Positions 1 to 41,551 of a stretch of 41,551 nucleotides of DNA are shown one piece after another (the first letter of the stretch is position 1; the number at the start of each line of letters is the position of its first letter). This DNA comes from Halorubrum lipolyticum DSM 21995 (GTDB lineage Archaea; Halobacteriota; Halobacteria; Halobacteriales; Haloferacaceae). Location of the stretch: positions 1-41,551 of the forward strand of contig NZ_AOJG01000030.1 in NCBI RefSeq assembly GCF_000337375.1, in the 5' to 3' direction. Under the pieces are notes generated by a model. The model was not told where the DNA came from and did no database searches. It worked only from the letters and a program-made list of their open reading frames with translations. The position numbers and the translations under genes are program-made.

Positions 1-604
1 AGTACGCGGTCGTCCCGGCGGTCATGTCGGTCGTGTCGAGGTTGCCCCCGTGGTCGTCCGGCGTGAGCGTCGAGATAGTCTCCTCGGCGGTGGCGACGCC
101 GATCGTGCCGATCACGGGCTCGATCGGCACGTCGAGGCCCTCGAACTCGATCCGTCCGCCGCCGGTGCCGCCGTGGTCGTCGCCGCCCCCGTCCTCGTCG
201 CCGTCGCCCTCGTCACGTCCGTCGCTCTCGTCACGCCCGTCGCTTCCGGCGTCCACCTCGGTGATCCGCGTCGCCGGGTGATCGATATCCGGATCGTCTC
301 GCAGGAGTCCGAACCCGGGCGCCGTGAGGACGCGCCCGCGGTCCTCGGTGACGCGCACGTCCTCGATCTCGACCGCGAGCACGTCCCCCGGGCGCGCCCC
401 CTCGACCGCGATCGGTCCGGTCGCGGCGTTCACCTCCTCCGGGATGGCGTCGAGGCGGTCGTCGTCGGTCTGGATCGCGCCGTTCAGGCTGTCGATCGTC
501 TCGATCGTGAGCGACTCGCCGTCGGTCGCCTCGTAGACGGGCTCCATCGCCGGCGAGAAATCGTAGACGTGGCCGTCGCGGTGTGAGACGTGACCTCGTG
601 ACAT
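1..604 (-). CDS. Acetamidase/formamidase family protein (3' end cut by window edge)
   Basis: The N-terminal 201 codons of an acetamidase/formamidase (FmdA/AmdA) family protein, an amide hydrolase releasing ammonia and a carboxylate from small amides. Visible family signatures are the early GPIAVEGARPGDVLAVEI segment (the beta-strand motif after the N-terminal 'substrate' region) and, near the window edge, PVIGTIGVA followed by HGGNLDTTD, the conserved HGGN(M/L)D stretch of the family. Between them is an Asp/Gly-rich low-complexity insert (roughly residues 135-157), a typical haloarchaeal acidic insertion. The ATG start at 604 sits about 30 nt from a TTTTTGT box (631-637). The gene is divergent from the TatD-like gene at 828. 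The remaining part of the protein lies outside the window, so integrity cannot be judged. The substrate is not determined by the sequence. Confidence 0.8.
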   Translation of the reverse strand, partial: MSRGHVSHRDGHVYDFSPAMEPVYEATDGESLTIETIDSLNGAIQTDDDRLDAIPEEVNAATGPIAVEGARPGDVLAVEIEDVRVTEDRGRVLTAPGFGLLRDDPDIDHPATRITEVDAGSDGRDESDGRDEGDGDEDGGGDDHGGTGGGRIEFEGLDVPIEPVIGTIGVATAEETISTLTPDDHGGNLDTTDMTAGTTAY

Positions 605-630
605 GTCGGCTTCGACTCGGGCGCGCGCGG

Positions 631-638
631 ACAAAAAC
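631..638 (-). promoter_or_regulatory. TATA-like box of the amidase gene
   Basis: Read on the minus strand the box is GTTTTTGT, centred about 31 nt upstream of the ATG at 604. It would give a transcript with almost no leader. It is placed by position and AT-richness in very GC-rich surroundings; there is no experimental support. Confidence 0.45.
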
Positions 639-796
639 CTGCGCTCGGTGCGCGGTTGCGACCGCGACGGCGACCCCCAGAAGGAGCGGAGAGCGCGAGG
701 GCTGAGAGCGCGAGGGCAGACGCGCCCATCGGCACACCGATGTGACTTCGAGCGACCCCGACTCCCCGCGAACGGTCCCGACGCCCGCAGCCGTTG

Positions 797-803
797 TTTA
801 TAA
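797..803 (+). promoter_or_regulatory. TATA box, leaderless promoter of the TatD-like gene
   Basis: TTTATAA centred 28 nt before the ATG at 828, the spacing expected for transcription starting at the start codon itself. Together with the box at 631-638 it makes 605-827 a divergent promoter region. I see no other structured element in that 224-nt gap. Confidence 0.65.
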
Positions 804-827
804 GCGTCGTCCGGTCCTTCCTCGGTC

Positions 828-1688
828 ATGACCGACGACCTCGACACGCCGGTGCTCGACAATCACCTCCACCTCGACCCGCGGCACGGTCGCGGGGTCG
901 ACGCCGTCGAGGACTTCGTCCGGCTCGGCGGCACCCACCTGCTCGTGGTGAACAAGCCGTCGTGGCACCTCGGCGTCGAGCCCGACGAGCCGGCCGACTT
1001 CCGGCCCGTCTTCGAGGAGACGCTCGACGCGGTCGCAGAGGCGAACGACGCGCTCCCGGGGCGCGCGTGGCCCGTCCTCGGCGTCCACCCCGGCCTGATC
1101 AGCCGGCTCGTCGACGAGCGGGGGTTCTCCCCCGAGGCGGCCCGCGACCTGATGCAGGGCGGGATCGAGGTCGCGAGCGAGTTCGTCGCCGACGACCGGG
1201 CGCTCGCGCTGAAGTCCGGCCGTCCGCACTACGACGTGAGCGACGCGGTCTGGGACGCCTCGAACGCGGTCACGCGGCGCGCGTTCGAGCTGGGCGCCGC
1301 GCTCGACTGCGCCGTCCAGCTCCACACCGAGGCCAGCGAGGACCTCACCGACCTGGCGGCCGTCGCCGAGGAGTCCGGGCTCGACCCGACGAACGTCGTG
1401 AAACACTACGCCGAGGGGCGACTCGCGGGGCCGACCCCGAGCGTGATGAGCGAGAAGGACCGGCTGGAGCGCGCCGCCGAGTCGGGCGAGCCCTTCCTGA
1501 TGGAGACCGACTTCGTCGACGACCCCGAGAAGCCGGGGATGGTGCTCGGCCCGAAGACGGTCCCGCGCCGGGTCCGCTGGATGCTCGAAGAGGGGTACGA
1601 CGACGCGGTCCGGCGCGCGCACGTCGAGACGCCCGAGGCGGTGTACGGGATCGACACGGAGGCGACGCTCGGGGAGTCGACGTCGTGA
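828..1688 (+). CDS. TatD-like TIM-barrel metal-dependent hydrolase
   Basis: A 286-residue protein of the archaeal TatD-related amidohydrolase group (the COG1099-like lineage), a cytoplasmic TIM-barrel metallohydrolase. The first metal-binding HxH is in LDNHLHLD (His13 and His15). Further likely ligands are the His in VQLHTEA (about residue 165), the His in VVKHYAEG (about 190) and the Asp in METDFVDD (about 225). Full length for the family. The ATG start is supported by the TATA box 28 nt upstream, so the message is probably leaderless. It overlaps the next gene by 4 nt (GTGA), implying an operon and translational coupling. The substrate is unknown. TatD homologues elsewhere act as 3'-5' exonucleases, but this archaeal subgroup has not been assigned that role from sequence. 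Confidence 0.85.
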   Translation: MTDDLDTPVLDNHLHLDPRHGRGVDAVEDFVRLGGTHLLVVNKPSWHLGVEPDEPADFRPVFEETLDAVAEANDALPGRAWPVLGVHPGLISRLVDERGFSPEAARDLMQGGIEVASEFVADDRALALKSGRPHYDVSDAVWDASNAVTRRAFELGAALDCAVQLHTEASEDLTDLAAVAEESGLDPTNVVKHYAEGRLAGPTPSVMSEKDRLERAAESGEPFLMETDFVDDPEKPGMVLGPKTVPRRVRWMLEEGYDDAVRRAHVETPEAVYGIDTEATLGESTS

Positions 1689-2848
1689 GCGATTCCCATG
1701 CCGCGCCCCCGGAGGTCCTGTTCACCGGCTTCCCCGGGTTCCTCGGCTCCGCGCTGCTCCGGAGGGTCCTCGACCGCGGCGACGGCCCGGTGGCGTGCCT
1801 GATACAGCCGCAGTACCGCGAGCTGGCCGAGGAGCGCGCCAGAGAGATCGTGTCGGCGGTCGGCGGCAAGTGGAAGGGCGACGCCGCTGCCGCCGCCCCC
1901 GCGGTCGACGACGCCCCCGCGACCGACCCGGCCGCCCACCTCTACGAGGGGGATATCACGGAGCCGGACCTGGGGCTCGGCTCGGCGCTCGACGACCCGG
2001 ACCTGCTGGCGGGCGTCGAGGAAGTCTACCACCTCGCGGCGGTGTACGACCTGAGCGTCGACGCCGACCTCGCGGCGGCCGTGAACGTCCGCGGGACCGA
2101 ACACGTCCTCGACGCCTGCGAGCGGCTCGGGGTCGACCGGCTCCACTACGTGAGCACGTGTTACGTCAGCGGCCGGTACGACGGCGTCTTCACCGCCGAT
2201 CACCTCCGGGAGGGTCAGTCGTTCAACAATCACTACGAGGCGTCGAAGCACCGCGCGGAGGTCGCGGTGCGGGAGCGGATGGCCGACGGGCTCCCGGCGA
2301 CGATTTACCGGCCCGCGATCGCCGTCGGCGACAGCGAGACCGGCGAGACCGACAAGCTCGACGGGCCGTACAACCTCCTCCGGCTGCTCCTGGTGCAGCC
2401 CGGGCGACTCGCGGTCGCGTTCTCGGTCCCCGGCGCCGACGAGACCGAGCTGAACGTCGTGCCCCGCGACTACGTCGTCGACGCGATCGCGGAGCTGAGC
2501 GGGCGGCCGGAGACCATGGGCGAGACGTACCAGCTCTGCGACCCGGAGCCGCTGACGGTCCCGGCGTTCGTCGCGGCGCTGAGCGACGCGGCCGGCCGCC
2601 GGACGGTGACCGTTCCGACCCCGAAGCGGCTCGCGAAGGCGGCGGCCCGGCTGCTCTCGGCCGCGGGAGTCGCAGTCGAGCCGGCGACGATCGACTACTT
2701 CGACCACCCGACCCGCTACCGGTGCCCGAACGCGCGCGAGGCGCTGTCCGGGACCGGGGTCTCGGTCCCGCCGTTCGAGTCGTACGTCGACCGACTCGTG
2801 GCGTACGCTCGCGCGAACCCGTCCGTCGGCGACGACCCGATGACGTGA
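1685..2848 (+). CDS. Extended SDR / NAD-dependent epimerase-dehydratase-like reductase
   Basis: A 387-residue Rossmann protein starting at GTG 1685, inside the stop codon of the TatD-like gene (GTGA overlap). The nucleotide-binding TGFPGFLG (about residues 14-21) is the TGxxGxxG motif of extended SDRs. YHLAAVYD (about 115) and STCYVSG (about 157) mark the substrate side, and YEASKHRAE (about 184-192) supplies the catalytic Tyr-x-x-x-Lys. The overall arrangement resembles the thioester reductase/fatty-acyl-CoA reductase (NAD_binding_4) branch more than sugar epimerases, since there is a long region after YxxxK and a ... LNVVPRDYVVDAI motif. The cytoplasmic substrate is unknown. The last codons and stop are part of a duplicated segment (see repeat). 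Longer in-frame readings starting at 794 are antisense-like shadow and were discarded. Confidence 0.8.
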   Translation: MSDSHAAPPEVLFTGFPGFLGSALLRRVLDRGDGPVACLIQPQYRELAEERAREIVSAVGGKWKGDAAAAAPAVDDAPATDPAAHLYEGDITEPDLGLGSALDDPDLLAGVEEVYHLAAVYDLSVDADLAAAVNVRGTEHVLDACERLGVDRLHYVSTCYVSGRYDGVFTADHLREGQSFNNHYEASKHRAEVAVRERMADGLPATIYRPAIAVGDSETGETDKLDGPYNLLRLLLVQPGRLAVAFSVPGADETELNVVPRDYVVDAIAELSGRPETMGETYQLCDPEPLTVPAFVAALSDAAGRRTVTVPTPKRLAKAAARLLSAAGVAVEPATIDYFDHPTRYRCPNAREALSGTGVSVPPFESYVDRLVAYARANPSVGDDPMT

Positions 2849-2877
2849 CTGCCGTCGGCGACGACCCGATGACGTGA
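2823..2877. repeat. 26-bp direct duplication spanning a stop codon
   Basis: The 26 nt at 2823-2848, which end in the TGA of the SDR gene, are repeated exactly at 2852-2877 with three unrelated bases between (period 29). The second copy is untranslated downstream sequence ending in another TGA. It looks like a recent slippage or short tandem duplication. Confidence 0.9.
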
Positions 2878-2984
2878 GGGGGGTAGCTCCGAGCGCCCGA
2901 ATCCCGGCGTCGAGCGGGTGAGAGGCCGTCTCTCGGGACGATCGATAGGAAAGGCATTTGAGTAGTCCGGGCGACGTACCGCAC

Positions 2985-3566
2985 ATGACCGACGACGACG
3001 CCGTTGAAACGTTCTATACCGACGAACGCTGGCAGAACTGGCTCGACCGGCTGAAAGAAGAGGAGTTGGACCCCGAAAACGAGGACTCGGCCCGGCTCCT
3101 GTTGAACCTCCAAGACGACGCCGCGATCGCGGTCGTGAAGGTGCTCGCGGCGCTCGACGACGGGCGCATCGACGAGGACCGCGCGGTCGAGGAGATCCGC
3201 ACCGTCCGCGAGATCGTGCTCGCCGACGTGGAGTTCGACGACGAGGACAAGGTGATGCTGATCGACGGCGTCCAGACCTCGCTCGTCCCCGTCTTCTACG
3301 CGGCCGAGGAGTACGTCGTCGGCGGCGTCGTCGAGGGCGACGTGAGCGAGTTCGTGCGCGCGGCCGCCGACGCCGAGGCCGACGACGACCTCGACGCCGC
3401 GCTCGGCTACATCGTCCAGGCCGGCACCCGGATCATCGACGGCGAGGTCCTCGACATCGACCTCGTCGAGGACTTGGAGTACGGGCTCGTCTCCGAGTGG
3501 GTCAACGGGCTCGACTCCCTGCAGTCGGCCATCGAGGACCCGGAAGTCGTCGAGGAAGAAGACTGA
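2985..3566 (+). CDS. DUF2150 family haloarchaeal protein
   Basis: A very acidic 193-residue protein beginning MTDDDAVETFYTDERWQNWL. The opening and the helical body (LNLQDDAAIAVVKVLAALDDG, then DEDKVMLIDGVQ) match my recollection of the DUF2150 family, which is conserved across haloarchaea and has no assigned function. No signal peptide or membrane segment is visible, and the helix-rich composition suggests a soluble protein. I use ATG 2985 rather than the in-frame TTG at 2958, because translation begins naturally with MTDDD and the upstream codons are not conserved-looking. The promoter is weak: only ATTTGAG about 27 nt upstream. It is flanked by single-gene units, so context says little. 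Confidence 0.7.
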   Translation: MTDDDAVETFYTDERWQNWLDRLKEEELDPENEDSARLLLNLQDDAAIAVVKVLAALDDGRIDEDRAVEEIRTVREIVLADVEFDDEDKVMLIDGVQTSLVPVFYAAEEYVVGGVVEGDVSEFVRAAADAEADDDLDAALGYIVQAGTRIIDGEVLDIDLVEDLEYGLVSEWVNGLDSLQSAIEDPEVVEEED

Positions 3567-3690
3567 GCGCGGCGGTCGATTCGGGCTTCGTTTCTCCCGG
3601 CTCGCCCGACCCCGACGAGCCGTCGGGGCACCGAACGGCCGCAACGGCGGCCTGATAAACCGTTATGAACTCGCGCGACCACACCCGTGT

Positions 3691-4173
3691 ATGGCAGTCT
3701 CCGCGGCCGGAATCGCGATCGCGCTGCTCGTCGTGTGGACGGCCAGTTCGTTCGTGCCGTTCGTGCCGAGCGGCGTCCTCGCGGCGCTGACCGTCGTCGG
3801 CTACGCGTACACCACCGGCTTCGCCGAGCCGGGCCTCGCCGCGCTGCTCGCGCTTGTCCTCCTCTCGCTTCTGGCCTCCGTCGCGGAGTTGGTGTCGGGG
3901 ATGGTCTCCGGGCGGCTCGGCGGCGCCTCGACCCGATCGGTCGTCGTCGGGACGCTCGCGGGCATCGCGCTCCTGTTCGTGTTGGGGCCGATCGGGATCG
4001 TCGTCGGGCTGGGCGGCACCGTCTTCCTCGCCGCGCTCTACGAGAACGACGCCGACCCGCGCGTTGCCGCTCGGCAAGCGGCCTACGCGGTGGTCGGCGC
4101 CCTCGCCAGCGCGGTCGTTCAGGCGGTCATGCTCGCCGGCGTCACGGTCGCGTTCGCGCTCGCCGTCCTCTGA
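3691..4173 (+). CDS. DUF456-like small membrane protein
   Basis: A 160-residue, almost wholly hydrophobic protein with four or five predicted membrane segments (about residues 5-22, 28-62, 82-112 and 130-158). The central stretch GTLAGIALLFVLGPIGIVVG followed by LGGTVFLAALYE has the Gly-spaced pattern (GxxxG...GPxG...G) and the Glu-terminated end that characterise DUF456 proteins. Function is unknown in the family. ATG 3691 has an AT-rich CCGTTATGAA about 27 nt upstream, consistent with a leaderless start. It converges with the DUF63 gene, with only 15 nt between stop codons. Confidence 0.7.
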   Translation: MAVSAAGIAIALLVVWTASSFVPFVPSGVLAALTVVGYAYTTGFAEPGLAALLALVLLSLLASVAELVSGMVSGRLGGASTRSVVVGTLAGIALLFVLGPIGIVVGLGGTVFLAALYENDADPRVAARQAAYAVVGALASAVVQAVMLAGVTVAFALAVL

Positions 4174-4188
4174 CGCCGAGCTCCGACC

Positions 4189-5004
4189 TCACGCCGCCAC
4201 CGCGAACAGCAGCAGGTTGTGCGCCGCGGGCCCCAGTCCAACGGCGGCCACGAAGCCGAGCAGGAGGAAGCCCTCGGCGGGCGTCTCCCGGACGTACTCG
4301 GCGAACAGCCAGACGACGGCGCTCGCGACCGCGAGCTTCACCAGCAGGAACACCCACCCCTCGCCGAGCACCGGGACCGACGAGATCCAGTCGAACTCCA
4401 GCAGGATCCGCGAGACCGGCGTGCGCTCGCCGAAGCCGAGGTGGGTCGTCCCAACCGCGGTCGAGACGCCGTCGAGCGCGTGGCCGAACACCGCGAGGGC
4501 GCCGACGCCGCCGGTGACCGCGGTCTCTGGCCGGAGCCGCGTCAGGCCGACCCAGACGACGCCGGCGATCGGGAGCGTGAGGGCGAGCGCGATCGTCGAC
4601 CAGCGCGCGCCCGCCGGCGAGAGCCCGGTCGAGACCGCGGCCGCGACGACGGGGACGAGGCAGAGCGCACCGCTTGCGGCGAGGGCGGCCGGTACTCGGT
4701 CGGGGCGGACGGCGTCGGCGGTGAGCCACGCTGCGCCCGCCAGCGACCCCACCGTGAGGTAGACGGTCGGCGAGCCGGCGAAGGGGGCGAGGAGGGGCGG
4801 GAGCGCGCCGACGACGTAGAGGACGTGGGCCGCGGAGCCGAGCGCCATCCACGGGGCGAGCGCGAGCACGCGCCGACCGGTGACCCGCGGGCGCCGGCGG
4901 CGGAGCGCGGCGACGACCCCGGCGGTCGCGAGCAGGACGACGAGGAGGTACGGCACCGGCGGGAGAGTCGTTCCCTCCGGGACGAAGGGGAGACCGCCGA
5001 CCAT
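4189..5004 (-). CDS. DUF63 family integral membrane protein
   Basis: A 271-residue polytopic membrane protein with about seven hydrophobic segments. The family fingerprints of archaeal DUF63 are present: the internal FGHALDGVSTAVG (about residues 175-187), the acidic-aromatic EFDWISSVPVLGEGW, and the C-terminal GLGPAAHNLLLF. No activity is established for DUF63. Its ATG at 5004 overlaps the TGA of the upstream universal stress protein gene in ATGA, so it is the second gene of a two-gene unit and probably depends on that gene for transcription and translation. The pairing suggests, but does not prove, a stress-linked membrane role. Confidence 0.8.
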   Translation of the reverse strand: MVGGLPFVPEGTTLPPVPYLLVVLLATAGVVAALRRRRPRVTGRRVLALAPWMALGSAAHVLYVVGALPPLLAPFAGSPTVYLTVGSLAGAAWLTADAVRPDRVPAALAASGALCLVPVVAAAVSTGLSPAGARWSTIALALTLPIAGVVWVGLTRLRPETAVTGGVGALAVFGHALDGVSTAVGTTHLGFGERTPVSRILLEFDWISSVPVLGEGWVFLLVKLAVASAVVWLFAEYVRETPAEGFLLLGFVAAVGLGPAAHNLLLFAVAA

Positions 5005-5453
5005 CAGACGGACAGCACGGGCTGACTGGCGTACAGGAGGACGTACTCGGCGGCCTTCCCGAGCACCTCGCCGGGGTCGCCGGAGACGGGCTCGCGGGGG
5101 ACGACGATGAAGTCGGACTCCAACTCCTCGGCGGTGTCGAGCACCACGCTTCCCGGGTGGACCGTCTTCACCTCGGTGGAGAAGCCGTAGGCGATGGAGT
5201 TGCTGTGGGCGATTCCGGCCGCCTCCGCGCGCCGCGCCACGGAGTCGGTGAACGCCTCGGTGTCGTCGGCCACGTCGTCCTCGTCGACCACGCCGTGGTC
5301 GATGGCGCGGACCACGTCCTCGTCGAGGACGTATAAGGCGTGGACGCTCGCGCCGTACTCGGCGGCGACGGCGATCGCGTAGTCGACCGCCTCGTGGGAC
5401 TCCTCGCTGCCGTCCACCGACACGAGGACGAGGTCGATGTCGAGATCCGTCAT
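5004..5453 (-). CDS. Universal stress protein (UspA family)
   Basis: A 149-residue single-domain Usp protein. It opens with the beta-strand DLVLVSVDGSEES containing the usual V-D-G-S-E, followed by the helix HEAVDYAIAVAAEYGASVHAL. The C-terminal nucleotide loop is altered: where ATP-binding Usps have GxxG(9x)G(S/T), this protein has PREPVSGDPGEVLGKAAEYV, so the first glycines are replaced and ATP binding is doubtful. ATG 5453 is chosen over an in-frame start 105 nt upstream because MTDLDIDLVLVSVDG is the normal Usp opening. It is first in an ATGA-coupled pair with the DUF63 membrane protein. Confidence 0.85.
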   Translation of the reverse strand: MTDLDIDLVLVSVDGSEESHEAVDYAIAVAAEYGASVHALYVLDEDVVRAIDHGVVDEDDVADDTEAFTDSVARRAEAAGIAHSNSIAYGFSTEVKTVHPGSVVLDTAEELESDFIVVPREPVSGDPGEVLGKAAEYVLLYASQPVLSV

Positions 5454-5555
5454 ACGCGAGTCGTCGGCGGGGGAGGGCAAAAAGCCCGCCCTCTGCGGTC
5501 GCCGCCGAGGCGGTCGCGAACGAGGCGGTCGCGGACGAGCGGGCGCGCCCGTCCC

Positions 5556-5592
5556 CAAGCCCGCCCTCAGAAGTTCAAGCCCGCCCTCAGAA
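5556..5592. repeat. 20-bp-period direct repeat across the methylase stop codon
   Basis: Seventeen identical bases at 5556-5572 and 5576-5592 (period 20). The second copy includes the TGA of the adenine methylase gene read on the minus strand. A 12-nt part of the unit (AAGCCCGCCCTC) occurs a third time at 5482-5493, close to the Usp start. Confidence 0.85.
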
Positions 5593-6507
5593 CTCCGCGA
5601 GGTCGCGTTGGCCAGCTTCGCACCGCTCCGCCGGCGGGACGTTGGTCGCGACGATCTCGTCGACCTCGTCGCGGTTCCCCGCGTCGCTGTTGATCGCTCG
5701 GGTCGCGCTCTCGCGATCGACGCGGAATCCCGCCTCCGCGTACGGCTCGTGCATCACGCCGCTGTTACTGAGAACGACCCGCACGCCGGCGTCGTCGAGC
5801 TCGGTCGCAACGTCGAGCAGCCGGCGTTGGTCCTCGCGGTCGAACCCCTCGGCGCTGTACTCGTTGAAGCTCGCGGTCGCGCTCATCGGCTCGTAGGGGG
5901 GATCGAAGTAGACCAGATCGCCCGGCTCCGCGGCGTCGAGGACGTACCCGAAGTCCCCGTTCCGGACCGTCGCGTCCGCGAGCGCGTCGCTCGCTCGGCG
6001 GATACGCTCGCGCTGGACCCAGTCGGGGTTCGCGTAGCGACCGACGGGGACGTTGAATCCGCCGTCGGCGTTCTCGCGGTAGAGCCCGTTGTAGCAGGTG
6101 CGGTTGAGGTACAGGAGGAGCGCGGCCTCCTCGAGCGGGTCGAACTCGCCCTCGTACGGCCGCCTGTTGAACCGCGCGCGCTGCTGGTAGTAGTAGCTCT
6201 CCACGTCGCGGCCGCGGGCCGTCTCCTCGGCGTACGGGAGGGTTGGGTCCGGGTCGGCGTCGGGGTCGTCGAACGACGCCAGTCGGTCGATCAGCGCCTC
6301 GGGGTCGTCGCGCACCCGCTCGTAGAAGTTCACCAGCCGCGGGTTCGCGTCGTTGACGGTCGCGTCAGACGGTTCGAGGTCGAAGAACACCGCGCCGCCG
6401 CCGACGAACGGCTCGTGGTAGCGGCCGTACGTCGCCGGGAACCGGACGTACAGCTCGTCGAGGAGCTGCCGCTTCCCGCCGGCCCACTTCAGTATCGGCT
6501 CGGCCAT
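5587..6507 (-). CDS. D12-class N6-adenine DNA methyltransferase
   Basis: A 306-residue alpha-type (Dam/D12 class) adenine methyltransferase transferring methyl from S-adenosylmethionine to N6 of adenine in DNA. The SAM-binding motif I is LKWAGGKRQLL (residues 6-16), followed by HEPFVGGGAVFF (about 32-43) and NDANPRLVNFY. LNRTCYNGLYREN precedes the target domain, and the catalytic motif IV is YFDPPYEP (about residues 198-205). The later VVLSNSG is the motif VI region. It is full length. No cognate restriction endonuclease or phage genes flank it, so it appears to be an orphan methylase. A minus-strand GTTTATAGG box lies 31 nt upstream of the ATG. The recognition sequence is not predictable here; GATC is the commonest for D12 enzymes but is not assured. 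Confidence 0.9.
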   Translation of the reverse strand: MAEPILKWAGGKRQLLDELYVRFPATYGRYHEPFVGGGAVFFDLEPSDATVNDANPRLVNFYERVRDDPEALIDRLASFDDPDADPDPTLPYAEETARGRDVESYYYQQRARFNRRPYEGEFDPLEEAALLLYLNRTCYNGLYRENADGGFNVPVGRYANPDWVQRERIRRASDALADATVRNGDFGYVLDAAEPGDLVYFDPPYEPMSATASFNEYSAEGFDREDQRRLLDVATELDDAGVRVVLSNSGVMHEPYAEAGFRVDRESATRAINSDAGNRDEVDEIVATNVPPAERCEAGQRDLAEF

Positions 6508-6533
6508 GCGATGTCTGGGGTCGCCCGCCGCGA

Positions 6534-6542
6534 CCTATAAAC
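6534..6542 (-). promoter_or_regulatory. TATA box of the adenine methylase gene
   Basis: GTTTATAGG on the minus strand, about 31 nt before the ATG at 6507, giving a leader of only a few nucleotides. Confidence 0.55.
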
Positions 6543-6619
6543 GTCTCGGGCGCGGCTCGGGGCGGTCCGGCGTGGGCTAGCGAGACGGACCCGACGGCGT
6601 CGAGGCCGGTCGCCCGGGT

Positions 6620-6922
6620 TCAGTCGTCGGCGGGCTCCCCGTCCGGGGCGGGGAGGTCGGCGATGTGGTCGGCCACCTCCTCGAAGTTCGGTCCGGGTTC
6701 GATCGTCCCGTCCTCCCGGTTCCACTCGATGTAGCCGGCCTCCTCGAGAACGGGGAGGTGGGTCTCGCGGAGTTCGGCGGCGATCTCGTCGGCCCGGCCG
6801 CGGAGCTGCAGGTCGGCGACCGTCTCGACCGTTCCGTCCGCGAGCCCGGCGATGACCCGGCGGCGTTCCGGCGTTCCGACCGCCTCCGTTCGTTCGGAAG
6901 GGATATCGTGAGTCGTTGACAT
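6620..6922 (-). CDS. Small winged-helix protein, DUF7344-like
   Basis: A 100-residue protein with an ArsR-like layout. ERTEAVGTPERRRVIAGLAD is the first helix pair and ELRETHLPVLEEAGYIEW the recognition helix plus start of the wing. DGTIEPGPNFEEVADHI forms the wing and last helix. This arrangement (LP-L-EEAG-IEW) is that of the large haloarchaeal DUF7344 group of predicted transcriptional regulators. No ligand-binding or metal-binding cysteines are present. It is a single gene with its own promoter. The target is unknown and autoregulation is possible. Confidence 0.7.
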   Translation of the reverse strand: MSTTHDIPSERTEAVGTPERRRVIAGLADGTVETVADLQLRGRADEIAAELRETHLPVLEEAGYIEWNREDGTIEPGPNFEEVADHIADLPAPDGEPADD

Positions 6923-6954
6923 TGACTGTTCGTATCTACATCACGAATTGTAAC

Positions 6955-6964
6955 GAAATAAAAG
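6955..6964 (-). promoter_or_regulatory. TATA box of the DUF7344-like gene
   Basis: CTTTTATTTC on the minus strand inside an AT-rich patch (about 6925-6965). Its centre is about 38 nt before the ATG at 6922, so this transcript probably has a leader of about 10 nt. Confidence 0.5.
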
Positions 6965-7020
6965 TACGGGCCGCGGGAGTCGAGCGGCGGGCGGCCGACC
7001 CGGTTTCCGCGCGTCGTCGC

Positions 7021-7425
7021 CTATCGCACTCGCAGCCCGCGGTGGAGCGTGTAGGCGGGGACGAGCAGGTAGAGGAAGGGGACCCCCGAAACCGGATGCG
7101 CCAGCAGGGAGCCGGCCGCGAGAATCAGGTACCCCTTGGCCGGCGGCGACCACGCGGTCCGGGTCCGCATCGCGTCGAGCTCCGCGGCGAAGACGTACAG
7201 GAACGCGCCGGCGACCGCGAGCCACAGCGCCCCGGCGACGAGCGTCGCGGGCAGCGTGCCCGCCGCGTCGGCGACCGCTCGCGGCACGCTCCGCCGTCCG
7301 GCGGCGTACGCCGGGTCGACCAGCGCCCGGGCGGCGATCGACGCCGGCAGGTACAGCGCGGCGACGACGACGGTCGTCCAGTAGGGGGCGTTACCCCGTC
7401 CGCCGGACGCCGGTGTGGGGGTCAT
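7021..7425 (-). CDS. Hypothetical membrane protein, three segments
   Basis: A 134-residue protein I do not recognise. Hydrophobic stretches lie at about residues 17-38 (TTVVVAALYLPASIAARALV), 54-80 (AGTLPATLVAGALWLAVAGA and following) and 96-125, with a basic C-terminus HRGLRVR. This suggests a three-segment inner-membrane protein. I start it at ATG 7425 (MTPTPASGG), since the in-frame extension to 7590 is Arg-rich and runs through the 30-bp tandem duplication. No clear TATA box is placed for it; the 340 nt upstream carry that duplication and an AT-rich island. Confidence 0.6.
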   Translation of the reverse strand: MTPTPASGGRGNAPYWTTVVVAALYLPASIAARALVDPAYAAGRRSVPRAVADAAGTLPATLVAGALWLAVAGAFLYVFAAELDAMRTRTAWSPPAKGYLILAAGSLLAHPVSGVPFLYLLVPAYTLHRGLRVR

Positions 7426-7460
7426 GGTCGGACGGACGCGAGCGAAGGGCAGAAGCCCTC

Positions 7461-7520
7461 CGGTTCGCGAGGTGCCGGTTTGTGGAGCGTCGGTTCGCGA
7501 GGTGCCGGTTTGTTGAGCGT
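7461..7520. repeat. Tandem duplication of a 30-bp unit
   Basis: Two head-to-tail 30-nt units (7461-7490 and 7491-7520) differing at one base (G at 7484, T at 7514), followed by the first four bases of a third. It lies in the non-coding gap 7426-7765 between divergent small membrane-protein genes. The unit length is a multiple of 3, but no credible gene covers it. Confidence 0.95.
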
Positions 7521-7715
7521 CGGTCCGATCGCCGACCGATCCCCGATCGAGACCGCCTATCGGACGACGTCTTCGGTCCCGCCCCGCCACCGGAGACGGG
7601 CATACGTACTAGATCTGTTACTAGTGTACGAACGAGTACCATGTCAACAGTTACACCGCATTAACAACCGTTTTAGACCGTTTCGTTGAGTGTGGTGTGC
7701 CACCATTTCTCAAAA

Positions 7716-7743
7716 CATATTTGCAATATGAAAGGTTTTTACA
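7716..7743 (+). promoter_or_regulatory. Promoter with upstream palindrome for the small membrane protein at 7766
   Basis: CATATT-TGC-AATATG (7716-7730) is a perfect 6-bp inverted repeat centred 43 nt before ATG 7766, directly followed by a TATA-like GGTTTTTACA (7734-7743) about 27 nt before that ATG. The surrounding 7610-7765 stretch is markedly AT-rich for this chromosome. The palindrome sits where archaeal activators usually bind, just upstream of the TATA box. The regulator is unknown. Confidence 0.5.
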
Positions 7744-7765
7744 CTCCGAGAACCGACTTGTATCC

Positions 7766-8044
7766 ATGCAACCGATGACAAACGACTTTCCGGCCGCCGG
7801 CCGGTCCCCGGGACCCAACGTCGCGCCCGAGGGCATCGTCCGCGCCTCGTTCGCCTTCCTCGCGCTGATCGCCGTCGGCGTGCTCGTGGCCGCGTCCCCG
7901 CTCGTCTCGCTCGTTGTCCTCGCCGGCGTCGTCGCGCTCGGAGTCCTGGCGCGCTCGCTCGCTCGACACGTCGACCGCGAGACGGTCGGTCGCGTCAGCC
8001 TCCCCGGACTGGGGACCGTCGAGTACCGCTTCACCCGCAGCTAA
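7766..8044 (+). CDS. Small two-segment membrane protein
   Basis: A 92-residue protein (MQPMTNDFPAAGRSPG...), unrecognised. It has a hydrophilic N-terminus of about 30 residues, then two adjacent membrane segments, SFAFLALIAVGVLVAASPLV and LVVLAGVVALGVLARSL. A basic, amphipathic tail (ARHVDRETVGRVSLPGLGTV) ends in EYRFTRS. ATG 7766 is preferred over an upstream GTG at 7697 because the TATA-like box at 7734-7743 places the transcript start at 7766. Its 3' end faces copy 1 of the structured repeat. Confidence 0.6.
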   Translation: MQPMTNDFPAAGRSPGPNVAPEGIVRASFAFLALIAVGVLVAASPLVSLVVLAGVVALGVLARSLARHVDRETVGRVSLPGLGTVEYRFTRS

Positions 8045-8160
8045 CGACGCGTCGATACCGAACCGCCGGACGGACACCCGTTATTTCGGGCCTGTCGAGA
8101 TCTTCTTCTTCGGACCGCTTCGCGTTCGAGCTCGACGGTCGCTGAGAACTGCGTCTCGAT

Positions 8161-8613
8161 CGACAGCGGGAGTGGGTATAGCAAATTTGTGAAGCGGTTG
8201 TTTATAAACGGCTGAGTGATGTTGCTGGCGGCTGTGTATCGGCGAGCGACCCTTCCGCGGTGACGACCTCCAAAGCCCCAGCCGCTGCGGGCGGCGCACG
8301 CTCGCTGCGCTCCTCACTCGGTCGCTCTCGCTCCCTCGTTGCGGTGCTTGAGTCGCCTGCGCCGCCCTCACGGCTGCCCCTTTGAGTCCCGCCCCGCACA
8401 GCACCTCACGCCTCCCCAGCCTCGTCGCTGGCGCCCTCGGCGCCAGCGACTCCCTCGCACCGTCGGTTCGCGGCCCTGCGGGCCGCTCACCGGGGCGCGC
8501 CACCGCACCGCACTTATAAGTGATCGCTGCTATCGCTCACAGCTGTTTAAATACTGAATTACTGCCACCGACCTGCAATACCCACTCCCGCTGTCGCTCA
8601 CTGCCGTGTCTGC
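8161..8613. repeat. Structured dispersed repeat with terminal inverted repeats, copy 1
   Basis: The element is bounded by perfect 19-bp inverted repeats at 8161-8179 and 8578-8596. Similarity with copy 2 (24087-24610) continues outward to the shared GCCGTGTCTGC ending at 8613. Inside, from left: an AT palindrome GTTTATAAAC (8200-8209) and the 19-nt block 8266-8284 identical to copy 2. Next comes a long-range stem (CAGCCG 8279-8284 with CGGCTG 8371-8376; GGGCGGCGCA 8289-8298 with TGCGCCGCCC 8358-8367). Then comes the conserved CTGCCCCTTTGAGTCCCGCC block. A perfect 12-bp hairpin (8424-8435 with 8439-8450, loop CTC) is followed by a 7-bp GCGGCCC/GGGCCGC hairpin (8470-8486). GGGGCGCGCCACCGC follows, and finally the palindrome CACTTATAAGTG (8511-8522). 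No transposase ORF and no flanking target duplication are visible. It fills the 8045-8692 gap between convergent genes. It could be a MITE-like remnant, a structured RNA gene, or a bidirectional terminator/insulator. Confidence 0.85.
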
Positions 8614-8692
8614 GGTGACCGCAACGGGGCCAGGCGTCTCACCGGCTGAGGGTTTCGACGACTCCGCTTTTTGCCACTTCCTCGACCGCGGT

Positions 8693-9736
8693 TCAGAGCC
8701 CGTACGCGACCCGCTCGCCGACGTCGAGGCCGTTCGCGAGCGCGGCGTGGAGCCGTCCCTCGCCCGCGACCCAGTCGCCGAGGACGTACAGCCCCTCCCG
8801 ACGGGCGGAGTCGATCGGGCCGCGATCGACGCCCGTCTCCGGCTGCGCGTACCGCCAGCCCTGGTGGTCGGTCCACGCCGGGTCCGCCAGTCGGTCGTCG
8901 CCGAGGATGTCCGCGGCGTGTCCGGCGAGCCTCGCGACGTTCTCGGCCGGGTCCGCGTCGTAGCGCTCGACCGACCACTCGTGGTTCGCCTGCACGACCA
9001 GCAGGCTCTCGCCGTCGGGGACGTGGCCGGGCTTGCACTCCTCGCGGGAGAGCCACCCGACGGCGTGCTCCTTGTCGGTGTTGACGAGCCCGTAGTAGGG
9101 AACGTCGAGCGGGAACGGGTAGCGCAGCACCGCGGTCCAGACGGTGCGGTACGCCACGTCGCCGACGGCGTCGACGAGCGCCTCGCGGACCGGCGAATCC
9201 CACTCCGCGCCCCGGAGGAGGTCGGCGGTCTGGGGCGCCGGCGGATTCAACAGGAGAGCGTCGAACGGCCCCCGCGTCTCGCCGTCCGCGTCGTCGACCT
9301 CCCACCGGTCGCCGACCCGGCGGACCGTCTCGATCCGCGTCCGGCGGTGCACCGTCGCGTCGGTCCGGCCGAAGAGCCGCTTCGCGATCTGCGTGAGCCC
9401 CCGTCGGTAGCTCCACTTGTGCTCGTCCGCGTCGCGACCGGGCGAGACCTCGCCGTCGGCGTCGAAGACGTGGATCGGTTCGGTGACGTCCACGAGCCCC
9501 TCGTCGTCGAGCGTCTCCGTGATCAGCTCGACGACGCGCTCGTCGTCGGCCTTCAGGTAGTTCGCGCCGTAGTCGTAGGTCAACTCGTCGTGCCGGCGGG
9601 TCGCCGCGCGACCGCAGAGCCCGCCGGACTTCTCGAAGACCGTCACGTCCGCGTCCGGAAGCGCGCCGTCGACGGTGAACGCCGCGGCCGCGGCCCCCGC
9701 GCCCGCGCCGACGATGCCGATGTGTGTCACGGTCAC
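8693..9736 (-). CDS. Renalase-like NAD(P)/FAD-dependent oxidoreductase
   Basis: A 347-residue flavoprotein. The N-terminal dinucleotide fold is HIGIVGAGAGAAAAAFTV (about residues 5-22), with the ribose-binding acidic residue in VTVFEKSGGLCGR. The C-terminal FAD motif is GLYVLGDWVAGEGRLHAALA (about residues 317-336), as in renalase-like amine oxidase-fold proteins (COG3380 type). The substrate is unknown. Two GTG starts are possible, 9736 and 9730. The TATA-like GATTAAG on the minus strand (9755-9761) is about 27 nt from 9730, which would give the neat opening VTHIGIVGAG, so the protein may be two residues shorter than listed. It converges with copy 1 of the structured repeat. Confidence 0.8.
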   Translation of the reverse strand: MTVTHIGIVGAGAGAAAAAFTVDGALPDADVTVFEKSGGLCGRAATRRHDELTYDYGANYLKADDERVVELITETLDDEGLVDVTEPIHVFDADGEVSPGRDADEHKWSYRRGLTQIAKRLFGRTDATVHRRTRIETVRRVGDRWEVDDADGETRGPFDALLLNPPAPQTADLLRGAEWDSPVREALVDAVGDVAYRTVWTAVLRYPFPLDVPYYGLVNTDKEHAVGWLSREECKPGHVPDGESLLVVQANHEWSVERYDADPAENVARLAGHAADILGDDRLADPAWTDHQGWRYAQPETGVDRGPIDSARREGLYVLGDWVAGEGRLHAALANGLDVGERVAYGL

Positions 9737-9866
9737 TGGGAGGGGTCGCAGTCACTTAATCGGTCGCTCGGGGTCGTCGTCGGGCTCGGCGCCGGGGTCG
9801 TCTCTGTCGGCGGCCACGCGAACGGACGCCCGCGTACGAGGGGGCAAGAACCACCCCGACGACGCG

Positions 9867-9874
9867 TTTTATTT
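9867..9874 (+). promoter_or_regulatory. TATA-like box upstream of the OFA-type carrier
   Basis: TTTTATTT, the only AT-rich run in 9737-9985. It lies about 115 nt before ATG 9986, implying a leader of about 85-90 nt, unusual among the mostly leaderless genes here. A 15-codon ORF (9946-9993) lies in that leader and overlaps the carrier start. Confidence 0.4.
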
Positions 9875-9985
9875 CCGCGTGCCGACAGCGTGCGCACACG
9901 ACCCGCCGGCCCGGCGAACGGGACGGGCCTGACTCCGACACTCTCATGACCCACGACACGACCGGACGCGGAACGGACGGTGCCG

Positions 9986-11419
9986 ATGGCTGACGACGCC
10001 GACGGTCCCCCGGACGACTCCCCCACAGCCGACGGCCCCCCGGCCGACTCCCCCGCGACCGACCCCGAGGCGTCGGCCGGTTCCGGCGTGGACTACGCCG
10101 GGCGGGCGTCCGAGATCCTCGGCTTCTCCCGCTGGTGGCAGATCGCCGCCGCCGCGGGGATGATGGCGGCGGTGAGCCCCTACCAGTACGTCTGGTCGTC
10201 GATCGAACAGCCGCTGGCCGAGAGCCTCGACATCGCCCTGCCCGCGCTCGGCGCGGTGTTCTCCTTCTACGTCGTCTTCCAGTCGCTCTCGCAGTTCCCC
10301 GCCGGGAAGTGGCGCGACAGCCGCGGGCCGGGCGCGCTCACCTTCCTCGCCGCCCTGCTCGCCGGGGGCGGGTACGTCGGGCTCGCCTACGCGACGACGC
10401 TCTGGCAGCTGTACCTGCTGTACTCGCTCGGCGCGGTCGGCGTGGGGATCGTGTACACCGTCGCGGTCAACACCGCGGTCAAGTGGTTCCCGGACCGGAC
10501 GGGACTCACCACCGGCGTCGGGACGATGGCGTTCGCGGCCGGGAGCGCGCTCGTGGTCCCGTACGTCCGCGCGAACGCCACCGTCGCCGCCTACAGCGAC
10601 GTGCTTCGCAACGTCGGGCTCGGCATCCTCGTCGTGACGCTCGTCGGCGCGTTCCTCCTCCGAGACCCGCCGGACGACTGGCTCGGGCTCGACGGGGGCG
10701 GCGGGGACGGCGACGGGGCGGGAGGCGACGACGAGGGCGGCGACGGAAGCGACGGCCTCGCGGCGTCGCTCCGCGGCCGCGCGTACACCACCCGCGAGAT
10801 GCTCTCGACGTGGCAGTTCTGGCTGCTGTACGCGATGTTCGTCGCGATGGCCGGGGCCGACCTGCTCGTCATCGCCAACGTCGTCCGGTTCGCCGAGCAG
10901 TTCGGGCTGAGAGCGGTCGTCGCGACCGCGTCCGCGACCCTGCTGCCCGTCGCCGCCGGCGTCTCGCGGATGATCCTCGGGGAGGCGTCCGACCGCTTCG
11001 ACCGCAAGCGGGTGATGGCGGCCTCGTTCGTCCTCGCTGGGGTGTTCCGCCTCGCGCTGATCGGTGCCGGGCGGGCCGAGGCCGGGGTCGCGTTCGTCGC
11101 GCTGGTGATGGCGGCGATGTTCTTCTCCTCGCCGCTGTTCGTCTACTTCCCGTCGGTGATCGCCGACTACTACGGCGCCAGGAACTCCTCCGGGAACTAC
11201 GCGGTCCTCTACACCGCCAAGGTCGGCGGCGGGGTGTTCGCCGGCACCGTGGCCGGCTACCTCGTCGCGACCGCCGGCTGGATCCCGACGTTCGCGCTCG
11301 GCGGCGGGCTCGCGATCGCCGCGGGGCTGGCGGCGCTCCTGCTCCGCCCGCCGAGCGGGTCCGGGCTGGAGGGAGACCCGACGGACCCGGCGAACCCGAC
11401 CGACCCGGCCGCCGAGTAG
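9986..11419 (+). CDS. OFA-family MFS transporter (oxalate/formate antiporter-like)
   Basis: A carrier of about 477 residues with twelve predicted membrane helices. A long Asp/Pro-rich cytoplasmic N-terminus (about 35 residues) precedes the first helix. Features of the OFA branch of the major facilitator superfamily include SPYQYVWSSIEQPLAES in the first loop, GKWRDSRGPG as the loop 2-3 motif and GVGIVYTVAVNTAVKWFPD in helices 4-5. FLLRDPPDDWLG ends the N-terminal half. A Gly/Asp-rich linker separates the two six-helix halves. Family members exchange small mono- or dicarboxylates; the substrate here cannot be told. ATG 9986 is listed, and a GTG two codons upstream (9980) is in frame. The gene has a long leader for this genome. 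Confidence 0.8.
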   Translation: MADDADGPPDDSPTADGPPADSPATDPEASAGSGVDYAGRASEILGFSRWWQIAAAAGMMAAVSPYQYVWSSIEQPLAESLDIALPALGAVFSFYVVFQSLSQFPAGKWRDSRGPGALTFLAALLAGGGYVGLAYATTLWQLYLLYSLGAVGVGIVYTVAVNTAVKWFPDRTGLTTGVGTMAFAAGSALVVPYVRANATVAAYSDVLRNVGLGILVVTLVGAFLLRDPPDDWLGLDGGGGDGDGAGGDDEGGDGSDGLAASLRGRAYTTREMLSTWQFWLLYAMFVAMAGADLLVIANVVRFAEQFGLRAVVATASATLLPVAAGVSRMILGEASDRFDRKRVMAASFVLAGVFRLALIGAGRAEAGVAFVALVMAAMFFSSPLFVYFPSVIADYYGARNSSGNYAVLYTAKVGGGVFAGTVAGYLVATAGWIPTFALGGGLAIAAGLAALLLRPPSGSGLEGDPTDPANPTDPAAE

Positions 11420-11453
11420 CCGGCCGGTCGATAGACGGTCCCGTTCCACTCGG

Positions 11454-12314
11454 CTACGCCTCGGCCATCGCCCGCTCGATCCGCCGCTTCAGCTCGTCGA
11501 GTCGGTCGCCGACCGCGCCGACCGTCGCCAGCACGGGGTACGTCGCCGAGAGGTCTTGATAGAGGTACGTGGGAACGTCGATGTCGCCGGCGATCGCGAG
11601 GTCGCGCTCGTGAGACGCGAGCTCCCGCTGGCGGCGCGCGGCGATCCGGTCGCAGTCGTCGATCAGGGCCTCGGACCGAGCGCGATAGGCGTCGAGCGTC
11701 CCGAACCCGTCCTCGGAGAACTCCCTCCGGGCGGTCGACGCGACCTCGCTTCGGATCGGGGTGAGCCGGGAGGCGGCCCGTTCGACCGACTCCGCCTCCG
11801 ACCGGACCGTGTCGGCGAACCGCTCGCGCTCCTCGGTCGCGGTCTTCGTCGCGTCCAGCAGGGACCGCTTGCACTCGGCGTGGAACCGCGACCCCCGCGT
11901 GAGCGCGTACGCGAGCTCCGGAGAGAACTCCTCGGCGACGCTCCGCTCGTAGGTGTCGTCGTACTCGTCCTCGTAGTGGGGGACGGACATCACCGTCTCT
12001 CGGTACGCGTCCCTCACCGCGACGAGCCCCGACCCAGCCGGCGGCCCCGATCCGGGGGACTCGGCGGTTCCGGAGGGCCCGACCGCCCTGGCTCCCCCGG
12101 CGACGCCGATCGGTCCGCCGCCTCCGCCGCCCGCGACCGGTCCCGCGCCGCCGTCCGTTCGGACCGGTTCCGACGGGACGGACGCGACGCGCCCGCGGAA
12201 GGCGCGGAACGCCTCGCGCTCGTCGCCGACGCGTCGCCGCTCGACGCGGAGCGCCGCGCGCGCCTCGTCCAGCAGCCCGGGGCCCCCGTCCGTCGGCTCG
12301 GTCGTCGTTGCCAT
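11454..12314 (-). CDS. Haloarchaeal coiled-coil protein, DUF7260-like
   Basis: A 286-residue soluble protein with no signal peptide. The N-terminal helical region (LDEARAALRVERRRVGDERE) is followed by a Gly/Pro-rich linker (about residues 52-95). Then comes a conserved-looking core, VRDAYRETVMSVPHYEDEYD and FSPELAYALTRGSRFH, and a long helical, probably coiled-coil C-terminal half rich in Arg and Glu. The VRDAYRETVMSVPHY segment is what I associate with the haloarchaeal DUF7260 group, of unknown function. ATG 12314 is chosen; a TATA box at 12347-12355 lies about 36 nt upstream. The gene converges with the OFA carrier. Confidence 0.6.
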   Translation of the reverse strand: MATTTEPTDGGPGLLDEARAALRVERRRVGDEREAFRAFRGRVASVPSEPVRTDGGAGPVAGGGGGGPIGVAGGARAVGPSGTAESPGSGPPAGSGLVAVRDAYRETVMSVPHYEDEYDDTYERSVAEEFSPELAYALTRGSRFHAECKRSLLDATKTATEERERFADTVRSEAESVERAASRLTPIRSEVASTARREFSEDGFGTLDAYRARSEALIDDCDRIAARRQRELASHERDLAIAGDIDVPTYLYQDLSATYPVLATVGAVGDRLDELKRRIERAMAEA

Positions 12315-12346
12315 ACCGCATCGGTCGCGTATCGCCCACGTAAACG

Positions 12347-12355
12347 CTTATAATA
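12347..12355 (-). promoter_or_regulatory. TATA box of the DUF7260-like gene
   Basis: TATTATAAG on the minus strand, centred about 36 nt before ATG 12314. The rest of the 137-nt gap 12315-12451 shows nothing else recognisable. Confidence 0.55.
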
Positions 12356-12451
12356 GCGATACGGGGCGCACGAGAGCGGTACGGGGCGCTCAATAGGGCT
12401 CCGGAGCCACCGACCCCCCTCGCCACTGGCGGCGAGGCGACTCTCCCGCGG

Positions 12452-12787
12452 TTAGGCGACGCCCCTCGCGAGCGACCCGAGCAGCGGGAGCCCGAGGGCG
12501 CCGCCGACGGTGACGTAAACGACCGGGCGCATCTCGGGGACGAACGCGGCCGCGGGCCCGAGGGAGACGGCGAAGGCGGCCAGCGCGATCACCCCCGCCG
12601 CGAACGCGTACGCGACGCCGCGGCGGAACGTGGGAGCCACGAGCGCGGCCGCCGCGCCGGCGGCGACGAGCCCGAGCCAGTGGACCGACGCGAGGGCGAC
12701 GCCGGCGACGAGCGCGACCGCGAGGGCGACGGCGTGGGGGCGGGAGTCGGTCCGGACCCGGTCGAGGAGCGCGTCGGGGTCGGTCAC
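12452..12787 (-). CDS. Hypothetical four-segment membrane protein coupled to the acylase
   Basis: A 111-residue protein starting at GTG 12787. A short charged N-terminus (DPDALLDRVRTDSRPH) leads into roughly four hydrophobic segments (about residues 19-34, 37-50, 58-80 and 86-105). I do not recognise the family. It overlaps the stop codon of the penicillin acylase homologue in GTGA, so it is the downstream gene of a two-gene operon. Membrane placement next to a Tat-exported enzyme could indicate anchoring or transport of the enzyme's product, but that is inference from position alone. Confidence 0.65.
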   Translation of the reverse strand: MTDPDALLDRVRTDSRPHAVALAVALVAGVALASVHWLGLVAAGAAAALVAPTFRRGVAYAFAAGVIALAAFAVSLGPAAAFVPEMRPVVYVTVGGALGLPLLGSLARGVA

Positions 12788-15213
12788 GACGAGTCACCTC
12801 TGAACGCGACCGTCTCGTCGGCGTCGGGCGGTCTCCTCAGCGACATCGGCTTCTGGTCGTTCGCCAGCCACGCCCGGAGCTGGTCGTCGTAGTGCTCGGA
12901 GAAGTAGTCGCCGGAGTTGCCGCCGGGGATCACCGCCGTGGCGTCGGTCCCGGGCCGAACGACCATCCGCCAGCTCGACCCAACCGCGTCGTCGACCCGG
13001 TAGTTCATCACGGTGGCGCGGGAGCCGTCGACCGGGATCTCGTCGTAGTTCAAGAAGGGCGCCTCGCCGCCGAGCGGGTGGGTTATCGCCGCCGTCGAGT
13101 TCCAGTCGCCGTACGTCTCCCACCCCGCCTCGGCGATCTCCGCGAGCGACTCCTCCAGCGCCGCGACCATGGTCTCCGGGCGCGAGCGGTCGGCGAAGAT
13201 CGGATCGTCGTCGGGCAGCGCCGCGAGCACCCAGTCGCTCGGGCGGTACGCCTCGCCGAGGTCGGCCGCGTCGAACGTCGGCTCGAAAGCGAGTTCGCGG
13301 AACCGGTCGAGCCACCGCGCGAACACGAGCGCGGCGCGGGAGTCTCTGTCCATCCGGTAGTCCCAGTCGTCGAGGGCCTCGGCCGCCGCAGTCGCACGGT
13401 CCGACGGATCCTCGTCCGCACGTTCGCCCGCGGCCTCGACCGCCGCGATCAAGTCGGGCACCAACTGGGCCGCGCGCCCGTCGCGAACGTCCCGCTGGAG
13501 CGCGCGGTGGAAGGCCGGGTCGGTCGGCTCGTCGGACTCGATCGCGTCGTCGAGCCGGTCGGCGATTCGCATACCGCGGTAGGGAGTCGCGTACGCGACG
13601 CCGACGTAGTGGCGCGGGTCGTCGATCACGCGCTGGTTCGCGGTCGAGAGCGCGTCCGGGTCGATCGCGTGGGGTTTCTCCTCGAAGGGCACGAACCCGT
13701 CCCACGAGGACCGGCCGAACGGCTCGAACCCCGCCCACTCCCCCTCGCCGGCGGAGCCGTCGAAGATCCGGTCGCCGGCGACCGCCTCGCCGTCGACCTC
13801 GCGGATCGGGAGCTTCCCGGTCGCGTAGTACATCGTCCGCCCGTCGGCGTCGGCGTACACGAGGTTCTGGGTCGGGAGGTCGAACTTCCGCGCGGCCGCG
13901 AGCGCGTCGTCGAACCCCTCGCTTCGCCCCAGTTCGTCGATCGCGACCGTGGTCCGGGTCGCGGTGTGGCCGGTCCACGCGACGCCGACCCGCCGTCCTT
14001 CGCGCTCGATCAGGGGGCCGTGGACCGTCCGCTTGGTCTCGATCTCGCGGTCCTCGCCGCCCGACACGGGGATCGTCCGCGTCTCGGTCTCGAACTCGCG
14101 CCACTCGCCGTCGTAGCGGTAGCGCTCGCCCGCCTCGTCGGTCTCGTAGCGGTAGCAGTCGAGCACGTCGGCGCCGACGTTGGTGAACGACCACGTCCCG
14201 CGGTCGTTGGCGCCCGCGATGACGAAGGGGACGCCCGGAAACGTCGCCCCGCGGACCGACCGCTCCGGGGTCTCGACGCCCTGTTCGTACCACAGCGGCG
14301 GGGCCATCAGCGACAGGTGCGGGTCGTACGCGACGATCGGCGTCCCGCTCGCCGTGTGCTCGCCCGAGACGACCCAGCTGTTCGAGCCGACGCCGGTCGG
14401 GGACTCGAACCCGGAGAGCCACGCCGTGAGGTCGGCGTCGACGGGGTCGGAAGCGGCGACCCGTCGCCGGTCGGGACCGCCGACCCGCCTCCTGCTCCCG
14501 CCTCCGAGCCGCGTCTCGTCGCCGTCGAGGATCGTCGCGTCGTGGTCGAGTCGCCGCGGGAACAGCTCGTCAGCGCGGTCCGCGCCGAGACGGTCGACGA
14601 CGACCGCCCGGCGGAGCGCCGAGAAGTCGCCGGTGAGCGTCCACGAGATCTGCTTTTCCATCAGCATCGAGTCGACCGGGGTCCACGGCCGCGGCTCGTG
14701 ACCGACCAGCGCGAACTCCAGCGGGAGCGGCTCGGCCTCGATCGCGGCGTTGACACCGTCGGCGAACGCCTCGACGAGCGGCCCGGCCGGGGTCTCGCGC
14801 ACGAGGTCCCACGTCGCCTCGGCGGCGTCGGCGAACCCCATGGCGAGGTTGAACTCGTCGCTCTCGACGGTCGACTCGCCGACCGCCTCCGAGAGCCGCC
14901 CGCGCATCACCCGCCGCTGGAGGTCCATCGCGAAGAGCCGGTCGAACGCCTGCAGGTAGCCGACCGCGAAGTACGCCGCGGCCTCGTCGGCAGCTTCGAC
15001 GTGCGGGACGCCGTCACCGTCGACCCGCACGTCCGCGTCGCCGTGCGGGCTCGTAACGGTCTCCGGGAGCGACCGGTCGGCCGCGTCCCACGCCTCGCCG
15101 GAGAGCGGGGCGAACGAGTCGAGGAGGTCGGCCGCGGACGAGGCCGCGATCCCGCCGGTCCCGGCCGCTAACGCGGCGGCGAGGACGGCCCGGCGCGTGG
15201 TGTCGTTCGTCAC
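12784..15213 (-). CDS. Tat-exported penicillin acylase family N-terminal-nucleophile hydrolase
   Basis: An 809-residue protein of the penicillin amidase (Ntn hydrolase) family, made as a precursor that cleaves itself. The N-terminus DTTRRAVLAAALAAGTGG is a twin-arginine signal, so the enzyme is exported folded. The alpha-chain has YFAVGYLQAFDRLFAMDLQR (about residues 75-94). The autocatalytic site is GVGSNSWVVSG with the nucleophile Ser277, matching the family's (G)SN(N/S)W motif. Later regions GVPFVIAGANDRGTWSFTNV and NQRVIDDPRHY (the beta-chain Asn and loop) are also typical. GTG 15213 is supported by an AT-rich box 27 nt upstream. Homologues deacylate beta-lactams, N-acyl homoserine lactones or other N-acyl amines; an acyl-lactone or lipid-amide role is possible but unproven. 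Translationally coupled to a small membrane protein. Confidence 0.88.
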   Translation of the reverse strand: MTNDTTRRAVLAAALAAGTGGIAASSAADLLDSFAPLSGEAWDAADRSLPETVTSPHGDADVRVDGDGVPHVEAADEAAAYFAVGYLQAFDRLFAMDLQRRVMRGRLSEAVGESTVESDEFNLAMGFADAAEATWDLVRETPAGPLVEAFADGVNAAIEAEPLPLEFALVGHEPRPWTPVDSMLMEKQISWTLTGDFSALRRAVVVDRLGADRADELFPRRLDHDATILDGDETRLGGGSRRRVGGPDRRRVAASDPVDADLTAWLSGFESPTGVGSNSWVVSGEHTASGTPIVAYDPHLSLMAPPLWYEQGVETPERSVRGATFPGVPFVIAGANDRGTWSFTNVGADVLDCYRYETDEAGERYRYDGEWREFETETRTIPVSGGEDREIETKRTVHGPLIEREGRRVGVAWTGHTATRTTVAIDELGRSEGFDDALAAARKFDLPTQNLVYADADGRTMYYATGKLPIREVDGEAVAGDRIFDGSAGEGEWAGFEPFGRSSWDGFVPFEEKPHAIDPDALSTANQRVIDDPRHYVGVAYATPYRGMRIADRLDDAIESDEPTDPAFHRALQRDVRDGRAAQLVPDLIAAVEAAGERADEDPSDRATAAAEALDDWDYRMDRDSRAALVFARWLDRFRELAFEPTFDAADLGEAYRPSDWVLAALPDDDPIFADRSRPETMVAALEESLAEIAEAGWETYGDWNSTAAITHPLGGEAPFLNYDEIPVDGSRATVMNYRVDDAVGSSWRMVVRPGTDATAVIPGGNSGDYFSEHYDDQLRAWLANDQKPMSLRRPPDADETVAFRGDSS

Positions 15214-15235
15214 CCCGTGACCGAGCCGTCGGTTC

Positions 15236-15246
15236 CTAATGATTAT
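15236..15246. promoter_or_regulatory. Divergent AT-rich promoter core between acylase and cinA-like genes
   Basis: CTAATGATTATT read on the plus strand. On the minus strand it gives AATAATCATT, 27 nt before the GTG of the acylase gene (leaderless). In the plus direction it is about 65 nt before ATG 15308, which would leave a leader of about 40 nt. Confidence 0.5.
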
Positions 15247-15307
15247 TCCGATGGGTCTCGGAGTCGACGGGAAACGCACATCCGTGCGCCGGCCCTGCGA
15301 TCGGGTA

Positions 15308-16057
15308 ATGGAGGTCGCGCTGGTCACGGTCGGCGACGAACTGCTCGCGGGCGACACGGTGAACACGAACGCCAACTGGCTCGCCGCGGAGCTGAGCGAC
15401 CGCGGCGTCGCCGTGAAACGGGTCCTCTCGGTACCGGACGACCGCGCAGTCATCGCGGAGCGCGTCCGGGCGTACGCCGACGCGTACGACGCCGTGATCG
15501 TCACCGGCGGGATCGGCGGCACCCCGGACGACGTGACGATGGAGGCGGTCGCGGACGCGTTCGCCCGCGAGCTGGCCCCGACCGACCTGACGCGCGAGGC
15601 GGTCGAGGGGCGGCTCGCCGAGATCCGCGAGCGGCTCCCCGACAGCGACGTCGACGTTGACGTCGAGGCGGAGGCCGCGATCCCGGAGGGAAGCCGCCCG
15701 ATATTGAACGATCCCGGGCTCGCGCCGGGCTGCGTCGTCGAGGGCGTCTACGTCATGCCGGGCATCCCCGAGGAGCTGAAGGCGATGTTCGAATCGGTCG
15801 CCGACGAGTTCGCGGGCGATCGGCGCTCGCGGTTCCTCTACACCGTCGAGCCCGAGTCGGACATCGTCCCCGCGCTGGAGGCGGCGGGCGAGCGGTTCGA
15901 CGTCGCCGTCGGCTGCTACCCCGACCGCGAGGCGGAACACAACCGCCTGAAGGTGACCGCGACCGACGAGCGCGCGCTCGGCGAAGCGACCGCGTGGCTG
16001 CTGGCGAACGTCGACGCCAGCGAGACGCCGGTGCGCCGCGACTGGGGCGGCGAGTGA
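15308..16057 (+). CDS. CinA/MoaB-like molybdopterin-binding domain protein
   Basis: A 249-residue protein with the MoCF/MogA-type domain found at the N-terminus of CinA. EVALVTVGDELLAGDTVNTN (residues 2-21) and VIVTGGIGGTPDDVTMEAVA (about 61-80) are the two nucleotide/pterin-binding signatures. The middle NDPGLAPGCVVEGVYVMPGIP and the C-terminal TATDERALGEA are as in stand-alone archaeal CinA-like proteins. The C-terminal amidohydrolase (NMN deamidase) domain of bacterial CinA is absent, as usual in archaea. A cytoplasmic nucleotide-pyrophosphatase-type role is the best guess. ATG 15308 is favoured over upstream in-frame starts because MEVALVTVGDE is the family opening. Confidence 0.85.
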   Translation: MEVALVTVGDELLAGDTVNTNANWLAAELSDRGVAVKRVLSVPDDRAVIAERVRAYADAYDAVIVTGGIGGTPDDVTMEAVADAFARELAPTDLTREAVEGRLAEIRERLPDSDVDVDVEAEAAIPEGSRPILNDPGLAPGCVVEGVYVMPGIPEELKAMFESVADEFAGDRRSRFLYTVEPESDIVPALEAAGERFDVAVGCYPDREAEHNRLKVTATDERALGEATAWLLANVDASETPVRRDWGGE

Positions 16058-16064
16058 CGGTGCG

Positions 16065-16074
16065 AAATATATAA
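16065..16074 (+). promoter_or_regulatory. TATA box of the 65-residue protein gene
   Basis: AAATATATAA, one of the strongest AT runs in the window, centred about 24 nt before GTG 16093. It points to a leaderless message and supports the reality of the small gene. Confidence 0.65.
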
Positions 16075-16092
16075 CTGCCGGCGTCGCTCCCG

Positions 16093-16290
16093 GTGACGGT
16101 CCACGAGGGACGGTCGTACCCGTACCGGCTGTCGTGGTTCGTCGTGTTCAATCCGCCGCCGGACGCGTGTTCGGACCGCCACGCCGCGCTCGTCGCCCTC
16201 GAGGACGAGCCGAACGTGTGGGACGGCTTCCGGACGTTCCGCCCCGCGCTGGTCGACCGGATCGACCGGCACGTCTCGACCGCGTTTTAA
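16093..16290 (+). CDS. Small uncharacterised protein (65 aa), leaderless GTG start
   Basis: A 65-residue protein beginning MTVHEGRSYPYRLSWFVVFN and ending in a helix-like RPALVDRIDRHVSTAF. I do not recognise a family. The codon usage and acidic/hydrophobic balance look like real haloarchaeal protein. The consensus-like TATA box immediately upstream argues for expression. It contains one Cys (SDRH region preceded by DAC) and an aromatic-rich core (SWFVVFNPPPD), consistent with a small folded domain. The TAA stop lies in a GTTTTAAAAAC patch that may carry the promoter of the following SDR gene. Confidence 0.6.
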   Translation: MTVHEGRSYPYRLSWFVVFNPPPDACSDRHAALVALEDEPNVWDGFRTFRPALVDRIDRHVSTAF

Positions 16291-16357
16291 AAACTGACTC
16301 GCGACGCCGCGTCGACCGCCGACACCGCTAACTCGCTCGCGCGCCCTCCACCGATCC

Positions 16358-17239
16358 GTGCAATCGACTCCACCGACCGACCTCGCCGACCGCGTGATCG
16401 TCCTCACGGGCGCGACCAGCGGTATCGGCCGCCGCGCGGCCGCGACGCTGGCGGAGCGCGGGGCCACCGTCGCCGCCGTCGGACGGAACCGGGAGCGGGG
16501 CGAGGCGCTCGCCGCCGAGAGCGACGCGACGGCCGGGAGGGTCCGGTTTCACCGCGCCGACCTGGCGACTCGATCGGCGGTCCGCGACCTGGCCGCCGAG
16601 CTCCGCGAGTCGTACGCCCGGCTCGACGCCCTCGCGCACAACGCCGGGCTCTCGGCGGGGTCGCGGACGGAGACCGCGGACGGGACCGAACTCACGCTCG
16701 CCGTGAACCACCTCGCGCCGTACCTCCTCACCCGCGAGCTGTTCGACCGGCTCGCCGCCTCGGCGCCCGCTCGCGTCGTCGTCACCGCCTCCGACCTCCA
16801 CCGGCGCGCGACGCTCGACTTCGACGACCTCCAACTCGCCGACGGCTACGACCCCCTCGACGCGTACGCCCGGTCGAAGCTCGCGAACGTCGCGTTCACC
16901 CTCGAACTCGCCGATCGGATCCCGGACGACGCGGGGGTCACGGCCAACTGCCTCCACCCGGGGTTCGTCCCCTCGACGAACCTGTTCCGCGACGCCGCGC
17001 TCCGGACGCGGCTCGCGGTCCGCGTCGCGGGGCTCGTCCCCGGCGTCGGGACGACGCGTCAGGCGGCGGCCGACCGCCTCGTCCGACTCGTCGCTTCGCC
17101 CGAGTACGCCGAGCGGACCGGGCGCTACGTCGGCGAGGAAGAACTGACGCCCGCGGACCCGGCGACCGATCCCGAGACGCGCGAGCGCCTCTGGACGGTC
17201 AGCGCCGACCTCGTCGGCGTCGACCCCGACTGGCCGTGA
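16358..17239 (+). CDS. Short-chain dehydrogenase/reductase (retinol-dehydrogenase-like)
   Basis: A 293-residue classical SDR. It shows the cofactor motif VLTGATSGIGRRAA (TGxxxGxG, about residues 15-28) with AVGRNRERG after beta-2, indicating NADP preference through the Arg residues. HNAGLS (NAG motif) is near residue 93, ARVVVTASD is the Ser/Thr catalytic strand, and YARSKLANVAF (about 169-179) provides the catalytic Tyr and Lys. TANCLHPGFVPS follows. It resembles the WW-domain oxidoreductase/retinol dehydrogenase-like branch. The substrate is unknown. The start is GTG 16358; no ATG lies near a plausible start. The possible promoter is the TTTTAAAA at about 16285, giving a leader of about 45 nt. 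It converges with the AGE epimerase gene with 15 nt between stops. Confidence 0.82.
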   Translation: MQSTPPTDLADRVIVLTGATSGIGRRAAATLAERGATVAAVGRNRERGEALAAESDATAGRVRFHRADLATRSAVRDLAAELRESYARLDALAHNAGLSAGSRTETADGTELTLAVNHLAPYLLTRELFDRLAASAPARVVVTASDLHRRATLDFDDLQLADGYDPLDAYARSKLANVAFTLELADRIPDDAGVTANCLHPGFVPSTNLFRDAALRTRLAVRVAGLVPGVGTTRQAAADRLVRLVASPEYAERTGRYVGEEELTPADPATDPETRERLWTVSADLVGVDPDWP

Positions 17240-17254
17240 GCGAGGCGGTCTCTC

Positions 17255-18586
17255 TCACCCGTCGGACAGCTCCGCCCGCGCGGAGCGCCACCCCTCGAAG
17301 TAGGCGCCGGCCGGGTGATAGTCGGGCTCGACGCCGGGCGGGTCCTGCGCGACGCGGTCGCCGTCGGCGTCCGCGGGCAGCCGCTTCTCGTACCAGACGC
17401 CCGCCGGGCCGCGGAAGAGGTCGGTCCGGACGAGGAACCGCCGGTGCCAGTCCCGGAGCCGGTCGGCCTCGGCGGCGTCGCCGCGAGCCGCCGCGCGCTC
17501 GGCGAGCGCCGCGGACGCGCCGATCGCCTCCGCGAGCGCCCAGCCGTACCGGTCGGCGACGATAGGCGACCCGTCGGCCGCGTGGGTGTACACGAACCCG
17601 TTCTCCGCCCAGCCGCGGTCGACGGCGGCGTCGAACAGCTCGCGAGCGCGGGCGTACCAGTCGGTGGTCGCGGTCGGCTCGTCGTCGCTCTCCGCCTCTC
17701 CCCTCTCCTCGCGTTCCCGGCCCTCACGCTCCCCGCCCTCGTACCGGTCGAGCAGCGCGAGCAGCTTGGCCCACTCGGCGTGGTGACCCGGCTGATACCC
17801 CGGTGGCCGGAACCGGTGGCGGGGCTCGTCCGCGTTGTACGCGAAGTCGTGCTCCCAGTCGGCGGTGTAGTGCTCCCAGAGGAGCCCGCCCGTCTCGGCG
17901 GCCAGGTCGACCGCGATCGCCTCGGCGACGTCTCGCACGCGGTCGAGGTACTCCGAGTCGCCCGTCGCCTCGTAGGCGGCGAGGTACGCCTCGCAGGCGT
18001 GCATGTTCGCGTTCTGACCGCGGTACGGCTCCCGCTCGGTCCAGTCGGGGTCGCAGTCGCTCCGGAGGAGCCCCCTGTCGTCGCGGAAGTGGTCGTCGAT
18101 CAGCGCGCGGGTCGCCTCGAGGTCGCGCTCGACGCCCTCGGTCCCGCCGCCCCCGATCCCGCCGCCCCCGATCCCGCCGCCCCCGATCCCGGCGTCGACC
18201 GCGCGGGCGTACGCCAGCAGGACGAACGCGTGGCCGTACGCCGACCGCGTGCGGTCGACCGGCTCGCCGTCGGCGTCGACGACGAGGTGATACCCCCCGT
18301 CGTCGGCGCGGTGCGCCTCGCGGAGGAACCGCAGGCCGTGCTCGGCGGCGTCGAGACACCAGTCGGGGCCGTCGGCGAGCGCGCCGACCGCGAAGTTGGC
18401 GATCGACCGACAGGTCGCGACGAGGTGGCGTCGGTCCCCGGCGTACGGGTTCCCGGTCGTCGGGTGGAGGAGGCGGTAGCCGCGGTCGGCGAGCGCGTCG
18501 GGGTACTGCACGCGCAGGACCGAGAGCAGCCGCGCCCGGTGCGATCGCGCCCGGGTTCGGACCGCCTCGCACGTCGTCTCGTTCAT
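17255..18586 (-). CDS. AGE-family sugar epimerase/isomerase
   Basis: A 443-residue (alpha/alpha)6-barrel protein of the N-acylglucosamine 2-epimerase/cellobiose epimerase family. Family features are SYGHAFVLLAYARAVDAG-like helix pairs (here SAYGHAFVLLAYARAVDAG), the NANMHACEAYLAAYEATGD segment and LLWEHYTADW. The catalytic-His region is FRPPGYQPGHHAEWAKLL, and DRYGWALAEAIG and YHPAGAYFEGWRSA also fit. A (IGGGG)3 linker around residue 137 comes from a 15-nt tandem repeat (18141-18190), and an Arg/Glu-rich acidic insert follows at about residues 283-305. ATG 18586 has a GGTTTTACC box about 29 nt upstream. A cytoplasmic hexose 2-epimerase or aldose-ketose isomerase is likely; the substrate is not determinable. 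Confidence 0.82.
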   Translation of the reverse strand: MNETTCEAVRTRARSHRARLLSVLRVQYPDALADRGYRLLHPTTGNPYAGDRRHLVATCRSIANFAVGALADGPDWCLDAAEHGLRFLREAHRADDGGYHLVVDADGEPVDRTRSAYGHAFVLLAYARAVDAGIGGGGIGGGGIGGGGTEGVERDLEATRALIDDHFRDDRGLLRSDCDPDWTEREPYRGQNANMHACEAYLAAYEATGDSEYLDRVRDVAEAIAVDLAAETGGLLWEHYTADWEHDFAYNADEPRHRFRPPGYQPGHHAEWAKLLALLDRYEGGEREGREREERGEAESDDEPTATTDWYARARELFDAAVDRGWAENGFVYTHAADGSPIVADRYGWALAEAIGASAALAERAAARGDAAEADRLRDWHRRFLVRTDLFRGPAGVWYEKRLPADADGDRVAQDPPGVEPDYHPAGAYFEGWRSARAELSDG

Positions 18587-18610
18587 CGGCGTCCGGTTGG
18601 GCCGCGACCG

Positions 18611-18619
18611 GGTAAAACC
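18611..18619 (-). promoter_or_regulatory. TATA box of the AGE epimerase gene
   Basis: GGTTTTACC on the minus strand, about 29 nt before ATG 18586; consistent with a leaderless or near-leaderless message. Confidence 0.5.
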
Positions 18620-18648
18620 GGTGCGTTCCGAGCGCCCGTCACGGCGAG

Positions 18649-19506
18649 TCACCACTCGGCGTAGGCGAGGTACGCCGCGCCCTCGTACTCCAGCAGCCAC
18701 GTCCCGTAGAAGTCGTCCTCCCGGATCCCCTCGTGCTCCCGGAGCCGCTCGACCACCGATCGGAAGGCGTCGTCGTCCTCGAAGTACGCGCCGTCGATCG
18801 ACTCCTCGACGACCTCGCGCTCGGCGTCCGAGAGCCCCGCGAGCACGAACAGGTACCGGTCTCGGACCCGGTCGGCGAACGTCTCCACGTCGGGCGCGAC
18901 CTCGGTCGCCTCGTACCGGTACTCGACTTCCGACGCGGTGCGAGAGTCGACGGCGACCCGGTACCGCTCCCCGTCGTAGACGAGCACGTCGTACCGTCGC
19001 TCCGGCACGAACACCGAGTCGTTCCCGACCTCGGCGGCGCTGCCGTAGCCGACGCCGAGGTCGTAGCCGTCCCCCCTGGGCGGGTCCGCCTCGGAGAGGA
19101 CCGGTTCGAGTCGGCGTCGGTCCGTCTCCGGGAGGTCCTCGAACGCGACCTCGCCCAGCTCCGGCGTCGCGTCTTCCGGATCGAAGTCGACGAGCACCTC
19201 GTACACGGTCACCTCGCTGCTCGCGATCCGCGTCTCCGAGAGCTCGTAGAAGGCCCCGTCGACCCGAACGGTGTCGACGCGGTCGAACAGCTCCGACCGC
19301 CCGCGGCGCGTGGCCGAGCCGTTTTCGAGCGCCGAGGCGACGACCTCGTACTCCTCCGAGCCGGGATCGGCCGTCGTCGACACCTCGTCGGCGATGTCGT
19401 CCGCGGTCGCCTCGGTCAGGTCGAGGACGACGGCGGGGTGGCCGCAGCCGGCGAGGGCGACGGAGAGGAGGGCGGTGCCGCTCGCGAGGAACCGGCGGCG
19501 TCGCAT
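18649..19506 (-). CDS. Predicted Tat lipoprotein, function unknown
   Basis: A 285-residue acidic protein anchored outside the membrane by lipidation. MRRRRFLASGTALLSVALAG ends at a lipobox cysteine (ALAGC, Cys21), and the paired arginines before FLASG suggest Tat export. The mature part is rich in Asp and Glu with beta-strand-like stretches (YEVLVDFDPEDATP, RRYDVLVYDGERYRVAVDS) and two C-terminal helical segments. The ending is FYGTWLLEYEGAAYLAYAEW. No catalytic motif or known domain is evident to me. It is divergent from the alpha/beta hydrolase gene at 19675. Confidence 0.7.
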   Translation of the reverse strand: MRRRRFLASGTALLSVALAGCGHPAVVLDLTEATADDIADEVSTTADPGSEEYEVVASALENGSATRRGRSELFDRVDTVRVDGAFYELSETRIASSEVTVYEVLVDFDPEDATPELGEVAFEDLPETDRRRLEPVLSEADPPRGDGYDLGVGYGSAAEVGNDSVFVPERRYDVLVYDGERYRVAVDSRTASEVEYRYEATEVAPDVETFADRVRDRYLFVLAGLSDAEREVVEESIDGAYFEDDDAFRSVVERLREHEGIREDDFYGTWLLEYEGAAYLAYAEW

Positions 19507-19611
19507 ATCGGAGGTGACAGCGAGTCTGAACGAAAGCGTTGCGGTTCCGTGAGGTGTGATGACACCCGATGAGTCATCGGAGCAGCGATCGGACCGCCGA
19601 CCGGCTTGCCA

Positions 19612-19619
19612 TTTAAAAA
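19612..19619 (+). promoter_or_regulatory. TATA-like box upstream of the alpha/beta hydrolase
   Basis: TTTAAAAA about 60 nt before ATG 19675, implying a leader of about 35 nt. A 13-nt palindrome CGATGAGTCATCG (19567-19579) lies about 40 nt further upstream in the divergent gap 19507-19674 and could be an operator. Confidence 0.45.
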
Positions 19620-19674
19620 CCACCGGATCGATCCGGCACCATTCCCACACGGGGTGGTCCCGTCTGTTCACGCA

Positions 19675-20607
19675 ATGAGGGCACAGACAGCTCCCGCGTC
19701 GGGGCGGTCGTCGACGCGAGGCGAGGGACGGTTCGCGACGGTCGAGAGAGAAGACGACCGCCGACTCGCGTACGCCGAGTACGGGACGGAGTCCGGCTCT
19801 CCGGTGGTGTTTCTCCACGGGACGCCCGGTTCGCGACGGCTCGCGGAGCTGTTCGAGCCGACGGCGCAGGACGACGATCTCCGGATACTCGCCCCGGATC
19901 GTCCCGGATACGGCCGATCCGACCCCTGGCCCGAGCGATCGATACGGGACGGCGAGCAGATCGTCCGCGCCGTGCTCGACCACGCCGGAATCGACGCCGC
20001 GCGTCTCGTCGCGTTCTCGGGCGGCGCCCCGTACGCGTTCGCGGCCGCGGCGGCGCTACCGGATCGCATCGAGCAGATAGACGTTGCCGCCGGCGCGACT
20101 CCGCCGGAGCACGCCCACGAGCGTCCGGCGGTACAGCGGGCCCTGAGCCGGATCGGGTCGGCGACGCCCTCTGTACTCGCCGCGCTGTTCCGCGCCCAGC
20201 GGTGGGTCGCACAGCGCCGCGACCCTTCGTTCGTCGTCGCCCAGTACACCACTGGGGATCCGGACACCGCCGTCCCCGATCGCGCGGCGGAGATCGTCCG
20301 GGCCGACTTCCTCGAAGCGCTTTCGCGACACCGCAGCGGCGTGGTCACCGAGTTCCGACAGACCGCGGCCGACTGGGACGTCGACTTCGAGGCGATCGAC
20401 GCGCCGGTGCGGTGCTGGCACGGCGGCGACGACGCGAACGTCCCGATCGCCGCCGTTCGACGGTTCGAGGCCACGCTCCCGACCGCCCGGCTGGAGGTAC
20501 TCGACGACGCGGACCACCTCCAGACGCTGCTCCGCTCCGTTCCCGCGATCTTGAGCGGCTCAGAGTCGCCTGCGCCGCCGACGGCGATAACCGAAACACG
20601 GATTTAA
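19675..20607 (+). CDS. Alpha/beta-fold hydrolase
   Basis: A 310-residue alpha/beta hydrolase. The oxyanion-hole strand is VVFLHGTPGSRRLAEL (about residues 43-58), followed by LAPDRPGYGRSDPW. The nucleophile elbow is VAFSGGAPYAFAAAAAL, with Ser in [A]-F-S-G-G (about residue 115). The acid is in WHGGDDANVP and the catalytic His in DDADHLQTLL (about 282). The acid and base are therefore all present. Hydrolyses an ester, amide or similar bond of unknown substrate; there is no signal peptide, so it is cytoplasmic. ATG 19675 is preferred to the longer reading from 19606, which would have to be translated across the promoter. Its TAA stop lies inside the TATA-like box of the next gene. Confidence 0.78.
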   Translation: MRAQTAPASGRSSTRGEGRFATVEREDDRRLAYAEYGTESGSPVVFLHGTPGSRRLAELFEPTAQDDDLRILAPDRPGYGRSDPWPERSIRDGEQIVRAVLDHAGIDAARLVAFSGGAPYAFAAAAALPDRIEQIDVAAGATPPEHAHERPAVQRALSRIGSATPSVLAALFRAQRWVAQRRDPSFVVAQYTTGDPDTAVPDRAAEIVRADFLEALSRHRSGVVTEFRQTAADWDVDFEAIDAPVRCWHGGDDANVPIAAVRRFEATLPTARLEVLDDADHLQTLLRSVPAILSGSESPAPPTAITETRI

Positions 20608-20610
20608 AAA
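20603..20610 (+). promoter_or_regulatory. TATA box of the HTH regulator, overlapping the upstream stop codon
   Basis: TTTAAAAA centred about 33 nt before ATG 20639; the TAA of the hydrolase gene (20605-20607) is part of the box. It suggests separate transcription of the regulator with a leader of a few nucleotides. Confidence 0.5.
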
Positions 20611-20638
20611 GAAACGCCGCGAAACCGCGGGGCGAGGG

Positions 20639-21292
20639 ATGAAACGCGTCCAGTTCGCGGCGACGTATCCGGAGCGGCTCGTGCATCCGCTTCACCGGCA
20701 GGTCATCGAGTCCGGGCCGGTCACCCGCGCCGAGCTGTTGACGTGGAGTCCCACCGCGGACGCGACGACGCTGTTCTGGTGTGACGCCGACGCGGACGCG
20801 ACGGCGCCGGTCGTCCGAGCGACCGACTCGCTCGTCGACAGCGAACTCGTCGAGGATGGAGGGGGGACGTACGCGTTCCTCCGGCAGGACGACTACGAGT
20901 TCGCACCGGCGGTGCTGGACGCGATCGCGGCCGCCCGCGTAGTCTTCCTCCCCCCGGTCGTCTTTCTGGAGACCGGCGAGGTGCGGTTCGAGGCGGTCGG
21001 GGAAGCGGGGGCGCTCGGCGCGTTTCACGAGGCGCTCACCGATCTCGGCGACGTCACCATCGAGCGGGTCCACGAGTTCGAGCGGACGGCGTCGCCGTCG
21101 CGGCTCACCGATCGGCAGCGGGCCGCGTTGGAGGCGGCGGTCGCGGCGGGGTACTACGAGGTCCCCCGCGACGGGACGATCGCTGACGTCGCCGCCGCCC
21201 TCGACTGCTCGACGAGCACGGCCGGCGAACTGGTGCGAAAGGCCGAGACCGCGGTGATCCGCGAGTTCGTCGCGGCCGGCGAGGAGGACTGA
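20639..21292 (+). CDS. Bat-type (HTH_10) transcriptional regulator
   Basis: A 217-residue predicted regulator of the haloarchaeal bacterio-opsin-activator family. The C-terminal HTH is diagnostic: LTDRQRAALEAAVAAGYYEV (about residues 153-172), DGTIADVAAALDCSTSTAGE and a final helix LVRKAETAVIREFVAAGEE. The N-terminal 145 residues form the small alpha/beta domain found in single-domain members (KRVQFAATYPERLVHPLHRQ opening), without PAS or GAF sensors. It lacks the cysteine cluster of the NarO/DmsR-type oxygen regulators, so it is not the obvious regulator of the NO reductase region. The target is unknown; the hydrolase just upstream is the nearest candidate. Confidence 0.82.
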   Translation: MKRVQFAATYPERLVHPLHRQVIESGPVTRAELLTWSPTADATTLFWCDADADATAPVVRATDSLVDSELVEDGGGTYAFLRQDDYEFAPAVLDAIAAARVVFLPPVVFLETGEVRFEAVGEAGALGAFHEALTDLGDVTIERVHEFERTASPSRLTDRQRAALEAAVAAGYYEVPRDGTIADVAAALDCSTSTAGELVRKAETAVIREFVAAGEED

Positions 21293-21315
21293 CGGGTCGC
21301 CCGAGGCGGTCTCTA

Positions 21316-21561
21316 TTATACTCGGGCGGACCCCGCGTCACCTCGCCCGCCGGCGACCGCGGCGAGCCCGAGCACGGCGAGGTCGACGACGAGCGCGGCG
21401 GTCAGGCCGAACTCGAAGAGGACGCCGGCCCCCAGCAGGGGCGCGCAGACGGCGACGACGGCGGCTGCCGGTCCGGTCCCGCGAAGCGACCTGTACGCGG
21501 CGTATCCCACGGCGGCTTGGAGGGCGAGCAGCGCGATTCCGAGCGGGGCGAGGGCGGGCAT
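21316..21561 (-). CDS. Small hypothetical membrane protein (81 aa)
   Basis: An 81-residue, Ala/Leu/Val-rich protein with two or three membrane segments (LGIALLALQAAVGYAAY, AAAVVAVCAPLLGAGVLFEF and LTAALVVDLAVLGLAAVAGG) and no recognisable family. The strong TATA-like run at 21586-21596, 25-35 nt before ATG 21561, favours a real expressed gene. It converges with the Bat-type regulator (23 nt between stops). Confidence 0.55.
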   Translation of the reverse strand: MPALAPLGIALLALQAAVGYAAYRSLRGTGPAAAVVAVCAPLLGAGVLFEFGLTAALVVDLAVLGLAAVAGGRGDAGSARV

Positions 21562-21585
21562 CGGTCGGTCGTTCTCCGCGGTCGG

Positions 21586-21596
21586 ATATATAAATA
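21586..21596 (-). promoter_or_regulatory. TATA box of the 81-aa membrane protein gene
   Basis: TATTTATATAT on the minus strand; its centre lies about 30 nt before ATG 21561. Confidence 0.6.
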
Positions 21597-21651
21597 CGGC
21601 CTGTGCGGCGCGTTCGCCGCGGGGCGGAGACGACTCACGGCCCCGGTCCGA

Positions 21652-22587
21652 TCAGTCCGCCCCGAGCGCGACGGCGAGGTCGTCGGCCACGTCCGCGACG
21701 GCCTCGGTCGCCCGATCCACCTCGCGGAGCGTCATGAAGCCGTGCACCTGGTCCGCGTAGTTCTCGTAGCGCGTCGGGACCCCGTCCCGGACCAGCCGTT
21801 CGGCGTACGCCCTCCCGCCGTCGCGCAGCGGGTCGAACCCGGCGGTGACGACCGTGGCGGGCGCGACGCCGGACACGTCGCCCGCGTTCGTCGGGTCGGC
21901 GTACGGGTTGCGCCGGTGGAGCTCGTGGTCGTAGTAACACTCCAGGAACCACTCCAGGTCGGCCTCGCTGAGGACGATGCCGGCGTGTTCCTCGACCGAC
22001 GGCTGCCCGGCCTCGACGCCGACGCCGGGGTACAAGAGCGCCTGGTAGGCGATCTCGGGGCCGTCGCGCTCGGCGGCCATGAGCGCGGCGACGGCGGCGA
22101 GCGCGCCGCCGGCCGAGTCGCCCGCGACCGCGACCTCTCCGGTCCCGTCGACCGCGTCCGGGTTGGCGGCCGCCCACTCGACCGCCGCGTACGCGTCCGC
22201 GACCGCCGCGGGGAACGGGTGTTCGGGCGCGAGCCGGTAGTCGACCGAGAGGACCGCGCAGCCGCTCTCCCGCGTGAGGTGGCGACAGAGCCAGTCGTGG
22301 GTCGCGACGCTCCCCAGCACGAACCCGCCGCCGTGGAAGAACACGGTCGTGGGGAACGGACCGTCGCCGTCGGGGAGGTAGAGCCGGGCGTCGAGGTCGC
22401 CGTCCGGCCCGGGAACTACTCCGTCGACGGTCTCCCCGACCGCGGGCGGGTTCCGGTTCCGGATCCGCATCGCCGGGCGCGTGAGCAGCCGCGCGAGCTT
22501 CAGTCCCCACCGGCTGTGCGGCAGCGGGAACCGCTCCTGACGCTCGACCGCCGCCTTCGCCTGCGGATCGATCTCGTCGGCGTGCAT
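21652..22587 (-). CDS. Hormone-sensitive-lipase family esterase/lipase
   Basis: A 311-residue alpha/beta hydrolase of the HSL (family IV, AcH) class. The oxyanion motif is TVFFHGGGFVLGS (about residues 81-93). YRLAPEHPFPAAVADA is present, the nucleophile motif is AVAGDSAGGALAAV (Ser about 160), the acid is in AGFDPLRDGG (about 255) and the His in DQVHGFMTL (about 285). All catalytic elements are intact and the length is typical. Short-acyl carboxylester hydrolysis in the cytoplasm is expected. ATG 22587 has a weak GCTTACTC box about 26 nt upstream. It is divergent from the MFS gene at 22701. Confidence 0.88.
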   Translation of the reverse strand: MHADEIDPQAKAAVERQERFPLPHSRWGLKLARLLTRPAMRIRNRNPPAVGETVDGVVPGPDGDLDARLYLPDGDGPFPTTVFFHGGGFVLGSVATHDWLCRHLTRESGCAVLSVDYRLAPEHPFPAAVADAYAAVEWAAANPDAVDGTGEVAVAGDSAGGALAAVAALMAAERDGPEIAYQALLYPGVGVEAGQPSVEEHAGIVLSEADLEWFLECYYDHELHRRNPYADPTNAGDVSGVAPATVVTAGFDPLRDGGRAYAERLVRDGVPTRYENYADQVHGFMTLREVDRATEAVADVADDLAVALGAD

Positions 22588-22700
22588 GGTCGACCCTGTG
22601 GCGAGCGGAGAGTAAGCCTTGGGGACGGCGCGGGTGAGAACCTATTTGTCGGCGTGAGCGAACACACGCACACGAAGGCCGCGGCGTCGATATCCCCACG

Positions 22701-24068
22701 ATGAGCACGGATCAAGCCCCCGCCGACCAGGAGGAAACGGGCCCGCTAGCGACGTTCCGTCAGTTCTTCGCGTTGGAGCGTGACGTGCTGGTGGTCTCGC
22801 TGGCGATGTTCGCGTTCAGCCTCGGCTTCCAGATGACGAACCGGTTCCTCCCCGAGTACATGGTGGCGCTGGGCGCGTCCGGGTTCGTCGTCGGGCTGTT
22901 CGGTACGTTCGGGAACGTCATCTCCGCGCTGTACCCGTACCCGGGCGGTGCGATCTCCGACCGGGTCGGGTCGCGGTACGCCCTGACGCTCTTCGGGCTG
23001 GTCTCGACCGTCGGCTTCGCCGTCTGGCTGGTCGCCCCGACCGTCGGGACGGTCACCGTCGCGGGCGTGGCGATCGAGCCGTGGCTCTGGATCTTCGTCG
23101 GGCTGGTCCTCGCGCAGGCGTGGAAGTCGTTCGGCCTCGGCGCGACGTTCGCCGTCGTCAAGCAGGCGACGGACCCCTCCCGGCTGGCGGCCGGGTTCGC
23201 GAGCACCGAGACGTTCCGCCGCACCGCGTTCCTGATCGGGCCCGTCCTGGCGGCGGTCCTCATCGGTCTCCACCCGGCGTTCACCGTGAGCTTCCGGTAC
23301 GTGCTCGCGGTGGCGGTCGCCTTCGGCGCCGTCGGGACGCTCGCGCAACACGTCCTCTACGACGCGACCGGGGACAGCGTCGGCGGCGGGCGGTTCGAGG
23401 GTCTCGCCCGGATTCGGACCGACCTCCGCGAGATGCCCGATCCGCTCCGGCCGCTGCTGATCGGCGACACGCTCGTCCGGTTCGCGAACGGGATGGTGTA
23501 CGTCTTCTTCGTGCTCGTCGTCACGCGGATCTTCTCGGTCGGCCTGGAGACGACGGTCGCGGTCGGCGGGTTCTCCTACGCCGTGGACCTCTCGCCGCAG
23601 GCCTTCTTCGGCTACCTGCTCGGCGTCGAGATGGTGATCGCGCTGGTCACGATGATCCCCGCGGCGAAGCTGGCCGAGCGGGTCGGGCTCAAGCCGGTCG
23701 TCGCGCTCGGCTTCCTCGTGTACGGCGTGTTCCCGGTCGTCCTCGTCTTCGGCCCCGAACTCCTCTCGCCGCTCGTCTCGGTCCAGTGGGCGCTGGTCCT
23801 CGTCTTCGCCTTCTCCGGGCTCCGGTTCGCCGGCCTCCCCTCGCACAAGGCGCTGATCGTCGGTCCCGCTGACCGAGGGGCCGGCGGCCGGGTCACGGGG
23901 ACCTACTACCTGCTGCGGAACACGATCGTCATCCCGAGCGCCGCGATCGGCGGCTATCTCTGGGACTTCGTCAGCCCAGAGGTCGCCTTCACCGTCGCCG
24001 CCGCGATCGGACTCGTCGGGACCGGCTACTTCCTCGTCTTCGGCGAGGAGTTCGAGGCGTACGCCTAG
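22701..24068 (+). CDS. MFS transporter
   Basis: A 455-residue major facilitator superfamily carrier with about twelve helices. The loop 2-3 signature is GAISDRVGSRYALTLFG (G-x-x-x-D-R-x-G-x-R, about residues 88-104). Helix 5 contains GFASTETFRRTAFLIGPVLA. The central loop (GRFEGLARIRTDLREMPDPL) separates the halves, and PAAKLAERVGLKPVVALGF is the second-half repeat of the motif. It resembles prokaryotic drug/metabolite exporter branches, with no substrate-specific signal. ATG 22701 lies about 57 nt downstream of a CCTATTTG element, so a leader of about 30 nt is possible. Its 3' end abuts copy 2 of the structured repeat. Confidence 0.82.
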   Translation: MSTDQAPADQEETGPLATFRQFFALERDVLVVSLAMFAFSLGFQMTNRFLPEYMVALGASGFVVGLFGTFGNVISALYPYPGGAISDRVGSRYALTLFGLVSTVGFAVWLVAPTVGTVTVAGVAIEPWLWIFVGLVLAQAWKSFGLGATFAVVKQATDPSRLAAGFASTETFRRTAFLIGPVLAAVLIGLHPAFTVSFRYVLAVAVAFGAVGTLAQHVLYDATGDSVGGGRFEGLARIRTDLREMPDPLRPLLIGDTLVRFANGMVYVFFVLVVTRIFSVGLETTVAVGGFSYAVDLSPQAFFGYLLGVEMVIALVTMIPAAKLAERVGLKPVVALGFLVYGVFPVVLVFGPELLSPLVSVQWALVLVFAFSGLRFAGLPSHKALIVGPADRGAGGRVTGTYYLLRNTIVIPSAAIGGYLWDFVSPEVAFTVAAAIGLVGTGYFLVFGEEFEAYA

Positions 24069-24086
24069 ACCGATGCGAATCTTGAC

Positions 24087-24610
24087 CGATAGCGGGAGTA
24101 GGTATAGCACGTTGGGTGAGTGGCTGGTTATAAGTGATCGAGTTGTGTTGCTGTCGGCTGTTTATAAGTGGTTAATGCTGGATCGGCGACGAACACCTCC
24201 AAAGCCCCAGCCGGTGAGGCGGGCGCACGCTCGCTGCGCGCTTCAGTCGCTGGTTGCACTCGCTCCTTCCAGTGCTTACGTCGCCTACGGCGTCCTCGCG
24301 GCAGCGAGGCGCTTCGCGCCTCTGGCAGCCGGCGGCGTTGCCGCCGGCGACTGCCCCTTTGAGTCCCGCCCCGACCGCACCGCAACCGCCCCTCACACCT
24401 CCCCAGCCTCGTCGGCCACTCTCCGCTTCGCTCCGAGTGGCCGACTCCCTCACGCCGTCGGTGAGCGGCCCACTGGGCCGCTCACCGGGGCGCGCCACCG
24501 CGGCGTTTATTTATAAACGATCGTCGCGATCGCTCCTAACATTTTAAATACCCTCTTGCCACCACCGATCTGCAACACTCACTCCCGCTATCGATCACCG
24601 CCGTGTCTGC
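24087..24610. repeat. Structured dispersed repeat with terminal inverted repeats, copy 2
   Basis: The second copy of the element at 8161-8613, in the same orientation. Its terminal repeats at 24087-24105 and 24575-24593 match at 16 of 19 positions, and the shared outer GCCGTGTCTGC ends at 24610. It keeps the 19-nt block (24195-24213), the CTGCCCCTTTGAGTCCCGCC block, CCTCCCCAGCCTC and GGGGCGCGCCACCGC. Hairpins: 24306-24322 (GAGGCGC/GCGCCTC), 24328-24348 (9-bp perfect stem, loop GTT), 24411-24420 with 24436-24445 (10 bp), and 24460-24486 (12 bp, loop ACT). The first two are insertions absent from copy 1. AT-rich boxes (GTTATAAGTG at about 24127, TTTATAAGTGG at about 24160, TTTATTTATAAAC at about 24506) flank the GC-rich core. 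It fills the gap between the convergent MFS and DUF106 genes. No transposase and no target duplication are seen. Confidence 0.85.
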
Positions 24611-24715
24611 ACTGATCGCCTCGGGCTCAGAATACGCCTCTTAGCGAGGAGTTCAACAGAACTGCCGGCACGAAACGCTCAGACAGCGCAGCGGAAAAAC
24701 GTCGGATCGACCGAT

Positions 24716-25624
24716 CTACGACGACGACGGCGACATCTCGATGTTGAGGCTCTTCTGGACGAGCTGGGTGAACGCCATCGAACACAGGAAGTACCAGACG
24801 ATCCACATCTGGATCGGGCCGACGATGCCCGTGTCCCACGTGACGGTGCCGGCGAGCGGGACCACGAGCTCCTGTGCGGCGACGTCGGGGTACGCGGCGG
24901 TGGAGCCGCGGTAGCCGATCACCCAGAACATCCAGAGGAACGCCGGGATCGTGAGGAACATGATCCACACCATCGGGCGGAACTGCTCTTTGAACATCCC
25001 GAGCTGGTCGCCCATCGCGTCCATCTGCTCCTCCTGGATGGCGTCGAGCTCCTCCTGGTCGTCGCGCTCCTTCGCGTCTTTGCGACGTTCCTGGATGTCC
25101 TTCATCCGGTCTTGGTACATGCTCATCTTGTCCATGTCCATGAGTCCCGCGCGCAACAGGGTCGAGTACAGCCCCGTCGCGAGCGCGATCACCATGACCA
25201 CGACGTAGAAGGGAACGACGTTGAGGAGCGGCCCCAACACGAGGTCGAAGGCGCCGGCGATCGCGTTCCGGACCGGGTTGACGGCGTAGCCGACGAACGC
25301 GCCCAGCGTCGCGACCCCGGCGATCTTGTCCCACTTGGTCCACGAGGTCGTCTCCGGGGTCTCGACGTCGCTGCCGGTGTCTCCGTCGTCGTCCTCCAGT
25401 CCGGCCTCGATGGCGTCGCGGTCCGCCAGCGCGAAGCCGGTGTCGCCGTCGACGAGGATCTCCTTCTCGATGAGCCGGCCCCACTGGCCGCTCGTGATCT
25501 CGTCGCGGACGTCGATCCACTGGACCTCGCCGTCCGTGGCGTTGTCGAGGACGACCTCGACCGCGTCTCGCATCTCGCCGTCCTCGCCGACCAGCGAGCG
25601 GACTCTCCGTTCGACCTTGCTCAT
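24716..25624 (-). CDS. DUF106 / EMC3-TMCO1-like membrane protein insertase homologue
   Basis: A 302-residue member of the archaeal DUF106 family, relatives of YidC/Oxa1, Get1 and EMC3 that help insert membrane proteins. After an acidic N-terminal domain (about 90 residues) come membrane segments at about 98-125, 128-152, 212-238 and 262-285. Between the second and third is the charged, Met-rich coiled coil (MDKMSMYQDRMKDIQERRKD and EEQMDAMGDQLGMFKEQFRP) that is the hallmark of the family. It lies directly downstream of adk, the conserved archaeal secY-adk-DUF106-cmk neighbourhood. It has its own promoter-like GGTTCTTAACC about 29 nt before ATG 25624, so it need not rely on adk transcription. 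Its 3' end faces copy 2 of the repeat. Confidence 0.88.
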   Translation of the reverse strand: MSKVERRVRSLVGEDGEMRDAVEVVLDNATDGEVQWIDVRDEITSGQWGRLIEKEILVDGDTGFALADRDAIEAGLEDDDGDTGSDVETPETTSWTKWDKIAGVATLGAFVGYAVNPVRNAIAGAFDLVLGPLLNVVPFYVVVMVIALATGLYSTLLRAGLMDMDKMSMYQDRMKDIQERRKDAKERDDQEELDAIQEEQMDAMGDQLGMFKEQFRPMVWIMFLTIPAFLWMFWVIGYRGSTAAYPDVAAQELVVPLAGTVTWDTGIVGPIQMWIVWYFLCSMAFTQLVQKSLNIEMSPSSS

Positions 25625-25714
25625 TACCGCTGGGTTGTCGGCGGACGGTTAAGAACCTTGCAGGATCGCCGGCGGCCCCCCTCGCCGGTCCGTCGCTCGT
25701 CGTCGGTCAGCCCG

Positions 25715-26338
25715 TTACTCGTCGAGGACGCCGCGGATGCGCTCGAAGACCTCGTCGGGCGTCGCCTCGCCGTCGACCTCGACGAGGTCGCCCTCGTCGC
25801 GGAAGTGGTCGATGACGGGCTCGGTGTTCTCGTAGAACACCTCGAGCCGCTCGCGGGCGGTCTCCTCGGTGTCGTCGTCGCGCTGGATCAGCTCGCCGCC
25901 GCAGTCGTCGCAGACGCCCGCCTCCTCGGGCGGCTGGAAGTCGACGTGGAAGTTGGCTCCGCAGTCGTCGCACACCCGCCGGCCGGTGAGCCGGTCGACG
26001 AGCACCTCGTCGTCGACGGCGAGGTAGATCACGGCGTCCAGGTCCGTAATCGAAGAGAGGTACTCCGCCTGGTCCGGGTTGCGCGGGTAGCCGTCGAGCA
26101 CGAAGCCGTCGGCGTCCGCCAGCGCGGCCTCGACGATCTCGTTGACGACGGGGTCCGGGACCAGCTCCCCGGCCTCCATGAACGAGCGGGGCGTGCCGTA
26201 CTCGGTCTCCATGTCCTTGTTCGCGCGGAGCGCGTCGCCCGTGGTGACGTGCTCGACGCCGTACTCGTCGGCGAGCTTCGCGCTCTGCGTCCCTTTTCCG
26301 GCGCCCGGCGCCCCCAACAGAAGGATCCGATGACTCAT
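25715..26338 (-). CDS. adk: Adenylate kinase
   Basis: A 207-residue adenylate kinase interconverting ATP+AMP and 2 ADP. The P-loop is [13 protein letters not shown] (about residues 6-18). AMP binding is in TTGDALRAN and [17 protein letters not shown] (about 84-100). The long LID carries a Zn-type four-cysteine cluster, [12 protein letters not shown] and [10 protein letters not shown], followed by [17 protein letters not shown] with the LID arginine. This long, zinc-LID form is bacterial-type adk, usual in haloarchaea. ATG 26338 ([12 protein letters not shown]) is chosen over 26386. A CCTTTACG box lies 27 nt upstream. DUF106 lies 90 nt downstream on the same strand. Confidence 0.97.
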
Positions 26339-26428
26339 ACCGGAGCGCTCGCCCGCCGCACGTAAAGGCTTGAAGATCCCGGCCAACGCTACGCGATCCC
26401 CGGGACGCCGCGGACGACTCGCGAACCC

Positions 26429-26995
26429 CTACTCGTCGCTCTCGCCCGCGTCCGCGTCCGCGTCCGGGTTCAGCCGGAGCCCCATCTCCAGCTCGAAGCT
26501 CTCGGCGTCGGAGGTCTCGAACCCGATCTTCTTGTACAGTGAGACGGCCGCGCGGTTCCAGCGCTCCACGGTGAGCCACACCTTCCGGACGCCCTCGGCC
26601 TGCCCGTGACCGAGCAGCCCGCGGATCAGGTGCGTACCGATGCCGGCGCGCTGGTACTCCTGGTGGACGAAGATCGCCAGCTCGTAGGCGTCGCCGTCGG
26701 GCACCAGCGTCGCGTGTCCGGCCACGTCGTCGCCGCACCACGCGATCACGTTGAGGCAGTCGTCGCCGAGGATCGCGTCCAGCCACTCCCGGATGCGCTT
26801 CTCCCCGCCCGGCGGGATCCCCTGCGCGCGGTCGGCGGGGTCGAAGGCGTCGTACATCTCGACGAGCGCCTCGTACCCCTCGTCGGTGCCCTCGTAGGGA
26901 CGGATCTCGACGGTGCGACCCTCCCGGTCGGCGAACTCCGTGGGGGGAACGGGGAACTCGTCGGCCACCGCTTCCGGGTATCCACGGTCGCTCAT
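26429..26995 (-). CDS. GNAT family N-acetyltransferase
   Basis: A 188-residue acetyl-CoA-dependent transferase. The core is AGHATLVPDGDAYELAIFVH (beta-4), the acetyl-CoA loop is QEYQRAGIGTHLIRGLLGHG (Q/R-x-x-G-x-G/A motif, about residues 114-133), and VWLTVERWNRAAVSLYKKIGF (about 140-160) is the conserved motif B. Short acidic tails at both ends are haloarchaeal. The acceptor substrate is unknown. ATG 26995 overlaps the TGA of the upstream universal stress protein gene (ATGA), so the two are co-expressed. The intergenic stretch to adk carries the adk promoter. Confidence 0.87.
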   Translation of the reverse strand: MSDRGYPEAVADEFPVPPTEFADREGRTVEIRPYEGTDEGYEALVEMYDAFDPADRAQGIPPGGEKRIREWLDAILGDDCLNVIAWCGDDVAGHATLVPDGDAYELAIFVHQEYQRAGIGTHLIRGLLGHGQAEGVRKVWLTVERWNRAAVSLYKKIGFETSDAESFELEMGLRLNPDADADAGESDE

Positions 26996-27360
26996 CTGAC
27001 CAGCGTGACGGACGTCTTGGCGTTCAACAGGACGAACTCGGCGATCGATCCGATCGTGATCTTCCCCATCGGGCTCGTGTGCCCGCCGCCGAGGACGATC
27101 TCCTCGAACCCCTCCGTCTCGGCGATCTCCACGAGCCGGCTCCCCGGATCGCCCTCGACCTTCCGAACCTCGGCGTCGAGTCCCGCCTCCTGGACCGCCG
27201 ACTCGGCCTTGTCGACGATCTCGTCCGGATCGACTGACGAGTCCGGGTTCTCAACCACCGCGACGGTGAGGTCGTCGTTCGCGACCGCCGCCCGCTCGAC
27301 GGTCCGGTCGAGCGCGCGGAACGAGTCGTCGCTGCCGCCGATCCCGCAAAGCACCTTCAT
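26992..27360 (-). CDS. Short universal stress protein (UspA family)
   Basis: A 122-residue Usp-fold protein, about 20 residues shorter than usual. It opens MKVLCGIGGSDDSFRALDRT, so the canonical Asp of the V-D-x-S start is replaced. The nucleotide loop IVLGGGHTSPMGKITIGSIA resembles G-x-x-G-(9x)-G-S, suggesting ATP binding is retained. ATG 27360 is supported by a TTTTTGTACC box 27 nt upstream. It leads an operon with a GNAT acetyltransferase through an ATGA overlap. This is the second Usp in the window that is translationally coupled to an unrelated gene. Confidence 0.83.
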   Translation of the reverse strand: MKVLCGIGGSDDSFRALDRTVERAAVANDDLTVAVVENPDSSVDPDEIVDKAESAVQEAGLDAEVRKVEGDPGSRLVEIAETEGFEEIVLGGGHTSPMGKITIGSIAEFVLLNAKTSVTLVR

Positions 27361-27489
27361 ACGTCTCCCGTTCGCACGCCGGTACAAAAATGGATCTCCG
27401 ATCGCGGTCCGTTTCGGTCGGATCCCGGACTCCCACCGCCGCGTCGTCCACCGACAACCCTTTTGTTCGGCGGTCGGGTTACTAATAGC

Positions 27490-28212
27490 ATGAACGAACC
27501 AACCGATCCCGCGTCGGACGAGGGATCGGACGCCGCCGACGGGACCGCGGACGCCGACGGGACCGCGGACGCCGCGGGGGAGGCGTCGGAGCCGGGCGTC
27601 GAGGGCGACGACGCCGGGAGCGTCGAGGACGGCGACACCGAAGCGGTCGGAGGGGACGCCGAGACTGCCGGCGGGGACCAGGTCCCCCCCGAGGTCCGCA
27701 AGTACGAGCGGTTCAAGAAGATGGACGGCGCCCGCTACGAGCGCGTCAACGACTTCCTCCGCGACCGGACGTACATCACGGCTCGAGAGTGGGCGATCGC
27801 GCGGCTCTGCGCCGACTTCCGCACCGAGACCGGCGTCGAGATGACGAAGATCGGCGAGAACCTCCCCGAGCTGGTCCCCTTCATGACCGACACGTACACG
27901 CCGCAGGCGGTCAATCAGGCGCGCTACTCCTTCGAGGAGAAGGTGACGAAGGCGGGCGCGACGTTCCTCTACGGCGCGATGTCCGGCTTCTTCACCGCCG
28001 AGGACTTAGACGAGATGATGTACGAGGTGACGGAGGTCGCGAAGTTCCTCCTCGAGGTCGAGGGGGTCGACCTCGCCGTCGCCGACGAGCTCGAAGCGGA
28101 GGACCGGATCAGCGAGGTGATGCGCGAGGTGCGCGCCTCCTCCGCGGACCTCAGAGGCGAGGAGGTCCGGTGTCCCGAGTGCGGGCACGTCCACGAACCG
28201 ACCGAGGAGTAG
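27490..28212 (+). CDS. DUF5806-like haloarchaeal protein
   Basis: A 240-residue protein. The first 65 residues are an acidic, low-complexity tail that includes an exact 18-nt tandem duplication (27535-27552 and 27553-27570, encoding ADGTAD twice). The globular part begins VPPEVRKYERFKKMDGARYE and contains TAREWAIARLCADFRTETGV, LVPFMTDTYTPQAVNQARYS and EVTEVAKFLLEVEGVDLAVA, which I associate with the haloarchaeal DUF5806 family. The C-terminus has a single CPECGH motif, half of a zinc ribbon, which could bind metal as a dimer. No function is known. It has a TTTTGTTC box 26 nt before ATG 27490 and sits 2 nt upstream of a histidine kinase gene, so the two are probably co-transcribed. Confidence 0.72.
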   Translation: MNEPTDPASDEGSDAADGTADADGTADAAGEASEPGVEGDDAGSVEDGDTEAVGGDAETAGGDQVPPEVRKYERFKKMDGARYERVNDFLRDRTYITAREWAIARLCADFRTETGVEMTKIGENLPELVPFMTDTYTPQAVNQARYSFEEKVTKAGATFLYGAMSGFFTAEDLDEMMYEVTEVAKFLLEVEGVDLAVADELEAEDRISEVMREVRASSADLRGEEVRCPECGHVHEPTEE

Positions 28213-28214
28213 CG

Positions 28215-29750
28215 ATGGAGCGATTCCCGGACGCCCTCGACGGCATCCCGGACGCGGTCGTGATCGTCGACGGCGACGGCGTCGTCAGGGCCGGGAACGG
28301 GCGGGTCGAGGCGGTGCTCGGATACTCGCCGGCGGAGGTGGAGGGGACGAAGCTCGAGAGGCTGGTGTACGACCCCCGCGGCGGCGCGGCGGGGGAGGAG
28401 CTCCACCGCTACGTCGTCGACCCCGAACCGCGCTCGATGGCGGCGAGCCTGGACCTGCACGCCCGGCGCGCGGACGGGAGCGAGGTGCCCGTGACGCTCA
28501 GCCTCGGCCCGTTCGAGCAGGACGGCGAGACGTTCCTCGTCGCCACGATCGTCGACGTCCGGGAGGAGCGCGCGGAGCAGGCCGAGCTGCACCGGCGGAC
28601 GCGGACGCTGGAAGCGCTCCACGAGGCGACCCAGGACCTGTTGAAGACGACCGACCGGGAGTTCGCCGCGGAGGCGGCGGTCGAGTACGTTGAGGAGGTG
28701 CTCGGCCACCCGATCGCGGCGATCTGGCTGTACGACGAGGACCGCGGCGTCCTCGATCCGGTCGTCTGGACCGAGCGGGCCGACGAGCTCGTCGGCGACC
28801 ACCCGACGTTCGCCCCCGACGCGTCGAGCATCTCGTGGGAGGCGTTCGAGTCGGGGGACCCGGAGTACGTGGCGGACACGCACGCCGACCCGGAGCGGCA
28901 CAACCCGGAGTCCCCGATCCGAAGCGAGCTGATCCTCCCGCTCGGCCGCTACGGGCTCATCAACATCGGGGCCACGGAGCGGGACGCGTTCGACGAGTCC
29001 GACCTCGCCGTCGCGCGCCTCTGGGCCGCCACCGTCACGATGGTGTTCGTCCGGATCGAACGCGAGCGCCAGCTTCGAGTCCGCGAGCGGGAGATCGCCC
29101 GCGAGCGCGACCGGCTGGAGGAGTTCGCCAGCCTCGTCTCCCACGACCTCCGGAGCCCGCTCAACGTCGCGACGGGGAACCTCGACATGGTCCGCGAGCG
29201 CCTCCGGGAGGCGCACGAGGACCTGACCGAGATCGACACCGTCGCCCGCTCGCTCAACCGGATGGAGGCGCTCGTGGACGACATGCTGACGCTCGCGCGA
29301 CAGGGCTCCGCCATCGACGAGACCGAAGCGGTGTCGCTCGCGGCGCTGGCGGAGGAGTGTTGGACCGGCGTCGACACCGCGGCCGCCGAGCTCGTCGTCG
29401 CCGACGACCTCCGGCTGCACGCCGACCGGAGCCGCCTGCGCCAGGCCCTGGAGAACCTGTTCGCCAACGCGGTCACCCACGCCGGCGAGTCGGTCCGCGT
29501 CGAGGTCGGCGCGCTCCCCGACGGCGACGGCTTTTACGTCGCGGACGACGGCCTCGGAATCCCCGCGGACCGCCGCGACGAGGTGTTCGACGCCGGCGTC
29601 TCGACCGACCCGGAGGGAACCGGCTTCGGCCTCAAGATCGTCGCCGAGGTGGCCGACGCGCACGGGTGGACCGTCGACCTCGCCGACGACGCCGACGGCG
29701 GCGCCCGGTTCGAGTTCCGCGGGGTCGAAACGATAGCGGCCGACGCCTGA
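28215..29750 (+). CDS. PAS-GAF sensor histidine kinase
   Basis: A 511-residue soluble histidine kinase. Residues about 1-118 are a PAS domain (IPDAVVIVDGDGVVRAGNGR; GETFLVATIVDVREERAEQA). After a linker helix, residues about 135-275 are a GAF domain (EYVEEVLGHPIAAIWLYDED). HisKA is about 290-370, with the phosphorylated His in FASLVSHDLRSPLNVA (about residue 309). The ATPase domain has the N box ALENLFANAVTHAG, G1 YVADDGLGIP and G2 GTGFGLKIVAEVADAHGW. No membrane segments are present, so it senses cytoplasmic or diffusible signals. It starts 2 nt after the DUF5806 stop. No response regulator is adjacent, as is common in haloarchaea. Confidence 0.9.
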   Translation: MERFPDALDGIPDAVVIVDGDGVVRAGNGRVEAVLGYSPAEVEGTKLERLVYDPRGGAAGEELHRYVVDPEPRSMAASLDLHARRADGSEVPVTLSLGPFEQDGETFLVATIVDVREERAEQAELHRRTRTLEALHEATQDLLKTTDREFAAEAAVEYVEEVLGHPIAAIWLYDEDRGVLDPVVWTERADELVGDHPTFAPDASSISWEAFESGDPEYVADTHADPERHNPESPIRSELILPLGRYGLINIGATERDAFDESDLAVARLWAATVTMVFVRIERERQLRVREREIARERDRLEEFASLVSHDLRSPLNVATGNLDMVRERLREAHEDLTEIDTVARSLNRMEALVDDMLTLARQGSAIDETEAVSLAALAEECWTGVDTAAAELVVADDLRLHADRSRLRQALENLFANAVTHAGESVRVEVGALPDGDGFYVADDGLGIPADRRDEVFDAGVSTDPEGTGFGLKIVAEVADAHGWTVDLADDADGGARFEFRGVETIAADA

Positions 29751-29774
29751 CACTCGACCGCGCGCACCGCCGGC

Positions 29775-30602
29775 TCAGACCCCCTCGAAGGAGGGGAGGT
29801 GCCACGTCGAGACACCGTTCCCGTCGAGCACGACGTCGACGTTCGCCCCGCGGTCAGCGCTCGGGAGCCCGACCTCGATCCGCCCCTGACCGGTCACGCC
29901 GTCGTCTTCCATGCGGGCGGTGACGCGGTAGCCGCCGCGCACGTCCGTGATCGACCGCACCTCGACGGCGGTCTCCGGGTCGATGCCGACGTCGAGGTCG
30001 GCGACCGACTCCTCGGTCTCGGTCGCGCTGTCGTCTCCCGTCGCCCGTCGCGTCACCGTCAGCGCCAGTTCGCGGGCCTCTTCGGTGACGTTGAGGAGCC
30101 GGACGCCGAGCGTGGGTGACGCGCGGTCGTCGGCGGATACGGCCTCGTCGCCGTCGTCTCGGTCGTCGCTGTCGCCGTCGCGCTCGAGCGCTCGCCGCCG
30201 CACGTCCAGCCGCAGCGTTCGGTCCGGCGTCACCAGGTACGGAACCGGGTCGGCGTACAGTTCGCCCACGGAGCGGGTGCCGTCGCCGTTCTCGTGATAC
30301 ACCGACCCGGCGTGCTGCGCGGTCGCGTAGTGGTCGTCCCCGGCGGCGTGATCGAAGACCGCGGCGGCGTCGACGGTCACTTCGACCGCGCCCTCCGCGA
30401 CGTGACGGTTGTGCGCGCGGACCTCCTCGTACGCGGCGACGTACTCCGCGACCGACTCCGGTCCGAGCTCGTCGGGGCGGTCCGGCGGGTCGCGCTCCGC
30501 GACCCCTCCCTCGCTCCCGCCGTCGACGAGGTCGGCACAGCCGGCGAGCCCGCCGCAGGCGCCGGCCGCTCCGACTCCGAGGAGGAAGGCGCGTCTGTCC
30601 AT
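29775..30602 (-). CDS. Predicted Tat lipoprotein, function unknown
   Basis: A 275-residue exported protein. MDRRAFLLGVGAAGACGGLA has the twin arginines of a Tat signal and leads to a lipobox (GLAGC, about Cys22). The mature part has a helical region (ESVAEYVAAYEEVRAHNRHV) and then mostly beta structure (TLRLDVRRRALERDGD; ARELALTVTRRATGD). The C-terminus is GANVDVVLDGNGVSTWHLPS. I do not recognise a domain. A minus-strand CTTTTGAG box lies about 27 nt before ATG 30602. It converges with the histidine kinase gene (24 nt between stops). Confidence 0.72.
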   Translation of the reverse strand: MDRRAFLLGVGAAGACGGLAGCADLVDGGSEGGVAERDPPDRPDELGPESVAEYVAAYEEVRAHNRHVAEGAVEVTVDAAAVFDHAAGDDHYATAQHAGSVYHENGDGTRSVGELYADPVPYLVTPDRTLRLDVRRRALERDGDSDDRDDGDEAVSADDRASPTLGVRLLNVTEEARELALTVTRRATGDDSATETEESVADLDVGIDPETAVEVRSITDVRGGYRVTARMEDDGVTGQGRIEVGLPSADRGANVDVVLDGNGVSTWHLPSFEGV

Positions 30603-30712
30603 ACGGAGACACCGCGTGGCCTCCTCAAAAGGTCAACGGAAGAACAAACGCGCGTTTGTGCGTCTCCGTGCCGGGTCCGCTCCCGCGCCTCCCGGCTCGC
30701 TCGTCCGCGACC

Positions 30713-31327
30713 CTATCCGTCGAGTTCGTAGTGCGTTACCGCGTCCGGGTCCGCGGATCGGTCTCCGGCGTCGGTCTCGAGGACCGCGACTCGGAAGACG
30801 TCGTCCGCGCCGTCGACGGGGATGGGGAGCCCGCCGGGGTTCACCCGCACCGTGTCGCCGCGCTCCTCGACGCCGTGCGCGTGGGTGTGACCGTGGAACA
30901 CGTAGTCGTAGTCGCCGCAGTCGACGAGCGCGTCGACGACGACCGCGCTCGTGCCGTGGGTGACCGCGACGTCGACGGCGTCCGCGGCGGCGTCGCCAGA
31001 GCCGTCGCCAGAGCCGTCGCCAGCGCCGGAGCCGCCGAACGAGAGCGTTCCCGCTTCGCCGAGGTACGTGCCGAACGACTCGACGGCGGACTGGACCGCC
31101 CACTCGCCGTCGTTGTTGCCGCGGACGGCGTAGAAGTCGAAGCCGGCGTCTGGTTCGGCGCGCCGATCCGCGTCGCCGGCGCCGACGTTGAAGGGGGTCA
31201 CGGAGAAGGGCGCGACGAAGTCGCCGCAGTGGACGACGGCGTCGACGCCCTCGCGTTCGAACAGCGCGACGGCCGCTTCGACGGCGGCGAGGTCGTCGTG
31301 AGTGTCTGAGACGATGCCGATCCGCAT
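30713..31327 (-). CDS. YfcE/MJ0936-type metallophosphoesterase
   Basis: A 204-residue calcineurin-like phosphoesterase. The metal-binding motifs are in order: MRIGIVSDTHDD (D-x-H, residues 9-11), VVHCGDFV (G-D, about 41-46), YAVRGNNDGEW (G-N-N/H-D, about 75-85), VAVTHGTS (H, about 130) and YVFHGHTHAHG (G-H-T-H, about 147-157). It is thus a complete two-metal phosphodiesterase. The acidic insert GSGAGDGSGDGSGDAAAD arises from three 12-nt tandem units (30992-31027). ATG 31327 has a TTTTTATA box about 31 nt upstream. The substrate is unknown; family members hydrolyse artificial phosphodiesters. Confidence 0.9.
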   Translation of the reverse strand: MRIGIVSDTHDDLAAVEAAVALFEREGVDAVVHCGDFVAPFSVTPFNVGAGDADRRAEPDAGFDFYAVRGNNDGEWAVQSAVESFGTYLGEAGTLSFGGSGAGDGSGDGSGDAAADAVDVAVTHGTSAVVVDALVDCGDYDYVFHGHTHAHGVEERGDTVRVNPGGLPIPVDGADDVFRVAVLETDAGDRSADPDAVTHYELDG

Positions 31328-31354
31328 GGTACGTCGCGGATCGGGGCGCACAGG

Positions 31355-31362
31355 TATAAAAA
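31355..31362 (-). promoter_or_regulatory. TATA box of the metallophosphoesterase gene
   Basis: TTTTTATA on the minus strand, about 31 nt before ATG 31327. A further GATATATAAA run at 31383-31392 is oriented for plus-strand transcription but lies about 85 nt before the multicopper oxidase start. Confidence 0.6.
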
Positions 31363-31441
31363 GCGGTCGGCAGCGGTGCCCGTGATATATAAACCGACCG
31401 GCCGGCGGTCGCGTTCTCACGGAGCGTGGATCCTGATTCCG

Positions 31442-31449
31442 ATTTATCA
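31442..31449 (+). promoter_or_regulatory. TATA box of the multicopper oxidase gene
   Basis: ATTTATCA centred about 27 nt before the GTG/ATG pair at 31473/31476, predicting a leaderless message. No CGAA-N4-TTCG element is visible at the -45 position here, unlike the two genes downstream. Confidence 0.6.
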
Positions 31450-31472
31450 GTCCCTACCGTTCATGTTCGGCC

Positions 31473-32672
31473 GTGATGACTGACGAAGGTGCTTCCGGAC
31501 GGCGTACTGGCTCCAGACGCGGCTTCCTCTCAGCGGCCGCGGCGCTCGGTACCGTCGGGATCGCGGGCTGTGGCGCGCCGCGAGCCGAGAGCACGGGAGA
31601 CGCGGAGAACGCGGCCGGCGGTGGGGGAGAGGCGGCCGAACGGGTCGAGGAGTGGGCCGGAAGCGATTCCACCGGCGTCGAGACGGACCACCCGTACACG
31701 TCCCCGCGAACGGAGATCGACCTCGACGAGCGGGACGGGGCGATCACGATGTCCACGACCCCGTGTCGCCACCGGCTGCTCGGCGAGGAGACGCGGGGCG
31801 GCCCGTGGGAGCTGCCCGAGGTCTGGGCGTGGCAGACCCCGGACACGGACCCCAGCGTCCCCGGACCGCTGCTTCGAGTCACCGAGGGGACCACCTTGGA
31901 GATCACCTACGACAACTCCGAGCACAACCGGCCGCACACGTTCCACGTCCACGGGCTCTCGAAGAGCTGGATGGACGACGGCGTCCCGACGACGACCGGT
32001 CAGCAGGTCGCACCGGGCGAGGAGCACACCTACGAGATCGACGCGAACCAGCCGGGCACCCACCTCTACCACTGTCACTACCAGACGCAGAACCACCTCG
32101 ACATGGGGATGTACGGCATCCTCCGCGTCGACCCGGAGGGGTACGAGGCCCCCGACAAGGAGGCGTTCATGACGATCAAAGACTGGGACAGCCGACTGTC
32201 GGCGTCGATGGCCGGCGGCGACGTCTCCTTCAGCCACCGCGACCGCAACCCGGACGCGTTCACCGTGAACGGCCGCTCTGCGCCGTACACGTTCCACCCC
32301 GAACAGGGCTCTCCCTTGGTCGTCGAGGAGGGCGACCGGGTCCGGATCCACTACGTCAACGCCGGCTACGAGTCGCACGCGATGCACACGCACAACCACG
32401 GCTTCACCGTCGTCGAGAAGGACGGCGGCGTCATCCCCGAGGCCGCTCGGCACCGCGAGGACGTGATCCCCATCGCGCCCGCCGAGCGCAAGACGATCGA
32501 GTTCACCGCCAGCGCCGACCCGGGCGTCTACGCGCTCCACTGTCACAAGGTGAACCACGCGATGAACGGCGAGAGCTACCCCGGCGGCATGATCGGCGGG
32601 ATGGTCTACGAGAGCGTGACGGACTCCGAGCAGTTCGCCTCCGTGATGGAGATGGCCGGCTACGAGGCCTGA
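31473..32672 (+). CDS. Tat-exported two-domain multicopper oxidase
   Basis: A 399-residue cupredoxin protein exported by Tat and lipid-anchored: GSRRGFLSAAAALGTVGIAG followed by Cys (lipobox IAGC, Cys33). Domain 1 has RPHTFHVHGLSKSW (His-x-His) and GTHLYHCHYQTQNHLDMGM, whose Cys, His and terminal Met fit a type 1 copper site. Domain 2 has SHAMHTHNHGFTVV and VYALHCHKVNHAMNGESYPG with a following Gly-Gly-Met. Both domains therefore carry HxH and HCH motifs, giving the trinuclear cluster of a laccase-like two-domain oxidase. The start is GTG 31473 or ATG 31476. It lies beside nitric oxide reductase, and a role in nitrogen-oxide or copper metabolism is plausible. Canonical NirK signatures are absent. 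Confidence 0.8.
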   Translation: MMTDEGASGRRTGSRRGFLSAAAALGTVGIAGCGAPRAESTGDAENAAGGGGEAAERVEEWAGSDSTGVETDHPYTSPRTEIDLDERDGAITMSTTPCRHRLLGEETRGGPWELPEVWAWQTPDTDPSVPGPLLRVTEGTTLEITYDNSEHNRPHTFHVHGLSKSWMDDGVPTTTGQQVAPGEEHTYEIDANQPGTHLYHCHYQTQNHLDMGMYGILRVDPEGYEAPDKEAFMTIKDWDSRLSASMAGGDVSFSHRDRNPDAFTVNGRSAPYTFHPEQGSPLVVEEGDRVRIHYVNAGYESHAMHTHNHGFTVVEKDGGVIPEAARHREDVIPIAPAERKTIEFTASADPGVYALHCHKVNHAMNGESYPGGMIGGMVYESVTDSEQFASVMEMAGYEA

Positions 32673-32730
32673 ACCGGTCGCTCACGGGGAGATTCGACCG
32701 GAGTCAGGGATCCGAGTTCTCCGACGCCGG

Positions 32731-33153
32731 CTAACAGCAGAACATGAATGGGTACACCAGCGCGACCCGGTCGCCGTCCTCGATCTCGGTGTCGAACCCC
32801 TTCTCGTTCTCGTTGAAGTGACCGTTCACGAGGATCCGGGCGTACGCGATCGTCTGCTCGCCCACCGGATTCTTCGTCCACGTGCCCGGCAGCTCCTCCG
32901 GCGTCGGCGCCCAGCCGCTGTGGGTCGACTCCTCCTCGCTCTCCGCGATCAGCATCTCCTGTAGCTCCGGGTACTCCGCGAACAGCTCGTCGAGGAACTC
33001 CCGGAGGGTGTCCCCCTCGAACGTGTACTCGAACTCGTACTTCCCGAGCTCCGTCCGGACGTGACCGGTGCACCGCACCGTGACGGTGGTCTCGGTGATC
33101 GTCTCCGACGCGCTCGCGGACTCCGGTGTCGCCGCCTCGCTGGTCGTTGGCAT
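32731..33153 (-). CDS. MoaD/ThiS-fold protein ending in Cys-Cys
   Basis: A 140-residue protein. Residues about 22-55 (TTVTVRCTGHVRTELGKYEF, then GDTLREFLDELFAEYPEL) give the beta-hairpin and helix of a beta-grasp domain. The C-terminal part AYARILVNGHFNENEKGFDT followed by EIEDGDRVALVYPFMFCC matches the MoaD/ThiS ending (V-N-G...L-x-D-G-D-x-V-A-L-x-P-P-V-x-G-G), except that the Gly-Gly needed for adenylation is replaced by Cys-Cys. A family-atypical insert of about 35 residues (THSGWAPTPEELPGTW) lies between the halves. ATG 33153 has a GGCTTACCGG box 28 nt upstream and a palindromic operator at -45. It is divergent from the NO reductase gene, which suggests a dedicated metal-handling or sulfur-related role there. 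Confidence 0.75.
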   Translation of the reverse strand: MPTTSEAATPESASASETITETTVTVRCTGHVRTELGKYEFEYTFEGDTLREFLDELFAEYPELQEMLIAESEEESTHSGWAPTPEELPGTWTKNPVGEQTIAYARILVNGHFNENEKGFDTEIEDGDRVALVYPFMFCC

Positions 33154-33185
33154 ACGCGATCGTACGCGTCGTTCTCCGGTAAGCC

Positions 33186-33209
33186 ACCGCACGAACATGT
33201 TCGTGCGGT
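33186..33209. promoter_or_regulatory. 24-bp perfect palindrome, operator of the MoaD-like gene
   Basis: A perfect 24-nt inverted repeat with the core CGAACATGTTCG at 33192-33203, centred about 45 nt upstream of ATG 33153 and just upstream of its TATA-like box. The core has the form CGAA-N4-TTCG that I recall being reported for the haloarchaeal denitrification regulator NarO. The same CGAACATGTT core recurs 92 nt away on the NO reductase side. Confidence 0.75.
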
Positions 33210-33283
33210 CGACTCGCGCCGTCGTCGTCCGCCCGTAGCGCTCGTGACGGCGACGACCGCTGTCAGTCGCCGGGAACGCCGCC

Positions 33284-33295
33284 CGAACATGTTGC
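33284..33295. promoter_or_regulatory. Imperfect CGAACATGTT operator of the NO reductase gene
   Basis: CGAACATGTTGC, ten bases identical to the core of the palindrome at 33192-33203, centred about 45 nt before ATG 33335. A weak TATA-like CGATAGTC lies at 33304-33311. The matching distance from each start codon argues for two separate activator sites. Confidence 0.65.
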
Positions 33296-33334
33296 CGCCA
33301 AACCGATAGTCCGTGTGGCGGTAACCCCCAGCCG

Positions 33335-35623
33335 ATGGAACTCACGCGTAAGACGATCGCGAAGGTCATCGTCGCGGCGTTCCTGCTCAACCTGGTCGTG
33401 ATGGGCGCCGGGGCGTGGTTCGCGTACCAGGAGGCGCCGCCGATCCCCGAGGAGGTCGTCGGTCCCGACGGCGAGCCGATCGCCACGGGGGAGACGGTCC
33501 AGGACGGGAAGGCGGCGTTCCAGCAGTACGGGCTGATGAACCACGGGTCGATACTCGGCAACGGCGCGTACTACGGCGAGGACTACACCGCCGAGACGCT
33601 CGAGTTGAAGACCGAGCACATGCGCGAGTACTACGCGCAAGAGGAGTACGGCGCCGGATACGACTCGCTCGGCTCCTCGGAGCGCGCGGCGGTCGACCAG
33701 ACCGTCCGCGACGACCTCGACGGCGCGCACGGCGGGGGCGACACCGTCCGGTACTCCGCCGCGGAGGCGCACGCCCACGAGAGGGTGCGCGAGACGTACG
33801 TCGAGCGCTACCACGAGGGCGACCACGACCGCGGCGTCCCGGTGGGGATGATCGAGTCGACCGAGGAGGCCGAGGACTTCGCCGACTTCGCGCTGTGGAC
33901 GGCGTGGTTCTCTCACACCGACCGGCCCGACGGCGACAACTCCTACACGAACGAGTGGCCCTACTCGCCGGCCGCCGGCAACGACGCGACCGGCGCCGCG
34001 ATGACGTGGAGCGTGATCGCGATGGTGCTGCTCGTCGGCGCGGCGGGCGCGGCGATCCTCCTCTACAAGTCGGTGAAACTCCCGGAGCCGTCGGCGGAGG
34101 GCATCTCGGTGCCCAAGCCGGGCGACGTGAGCGTCTTCCCGAGCCAGCGCGCGGCGCTCCGGTTCGTCCCGATCGCCGCCGGGCTGTTCCTGGCGCAGGT
34201 GTTGTTAGGGGGGTTGCTGGCGCACTTCTACATCGAACGGGCCGGGTTCTTCGGGATCGAGGAGGTGTTCGGGATCCACATCCTCCAGCTGCTCCCCTTC
34301 TCGATCGCGAAGACGTGGCACATCGATCTCGGGATCCTCTGGATCGCGTCGACGTGGCTCGGCGCCGGCCTGTTCCTCCCGCCGCTCCTCACCGGCCACG
34401 AGCCGAAGCGCCAGTCGACGTACGTCACCGTCCTGCTCGGCGCGTTAGTGACCGTCGTCGTCGGCGGGATGGGCGGTATCTGGCTCGGCGCGAACGGCTA
34501 CTTCGACGGCCAGCTCTGGTGGCTCCTCGGCAACGAGGGGTTGGAGTACCTCGAAGTCGGGAAGGTGTGGCAGGGCGGCCTGCTCGTCGGCTTCGTCTTC
34601 TGGGCGATCCTCGCGGTCCGGGGGCTCAAGCCGCTGCTCGACCGCGAACCCGTGTACGGGCTCGCGCACATGATCCTCTACGCGGGCGGCTCGATCACCC
34701 TGCTGTTCGTCGCCGGCTTCCTGTTCACGCCGTCGACGAACATGGCCGTCACCGAGTTCTGGCGGTGGTGGGTCGTCCACATGTGGGTGGAGGGCGCCTT
34801 CGAGTTCTTCATCGTCGCGATCATCGGGCTCACCTTGGTCTCGATGAACCTCCTCACGCGGCGCAGCGCCGAGAAGGCGGTCATGCTGCAGGCGCTGTTG
34901 GTGATGGGGACCGGTGTCATCGGCGTCTCGCACCACTACTGGTGGATCGGGATGCCCGACTACTGGGTCCCGATCGGGAGCGTCTTCTCGACGCTGGAGC
35001 TGCTCCCGCTGATCTTCATCCTCTACGAGGCGATCGGGCAGTACCGGGCGATGACCGAGACCGGCGGGTTCCCCTACAAGCTTCCCTTCATGTTCATCGT
35101 CGCCAGCGGGGTGTGGAACTTCGTCGGCGCCGGGGTGCTCGGCTTCTTCATCAACCTCCCGCTCATCAACTACTACGAGCACGGCACCTACCTCACGGTG
35201 GGCCACGCGCACGCCGCGATGTTCGGCGCGTTCGGCTTCCTCGCGCTCGGGATGGTAACGTACATGCTCCAGCTGTCGATCGATCCCGAGCGCTGGGACG
35301 GCTCGTGGCTCCGGGCGTCGTTCTGGTGCTGGAACGTGGGGCTCGCGCTGATGGTGTTCGTCTCGGTGCTCCCCGTCGGCTTCCTCCAGCTCGAGGTCGC
35401 GTTCACGGAGAGCTACGCCGCGGCGCGCGGCCTCGCGTTCTACGAGGGGCCGCTCGTCCAGACGCTGTTCTGGGCGCGGCTACCGGGCGACACCCTGCTC
35501 ATCCTGGGGACCGCGATCTACGTCGCGGACCTGATCCGCAAGCGGTTCGTCCTGCGGAGCTCCGCCGAGGACCCGAGCGTCGACGACATGGCCGTGGCGG
35601 AAGGAGTCCTCGACGACGACTGA
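33335..35623 (+). CDS. norZ: Quinol-dependent nitric oxide reductase (qNor, NorZ-type)
   Basis: A 762-residue integral membrane haem-copper-oxidase superfamily enzyme that reduces 2 NO to N2O with electrons from quinol. An N-terminal membrane helix (residues about 7-28) and an extracellular domain with QDGKAAFQQYGLMNHGSILG are the fused NorC-like part of qNor. The catalytic subunit has 13 or more helices. FWRWWVVHMWVEGAFEFF (about 474-491) contributes the FeB His and the characteristic Glu residues. SHHYWWIG (about 531-538) gives the two further FeB His, and TVGHAHAAMFGAFG (about 619-632) the haem ligands. It is full length. It is preceded by a CGAAC-type operator, which predicts induction under oxygen limitation with nitrate or NO. 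No other denitrification gene except perhaps the multicopper oxidase is nearby. Confidence 0.92.
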   Translation: MELTRKTIAKVIVAAFLLNLVVMGAGAWFAYQEAPPIPEEVVGPDGEPIATGETVQDGKAAFQQYGLMNHGSILGNGAYYGEDYTAETLELKTEHMREYYAQEEYGAGYDSLGSSERAAVDQTVRDDLDGAHGGGDTVRYSAAEAHAHERVRETYVERYHEGDHDRGVPVGMIESTEEAEDFADFALWTAWFSHTDRPDGDNSYTNEWPYSPAAGNDATGAAMTWSVIAMVLLVGAAGAAILLYKSVKLPEPSAEGISVPKPGDVSVFPSQRAALRFVPIAAGLFLAQVLLGGLLAHFYIERAGFFGIEEVFGIHILQLLPFSIAKTWHIDLGILWIASTWLGAGLFLPPLLTGHEPKRQSTYVTVLLGALVTVVVGGMGGIWLGANGYFDGQLWWLLGNEGLEYLEVGKVWQGGLLVGFVFWAILAVRGLKPLLDREPVYGLAHMILYAGGSITLLFVAGFLFTPSTNMAVTEFWRWWVVHMWVEGAFEFFIVAIIGLTLVSMNLLTRRSAEKAVMLQALLVMGTGVIGVSHHYWWIGMPDYWVPIGSVFSTLELLPLIFILYEAIGQYRAMTETGGFPYKLPFMFIVASGVWNFVGAGVLGFFINLPLINYYEHGTYLTVGHAHAAMFGAFGFLALGMVTYMLQLSIDPERWDGSWLRASFWCWNVGLALMVFVSVLPVGFLQLEVAFTESYAAARGLAFYEGPLVQTLFWARLPGDTLLILGTAIYVADLIRKRFVLRSSAEDPSVDDMAVAEGVLDDD

Positions 35624-35651
35624 AAAGGGGTCCTCGACGACTAAGACCGAG

Positions 35652-36209
35652 TCACTCCGCGCGCCACGCCCCGCCGAGTTCGTCGCGTTCCATCGACTCC
35701 GCGTCGCCGTCGCGGAACACGCTCACCCGCCCCGTCTCCTCGCTCAGCGTCACCGTGGCCACGACCTCCGGCCGGACCGAGGTCTCGATCGCGCTCATGT
35801 GTCGCGACCCCATCCACGGCTCGTAGCTCACGTCGTCGACCAGGTCGGTCTCCTCGCTTCGGGTGCCCAGGTCGCGGAAGCGCACCATCTGGGCCTCGAT
35901 CTCGCCGTCGACCGCGACGACGACGCCGCCGTCCTGCTGGCGGCTCACCGACTCGACCGTCTCGACGAAGCAGTCCTCCGCGAGCGCCGTCGGACAGCTC
36001 TCGCGGGGCCACCGGTTGTCGCCCATCGGGTCGGCGTAGTCGCCGTAGTCACGGTCGGCGACGACCGCGAAGTAGAGTCCCGGCCCCTTGACGTGCGGCT
36101 CGTCCCAGCCGTCGAACGCGAGGCTGACGTGCTCGGCGCAGTAGGTCAACCGGTCGACGATCTCCCGGACCCGCTCGTGGGCGCCGTACTCGATCGCGAG
36201 CCCGCTCAT
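35652..36209 (-). CDS. dacZ: Diadenylate cyclase DacZ (c-di-AMP synthase)
   Basis: A 185-residue protein with the DisA_N/DAC domain that condenses two ATP to cyclic di-AMP, a second messenger known to be essential in Haloferax volcanii. The active-site DGA-type motif is QQDGGVVVAVDGEIEAQMVR (about residues 92-111). The ATP/metal RHR-type motif is MGSRHMSAIETSVRPEVVAT (about 134-153), where the second Arg of the bacterial RHR is Met. The N-terminal 90 residues (HERVREIVDRLTYCAEHVSL; GPGLYFAVVADRDYGDYADP) are the archaeal extension. ATG 36209 overlaps the TGA of a 14-codon leader ORF and is preceded by GGAGGAGGTCGA, a strong Shine-Dalgarno-like sequence, so it is probably translated by coupling or reinitiation. 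Confidence 0.78.
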   Translation of the reverse strand: MSGLAIEYGAHERVREIVDRLTYCAEHVSLAFDGWDEPHVKGPGLYFAVVADRDYGDYADPMGDNRWPRESCPTALAEDCFVETVESVSRQQDGGVVVAVDGEIEAQMVRFRDLGTRSEETDLVDDVSYEPWMGSRHMSAIETSVRPEVVATVTLSEETGRVSVFRDGDAESMERDELGGAWRAE

Positions 36210-36250
36210 TCGACCTCCTCCGCTCGACGGTCCGTGACGCGAACGCTCAT
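36206..36250 (-). CDS. 14-residue leader ORF overlapping dacZ
   Basis: Encodes MSVRVTDRRAEEVE. Its ATG (36250) is 26 nt from the TATA box at 36271-36280, exactly where a leaderless transcript should start. Its TGA is shared in ATGA with the dacZ start. It contains the GGAGG motif for dacZ within its last codons. It may serve as a translational on-ramp for dacZ or a regulatory leader peptide; whether the peptide itself has a function is unknown. Confidence 0.55.
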   Translation of the reverse strand: MSVRVTDRRAEEVE

Positions 36251-36270
36251 ACGTACGTGAATGAGCGGAG

Positions 36271-36280
36271 CGTATATAAG
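36271..36280 (-). promoter_or_regulatory. TATA box of the leader ORF-dacZ unit
   Basis: CTTATATACG on the minus strand, centred 26 nt before the leader ORF ATG (36250) and 67 nt before the dacZ ATG. Confidence 0.7.
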
Positions 36281-36285
36281 GGACT

Positions 36286-36375
36286 CCGAGTCGAGTCAGG
36301 TCGAATCTGATTCGGTCGGGTCGGATCGAGTCCGGCCGAGTCGGATCGAGTCGGACTCGGTCGAGCCGCTCGAGC
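36286..36375. repeat. Degenerate TCGAG/TCGGA simple-sequence tract
   Basis: About 90 nt made almost only of GAGTC, GGTCG and TCGAG pentamer-like units; TCGGATCGAGTC occurs at 36321-36332 and 36341-36352 (period 20). It separates the stop codon of cruF (36380) from the dacZ promoter. No ORF of interest covers it. Confidence 0.8.
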
Positions 36376-36379
36376 CGCC

Positions 36380-37267
36380 TCACCGCCACTGCGTGAACAG
36401 GCTCGCGTCGAACCGGTCGGCGCGGACGAGTCCGACGCCGAACGCGACCGCGACGGCCGCGGGGAGCAGATTGCCGTACCAGAGGTTGATCCCGCCCCAG
36501 AGGATCACGAAGCTCACCATGTCGTCGAGCATGAACTCGCAGTCGCGCAGGCGGTCCCGGAGCGTCGTCCCCGCGAACGCGCGGTCGAGCGTGACCACCG
36601 CGACCGTCGCCGACAACACCCAGCCGGCGTAGTTCGAGAGGGGGACGCCGAAGAAGGCGCCGCCGCCGAAGCTCCAGAAGCCGAGCGCGACCGCGCCGGG
36701 GTCGAGCACCACGTCCATCGCGACCACCGCGGCGATCACGCTCGCGAGCCGGAGCCACCCGTTCGACGCCCGCGAGCCGAGCAGCAGGAGACAGAGCAGG
36801 TAGGCGTTCACCACGAGCGGGATGAAGAAGACCGGGAGCGCGAGCGGCACGCCGCCGAGCATCGGCCCGAGGCTCACGGTGTACTCGAACGAGCCGTACG
36901 GCCACCCCGTCGCCACGCCGAGCAGCTCGATCGCGTAGGTGTACGCCACGAGGACCCCGATCCACCCGACTGCCCGACGGTCGACCGCGGGCAACACGCC
37001 GACGACGAGCGGCGACCGCATCACCAGCACGCCGAACAGGACGAACCACGGGTTGAAGGCGAGCGGCTCGGGCACCCACCCCTCCGCGCTGCCGACGAGC
37101 GCGACCGCGCCGACGAGGGGGAACAGCACGGCGATGGTAAAGCGGTTCTCGCGCACGGTCCGGTCGAGCAGGCGCTCCGCCTCGCGGCGCGTGTCGGGGA
37201 GCCGGGCGCGGAGCGCGTCGAGCCGTCCCGTCGTCGAGGCGGACGACGGGGAGGGGGAGTCGCTCAC
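36380..37267 (-). CDS. cruF: Carotenoid biosynthesis hydratase CruF
   Basis: A 295-residue polytopic membrane protein of the carotenoid-hydratase (DUF422/CruF) family, the last step of bacterioruberin synthesis (hydration of the C50 ends of bisanhydrobacterioruberin). Family segments are TYAIELLGVATGWPYGSFEY (about residues 110-129), LGGVPLALPVFFIPLVVNAY, AMDVVLDPGAVALGFWSFGG (about 180-199) and GAFFGVPLSNYAGWVL. There are about eight helices. GTG 37267 overlaps the TGA of lyeJ in GTGA, marking the third gene of the crtD-lyeJ-cruF operon. The same gene order is known from Haloarcula japonica (recalled). Confidence 0.88.
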   Translation of the reverse strand: MSDSPSPSSASTTGRLDALRARLPDTRREAERLLDRTVRENRFTIAVLFPLVGAVALVGSAEGWVPEPLAFNPWFVLFGVLVMRSPLVVGVLPAVDRRAVGWIGVLVAYTYAIELLGVATGWPYGSFEYTVSLGPMLGGVPLALPVFFIPLVVNAYLLCLLLLGSRASNGWLRLASVIAAVVAMDVVLDPGAVALGFWSFGGGAFFGVPLSNYAGWVLSATVAVVTLDRAFAGTTLRDRLRDCEFMLDDMVSFVILWGGINLWYGNLLPAAVAVAFGVGLVRADRFDASLFTQWR

Positions 37268-38163
37268 GCGAGCGCCTCCGTGATCGGGTAGACGCGCCAG
37301 AGGCCCCCCATCGCCAGCAGGGTGCCGACGGCGGTGTTCAGCGCCGGGAACCACCAGTACGCGCGGTCGACCGCGATCGACGACCGGGCGACCCACGCCG
37401 CGAAGACGGGGTAGACGGCGAGGAGCGCGCCGAGGCGGGGATCGACCGCAGCAAACGCGACCGCGGCGGCGACCCAGCAGGCGGCGCAGTAGGCGTACGT
37501 CCGGCCCTCGCCCAGCAGCGTCGCCGTCGTCCGGATCCCGGCGGCGCGGTCGGGCTCGATGTCGGGGATCGCGGAGAACGTGTGCATCCCCATCGCCCAG
37601 AGCCACGCGCCCGCGAGCGCCGCGAGCGGCGGGTGCGCCCCGGACACGGCGGCGTACGCGGCCGCGCCCGGCAAGATGTACAACCCGTTCGAGGCGGAGT
37701 CGAGGAAGGGGGTCGTTTTAAATCTGACCGGCGGCGCGCTGTAGCCGGCGCCGAGCAGCAGGAAGCCGGCGAGGTACGGCCACGCGACCCGGGGCGTGAT
37801 CGCGAGCGTCGCGAGCCCGAGGAGGCCGGAGGCGACGACCGCGGCGACCACGAGTCGACTTCCCTGCCAGCGCGCCTCGCGGCCCTCCTTCTTCGGGTTC
37901 AGCTCGTCGATGTCGGCGTCGAACACATCGTTGACGCCGTAGAGGAACACGTTCGCGGGGACGAGGAAGTAGAGCGCGAGCGCGACCGTGGGGGGCGTGA
38001 ACAGTCCGCTCACGTCGACGATGCCGTAGGTGACGCCGACCGCGACCGGGCCGGCGAGGTAGAGCCAGAAGCGCGGCCGCGACAACACCAGCAGGTACCG
38101 GAGGAGGTCGGGGATCGAGCGTCGGCCGGGATCGGTCGCGGTGTCGCTCACGGCACCGATCAC
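37264..38163 (-). CDS. lyeJ: Lycopene elongase / UbiA-type prenyltransferase
   Basis: A membrane prenyltransferase of about 299 residues (UbiA superfamily) adding C5 units to both ends of lycopene on the way to C50 bacterioruberin. The two Asp-rich motifs are GVNDVFDADIDELNPKK (N-D-x-x-D-x-x-x-D, about residues 74-90) and AIPDIEPDRAAGIRTTA (about 208-224). LYLAGPVAVGVTYG and FLLLGAGYSAPPVRFKTTPF are typical helices/loops. GTG 38163 overlaps the crtD stop (GTGA) and is listed as start; an in-frame GTG at 38151 (VSDTATDP) is the alternative. It overlaps cruF by the same GTGA device. A much longer in-frame reading into crtD antisense coding is a shadow. Confidence 0.9.
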   Translation of the reverse strand: MIGAVSDTATDPGRRSIPDLLRYLLVLSRPRFWLYLAGPVAVGVTYGIVDVSGLFTPPTVALALYFLVPANVFLYGVNDVFDADIDELNPKKEGREARWQGSRLVVAAVVASGLLGLATLAITPRVAWPYLAGFLLLGAGYSAPPVRFKTTPFLDSASNGLYILPGAAAYAAVSGAHPPLAALAGAWLWAMGMHTFSAIPDIEPDRAAGIRTTATLLGEGRTYAYCAACWVAAAVAFAAVDPRLGALLAVYPVFAAWVARSSIAVDRAYWWFPALNTAVGTLLAMGGLWRVYPITEALA

Positions 38164-39659
38164 GCCGTCTTCGACAGCTCCTCGGCGGTCAGCTGTCCGC
38201 TGATGAGACACATCGGGACGCCGATACCGGGGGTCGTCGTCGAACCCGTGAAGTAGAGCCCGTCGAGCGCCTCTGACCGGTGAGGGGGCCGGAGCAGGGA
38301 GGTCTGTCGCAGGGTGTGTGCCAGCCCGAGCGCGCTCCCCTGGTAGCTGTTGTACCGGTCTGCGAAGTCGTCGACGCAGAACCGCTCCTCGAAGACGATC
38401 CGGTCGCGCAGCTCCGTGCCGGTGTTCTCGGCGATGTCGTCCAACACGAGGTCGCGGTACTCCTCTCGGAGCTCCGGCGTGTCCTCCAGTCCGGGCGCGA
38501 TCGGAACGAGGGCGAACAGGTTGCTGTGGCCCTCCGGCGCGACCGTGTCGTCGGTCTCGGAGGGGACACAGAGGTAGTAGGCGGGGTCGTCGGGCCACGA
38601 CGGGTCGTCGAATATCTGCTCGAAGTGGCGGTCCCACCCCGTCGGCAACACCAGCGTGTGGTGTTCGAGGTTCGGCACGTCGCCCTCGACGCCCAGGTAC
38701 AGCAGGAACGCGGAGGGCGCGTACGTCCGCGACTCCCAGTACTCCTCGCTGTACTGTCGCTTGTGTTTCGGGAGCAGCTCCTGTTCCGTGTGGGCGTAGT
38801 CGGCGTCGGAGACGACCAGGTCCGAGAGGTAGCGCTCGCCGTCCGCGGTGTCGACCGCGAACGCCCCACGCCGTCCCTCGATGGCCGTCACCTCGGCGTC
38901 GGTGACGTACTCCACGCCGAGCTCGTCGCCGAGTTCGACGATGCCGTCGACGACGGCGCCGATCCCGCCCTCGGGGTAGTAGACGCCCATGTTGTAGTCC
39001 ACGTGGCTCATCAGGTTGTACAGCGCGGGGGTGTTGTACGGCGAGCCGCCGAGGAAGACGAGGGTGTACTGCATCAGCTGCTGGAGCTTCGGGTGATCGA
39101 AGTACTCCTCGACGTGTCCCTGCATCTTGCCGAGAAGCGAGAGCCCCCACGAGTAGCGGAGCACGTCCGTGTCGACGTAGTCGCGGAGCCGCGGGCGGTC
39201 CTCGTAGACGAAGTGCTCCATCCCGATCTCGTAGGTGCGCTCGGACTCCTCCAGGTAGTCCTCGAACGCCTCGCCCGCGCCGGGCTCGTACTCCTCGAAG
39301 AGGGCCTTGTTCGCCTCGCGGTCGGGGAGCACGTCGACCCGATCGCCGTCCTTCCAGAACACCCGATAGTGGGGGTCGAGCCGCTCCAGCTCGTAGAAGT
39401 CCGACGGCTCGCGGCCGAAGTGCCCGAAGAACCGCTCGAACACGTCCGGCATGAGGTACCACGAGGGGCCCATGTCGAACCGGAAGCCGTCGGTCTCCAG
39501 CCGGCTCGCGCGCCCGCCGAGCTGCTCATTCTTCTCTAAGAGAGTCACGTCCGCGCCGGCGTCGGCGAGGTAACACGCGGTCGAGAGGCCACCGAACCCG
39601 CCGCCGATCACGACGACGGATTCGCCGGCCGCGGCGTCGATGTCCGGGGCCACGTCCAT
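38160..39659 (-). CDS. crtD: Carotenoid 3,4-desaturase (CrtD; phytoene desaturase family)
   Basis: A 499-residue FAD-dependent carotenoid desaturase. The N-terminal dinucleotide fold is VVVIGGGFGGLSTACYLADA (about residues 15-34) with LLEKNEQLGGRASRLETDGF after it. The middle FLGGSPYNTPALYNLMSHVD and YYPEGGIGAVVDGIVEL are typical of CrtI-like enzymes. The C-terminal signature is GLYFTGSTTTPGIGVPMCLI (about 470-489). Membership of the crtD-lyeJ-cruF cluster points to the 3,4-desaturation step of bacterioruberin synthesis rather than phytoene desaturation. A TATTTATA box lies 28 nt before ATG 39659 and drives the operon. No phytoene synthase is in the window. Confidence 0.88.
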   Translation of the reverse strand: MDVAPDIDAAAGESVVVIGGGFGGLSTACYLADAGADVTLLEKNEQLGGRASRLETDGFRFDMGPSWYLMPDVFERFFGHFGREPSDFYELERLDPHYRVFWKDGDRVDVLPDREANKALFEEYEPGAGEAFEDYLEESERTYEIGMEHFVYEDRPRLRDYVDTDVLRYSWGLSLLGKMQGHVEEYFDHPKLQQLMQYTLVFLGGSPYNTPALYNLMSHVDYNMGVYYPEGGIGAVVDGIVELGDELGVEYVTDAEVTAIEGRRGAFAVDTADGERYLSDLVVSDADYAHTEQELLPKHKRQYSEEYWESRTYAPSAFLLYLGVEGDVPNLEHHTLVLPTGWDRHFEQIFDDPSWPDDPAYYLCVPSETDDTVAPEGHSNLFALVPIAPGLEDTPELREEYRDLVLDDIAENTGTELRDRIVFEERFCVDDFADRYNSYQGSALGLAHTLRQTSLLRPPHRSEALDGLYFTGSTTTPGIGVPMCLISGQLTAEELSKTA

Positions 39660-39683
39660 GGCGGATCGTAGGGTCGGAGGCGG

Positions 39684-39691
39684 TATAAATA
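39684..39691 (-). promoter_or_regulatory. TATA box of the bacterioruberin operon
   Basis: TATTTATA (minus strand) within the near-palindromic CGGTATTTATACCG, about 28 nt before ATG 39659; it predicts a leaderless crtD message. Confidence 0.65.
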
Positions 39692-39786
39692 CCGGCCAGA
39701 CGCGGCGGGCAAGCGTCGGGTCGACGGCGGTCGGAGGCGTCGCGAGTGGGTACGCCTAAGTCGCCGACGGCCTTACCGATCCCCAC

Positions 39787-40512
39787 ATGGATCCCACGGT
39801 CGCGATCACCGGCGCAACGAGCGGGATCGGACGGGCGGTCGCCGAGGCGTTCGTCGACGAGGGGGCGTTCGTCGCCGTCTCCGGGCGCGACGGCGACGCG
39901 GTCGACCGGACGGTCGCGGCGCTGAACGAGGGCGGGAGCGAGGAGGACGAAGGCGGGAGCGAGAACGCCGGCGTCGCGTGGGGCGCCCGCGTCGACGTGC
40001 GCGACGAGTTCGACTTGGAGCGGTTCTTCGAGGGCGTCGCCAGAGAGGCCGGCCCGATAGACGCGGTGTTCGCGAACGCGGCCGTCTTCCACGGCGGACC
40101 GGGCGAGAGCCCGACCGACGAGACGAGCTACGCCGACTACGACGACACGATGCGGACCAACGCTCGCGGCGTCTTCGCGACGGTTTCGGAGGCGGTCCCG
40201 CACCTCGCCGAGGACGCGCGGATCGTCGTCCCCTCGGGGGGTATCGCCCGCGAGTCGCGCCCCGGGATGGGCGCGTACGCCGTCTCGAAGGCGGCGGCCG
40301 AGGCGGTCGCGCGGGGGTTCGCGGCCGACCTCGACGCGACGGTCGGCGTCGTCGACCCGGGGCTCGTCGCCACCGACCTCACGGGGAAGGAGCGCGCCCG
40401 CGACCCCGAGAGCGTCGCGCCGCTGTTCGTCTGGGCCGCCACCGAGGCGCCCGCCGAGGACCTGAACGGCGAGCGGCTCGGCCTCCGCGAGTGGAAGTCG
40501 GCGACGCGGTAG
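39787..40512 (+). CDS. Short-chain dehydrogenase/reductase
   Basis: A 241-residue classical SDR. VAITGATSGIGRAVAEAFVD (TGxxxGxG, residues 5-24), VFANAAVFHGG (variant of the NAG motif, NAA) and RIVVPSGGIARES (catalytic Ser) lead to the active-site pair in MGAYAVSKAAAEAVARGF (Tyr about 161, Lys about 165). VVDPGLVATDLTG follows. An acidic Gly-rich insert with an imperfect repeat (EGGSEEDEGGSEN, about residues 48-60) sits before the third beta strand. It has a GCCTAAGT box about 29 nt upstream of ATG 39787. The substrate is unknown. It converges with thiM (27 nt between stops). Confidence 0.82.
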   Translation: MDPTVAITGATSGIGRAVAEAFVDEGAFVAVSGRDGDAVDRTVAALNEGGSEEDEGGSENAGVAWGARVDVRDEFDLERFFEGVAREAGPIDAVFANAAVFHGGPGESPTDETSYADYDDTMRTNARGVFATVSEAVPHLAEDARIVVPSGGIARESRPGMGAYAVSKAAAEAVARGFAADLDATVGVVDPGLVATDLTGKERARDPESVAPLFVWAATEAPAEDLNGERLGLREWKSATR

Positions 40513-40539
40513 GCGCCCTCCGAACCCCGCGGTGCGGTC

Positions 40540-41436
40540 TCACACCTCCTCGATCCGCGACGAGACGTCCAGCGGCGGCCGCTCGGACGCCAGCGCGGCC
40601 ACCGCGTCCATGAACGCCGTCCGGTAGCTCGCCGGACCCGCGGGGTCGCCCCCCGCGGCGCGCTCGCCGGCGAACCCGTACGCCGCGCACCCGGCGAGCG
40701 CGGCCTCGGTCGTCGACATCGGCGGTCCGTCGCCCTCGCCGACGACCGCCGCGAAGGTTCCGAGCGTGCTCGCGAGCATGCAGCCGGACCCGACGAACGA
40801 CCCCATGCGCTCGTGGCCGACCGACAGCTCGTGGGCGCCCTCGCCGTCGGCGACGACGTCGGTCGGGCCGGACGCGACGACGACGGCCCCGGTCTCCGCG
40901 GCGAGCGCCCGCGCCGCGTCCGGAACCCCGGCGTCGACCTCGCCCACGGACTCGACCCCCCTCACGGTCGCCTCCTCGCCGGCGAGTCCGCGGACCTCCC
41001 CGGCGTTCCCCTTAATTATGTCAAATGCCACCGCGTCCAGCAGCCGCCCGACCGACTCGACGCGGTGCGGCGTGGCCCCGTACCCGACCGGGTCGAGCAC
41101 GACCGGGACGCCCGCCTCGTTGGCGCGCCGGCCCGCGTCGACCATGGCGTCGATATCGGCGGTAGCGGCCGTCCCGGTGTTTATCACGACCGCGTCCGCG
41201 CCGGCGGCCATGTCGCCCGCCTCCGCCGGGGCGTCGGCCATCACCGGGAGCCCGCCCCAGTGGAGCGTGACGTTCGCGGTCTCGCTCGTCGTCACGTCGT
41301 TTGTCAGGTGGTGCACCAGCGGGGCGGCCGCCTCGACCGCAGACAGGATCCCCTCGACCGGCGGGTCCGCGGTCGGGTCGCCGAACTCGTCGGCGGTCGG
41401 GTCGCCGAACTCGCCGTCGATCGACTCACCGCTCAT
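40540..41436 (-). CDS. thiM: Hydroxyethylthiazole kinase
   Basis: A 298-residue ribokinase-like kinase phosphorylating 4-methyl-5-(2-hydroxyethyl)thiazole for thiamine salvage. Family motifs are PLVHHLTNDVTTSETANVTL (about residues 39-58), GGLPVMADAPAEAGDM, VVLDPVGYGATPHRVES (about 114-130), FDIIKGNAGEVRGLAGEEAT and the anion-hole/catalytic GSFVGSGCMLASTLGTFAAV (about 212-231) with the reactive Cys. The N-terminus has an in-frame 8-residue duplication (EFGDPTAD twice, residues 9-24), absent from the core fold. The ATG at 41436 lies inside the 3' end of the upstream thiE-like gene (11-nt overlap), so the pair forms a thiamine operon. Confidence 0.93.
   Translation of the reverse strand: MSGESIDGEFGDPTADEFGDPTADPPVEGILSAVEAAAPLVHHLTNDVTTSETANVTLHWGGLPVMADAPAEAGDMAAGADAVVINTGTAATADIDAMVDAGRRANEAGVPVVLDPVGYGATPHRVESVGRLLDAVAFDIIKGNAGEVRGLAGEEATVRGVESVGEVDAGVPDAARALAAETGAVVVASGPTDVVADGEGAHELSVGHERMGSFVGSGCMLASTLGTFAAVVGEGDGPPMSTTEAALAGCAAYGFAGERAAGGDPAGPASYRTAFMDAVAALASERPPLDVSSRIEEV
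41369..41416. repeat. thiM: 24-bp tandem duplication inside thiM
   Basis: Two head-to-tail 24-nt units (41369-41392 and 41393-41416) differing at one base (41390 versus 41414). They encode EFGDPTAD twice in the disordered N-terminal tail and keep the frame. Confidence 0.95.
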
Positions 41437-41551
41437 CGTCGACCACCTCCCGGATCTGCGCGGCCGCGGCGCGCGGGTCGTCCGCGGCCGTGACCGCCGA
41501 GACGACCGCCACGCCGGCCGCGCCCGCCGCCGCGACCGCCCCGGCGTTGCC
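41426..41551 (-). CDS. thiE: Thiamine-phosphate synthase C-terminus (5' part outside window)
   Basis: The last 41 codons of a gene running off the window edge. GNAGAVAAAGAAGVAVVSAV followed by TAADDPRAAAAQIREVVDDE is the end of a TIM-barrel ThiE: the phosphate-binding Gly-Ala-x-Gly-Val-Ala-Val-Val-Ser strand near the C-terminus and the final helix. ThiE joins the thiazole phosphate made by ThiM to HMP-pyrophosphate, so its overlap with thiM fits a thiE-thiM operon. Identification rests on a short fragment plus context. Confidence 0.75.
   Translation of the reverse strand, partial: GNAGAVAAAGAAGVAVVSAVTAADDPRAAAAQIREVVDDER

Follow-up and report, generated by a model that had tools for sequence, protein, structure and literature searches.

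Ubiquitin-like sulfur carriers act through a C-terminal glycine, and the MoaD/ThiS branch of the fold carries its thiocarboxylate there. A haloarchaeal beta-grasp family with a C-terminal Cys-Cys, arCOG00539, was noted by Makarova and Koonin in 2010, and the accessible portion of their paper gives it no function (PMC2948915). Haloarchaeal denitrification has in turn been linked to a short operator: in Haloferax mediterranei the promoters of nar, nirK, nor and nos have the semi-palindrome CGAAYATDKTYG in common, and mutating it lowers nor and nos (nosZ) promoter activity, for whose full level it is needed (PMC10062603), and in H. volcanii the motif has been reported in the promoters of denitrification genes including nirK, and of ahbD (PMC5746218). 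The locus described here, from Halorubrum lipolyticum DSM 21995 (GCF_000337375.1, contig NZ_AOJG01000030.1; the window is the whole stretch of DNA analysed, 41,551 nt), joins the two, with a Cys-tailed beta-grasp gene behind a copy of this operator (Table 1). Its family has the fold class, the taxon and the C-terminal double cysteine in common with arCOG00539 and is almost certainly the same family, matched by description and not by accession. As far as the accessible portion of the 2010 paper goes, the motif alone is noted, with no mention of an invariant Cys139, an alignment with the glycines, an operator, a 38-nt geometry or denitrification neighbourhoods (PMC2948915). Our literature search found no characterised homologue of the protein and nothing on the regulation of the family, its single invariant cysteine or its denitrification contexts. 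The Cys-Cys tail was therefore known already, and the invariant cysteine, the operator, its fixed spacing and the neighbourhoods appear to be new, since we found no paper reporting them.

Table 1. Features of the Cys-tailed locus, in positions of the window
Feature	Position	Strand	Basis or remark
Tat-type multicopper oxidase	31476..32672	+	convergent neighbour, no palindrome of its own
Cys-tailed MoaD/SAMP-like beta-grasp protein	32731..33153	-	140-aa translation, ThiS profile, Foldseek
C-terminal arm YPFMFCC and stop	32731..32754	-	tails read across 116 genomes; alignment with GG paralogues
Family-specific insert of about 27 residues, residues 75-101 (GWAPTPEELPGTW.KNP.GEQ)	32851..32931	-	alignment
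Perfect palindrome CGAACATGTTCG, denitrification operator	33192..33203	.	exact match, 38 nt from the ATG of the Cys-tailed gene
Imperfect copy CGAACATGTTGC	33287..33298	+	36 nt from the norZ ATG
qNor-type nitric oxide reductase norZ	33335..35623	+	PF22085 171 bits, COX1 165 bits; divergent neighbour

The open reading frame is genuine, with a translation that ends in GDRVALVYPFMFCC and a TAG stop at 32731-32733. An earlier note on this DNA had proposed a MoaD/ThiS fold that lacks the diglycine, and this is borne out: Pfam ThiS (PF02597) matches residues 46-135 at 29.7 bits, above its curated cut-off, and the top solved structures in Foldseek are Methanosarcina SAMP1, H. volcanii HVO_2177 and MoaD proteins, with probability 1.00. 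The NCBIfam model moaD_arch (TIGR01687) scores 43.4 bits, slightly under its cut-off of 49.5, and a sequence-profile search of solved structures gave weak matches alone, to SAMP/MoaD. The structure prediction that the note had asked for yielded an AlphaFold2 model in which the beta-grasp core is confident (residues 21-68 and about 121-130), whereas the insert and the last residues are poor, their confidence being too low to place a ligand site or to dock the arm. The insert is missing from GG-tailed paralogues and contains G80, W81, N95, P96 and G98, invariant in the Cys-tailed family; His31 is at least 90% conserved. Members occur in 115/170 genomes of the taxonomic family and in 245/391 of the class, all matches lying in Halobacteria; the phylum sample yielded none in genomes of other classes. 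The family is best read as a branch of the MoaD/SAMP beta-grasp proteins that is specific to haloarchaea.

What has replaced the diglycine is a single cysteine. FCC forms the C-terminal end of 28/28 close homologues, and when tails were read directly across 116 genomes the penultimate Cys139 was kept in 113, followed in every one of these by a cysteine or a hydrophobic residue (CC 93, CL 10, CV 7, CF 3; 3 exceptions). The tails of homologues thus neither vary freely nor end in Gly-Gly (0/116), the pair that E1 adenylation uses, and the outcome named by the earlier note as refuting its proposal did not arise. The last cysteine, by contrast with Cys139, gives way to Leu, Val or Phe in 20 of the genomes, and the change to Leu or Val arose several times independently on the tree. 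Cys-Cys as the functional unit is rejected on these replacements, and the conserved unit is instead P-F-x-[FY]-C-[hydrophobic or Cys].

Aligned with the three GG paralogues of its own genome (tails PPVAGG-T, PPVSGG-AVGR and AASGG-R), the protein has Phe138-Cys139 in the Gly-Gly column, and Cys140 falls on the residue that follows this pair. Of the earlier proposal that Cys-Cys stands in place of the diglycine, the Cys tail survives, conserved across the class, and the register does not. The invariant thiol therefore lies at the position of the thiocarboxylate-bearing glycine of MoaD/ThiS, and we infer that it may do equivalent chemistry. The GG paralogues themselves (L001, L002 and L004) have 1-4 residues beyond Gly-Gly (T, AVGR and R), so processing would be needed before activation, and an E1-like gene adjoins L004.

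The three exceptions to Cys139 are a substitution by Arg (L158, genome G146), a truncation (L147, G192) and a stop loss with read-through (L082, G095). All three have lost the upstream palindrome, against 4/112 of the others (p 1.4e-4), and qNor is missing from all three genomes; with both gone, these copies look like decaying genes.

The assignment of the Cys-tailed gene to the denitrification or anaerobic-respiration regulon is well supported, judged by operator sequence and spacing: CGAAYATDKTYG is present in its promoter. The pattern CGAACnnGTTCG occurs exactly within 250 nt upstream in 67/87 loci (77%), compared with 1.4% of control windows taken from the same 87 loci; if one mismatch is allowed, the figures are 83/87 loci and 6.9% of those windows. 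In 60/82 loci exactly 38 nt separate it from the start codon, a regularity that also supports the ATG at 33153 as the start. Across the whole genome (G000) the exact pattern is found 39 times and a reversed control pattern once, and the AT-centred form CGAACATGTTCG has two sites only, one at the Cys-tailed gene and the other in the nirK cluster. The earlier note had supposed shared divergent regulation with qNor. Co-regulation with denitrification genes stands, backed by a conserved and experimentally known operator motif; the Cys-tailed gene and norZ each have a copy of it and thus appear to have their own operators of the same geometry and not a single one in common. The imperfect norZ copy keeps the same core, with one variant, across nine Halorubrum loci.

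At the home locus, the convergent multicopper oxidase was considered as NirK and ruled out (65 bits for TIGR02376, whose cut-off is 296). NirK of H. lipolyticum is encoded on another contig, clustered with two DUF2249 genes, a cupredoxin, NosD and an HTH_10 regulator, and palindromes at 7280-7291 and 8736-8747 of this locus (L123) lie within the nirK/nosD/DUF2249 cluster, one of them preceding a DUF2249 gene by exactly 38 nt, as at the Cys-tailed gene. Beside norZ, a short DAC-like protein (35652-36209, minus strand; L130, 11281-11838, minus strand; PF02457 28.4 bits, cut-off 27) has by eye DGG in place of the DGA of diadenylate cyclases and RHM in place of their RHR, and a similar-looking protein, again by eye, lies near a Cys-tailed gene in Halobaculum.

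Across genomes, at least three distinct arrangements bring the Cys-tailed gene next to nor, which extends the pairing first seen here: divergent in many Halorubrum, on the same strand upstream of nor in two Halobaculum loci, and on the same strand downstream in another locus (L074). Within 500 nt we found NirK in 6 loci, qNor in 3 plus many Halorubrum, a COX1-like membrane protein in 10, a CGCGG RiPP candidate in 12, an HTH_10 regulator in 6, TIGR04347 NirJ/AhbC-like proteins in 9, TIGR04053 AhbD-like radical-SAM proteins in 3, and a NarG-like (DMSO-reductase-type-II) alpha subunit with its Fe-S subunit in 2 genomes; at least one of these neighbours is present in 39/63 loci. No sulfurtransferase or MoaE-like gene was seen recurring beside the Cys-tailed gene. 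Some neighbouring frames carried false N-terminal extensions (for example L084:3533-5284, with no family match) and were treated with caution. The COX1-related neighbour is an uncharacterised, 12-TM-like membrane protein, divergent in ten loci (L083-L088, L098, L109, L113 and L120); the member compared with NCBIfam, L075, had no match. The TIGR04347 'pseudo-SAM' proteins of six loci (L097, L105, L106, L111, L127 and L128), which often directly adjoin the Cys-tailed gene, have an intact CX3CX2C in the members seen.

These associations are recurrent and loose. Among 391 genomes, 163 have both the family and qNor, 82 the family alone, 44 qNor alone and 102 neither, a co-occurrence that is significant by a Fisher test ignoring phylogeny (OR 4.6, p 2.7e-12). 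The family is thus not present if and only if qNor is, and the dedicated role in NO reduction suggested by the earlier note falls on these counts and on the other neighbours. In a balanced 80-genome subset, NirK had no match over the cut-off in 11/20 family-bearing genomes without qNor, and some family-bearing genomes without qNor have neither an AhbC- nor an AhbD-like radical-SAM protein; given these absences, no single cofactor pathway is the obligate partner. Other links were weighed and set aside. An obligate tie to the AhbD-like TIGR04053 finds no support, since this family is about as frequent in genomes of the 80-genome subset that have the Cys-tailed gene as in those that do not; a strict tie to NirK or the COX1-like gene is only partial, both tracking denitrification more than the family in the balanced subset; and matches to the DMSO reductase type II/Nar alpha subunit are too generic to discriminate.

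Why would a sulfur-carrier fold give up its glycine? Our tentative reading, which we hold as possible and short of probable, is that the protein is a denitrification accessory factor that uses a cysteine side chain where its relatives use the C-terminal glycine, presenting arm and thiol cargo for cofactor assembly. The arm would no longer bear a C-terminal thiocarboxylate or isopeptide; in place of the terminal glycine it would offer the one invariant cysteine on a hydrophobic YPFxFC-[C/L/V/F] segment. By analogy with the MoaD arm and MoaE, it would most likely insert into partner maturation enzymes. The Cys139 thiol may carry a transferable group, most plausibly persulfide sulfur, and this cargo might serve to assemble the heme, Fe-S or Cu centres of the N-oxide respiratory enzymes. 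Taken further, and somewhat doubtfully, the family could represent a third chemistry for the ubiquitin/sulfur-carrier fold, in which a cysteine persulfide (or a metal or heme bound by cysteine) takes over the place in space of the glycine thiocarboxylate, making it a shared cofactor-maturation carrier for haloarchaeal denitrification.

Among the alternatives, the one that fares best, although we consider it unlikely, follows the metal-delivery idea of the earlier note: Cys139, with Cys140 or His31, would bind Cu(I), Fe(II) or heme and pass this on to respiratory enzymes such as NirK or qNor. The recurrent partner enzymes are all metallo- or hemoproteins, NirJ/AhbC/AhbD-like heme-pathway proteins are frequent neighbours, and the predominance of CC tails and the conserved His31 are as such a chaperone would have them. 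Yet the repeated loss of Cys140, together with the conservation of no cysteine besides Cys139, means that a bis-Cys metal site is not general; a dispensable Cys140 weighs against that site and not against binding by a single cysteine. NirK-type enzymes are moreover exported, whereas no export signal was seen in the Cys-tailed protein.

We regard as distinctly less probable a thiol switch, in which NO stress leaves Cys139 oxidised, nitrosated or in a disulfide and thereby alters the binding of a partner (MoaE, E1 or a transcription factor), the protein acting as a non-conjugatable ubiquitin-like regulator. Regulation alongside NO-producing and NO-consuming genes fits this, as do the adjoining HTH_10 regulators and the loss of Gly-Gly, which makes E1-type activation unlikely; in H. 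volcanii, SAMP1 linkage is reported to inhibit molybdopterin synthase (PMC4443979). The invariant NG.FNE and KNPEG residues of the insert, however, suggest a specific binding role beyond that of a bare thiol.

Lower still we place a membrane anchor, with Cys139 thioether-lipidated and the protein tethered near membrane respiratory enzymes in the manner of eukaryotic UBL3/MUB. To our knowledge haloarchaea have no C-terminal prenyltransferase, and C-terminal CL, CV and CF are non-standard prenylation signals, which counts against a proposal that the hydrophobic arm (YPFMF-C-[CLVF], Cys139 always preceding a cysteine or hydrophobic residue) would otherwise favour; UBL3 is reported to be a ubiquitin-fold protein sorted to vesicles (PMC6158211). 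That this is merely a general anaerobic or stress protein among clustered anaerobic genes, with no specific role in N-oxide respiration, is very improbable, because different lineages put the gene directly beside nor, nirK or NarG-like genes and keep the promoter geometry strictly, even though the family occurs in genomes without qNor and the palindrome lies at many other sites in the genome.

The preferred reading, an accessory factor with a cysteine for its glycine, would point to an accessory protein still missing from the picture of archaeal denitrification, a process with a poorly characterised maturation machinery, and it makes a motif that was left without a function in 2010 testable as a gene of denitrifying haloarchaea. 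That a widespread branch has exchanged the glycine for one invariant cysteine, and in several families of haloarchaea is kept under a denitrification operator, suggests that the fold is put to another use here. Several known systems frame this use. DsrC and TusA are small proteins with a conserved cysteine as sulfur carrier, in DsrC on a C-terminal arm, but their folds are unrelated to that of the Cys-tailed family. Eukaryotic UBL3/MUB likewise has a modified C-terminal cysteine in place of Gly-Gly; it resembles the family in its ubiquitin fold and Cys-based C-terminus, and differs in that eukaryotic enzymes modify its CaaX-type tail, in an unrelated pathway. The DUF2249 (DrpA-like) accessory genes of H. 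mediterranei are induced under denitrification, 2/4 under the same palindrome (PMC11218638); they too are small accessory genes, one of them in H. lipolyticum with the 38-nt spacing, but belong to a separate domain family (PF10006). Nearest in structure are SAMP1, HVO_2177 and MoaD, which have the same beta-grasp core (2l52, 2m19 and 1vjk are the best matches) and the DGDRVAL strand before the tail, and which end in an E1-adenylated Gly-Gly where the Cys-tailed family has Phe-Cys-X and its additional insert.
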